Assembly (NCBI GenBank): GCA_020446665.1
Contig: JAGREF010000210.1
Coordinates: 1-12,458 of the forward strand
DNA length: 12,458 nt
From: Sphingomonadaceae bacterium
GTDB taxonomy: Bacteria > Pseudomonadota > Alphaproteobacteria > Sphingomonadales > Sphingomonadaceae
Reading direction: 5' to 3'
Shown: positions 1 to 12,458 of the stretch, one piece after another
Position numbering within the stretch: the first letter of the stretch is position 1
Layout of the letters: each line of letters opens with the position of its first letter
Made by a program: the position numbers and the translations under genes
Notes under the pieces: generated by a model
What the model saw: only the letters and a program-made list of their open reading frames with translations
Told to the model about the DNA's origin: nothing
Database searches by the model: none

Positions 1-12
1 AGTGTGGGGCAT
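1..12 (-). CDS. possible first codons of a truncated downstream gene (miaB by context only)
   Basis: An ATG on the minus strand at 12-10 lies 25 bases past the plsC stop and is preceded by AGGG at a spacing of about 7, which could serve as a ribosome binding site. Only four codons (M-P-H-T) are visible before the window ends, so no protein family can be read from the sequence. In sphingomonads plsC is often followed by miaB (tRNA methylthiotransferase), and that context is the only reason for naming it. It may equally be non-coding. Confidence 0.2.
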
Positions 13-37
13 GGCGCGGCCCTATAGCGAAAGCGGA

Positions 38-940
38 TCAGGAATCCAAAGGCGGTTTCGTGTCTTCTGATTTCCCCGCACTATAGCGCACCGGCCCGAC
101 ATCATGCGCAAACTCGCGCAGGGGCTTGCCCAGCGCCTCCAGCAGCGCGGCCTCGATCTCTGCGCGGGCGCGGGAACCTATTTCCTTGCGGCCATTATGC
201 TCTTCCGGGCTGAAAGGTTCGAGATAGCGGATGCGCACGGGAAATGTGCCTTTGCGGGCAAGGATGCGCTTGGCATTGTTAAGCCCGCCTTCTTCGCCGA
301 CCCAGCCGATTTCTTCGCCCACTGCGCCGTAATCGAGCAGCACCGGCTGCACCAGCACGCCGGGCGGGGGCGGCTCCAGCACTTTCAGCAAGGATGTCTT
401 GAAGGGTAGCAGCGAGTGGCCATCGGTCGTTGTTCCTTCCGGGAAGACCGTGACGGACCAGTTATCCGCCAGCGATTCCCGCAGCGCGTTGATCTGCCCC
501 GCCACATCGCCGCGCGCTTCGCGCTGGACATAGACAGTGCGGTTGAGCTTGCAGAGCCAGCTGATGACCGGGACTTTGGATAGTTCCGCCTTGGCGACAA
601 AGGCGGTGCCGCTTGCCCCGGCCAGAGCCAGAATGTCCACCCAACTGACATGGTTGGAAATGAAGAACACATCGCGCCGCAGCGGGGTGCCGGTGATCTC
701 TACCCGCGCGCCCACGATCCACGCTGCCTGGGCAAGAAACAGCTTGGGGAAGGGCGAGCCATAGGCAAGGACCCGCCAGAGATAATGCAGCGGCACATAG
801 ACCAGCAGAGAAAGAAGCAATCCCCCAACCCGGCGGATCAGGCGCAGCCAGCCACGGATCGAAATCGGGGTAGGGTGCCCCTGCGCAGCAAGAGCCCGTA
901 GCTCGGCGGGATCAATCCTCGCGGTCGATCCGGACGCCAT
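38..940 (-). CDS. plsC: 1-acyl-sn-glycerol-3-phosphate acyltransferase (PlsC/LPLAT family)
   Basis: This gene encodes a 300-residue membrane acyltransferase that would transfer a fatty acyl chain to the sn-2 position of lysophosphatidic acid, giving phosphatidic acid for phospholipid synthesis at the inner membrane. The family catalytic motif NHxSWxD is at residues 96-102 (His97 and Asp102 form the charge relay). The substrate-binding motif FPEGTT is at 166-171. A hydrophobic segment at about 38-60 probably anchors the protein. I chose ATG 940, which has GGA a few bases upstream, over an open frame reaching back to 1051, because the extra residues only re-read the 3' part of fur and resemble no acyltransferase N-terminus. 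The gene overlaps the end of fur by 29 bases, so the two are probably co-transcribed. A related lyso-lipid acyltransferase such as an OlsA-type enzyme cannot be excluded from motifs alone. Confidence 0.9.
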   Translation of the reverse strand: MASGSTARIDPAELRALAAQGHPTPISIRGWLRLIRRVGGLLLSLLVYVPLHYLWRVLAYGSPFPKLFLAQAAWIVGARVEITGTPLRRDVFFISNHVSWVDILALAGASGTAFVAKAELSKVPVISWLCKLNRTVYVQREARGDVAGQINALRESLADNWSVTVFPEGTTTDGHSLLPFKTSLLKVLEPPPPGVLVQPVLLDYGAVGEEIGWVGEEGGLNNAKRILARKGTFPVRIRYLEPFSPEEHNGRKEIGSRARAEIEAALLEALGKPLREFAHDVGPVRYSAGKSEDTKPPLDS

Positions 941-1334
941 ACAATTCCATCCGGTGATCGACGAGGCGATAGCCAAGCTTTTCCGCAATCTGGCGCTGCA
1001 AGGCTTCCAGTTCGGGATCGACAAATTCCACCACCTTGCCGGTTTCCACATCGATCAGGTGATCATGATGCGCCTCCGGCGCGGCCTCATAGCGAGCGCG
1101 GCCATCGCCGAAATCGTGGCGGTCGAGAATGCCCGCCTCTTCAAACAGGCGGACTGTGCGGTAAACGGTGGCGATCGAAATCTTCGGATCGATGGCAGAG
1201 GCGCGCTGGTGCAACAGCTCCACATCCGGGTGATCCTGGCTTTCCGACAGGACTCGCGCAATCACGCGCCGCTGTTCCGTGATCCGCAGACCACGTTCCG
1301 CGCAGAGCTGTTCGATGTCGATGGCGAGGGACAA
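912..1334 (-). CDS. fur: Fur-family metalloregulator (Fur/Mur type)
   Basis: This 140-residue cytoplasmic transcription factor should repress iron-uptake or manganese-uptake genes when bound to Fe2+ or Mn2+. Residues 1-83 form the winged-helix DNA-binding domain, with the recognition segment near ISIATVYRTVRLF (52-64). The metal site HHDH is at 89-92, and a C-terminal dimerisation domain follows. Both CxxC pairs that bind structural zinc in enterobacterial Fur are absent. The only cysteine is Cys11. This is known for alphaproteobacterial Fur/Mur proteins. The start is TTG 1334, supported by GGAG at 1341-1344 (spacing 6) and by the lack of an in-frame ATG nearby. The gene sits between a hairpin that follows mucR and the overlapping plsC. 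Whether the cell uses it for iron or manganese cannot be told here. Irr is less likely because its HHH haem motif is missing. Confidence 0.92.
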   Translation of the reverse strand: MSLAIDIEQLCAERGLRITEQRRVIARVLSESQDHPDVELLHQRASAIDPKISIATVYRTVRLFEEAGILDRHDFGDGRARYEAAPEAHHDHLIDVETGKVVEFVDPELEALQRQIAEKLGYRLVDHRMELYGVRIDRED

Positions 1335-1340
1335 GACCGT

Positions 1341-1344
1341 CTCC
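1341..1344 (-). promoter_or_regulatory. ribosome binding site fixing the TTG start of fur
   Basis: GGAG on the minus strand lies 6 bases ahead of the TTG at 1334. It decides for this rare start codon, because no ATG or GTG in the same frame has a comparable site. Confidence 0.6.
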
Positions 1345-1350
1345 GAAAAT

Positions 1351-1389
1351 GATAACGCCCCGCACTCTTAGAGAGGCAGGGCGTTTATC
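1351..1389 (-). terminator. hairpin between mucR and fur, probable mucR terminator
   Basis: The arms GATAACGCCC (1351-1360) and GGGCGTTTATC (1379-1389) are inverted repeats with one extra T. They enclose an 18-base centre with a weak inner CTC/GAG pairing. Read on the minus strand, the stem starts about 20 bases after the mucR stop and is followed by ATTTTC, a short T-rich tract, so a moderate intrinsic terminator is likely. The same DNA ends only 16 bases before the fur start, so it may also be part of the fur leader. Confidence 0.5.
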
Positions 1390-1409
1390 TCAACCTGTTG
1401 CGGTTTGAA

Positions 1410-1853
1410 TTAGCTGGCGGCCTTTTTCCGGCGACCGCGCTTCTGGCCCGGCTTGCGCCCCAGGCCGATCTTTTTCGCCAGTTCGCGGCGGGTTTCGGCA
1501 TAATCGGGCGCGACCATCGGATAATCGGAATTGAGGCCGAAACGGGCGCGATATTCATCCGGCGTCAGGCCATGATCGGTCATGAGGTGCCGCTTGAGCA
1601 TCTTCATGTCCTTGCCGCATTCGAGGCAGATGATCTTGTCCTTCTTCACCGAAGAGCGGATCGACACGGCAGGTTCGGGTTTTACTTCGACGGGCGCTGC
1701 GGTTTCACCGAGGCCAGACAGAGCCTGGTAGACATTGGTGATCAACGAAGGGACATCTTCAACCGCGACATTGTTATTGCTCACATGGGCGGCAACAATA
1801 TCCGAGGTCAGCGTAATCAGCGTCTCGGTCATATCGTTTTCAATCTGGTTCAT
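1410..1853 (-). CDS. mucR: MucR/Ros-family C2H2 zinc-finger transcriptional regulator
   Basis: This 147-residue DNA-binding protein belongs to the Ros/MucR family. These are prokaryotic zinc-finger, H-NS-like regulators that bind AT-rich promoters and control surface polysaccharide, motility, virulence and cell-cycle genes in alphaproteobacteria. The zinc finger is CX2CX9HX4H, with Cys76, Cys79, His89 and His94. The family segment HGLTPDEYRARFGL follows at 94-107. The N-terminal 50 residues form the oligomerisation region, and the tail (131-144) is rich in Arg and Lys. ATG 1853 was chosen because GAGGA lies 5 bases upstream. A second in-frame ATG at 1832 has no such site. The 157-base gap upstream is AT-richer than its surroundings and probably holds its own promoter. 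MucR proteins commonly repress their own gene, but no defined operator could be placed. Confidence 0.93.
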   Translation of the reverse strand: MNQIENDMTETLITLTSDIVAAHVSNNNVAVEDVPSLITNVYQALSGLGETAAPVEVKPEPAVSIRSSVKKDKIICLECGKDMKMLKRHLMTDHGLTPDEYRARFGLNSDYPMVAPDYAETRRELAKKIGLGRKPGQKRGRRKKAAS

Positions 1854-2010
1854 TGCATTCCTCGTTCGGGACTATGTGCTGGTTTCCAGCATTCTTGCGA
1901 CCTGCACTCAAAAAAGATCTTAGTTCGCATGGGCCAACCGAAACAGCAATTCAAGTACCGTCTCTCTATCTTATTAACATTGGGGTAGGTTAACCCTGTT
2001 TTTCCGGTAT
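1854..2010. other. AT-rich intergenic region upstream of mucR
   Basis: This is the longest gene-free stretch in the window (157 bases) and is visibly richer in A and T than the flanking genes. It lies between the end of rimI and the start of mucR, so it should contain the mucR promoter and any rimI terminator. A weak inverted repeat near 2003-2022 (CGGT/ACCG with an AT centre, next to a short A or T run) could be a poor terminator for rimI. I could not place a convincing -35/-10 pair. Confidence 0.4.
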
Positions 2011-2463
2011 TTAAACCGAAAGTTTGAAGGTGATGGCGTCAATTCGGCTGCCATCAGCCAGGCGATAATAGTCCCGTCGACGGCCGATAGGCTCAAATCC
2101 ATGCAAGCGGTAGAGCGATTCGGCGGGGTTGTTGCAGCGCATTTCGAGGAAGACATGCTCTGCTTCCCGTCTTCGCGCTTCTTCGGTCACGCGCTTTAGC
2201 AAGAGACGGCCGAGGCCCTTGCCGCGATGGCTCGGCAGGACTGCAACCAGCAACAGTTCCTCTTCTCCCGGCGCAGCACGCACCAGCGTGAATCCGGCTG
2301 CCTCCTCACCGTCGCCGGGCCAGTTGCCATCGGCGGACACCAGCAAATAATGGGTGTTGGGCAGCGTCAGTGCATCGCTGATCTGGCGCCGGTTCCATGC
2401 TTCGCCCCATTGCGGGTCAAAGGCAGCGTCCATGACCTGCATGATGCGGTCAATATCGTCCAT
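2011..2463 (-). CDS. rimI: ribosomal-protein-alanine N-acetyltransferase-like GNAT protein
   Basis: This 150-residue GNAT-fold acetyltransferase uses acetyl-CoA to acetylate N-terminal alanine or another amine, classically on ribosomal protein S18. The acetyl-CoA pyrophosphate-binding loop RGKGLG is at residues 80-85, after a hydrophobic beta strand at 69-76. The motif B region ExRxxNxxAxxLYxxxGF is at 107-123, followed by GRRRDYY, which is typical of RimI. The ATG overlaps the tsaB stop by one base (TGATG), so translation is probably coupled. The tsaB-rimI pairing is widespread in bacteria and supports the name. The actual protein target cannot be read from sequence, and some RimI proteins have broader specificity. 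Confidence 0.88.
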   Translation of the reverse strand: MDDIDRIMQVMDAAFDPQWGEAWNRRQISDALTLPNTHYLLVSADGNWPGDGEEAAGFTLVRAAPGEEELLLVAVLPSHRGKGLGRLLLKRVTEEARRREAEHVFLEMRCNNPAESLYRLHGFEPIGRRRDYYRLADGSRIDAITFKLSV

Positions 2464-3074
2464 CAGGCTTTGACCTTGGCATCCGGAGCGCGGCCATAGA
2501 TCGGCCTGATCTCGGCACTCAGACGGGTTTCATGCAGAAGATATGTCTGCCGGGCATCGGGCATGAGGTTGAGCGCCATCCGGCCATCGCCCAGCAAGTC
2601 AGCCAGCTCTTGCGCTCGGTTGCCAATAATGACGGGATGGCGGCAAGCCCGGGCGGCGTCTTCGGGCGCAAGCGAGCGCACGTCATCCTCGGCTGTGTTG
2701 CTGTCCGCGAAATTCTGCACAAACCATTCGCCATGGCCGCCATGCATGCAAACGGTTACCGGGCGCGGTTGTGGCTGCCAGCTGCGCGCCGCGACCAGAT
2801 GCAGCGTGGGATAGCCCAGCACCTGTGCCTTCCACGCAATACCCAGCGCGCGGGCGGTGGCAATGCCGATGCGGATGCCGGTAAAGCTGCCGGGGCCAAG
2901 CGCGACAAGAATACGCTCTGCCTTGCCCTTGTCCGGCAAGGCCTCGATCATCGGGACAAGCTGCTCCGCATGGCCACGCCCGAGAATGCGATGCTCCCCG
3001 GCAATCAGCTTCGTCCCGTCGAACAGCGCGACTGAACAGGCCTCGGTCGAACAATCTATCGCAAGTGTCGGCAT
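2463..3074 (-). CDS. tsaB: tRNA t6A biosynthesis protein TsaB
   Basis: This 203-residue ASKHA-fold protein is the non-catalytic partner of TsaD in the TsaBDE complex. The complex makes N6-threonylcarbamoyladenosine at position 37 of ANN-decoding tRNAs in the cytoplasm. The N-terminal motif IDCSTEACSVAL is at 6-17. GRGHAEQLVPMI is at 32-43. The TsaB signature GPGSFTGIRIG is at 60-70. The C-terminal PxYGR segment is at about 192-196. The length is close to the usual 200-230 residues. The gene begins 21 bases after the nfu stop, and its TGA overlaps the rimI ATG, giving a compact nfu-tsaB-rimI unit. No clear ribosome binding site precedes the ATG, so translation may depend on coupling with nfu. 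Confidence 0.93.
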   Translation of the reverse strand: MPTLAIDCSTEACSVALFDGTKLIAGEHRILGRGHAEQLVPMIEALPDKGKAERILVALGPGSFTGIRIGIATARALGIAWKAQVLGYPTLHLVAARSWQPQPRPVTVCMHGGHGEWFVQNFADSNTAEDDVRSLAPEDAARACRHPVIIGNRAQELADLLGDGRMALNLMPDARQTYLLHETRLSAEIRPIYGRAPDAKVKA

Positions 3075-3095
3075 GGACCGGGCGAGTGGGCAGCT

Positions 3096-3674
3096 TCAGG
3101 CCGCGCGCACTTCCACCACTTCGGGCACATAATGCTTCAGCAGCCCTTCGATCCCCTGCTTGAGCGTTGCGGTGGAGGATGGGCAGCCGGCGCAGGCACC
3201 CTGCATCTGGAGGTAGACAATCCCATCGCTGAAGCCGCGATAGACAATGTCGCCACCATCACCAGCCACAGCCGGACGGATCCGGGTTTCCAGCAAGTCG
3301 TGGATCTGCGCGATCACATCCGCATCTTCTGCCCGGTCTTCGACCACCATGTCATTTTCGCCGGGAACCGAGAAACCGCTCGCATCGCCGCCTGCAAATA
3401 GCGGCGCTTCGCTGACAAAATGGTCGAGCAGGATGGAAACCACCTGCGGCTTGAGCGACGCCCAGTTCGCGCCGGGGGCTGCAGATACGGAGACGAAATC
3501 CCGGCCGAAAAACACGCCGGTCACTTCGCCTGTGTCAAAGATCGCCTGCGCCAGCGGCGATGCTTCGGCGGCTTCCGGGCTCGCAAATTCACGGGTGCCC
3601 GACGGCATCACCTGCTGCCCGGGCAGGAATTTGAGCGTGGCGGGGTTCGGAGTGGTTTCGGTCTCGATAAACAT
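3096..3674 (-). CDS. Nfu-type iron-sulfur cluster scaffold protein (NifU-like)
   Basis: This 192-residue protein would hold and deliver Fe-S clusters to target enzymes in the cytoplasm. Residues 1-88 match the Nfu N-terminal domain, including the hallmark ETxxTPNPxxLKFLPG near 4-19. Residues 118-190 are the NifU C-terminal domain. It includes RPAVAGDGGDI at 133-143 and the cluster-binding CxxC (Cys161 and Cys164) in the context GACAGCPSS. The open frame runs upstream to 3869, but the extra 65 residues cover the intergenic region and the start of the divergent protease gene, so ATG 3674 is preferred. It gives the usual MFIETE-type start. No Shine-Dalgarno sequence is visible before this ATG. 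The gene leads the nfu-tsaB-rimI unit and is divergent from the M16 protease gene. Confidence 0.92.
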   Translation of the reverse strand: MFIETETTPNPATLKFLPGQQVMPSGTREFASPEAAEASPLAQAIFDTGEVTGVFFGRDFVSVSAAPGANWASLKPQVVSILLDHFVSEAPLFAGGDASGFSVPGENDMVVEDRAEDADVIAQIHDLLETRIRPAVAGDGGDIVYRGFSDGIVYLQMQGACAGCPSSTATLKQGIEGLLKHYVPEVVEVRAA

Positions 3675-3680
3675 GGGGGC

Positions 3681-3709
3681 TATGTAGTGAGAGCCATCAA
3701 TCCCCACAA
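3681..3709 (-). promoter_or_regulatory. weak candidate promoter for nfu
   Basis: Minus-strand TTGTGG (3704-3709) and TACATA (3681-3686) are 17 bases apart, which is the housekeeping sigma spacing. Each hexamer matches the consensus at only three positions. Transcription would start close to the nfu ATG, which would fit the missing ribosome binding site. This is weak evidence. Confidence 0.18.
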
Positions 3710-3760
3710 GCCTGTGTGCGTTCACTATCCCTTCAGCGTTTACCCGCCTATATGCAGCGC

Positions 3761-6730
3761 ATGACACATTTCCCGCGTGCTTTCCGGCACCTCGCGCTTC
3801 TCGTCCCGTTGATTCTGCTGGCGCCGCATGCCGATGCGCAGGACAATGACAATCATGTCCCCGTCTCACCCTATGACGGCTTGCCTGAACCCACCGCGCT
3901 GCAGACCAGGGAAACGCCCTGGATCTATCGCGGCAGCGACGTGCCGCAGGACAAGGAATGGCTGTTTGGCGAAATGGATAATGGCCTGCGCTATGCCGTG
4001 CGCAAGAATGGCGTGCCGCCGGGTCAGGTTTCCATCCGCATTCGCATTGACGCCGGGTCGCTGCATGAAAGCGATTCCGAACGCGGCTTTGCCCATCTGA
4101 TCGAGCATCTCACTTTCCGTGAGAGCAAATATCTGAAGGACGGGGAAGCGATCCCCAAATGGCAGGAAATGGGCGCGACCTTCGGCAGCGATACCAATGC
4201 CGAAGCCAGCCCGACCCATACGGTCTACAAGCTCGATCTGCCGGGGGCCTCTCCGGCCAAGCTGGTGGAAACCTTCAAGCTGCTCTCCGGCATGATCCGC
4301 GAGCCGGCGCTGTCGACTGCCAATCTGAAATCGGATGTCCCCATCGTGCTCGCCGAAAAGCGCGAGCGGGGCGGGGCATCGCAGCGCGTATCGGAGGAAA
4401 CGCGCAAGACCTTGTTTGCAGGGCAACGGCTGGCAGAACGCCTGCCCATCGGGACCGATGAAACGCTGACCGGGGCGACACAGGATGCCGTGCGCGCCTT
4501 TCACAAGCGCTGGTATCGCCCGGAAAACACGGTGATCGTGGTGGTTGGCGATGCTGATCCCAAGGTGCTGGCTGCGCTGGTGGAAAAATGGTTTGGGGAC
4601 TGGCAGGGCAAGGGCCCACATGTCGAAGCGCCTGCATTTGGCGATCCTGTTGCGCCTGCCGGATCAGACCCCGCAAATCCGGTTGGCGAAACCAGCGTGC
4701 TGGTTGAACCGGACCTGCCGCGCACCATGACCTTTGCCACGATGCGCCCCTGGCGCCCGGTGCAGGACACAATTGTCTATAATGAAGGGCTGCTGCTGGA
4801 TGCGGTGGCGCAGGCGATTGTCAACCGGCGGCTGGAATCCCGCGCGCGGGGCGGCGGCTCGTTCCTTTACGCGCAGGTTGAACAGGATGATGTCAGCCGC
4901 TCTGCCGACGCAACCTTCGTGTCCTTTGCCCCGCTGAGCGAAGACTGGCAGGCAGCGACCGCCGATGTGCGCGCTGTGATTGCGGATGCAATTGCCTATC
5001 CCCCTACGCAGGAAGAGATTGACCGCGAAGTGGCGGAATTCGACGTGGCCTTTGCCAGCTCGGTGGAACAGCGCACAGTGATGGCCGGGGCCAAGCTGGC
5101 TGACGATATTGTGCAGGCAGTGGATATTCGCGAAGCGGTTGCCTCGCCCGAGACTGTGTTGAGCGTTTTCAGAGGGATGAAGGCGAAACTTACGCCTGAA
5201 ATCGTCCATCGCCATACGCGCAAGCTGTTTGAAGGCGATGTGATACGCGGGGTCTATGTCACCCCCGCCACAGGAGAGGCTGATGCGGCGAGCCTGAAGC
5301 TGGCGCTGGCCACTCCGGTGAGCGCGGATTCCACCGCGCGGCTGGCGGCAAAGACCATTTCTTTTGACGATCTCCCGCCGGTTGGCGTGCCGGGCACGAT
5401 TGTCAACGAAGGTCCGATTGGCCTGCTCGATATCGAACAGGTCGAATTTGCCAATGGGGTGAAGGCGATCCTGTGGTCGAATGATGCCGAACCCGGCCGG
5501 GTGGCGGTGAAGGTCCGATTTGGCGCGGGTGAGCGTGCCTTTGACGCCAAAGATGCGGCCTATATGACGCTGGGCGACATGGCGCTGGTCAGCTCCGGCC
5601 TGGGGGAACTGGGCCAGGAAGACCTCGATCGTATCTCGACCGGTCGCAAGATGGGCTTCGACTTTGCCATTAATGCCGGCAGTTTCACCTTCTCGGGGCA
5701 GACCCGCTCTGCCGATTTGGGGGACCAGCTTTACCTGTTTGCCGCCAAGCTGGGCATGCCGCGCTGGGACAAGAACCCGGTCCTGCGGTCACAGGCAGCG
5801 GCCAAGCTGGCTTATGAAAGCTATGCTGCCAGCCCCGGCGGGATGCTTTCACGCGATCTCGAATTCCTCATCAATGCGCGCGATCCGCGCTATGCCACGC
5901 CGTCTCCCGATGCGATTGCCGCGACCACGCCCGAGGGGTTCCGCGCCGTTTGGGAACCGCTGTTGAAGCAAGGGCCGGTCGAAGTGCTGGTATTCGGCGA
6001 ATTTGATCGCGATACCACGGTGGAGGCGCTGCGCCGGACCTTTGGTGCCTTGCCCCCGCGTGACCCGATCCCGGCAGAGATTGCCGCCCGTTCGCCGGAT
6101 TTCCCGGCACCCGATAGCGGCCCGGAAGTTTTGTTCCACCGGGGTGACGCCAATCAGGCGGCAGCCGTGATCGCCTGGGAGACAGGCGGCGGGGTGGAGG
6201 GAATTCGCGAATCCCGCCAGCTCGAAATCCTCACGCAAGTGTTCAATAATCGCCTGATGGACCAGATGCGTGAACGTGCCGGGGCCAGCTATGCGCCGCG
6301 CGTTTCGTCCAACTGGCCGGTGGATCTGACCAGCGGTGGCCGGGTGATGGCGATTGCCCAGCTCAAGCCGGAAGATGTGCCGGTTTTCTTCGCCACAGCG
6401 GATGCGATTGCCGCTGATCTGGCCACCAATCCGCCAACAGAGGAAGAACTGGCCCGCGTGACGGAACCGCTGAAACAGCTGATCAGCCGCGCATCGACCG
6501 GCAATGGCTTCTGGATGTTCAATCTCGAAGGCTCGTCGCAGGATCCGCGCCGCGTGACGGTGATCCGCTCGCTGCTCAGCGATTATACGCGGACTACGCC
6601 CGATGCGATGCTGGGGCTGGCCAAGCGCTATTTCGGGCAGCGCAGCGGCTGGCGTCTGGCAGTCATCCCGGAAGGGCAGGAACTGGCAAAGAGCAGTGGC
6701 AGCAGTCGCACGGTAGCCAGCGGGCGCTGA
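3761..6730 (+). CDS. secreted M16-family zinc metalloprotease (PqqL/insulinase-like, two M16 repeats)
   Basis: From ATG 3761 this encodes 989 residues. A signal peptide is visible, with a basic start, a hydrophobic core at about 10-20 and an A-D-A cleavage motif at 24-26 before Gln27, so the protein should act in the periplasm. The inverted zinc motif HxxEH (His112, Glu115, His116) is in the first M16 repeat. Glu199 in AEKRERGG is the likely third ligand. The PIGTxxxL and FHKRWYRPxN segments of the family follow. The second repeat (about 570-980) lacks HxxEH, as expected for the inactive half, but keeps the RxGxxY element (Tyr844). The size resembles PqqL-type proteases of about 930 residues. 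ATG 3752 and GTG 3716 are alternative starts, and none of the three has a clear ribosome binding site. A TATATG at 3749-3754 could make 3761 a leaderless start. The substrate is unknown. Confidence 0.9.
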   Translation: MTHFPRAFRHLALLVPLILLAPHADAQDNDNHVPVSPYDGLPEPTALQTRETPWIYRGSDVPQDKEWLFGEMDNGLRYAVRKNGVPPGQVSIRIRIDAGSLHESDSERGFAHLIEHLTFRESKYLKDGEAIPKWQEMGATFGSDTNAEASPTHTVYKLDLPGASPAKLVETFKLLSGMIREPALSTANLKSDVPIVLAEKRERGGASQRVSEETRKTLFAGQRLAERLPIGTDETLTGATQDAVRAFHKRWYRPENTVIVVVGDADPKVLAALVEKWFGDWQGKGPHVEAPAFGDPVAPAGSDPANPVGETSVLVEPDLPRTMTFATMRPWRPVQDTIVYNEGLLLDAVAQAIVNRRLESRARGGGSFLYAQVEQDDVSRSADATFVSFAPLSEDWQAATADVRAVIADAIAYPPTQEEIDREVAEFDVAFASSVEQRTVMAGAKLADDIVQAVDIREAVASPETVLSVFRGMKAKLTPEIVHRHTRKLFEGDVIRGVYVTPATGEADAASLKLALATPVSADSTARLAAKTISFDDLPPVGVPGTIVNEGPIGLLDIEQVEFANGVKAILWSNDAEPGRVAVKVRFGAGERAFDAKDAAYMTLGDMALVSSGLGELGQEDLDRISTGRKMGFDFAINAGSFTFSGQTRSADLGDQLYLFAAKLGMPRWDKNPVLRSQAAAKLAYESYAASPGGMLSRDLEFLINARDPRYATPSPDAIAATTPEGFRAVWEPLLKQGPVEVLVFGEFDRDTTVEALRRTFGALPPRDPIPAEIAARSPDFPAPDSGPEVLFHRGDANQAAAVIAWETGGGVEGIRESRQLEILTQVFNNRLMDQMRERAGASYAPRVSSNWPVDLTSGGRVMAIAQLKPEDVPVFFATADAIAADLATNPPTEEELARVTEPLKQLISRASTGNGFWMFNLEGSSQDPRRVTVIRSLLSDYTRTTPDAMLGLAKRYFGQRSGWRLAVIPEGQELAKSSGSSRTVASGR

Positions 6731-6818
6731 TTTCCGCCATTTCGTTGCGAGAGTTACCTTTGCAATTGGCGAAGGGGCGGCGTATGGGCGCGCCTGCTTG
6801 AAATGAAAGAAGATTGAC
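6731..6818 (+). promoter_or_regulatory. intergenic region with weak candidate promoter for the DAHP synthase gene
   Basis: This 88-base gap contains TTGCAA (6760-6765) and TATGGG (6783-6788) separated by 17 bases. They match the housekeeping consensus at only four and three positions. No leader peptide, attenuator hairpin or terminator for the upstream protease gene is evident. Confidence 0.2.
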
Positions 6819-8192
6819 GTGGCACGTAACTGGACCCCCGAAAGCTGGCAGGCATTCGAAGCGAAGCACCTGCCCAAATATGAAGATGCATCGCTGCTGG
6901 CAGAGGCAGAGAGCACGCTTTCCAACTACCCGCCGCTGGTTTTTGCGGGTGAAGCGCGCGCGCTGAAGGCTGAGCTGGCGGATGTGGCCGCTGGTCGCGG
7001 GTTCCTGTTGCAAGGCGGCGATTGCGCGGAGAGCTTTGCCGAATTCCACCCGAACAATATCCGCGATACATTCCGCGTATTGCTGCAGATGGCGGTCGTG
7101 ATGACATTTGCCAGCAAGCGCCCGGTGGTGAAGGTCGGCCGTATGGCGGGCCAGTTCGCGAAACCGCGCAGTTCCGACACGGAAACGCAGGGCGACATGA
7201 CCTTGCCGAGCTATTTCGGCGACATCATCAACGGGATCGATTTTGACCCCGAACAGCGCGTGAACGATCCGCAGCGCATGATCCGCGCCTATTCGCAGGC
7301 AGCGGCAACGCTCAACCTGCTGCGCGCCTTTGCCGGGGGCGGCTATGCCAATCTGCGCCAGGTGCATCAGTGGACGCTCGATTTCATGGGACGCAGCCCC
7401 TGGTCGGACAAGTTCGGCGAAATGGCCGATCGCATTGGCGAAGCGCTGGACTTCATGGAAGCCTGCGGGGTTGACCCGGCGACTGTCCCGCAATTGCAGG
7501 GCACCAGCTTCTACACCAGCCACGAGGCGCTGCTGCTCCCCTATGAGCAGGCGCTGACCCGGCAGGATTCGCTGACCGGTGACTGGTATGACACCAGCGC
7601 GCATATGGTCTGGATCGGTGACCGCACCCGTTTCGAAGGCTCGGCCCATATTGAATATTGCCGCGGCATCGGCAATCCGCTTGGCATGAAATGCGGCCCA
7701 AGCATGGAGCCGGACGCGCTGCTGCGTATTCTCGACACGCTCAACCCGGCGCGCGAAGCCGGGCGGATTACGCTGATCAGCCGCTTTGGCCACGAAAAGG
7801 TCGAGGCTGGCCTGCCTGCACTGGTCCGTGCCGTGAAGCGGGAAGGGCACCCGGTCGTGTGGTCATGCGATCCGATGCATGGCAATGTCATCAAGTCGGA
7901 CAGCGGCTATAAAACCCGGCCTTTTGACCGGATCCTCAGCGAAGTGAAGGGCTTCTTCGCCGTGCACCGCGCGGAGGGGACCCATGCGGGCGGCATCCAT
8001 ATCGAAATGACCGGGCAGGATGTGACCGAATGCGTGGGCGGTGCTATCGGCATTGCCGATGAAGCGCTGGGTGACCGCTATCACACCCATTGCGATCCGC
8101 GCCTGAATGCGGCGCAGTCGCTGGAACTGGCTTTCCTGCTGGCAGAAATGCTCAATATGGAAGTGCAGGAACGGCAGGCAGACGCCGCCTGA
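6819..8192 (+). CDS. aroG: class II 3-deoxy-7-phosphoheptulonate (DAHP) synthase
   Basis: This 457-residue cytoplasmic enzyme condenses phosphoenolpyruvate with erythrose 4-phosphate, the first step of the shikimate pathway to aromatic amino acids. It belongs to the type II (plant/mycobacterial) family. The expected metal ligands are present: Cys69 in QGGDCAESF, His354 in DPMHGN, Glu396 in HIEMTG and Asp426 in HCDPRLN. The phosphoenolpyruvate-binding stretch [18 protein letters not shown] is at 101-118, and KCGP is at 291-294. The start is GTG 6819, with AGAAG a few bases upstream. The nearest upstream ATG runs into a stop at once. The N-terminus is short compared with the mycobacterial enzyme, which carries extra regulatory helices, so feedback control probably differs. 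It stands alone between the protease and egtB, with no other aromatic-pathway gene nearby. The family call is very secure. Confidence 0.96.
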
Positions 8193-8242
8193 TTTGGGGC
8201 GCTGTCGGCTAATTCGGGAGCTACCCTTTCAAATGTAACCTT

Positions 8243-8270
8243 TCTCGGCCATCATGCGAATTGGCCGAGA
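8243..8270 (+). repeat. perfect 9-bp inverted repeat just upstream of the egtB ribosome binding site
   Basis: TCTCGGCCA (8243-8251) and TGGCCGAGA (8262-8270) are exact reverse complements with a 10-base loop. The second arm ends one base before the egtB Shine-Dalgarno AGGAG (8272-8276). There is no T-run after the stem, so a standard intrinsic terminator for the DAHP synthase gene is not supported. It could be an operator for a dimeric regulator, an RNA hairpin affecting egtB translation, or a Rho-type end of the upstream transcript. Confidence 0.6.
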
Positions 8271-8271
8271 C

Positions 8272-8276
8272 AGGAG
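8272..8276 (+). promoter_or_regulatory. ribosome binding site for the GTG start of egtB
   Basis: AGGAG lies 9 bases before GTG 8286. It supports the GTG as the true start and sits directly against the 3' arm of the inverted repeat. Confidence 0.6.
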
Positions 8277-8285
8277 ACATTTTCC

Positions 8286-9536
8286 GTGCCCCAGCCCGAT
8301 ATCCGCGCAGCGAGCGACGCCAATCCGTCCCTCGTTGACCGGTTCGAAGCCACCCGCGCGCTGACAGAGGCGCTGTGCGCTCCGCTGAGCGATGCGGATG
8401 CCACCCTCCAGTCGATGGAGGATGCATCGCCAGCAAAGTGGCATCTGGCGCATACGACCTGGTTCTTCGAAACCTTCCTGCTGCGCGATCATCTGCCGGG
8501 ATATAATCTCTATCGCCAAGACTGGCCGTTCCTGTTCAATTCCTATTACGAAGCGGAAGGGGCGCGGATTGCGCGCTTTTCGCGCGGGATGCTGTCGCGT
8601 CCGAGCGTGGCAGAAGTGCTGGAATGGCGCGCGCATGTGGATCAGGCGATGCAGCTGCTTTTGTCAGATCCGGTCTGCAAGCCTCTGATCGAGCTTGGGA
8701 TTGCGCATGAGCAGCAGCATCAGGAATAGCTGCTGACCGATATCAAGCATGCGCTGTTTCAGAACCCGCTTGGCCCGGCCATGTGGGAGGCCGCGCCGCA
8801 AGCTGCCTCCGCGCAAAAGGAACAGGACTGGATCAGCCACCCCGGTGAGATCGCGATGATCGGCCATGACGGGCCGGGCTTTGCCTTTGACAATGAAGGG
8901 CCTGTTCATCGCGTCTATCTGGAACCCTTCGCCCTGTCTGACCGTCTGGTTACCAATGGGGAATGGGACGCCTTCATCGCCGATGGCGGTTATCGCAATC
9001 CGGCGCTGTGGCTGTCGGATGGCTGGGCGTGGGTTAATGGAAATGGGATCAACCTCGAGGGGATCAGCGCACCGCTCTATTGGCATGAGGGCGATCATTT
9101 CACCCATTGCGGCTGGCAGCCCCGCGACCCGGATGCGCCGGTCAGCCACATTTCCTATTACGAAGCTGACGCCTTCGCCACATGGGCCGGGTGCCGCTTG
9201 CCGACTGAGTTCGAATGGGAAGCTATCGGCCAGTTGCATGATCCTGCGGATGGCAACCAGCTCGACAGTGCCGCGCCGCCGCTTCCGCGGGGCGGGGAGG
9301 GGCTGTTCGGCGATTGCTGGCAATTCACCCGCTCGGCCTATCTGCCCTATCCCCGTTTTGCCCCGGCAGCGGGCGCGGTGGGCGAATATAACGGCAAGTT
9401 CATGTCCGGCCAGTTCGTGCTCAAAGGGGCGAGCTGCGCCACTGCGCGTGGCCATTCGCGCGCGTCCTATCGCAATTTCTTCTACCCGCACCAGCGTTGG
9501 CAATTCACCGGATTGCGGCTGGCAAAGGATATTTGA
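8286..9536 (+). pseudogene. egtB: hercynylcysteine sulfoxide synthase EgtB interrupted by an in-frame TAG
   Basis: EgtB is the non-haem iron sulfoxide synthase of ergothioneine synthesis. It joins oxygen, a thiol donor (gamma-glutamylcysteine or cysteine) and hercynine. Here 416 codons lie in one frame from GTG 8286 to TGA 9536, but codon 148 is TAG. The piece before the stop (8286-8729, 147 residues) is the DinB-like domain with all three presumed iron ligands: His56 in HLAHTTWFFE, and His141 and His145 in HEQQHQE. The frame continues with LLTDIKHALFQNP and an entire FGE-sulfatase-like domain. That domain carries GCRLPTEFEWE, GEYNGKFMSGQFVLKGASC, YRNFF and RWQFTGLRLA, with no further lesion. 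Relatives have Leu after HQE, so TTG to TAG is one base change. ATG 8781 opens the second piece but has no ribosome binding site. The gene could be inactive, a sequencing error, or expressed by read-through. Confidence 0.88.
8727..8729 (+). other. in-frame amber codon in the egtB iron-ligand motif
   Basis: TAG follows directly after the codons for HEQQHQE and precedes CTG-CTG-ACC-GAT-ATC (LLTDI). The reading frame is the same on both sides, because 8286, 8727 and 8781 differ by multiples of three. The lesion is therefore a substitution, not a frameshift. Confidence 0.95.
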
Positions 9537-10522
9537 TGACAACTAACCAAGGCCTCAAGCTCGTAAACCTTGATGATAGCGGTGTAGACCGCGCCTTCCG
9601 TGCCGATGTGCTGGCCGGATTGCAGCAGCAGCCCAAGGCAATCCCAGCGCGCTGGTTCTATGACGATGCCGGGTCGGAGCTGTTTGAGGCGATCACCGCT
9701 CTGCCCGAATACTACCCGACCCGTGCGGAAACGGAGATTCTGACGGAACGCGGCGCGGACTTCGCGCGGCTGATCGGGCGAGGCAAGGCGGTGGTTGAGT
9801 TTGGCTCGGGCAGTTCAGTGAAGACCCCGCTTTTGCTGCGCGCGATAGATCCGGCGGCCTATGTGCCGCTCGACATTTCGGGTGATTTCCTGCGTGCGGC
9901 AGCAGCGGACCTCTCGACGAAATTTCCCGGCTTGCCGATTTACCCGGTGGAGGCGGACTTCACCCGCCAAGTCGCTTTGCCTGATCAGGTGCGGGATATA
10001 CCCAAGCTTGGTTTCTTCCCCGGATCGACCATCGGCAATATGGTGGCGCGCACGGCTGTGGATCTCCTGCGTTCGATGCGGGCTACGCTGGGTGAAGCGT
10101 CGCAGCTGCTGATCGGGATGGACCTGATCAAGGATATCGAAGTGCTGGAAGCAGCCTATGACGATGGCGCTGGGGTGACAGCAGACTTCAACCTCAATCT
10201 GATCCGCCGGATCAATCGCGAACTGGATGGCACGATCCCGCTGGATGCCCTGCGCCATGTCGCGTGCTGGAACGATGATTTCGCGCGGATCGAAATGCAT
10301 CTGGAAGCACTGCGCCCGATTTGCTTCGAAGTGTCTGGCCAAAGCTTCTCGCTCGAACAGGGCGAGACCATCCACACGGAAAACAGCCACAAATTCGACC
10401 GACGCAGCGCCAATATGTTGCTGCTTGCCGGGGGTTGGACCCCGCTGGAGCGCTGGACCGACACAGAAGGACGCTTCTCGCTGATCCTGGCCAATGCTAC
10501 CTTGCCGCGAAATGCACCGTGA
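9536..10522 (+). CDS. egtD: L-histidine N-alpha-methyltransferase EgtD
   Basis: EgtD trimethylates histidine with three S-adenosylmethionine molecules to give hercynine, the substrate of EgtB. The protein has 328 residues, the usual size. The N-terminal segment PARWFYDDAGSELFEAIT is at 37-54, followed by PEYYPTRAE at 57-65. The SAM-binding glycine motif VVEFGSGSSVKT is at 86-97. DISGDFL is at 113-119, FPGSTIGN at 161-168 and the histidine-binding TENSHKF at 281-287. Glu282 and Ser284 match the residue numbers I recall for the mycobacterial enzyme. ATG 9536 overlaps the egtB TGA by one base (TGATG), and AAGGA lies 6 bases upstream, so translation is coupled to or independent of egtB. An upstream in-frame start at 9497 is rejected because it re-reads egtB. 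The premature stop in egtB might reduce egtD expression through polarity. Confidence 0.95.
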   Translation: MTTNQGLKLVNLDDSGVDRAFRADVLAGLQQQPKAIPARWFYDDAGSELFEAITALPEYYPTRAETEILTERGADFARLIGRGKAVVEFGSGSSVKTPLLLRAIDPAAYVPLDISGDFLRAAAADLSTKFPGLPIYPVEADFTRQVALPDQVRDIPKLGFFPGSTIGNMVARTAVDLLRSMRATLGEASQLLIGMDLIKDIEVLEAAYDDGAGVTADFNLNLIRRINRELDGTIPLDALRHVACWNDDFARIEMHLEALRPICFEVSGQSFSLEQGETIHTENSHKFDRRSANMLLLAGGWTPLERWTDTEGRFSLILANATLPRNAP

Positions 10523-10534
10523 TGGAGCGGCAGG

Positions 10535-11188
10535 ATGGCTGACATGTGGGACCAGGCAGCAGAGCTGATCCGCGCAATACCGCGCGGCCTGCTGTTGGTG
10601 GCGACCGTGTCGGCGCTGGTGCTTGGCTGGCTGGGCAGTCGCATGCGGAGCAAGGGCGCGCCACTAGGCACGGCAATTGGCCGCATGAGCACAATTGCGC
10701 TGGTGGCCATCCTCGCCACGGTGGTGCTGCAACTTTCCCATATCGACCCGCGCATGAATCTGGCGTTTTCGGACATGGACATCCCCGAACAAGTCGTGAG
10801 CGGAGGGGAGACGCGCGTGAAGATGGCACCAGACGGCCATTTTTGGCTGCTGGCGAATGTAAACGGGAAGGAGGCACCTTTCCTGGTCGATACTGGTGCG
10901 ACGCTGACTGCTGTCTCTGCCGAGCTTGCAGAGGAGCTGGATCTGGAACGGCGCGATGGCGGGATGCCGATCCAGCTCAACACCGCCAATGGTACGGCGG
11001 CCGCTTACCTTACCCGTCTGGACAGCTTGCGCGCAGGCAATGTCTCCGCAACCGGGCTGGACGCAGTGATTGTCACCAATATCGGCGATACCAATGTGAT
11101 CGGCATGAACCTGCTCAGCCAGCTGGCAAGCTGGCGGGTGGAAGGTGATACGCTGATCCTGGTGCCGAAACAGGGCGGACAGCAATAA
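10535..11188 (+). CDS. membrane-anchored retropepsin-like aspartic protease (TIGR02281/PerP-like)
   Basis: This gene encodes 217 residues. Two hydrophobic segments (about 17-34 and 52-68) are followed by a soluble clan AA aspartic protease domain. The catalytic motif is FLVDTGAT at 116-123, with Asp119, Thr120 and Gly121. The flap and hydrophobic region runs to the later VIGMNLLSQL element at 188-197, typical of single-domain retropepsins that work as dimers. The protease domain probably faces the periplasm. The Caulobacter relative PerP cleaves the polarity protein PodJ there, but the substrate here is unknown. ATG 10535 has GGAG 7 bases upstream. The gene starts 12 bases after egtD, so it is likely in the same transcription unit, although no functional link to ergothioneine is established. 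It converges with the lipoprotein gene across 31 bases that hold no obvious terminator. Confidence 0.87.
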   Translation: MADMWDQAAELIRAIPRGLLLVATVSALVLGWLGSRMRSKGAPLGTAIGRMSTIALVAILATVVLQLSHIDPRMNLAFSDMDIPEQVVSGGETRVKMAPDGHFWLLANVNGKEAPFLVDTGATLTAVSAELAEELDLERRDGGMPIQLNTANGTAAAYLTRLDSLRAGNVSATGLDAVIVTNIGDTNVIGMNLLSQLASWRVEGDTLILVPKQGGQQ

Positions 11189-11219
11189 TCACCCTCGGCA
11201 TTCCCGGCTTCTCGCCGCC

Positions 11220-11666
11220 TCAGCGTCCCGTGCGCACCATCGTGATCATACCGAGGTCCTGATCTACAGGGCGCGTCATGACTGGCTGGACTGTGTCAGT
11301 CGTGAACATCAGCTTGCCATTCGCATCATGGATCGTCGCCCTCAAGTTAAGCTGAACACGCTGGTCCAGCTGGTTCGGTCTCTCCAGTGAGAATTGGAAC
11401 GGAACCGAGACATTAGTCAGGTCATACCGGATTTGGTTGATGACCGGGGCAGGTGCATCTGCCCGGGCAATGTCTGACAAGGTGATCGTTGCATAGGCCC
11501 CGGGGGGTAGGGCCATGCGTTCGCGATAGGTCAGCTGGCCGGTTACGCTAGACGTTTCGCCAAGGTTGAAGATGGGTTTTTCTACTTGTTGATAGCCGCC
11601 TGTTGTAGTGCAGGCTGCGAGCAGGGCTGGCGCCAGCAGGAAAGAGCCGAATTTGATCGCTTTCAT
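11220..11666 (-). CDS. YbaY/YscW-domain outer-envelope lipoprotein
   Basis: From ATG 11666 this encodes 148 residues. The lipobox LLAAC with lipidated Cys19 follows a short hydrophobic signal, so the mature protein should be anchored in a membrane facing the periplasm. The rest resembles the YbaY/YscW lipoprotein domain (PF09619). Seen here are VTGQLTYRERMALPPGAYATI, a DIARADAPAPVI segment, and a later VPFQFSL beta strand followed by an alternating NGKLMFTTD region. The function of such proteins is poorly known. Some act as pilotin-like chaperones or are stress-induced. Two ATGs are adjacent (11669 and 11666). GAGG at 11672-11675 is only 2 bases from the first and 5 from the second, so the second is preferred. 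A candidate general-stress promoter lies upstream. The domain name comes from recall of the motif pattern, hence the moderate certainty. Confidence 0.82.
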   Translation of the reverse strand: MKAIKFGSFLLAPALLAACTTTGGYQQVEKPIFNLGETSSVTGQLTYRERMALPPGAYATITLSDIARADAPAPVINQIRYDLTNVSVPFQFSLERPNQLDQRVQLNLRATIHDANGKLMFTTDTVQPVMTRPVDQDLGMITMVRTGR

Positions 11667-11671
11667 CATTA

Positions 11672-11675
11672 CCTC
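11672..11675 (-). promoter_or_regulatory. ribosome binding site deciding between two adjacent ATGs
   Basis: GAGG on the minus strand is 5 bases from ATG 11666 and 2 bases from ATG 11669. Normal spacing favours the inner ATG as the start of the lipoprotein gene. Confidence 0.5.
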
Positions 11676-11710
11676 TTTGATTTTGAACTAGTCCAAATCG
11701 TCGAGGGAAC

Positions 11711-11736
11711 AACTGGTGGCTGCACCATGCGGTTCC
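11711..11736 (-). promoter_or_regulatory. candidate EcfG-type (general stress response) promoter of the lipoprotein gene
   Basis: On the minus strand, GGAAC (11732-11736) is followed after exactly 17 bases by AGTT (11711-11714). The alphaproteobacterial general stress sigma factor EcfG recognises GGAAC-N16/17-CGTT, so only one base of the -10 element departs. The predicted transcript would start about 35-40 bases before the lipoprotein ATG. Confidence 0.4.
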
Positions 11737-11745
11737 GTGCTGGCT

Positions 11746-11761
11746 TGTAACGGAGTGTAAC
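11746..11761 (-). repeat. tandem GTTACA repeat upstream of the candidate stress promoter
   Basis: GTTACA occurs at 11756-11761 and again at 11746-11751 on the minus strand, with four bases between, giving a 10-base repeat period. It sits 10-25 bases upstream of the candidate -35 element. One helical turn of spacing in direct orientation is typical of OmpR/PhoB-family response regulator sites. Chance occurrence is possible. Confidence 0.35.
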
Positions 11762-11774
11762 TAATGTGCCGCCC

Positions 11775-12458
11775 CTACCGGAAAGGCGGCTCGTTGAAGG
11801 CGCGCAGCTTGCGGCTGTGCAATCCATCCCCTTCTTCGCGCAGGCGCTGGCAAGCGATAATGCCCATCTGCAAATGGGCGGCAATGGCCTCTTCATAGAA
11901 CTGGTTGGCCTGGCCCGGCAGCTTGATCTCGCCATGCAGCGGCTTGTCACTGACGCAGAGCAGCGTGCCATAGGGTACGCGGAAGCGGTAACCCTGTGCG
12001 GCAATTGTCGCGCTTTCCATCTCGATGGCGATGGCCCGGCTTTGGGAGAAACGCTTGGCACTGGAAGTGTAGAGCAGCTCCCAGTTGCGGTCGTCCGTGG
12101 TCACCACCGTGCCGGTGCGCATCCGTTGCTTGAGGTTAGCACCTTGCGAGCCGGAGACTTCCTCTGCCGCTCCGGCCAGTGCCTGCTGCACTTCGGCAAT
12201 CGGCGGGATCGGGATTTCCGGCGGCAGCACGGCATCGAGCACATGGTCATCGCGCAAATAGGCGTGGGCAAGCACAAAGTCACCGATCCGCTGGCTCGAT
12301 CGCAAGCCTCCGCAATGGCCAATCATCAGCCACGCTTCTGGCCGCAGCACGGCGAGGTGATCGCAGATTGTCTTCGCGTTTGAGGGGCCGACACCGATAT
12401 TGACCAGCGTAATCCCGCTGCGATCCGGCCGCATCAGGTGATAGGCGGGCATCTGGTG
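11775..12458 (-). CDS. amn: AMP nucleosidase, C-terminal catalytic part (5' end outside the window)
   Basis: This enzyme hydrolyses AMP to adenine and ribose 5-phosphate in purine salvage and in control of cytoplasmic AMP. About 228 residues are visible. The frame is still open at the window edge (His-Gln before the first visible Met), so this Met is internal. The full protein is normally about 480 residues, so roughly the N-terminal half, with the regulatory domain, is missing here. The visible part is the nucleoside-phosphorylase-like fold. Counting from that Met, it shows GITLVNIGVGPSNAKTICDH at 13-32, LMIGHCGGLR at 42-51, the nucleoside-binding IEMES at 143-147, and SDKPLHGEIKLPGQAN at 168-183 with the probable catalytic Asp169. 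It ends with TAG at 11775. The downstream minus-strand DNA carries the lipoprotein promoter region, and no clear terminator follows. Confidence 0.95.
   Translation of the reverse strand, partial: HQMPAYHLMRPDRSGITLVNIGVGPSNAKTICDHLAVLRPEAWLMIGHCGGLRSSQRIGDFVLAHAYLRDDHVLDAVLPPEIPIPPIAEVQQALAGAAEEVSGSQGANLKQRMRTGTVVTTDDRNWELLYTSSAKRFSQSRAIAIEMESATIAAQGYRFRVPYGTLLCVSDKPLHGEIKLPGQANQFYEEAIAAHLQMGIIACQRLREEGDGLHSRKLRAFNEPPFR

Follow-up and report, generated by a model that had tools for sequence, protein, structure and literature searches.

An in-frame amber codon directly after the iron-ligand motif of egtB in a Sphingomonadales draft genome

An egtB gene read across a single TAG

The window, by which we mean the whole 12,458-base stretch of DNA analysed, forms contig C127 in a draft genome (G000). 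It carries an egtB gene in two in-frame pieces between a gene for a class II DAHP synthase and a complete egtD:

6819–8192, forward strand: gene for a class II DAHP synthase, 5′ of egtB, as context only (TIGR01358)
8286–8729, forward strand: egtB 5′ piece, from the GTG start to the TAG, 147 residues; the DinB-like part, which holds the putative iron ligands (TIGR03440 profile positions 2–137)
8727–8729, forward strand: in-frame TAG, codon 148, where 110 of 110 aligned relatives have Leu
8730–9536, forward strand: egtB 3′ piece, 268 sense codons and a TGA, FGE-like part (TIGR03440 profile positions 139–413)
9536–10522, forward strand: egtD, complete, 328 residues (TIGR03438, 366.7 bits versus a cut-off of 290.9)

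The egtB frame opens at GTG 8286, with AGGAGA visible in the sequence 8 bases 5′ of it, and is closed by TGA at 9534–9536. Read from 8286 to 9533 with the TAG as X, it gives one EgtB of 416 residues with a single X at position 148. An open frame of 178 codons precedes the TAG, and 268 sense codons follow it. When the two sides are searched apart against TIGR03440, they match profile positions 2–137 and 139–413 of 413, and therefore exactly one codon is missing. The 5′ piece scores 169.8 bits and the 3′ piece 354.1 bits, neither of which alone reaches the cut-off of 360; taken together, the two pieces match the whole model. They also align end to end, at 409 bits, with the nearest solved chains of EgtB, the ergothioneine sulfoxide synthase (8qf6, 6qki/6qkj and 6o6l/6o6m; EgtB of Chloracidobacterium thermophilum). 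Because both sides match the EgtB family, the chance of an open frame after the TAG (about 2 × 10−4 for 267 open codons, from base composition alone) is irrelevant. The assembly thus contains an in-frame TAG in an otherwise open egtB, which as it stands does not encode one uninterrupted protein. A preliminary description of this DNA had stated that the frame is the same on both sides of the TAG and that EgtB is kept up to the egtD junction, and the profile matches bear this out.

The window gene resembles known EgtB both in matching the family model and in having egtD next to it, with the egtD ATG using base 9536, the last base of the egtB TGA. Among the 44 closest loci, egtD follows egtB in all 44 and a DAHP synthase gene lies upstream in 38, some flanks being short. 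We scanned ten non-egtB proteins of the window, including egtD and the DAHP synthase, against NCBIfam (the neighbours at 912–1334 and 2011–2463 were left out); eight had a match and two had none. No second interrupted gene was seen in the window.

The TAG lies within the local block HEQQHQE-[L]-LLTDIKH, as the codon right after HEQQHQE (H141, H145 and E147). An earlier claim had placed a single amber codon inside the iron-ligand motif; the codon is indeed single, but its position was off by one, since it stands 3′ of HxxxHxE and leaves the ligand motif unsplit. The HxxxHxE columns are invariant in all 110 aligned relatives and are kept in the window gene. Alignment with the solved EgtB chains 6qki and 6o6l places H56 as a putative iron ligand, and we take H56, H141 and H145 to be the three ligands. 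All three putative ligands are encoded 5′ of the TAG, and the three-histidine site appears to be kept. In a structure model of P0002, which is the closest intact relative, the motif is predicted to lie in a helix spanning residues 139–169, and residue 158 corresponds to codon 148; the model is poor as a whole (mean pLDDT of 49.7), with pLDDT values of 89 for residues 141–150, 81 for 151–160 and 55 for 161–170. A 147-residue fragment would, on this model, lose the end of the motif helix and the whole FGE-like part.

This placement bears on the idea of a working split enzyme, in which each piece would be produced on its own and the two would then associate. Conserved residues are kept in both pieces, and an ATG lies 17 codons past the stop. 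Against this, the stop falls inside the predicted helix, and this ATG (8781, 251 residues), the first possible restart, has no visible ribosome-binding site and would forfeit the conserved LLTDIKH block. Moreover, the protein search lists no separate 3′ piece of the same species, and none of the egtB-length family matches listed is split at the TAG site. We regard a working split enzyme as extremely improbable.

Conservation at the site and loss of egtB in the family

We aligned the window gene with 109 loci and P0002 (86% identical), without thinning the rows, some of which repeat one contig. The closest egtB relatives belong to Sphingomonadales, for example Qipengyuania, Porphyrobacter and Erythrobacter. 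All 110 aligned relatives have Leu at the TAG site, and in this the window gene differs from known EgtB. Of the 44 closest loci, 29 come from family genomes and 15 from named records; they encode the Leu by TTG in 30 cases, CTG in 11, CTC in 2 and CTT in 1. Over all 109 loci the counts are TTG 45, CTG 44, CTC 11, CTT 5, CTA 2 and TTA 2. The other genome of the same genus (G001) has TTG at the site. These counts agree with the proposal, made from the sequence of the window, that a TTG (Leu) codon became TAG. In a motif scan that read loci on the forward strand only, 255 of 295 proteins showed the motif, all of them with Leu, and the other 40 did not show it. One locus (L088) has a TGA at codon 5 of its extracted sequence.

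The remainder of the gene has not decayed. Among columns that do not vary across 30 other sequences, the window gene changes 0 of 51 before the stop and 1 of 113 after it, and intact relatives scored likewise change 0 to 2 before the site and 0 to 4 after it. Pairwise dN/dS against the same-genus genome is 0.216 before the stop and 0.129 after it; with synonymous distances near 1, these ratios would reflect only selection through nearly all of the separate history of the two genes. With egtB undecayed, three readings are left: the stop arose recently, it is not real, or it does no harm.

Across the family, egtB is patchy. In a search of 149 genomes, our own included, 133 had an egtB match and 16 had none. 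By our own count 11 of the 133 matches are weak or partial, which leaves 122 genomes with a strong match and 27 of 149 in which the gene is absent or weak. One of these 27 genomes (G124) has a fragment with an open frame of 92 residues. Among the strong matches listed, internal stops occur only in our own genome (one TAG) and in G008 (two TGA). The G008 egtB relative (G008:C1:1560756–1561808), in a genome that is 86% complete and 7% contaminated, is in several pieces with both TGA codons in frame and is probably a decaying copy or the product of a poor assembly. Judged from these matches, egtB is lost elsewhere in the family too.

Assembly error, readthrough and a nonsense allele

We surveyed in-frame stops in the part of the draft genome for which sequence was at hand (86 of 120 contigs, 582,747 bases, with contigs below about 3 kb mostly absent). 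Of 59 same-frame neighbouring pairs, 31 were read by eye and 28 were dropped by score, and family searches were run on egtB and five other pairs. Two pairs were judged to be interrupted genes, egtB and an HlyB-type transporter gene on contig C330, both by TAG. In four others (L142, L190, L151 and L187) the two sides belong to different families, and these are ordinary gene ends. A smaller control sample from the same-genus genome (228,062 bases) gave 19 pairs, of which 11 were dropped by score and 8 were read by eye; none of the 8 was interrupted. A small number of pseudogenes, or of consensus errors, would give a rate of this kind.

The transporter gene, encoding a type I secretion ABC transporter, has one in-frame TAG (L167:2562–2564, reverse strand), with TIGR01846 matched at 2–527 and 529–694. 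Its relatives in G015 (85%) and G006 (68%) have long frames free of stops, of 752 and 744 residues, respectively.

The main rival to a genuine stop is an intact egtB in the organism, the TAG having entered the draft assembly as a base error or as the consensus of a strain mixture. The draft genome, with 2,365,420 bases in 448 contigs, 77.49% completeness and 4.2% contamination, leaves room for such an error. The selection seen on the remainder of egtB and its lack of decay are equally expected of an intact gene, and a second single-TAG gene in this sample, with none in the control, fits an error-prone draft. On the other side, interruption of 2 of 59 pairs indicates that in-frame stops are not widespread, and a protein-database search with the 147-residue piece returned an identical entry (P0122, 147 of 147 residues). 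This entry represents one member sequence on four contigs, which seem to be other than the window contig because the longest is 1451 bases, compared with 12,458 for the window (unless the listing omits the window). Its presence on four contigs argues, with moderate support, against a one-off base error and for a real stop, although the four contigs may share reads with the draft genome or end exactly at the stop. Among the candidates scored in the protein database, none matches the 3′ piece at more than 88%, so that this search gives no contig spanning both pieces. Weighing these points, we consider an error of the draft rather unlikely.

If the stop is real, the amber codon could still be read through or suppressed to give some full-length EgtB. 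As in known amber recoding and suppression, by a suppressor tRNA or with pyrrolysine, an in-frame TAG is flanked by coding sequence in two genes of the sample; both interruptions judged real are TAG, and the 3′ part of egtB retains its conserved residues. The draft genome differs from such systems in its decoding machinery. RF1 is present, PylS has no match and, in the search for a suppressor that the preliminary description had called for, no CUA anticodon occurs among the 18 tRNA genes found, which in an incomplete genome is weak evidence. TAG is also a common gene end, closing 118 of the 560 picked gene segments that have a stop; it is neither rare at gene ends nor frequent within genes, and two TAG-cut genes are too few to demonstrate enrichment. 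Readthrough of egtB is, on these grounds, highly unlikely. We give slightly less credence to its broader form, in which the lineage tolerates in-frame amber codons and both egtB and the ABC transporter gene are read through by means of a suppressor tRNA encoded in sequence that the draft lacks; ergothioneine production would then depend on suppression.

An apparent loss of RF1 was rejected: prfA on contig C181 is in two pieces, but ten N lie between them (L132:1498–1507). A Leu tRNA whose entry carries the label 'tag' reads CUA rather than UAG. The RNA 3′ of the stop folds no better than shuffled sequences (z = 0.17), and Rfam has no match at 8200–9600.

The window egtB, as assembled, shares with an ordinary nonsense pseudogene one stop, an intact remainder, intact neighbours and intact orthologues in relatives, and we found no feature in which it differs from one. 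The probable explanation, in our view, is that this member of the Sphingomonadales carries a nonsense (amber) allele of egtB that is genuine and, in evolutionary terms, recent. The four options raised at the outset thus fare unequally: a fresh nonsense mutation is best supported, a sequencing error is less favoured in view of the P0122 entry on four contigs, and suppression (RF1 present, no CUA tRNA or PylS) and a split enzyme are disfavoured.

Expected consequences for ergothioneine synthesis

Under a nonsense allele, translation from GTG 8286 would stop at codon 148 and yield a 147-residue fragment. This fragment would hold the putative iron-ligand histidines but lack the remainder of the motif helix and the whole FGE-like part, so that no full-length EgtB would be made. 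PF03781, the FGE family, has a single match in the draft genome, and no second EgtB was seen there. In the excerpts available to us, EgtD is placed first in the pathway and EgtB after it (PMC10903977), and deletion of egtB in M. tuberculosis is described as abolishing ergothioneine (PMC6154287). With egtD intact, hercynine could still be made, while the sulfur-inserting step would fail and the antioxidant ergothioneine would not be formed. The earlier suggestion that the strain may make hercynine but not ergothioneine would thus follow if the stop is real. Early termination in egtB may in addition lower translation of egtD, because the egtB stop and the egtD start share a base.

In the excerpts returned for egtB together with pseudogene, nothing on such a case is apparent. 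The TAG in egtB is an ordinary case that by itself raises no new question. If real, it would add another egtB loss to a family in which the gene is kept by most, though not all, genomes, and it would make the bacterium a natural EgtD-plus, EgtB-minus case in which the role of hercynine alone could be seen. Annotation pipelines would give two partial genes at egtB.
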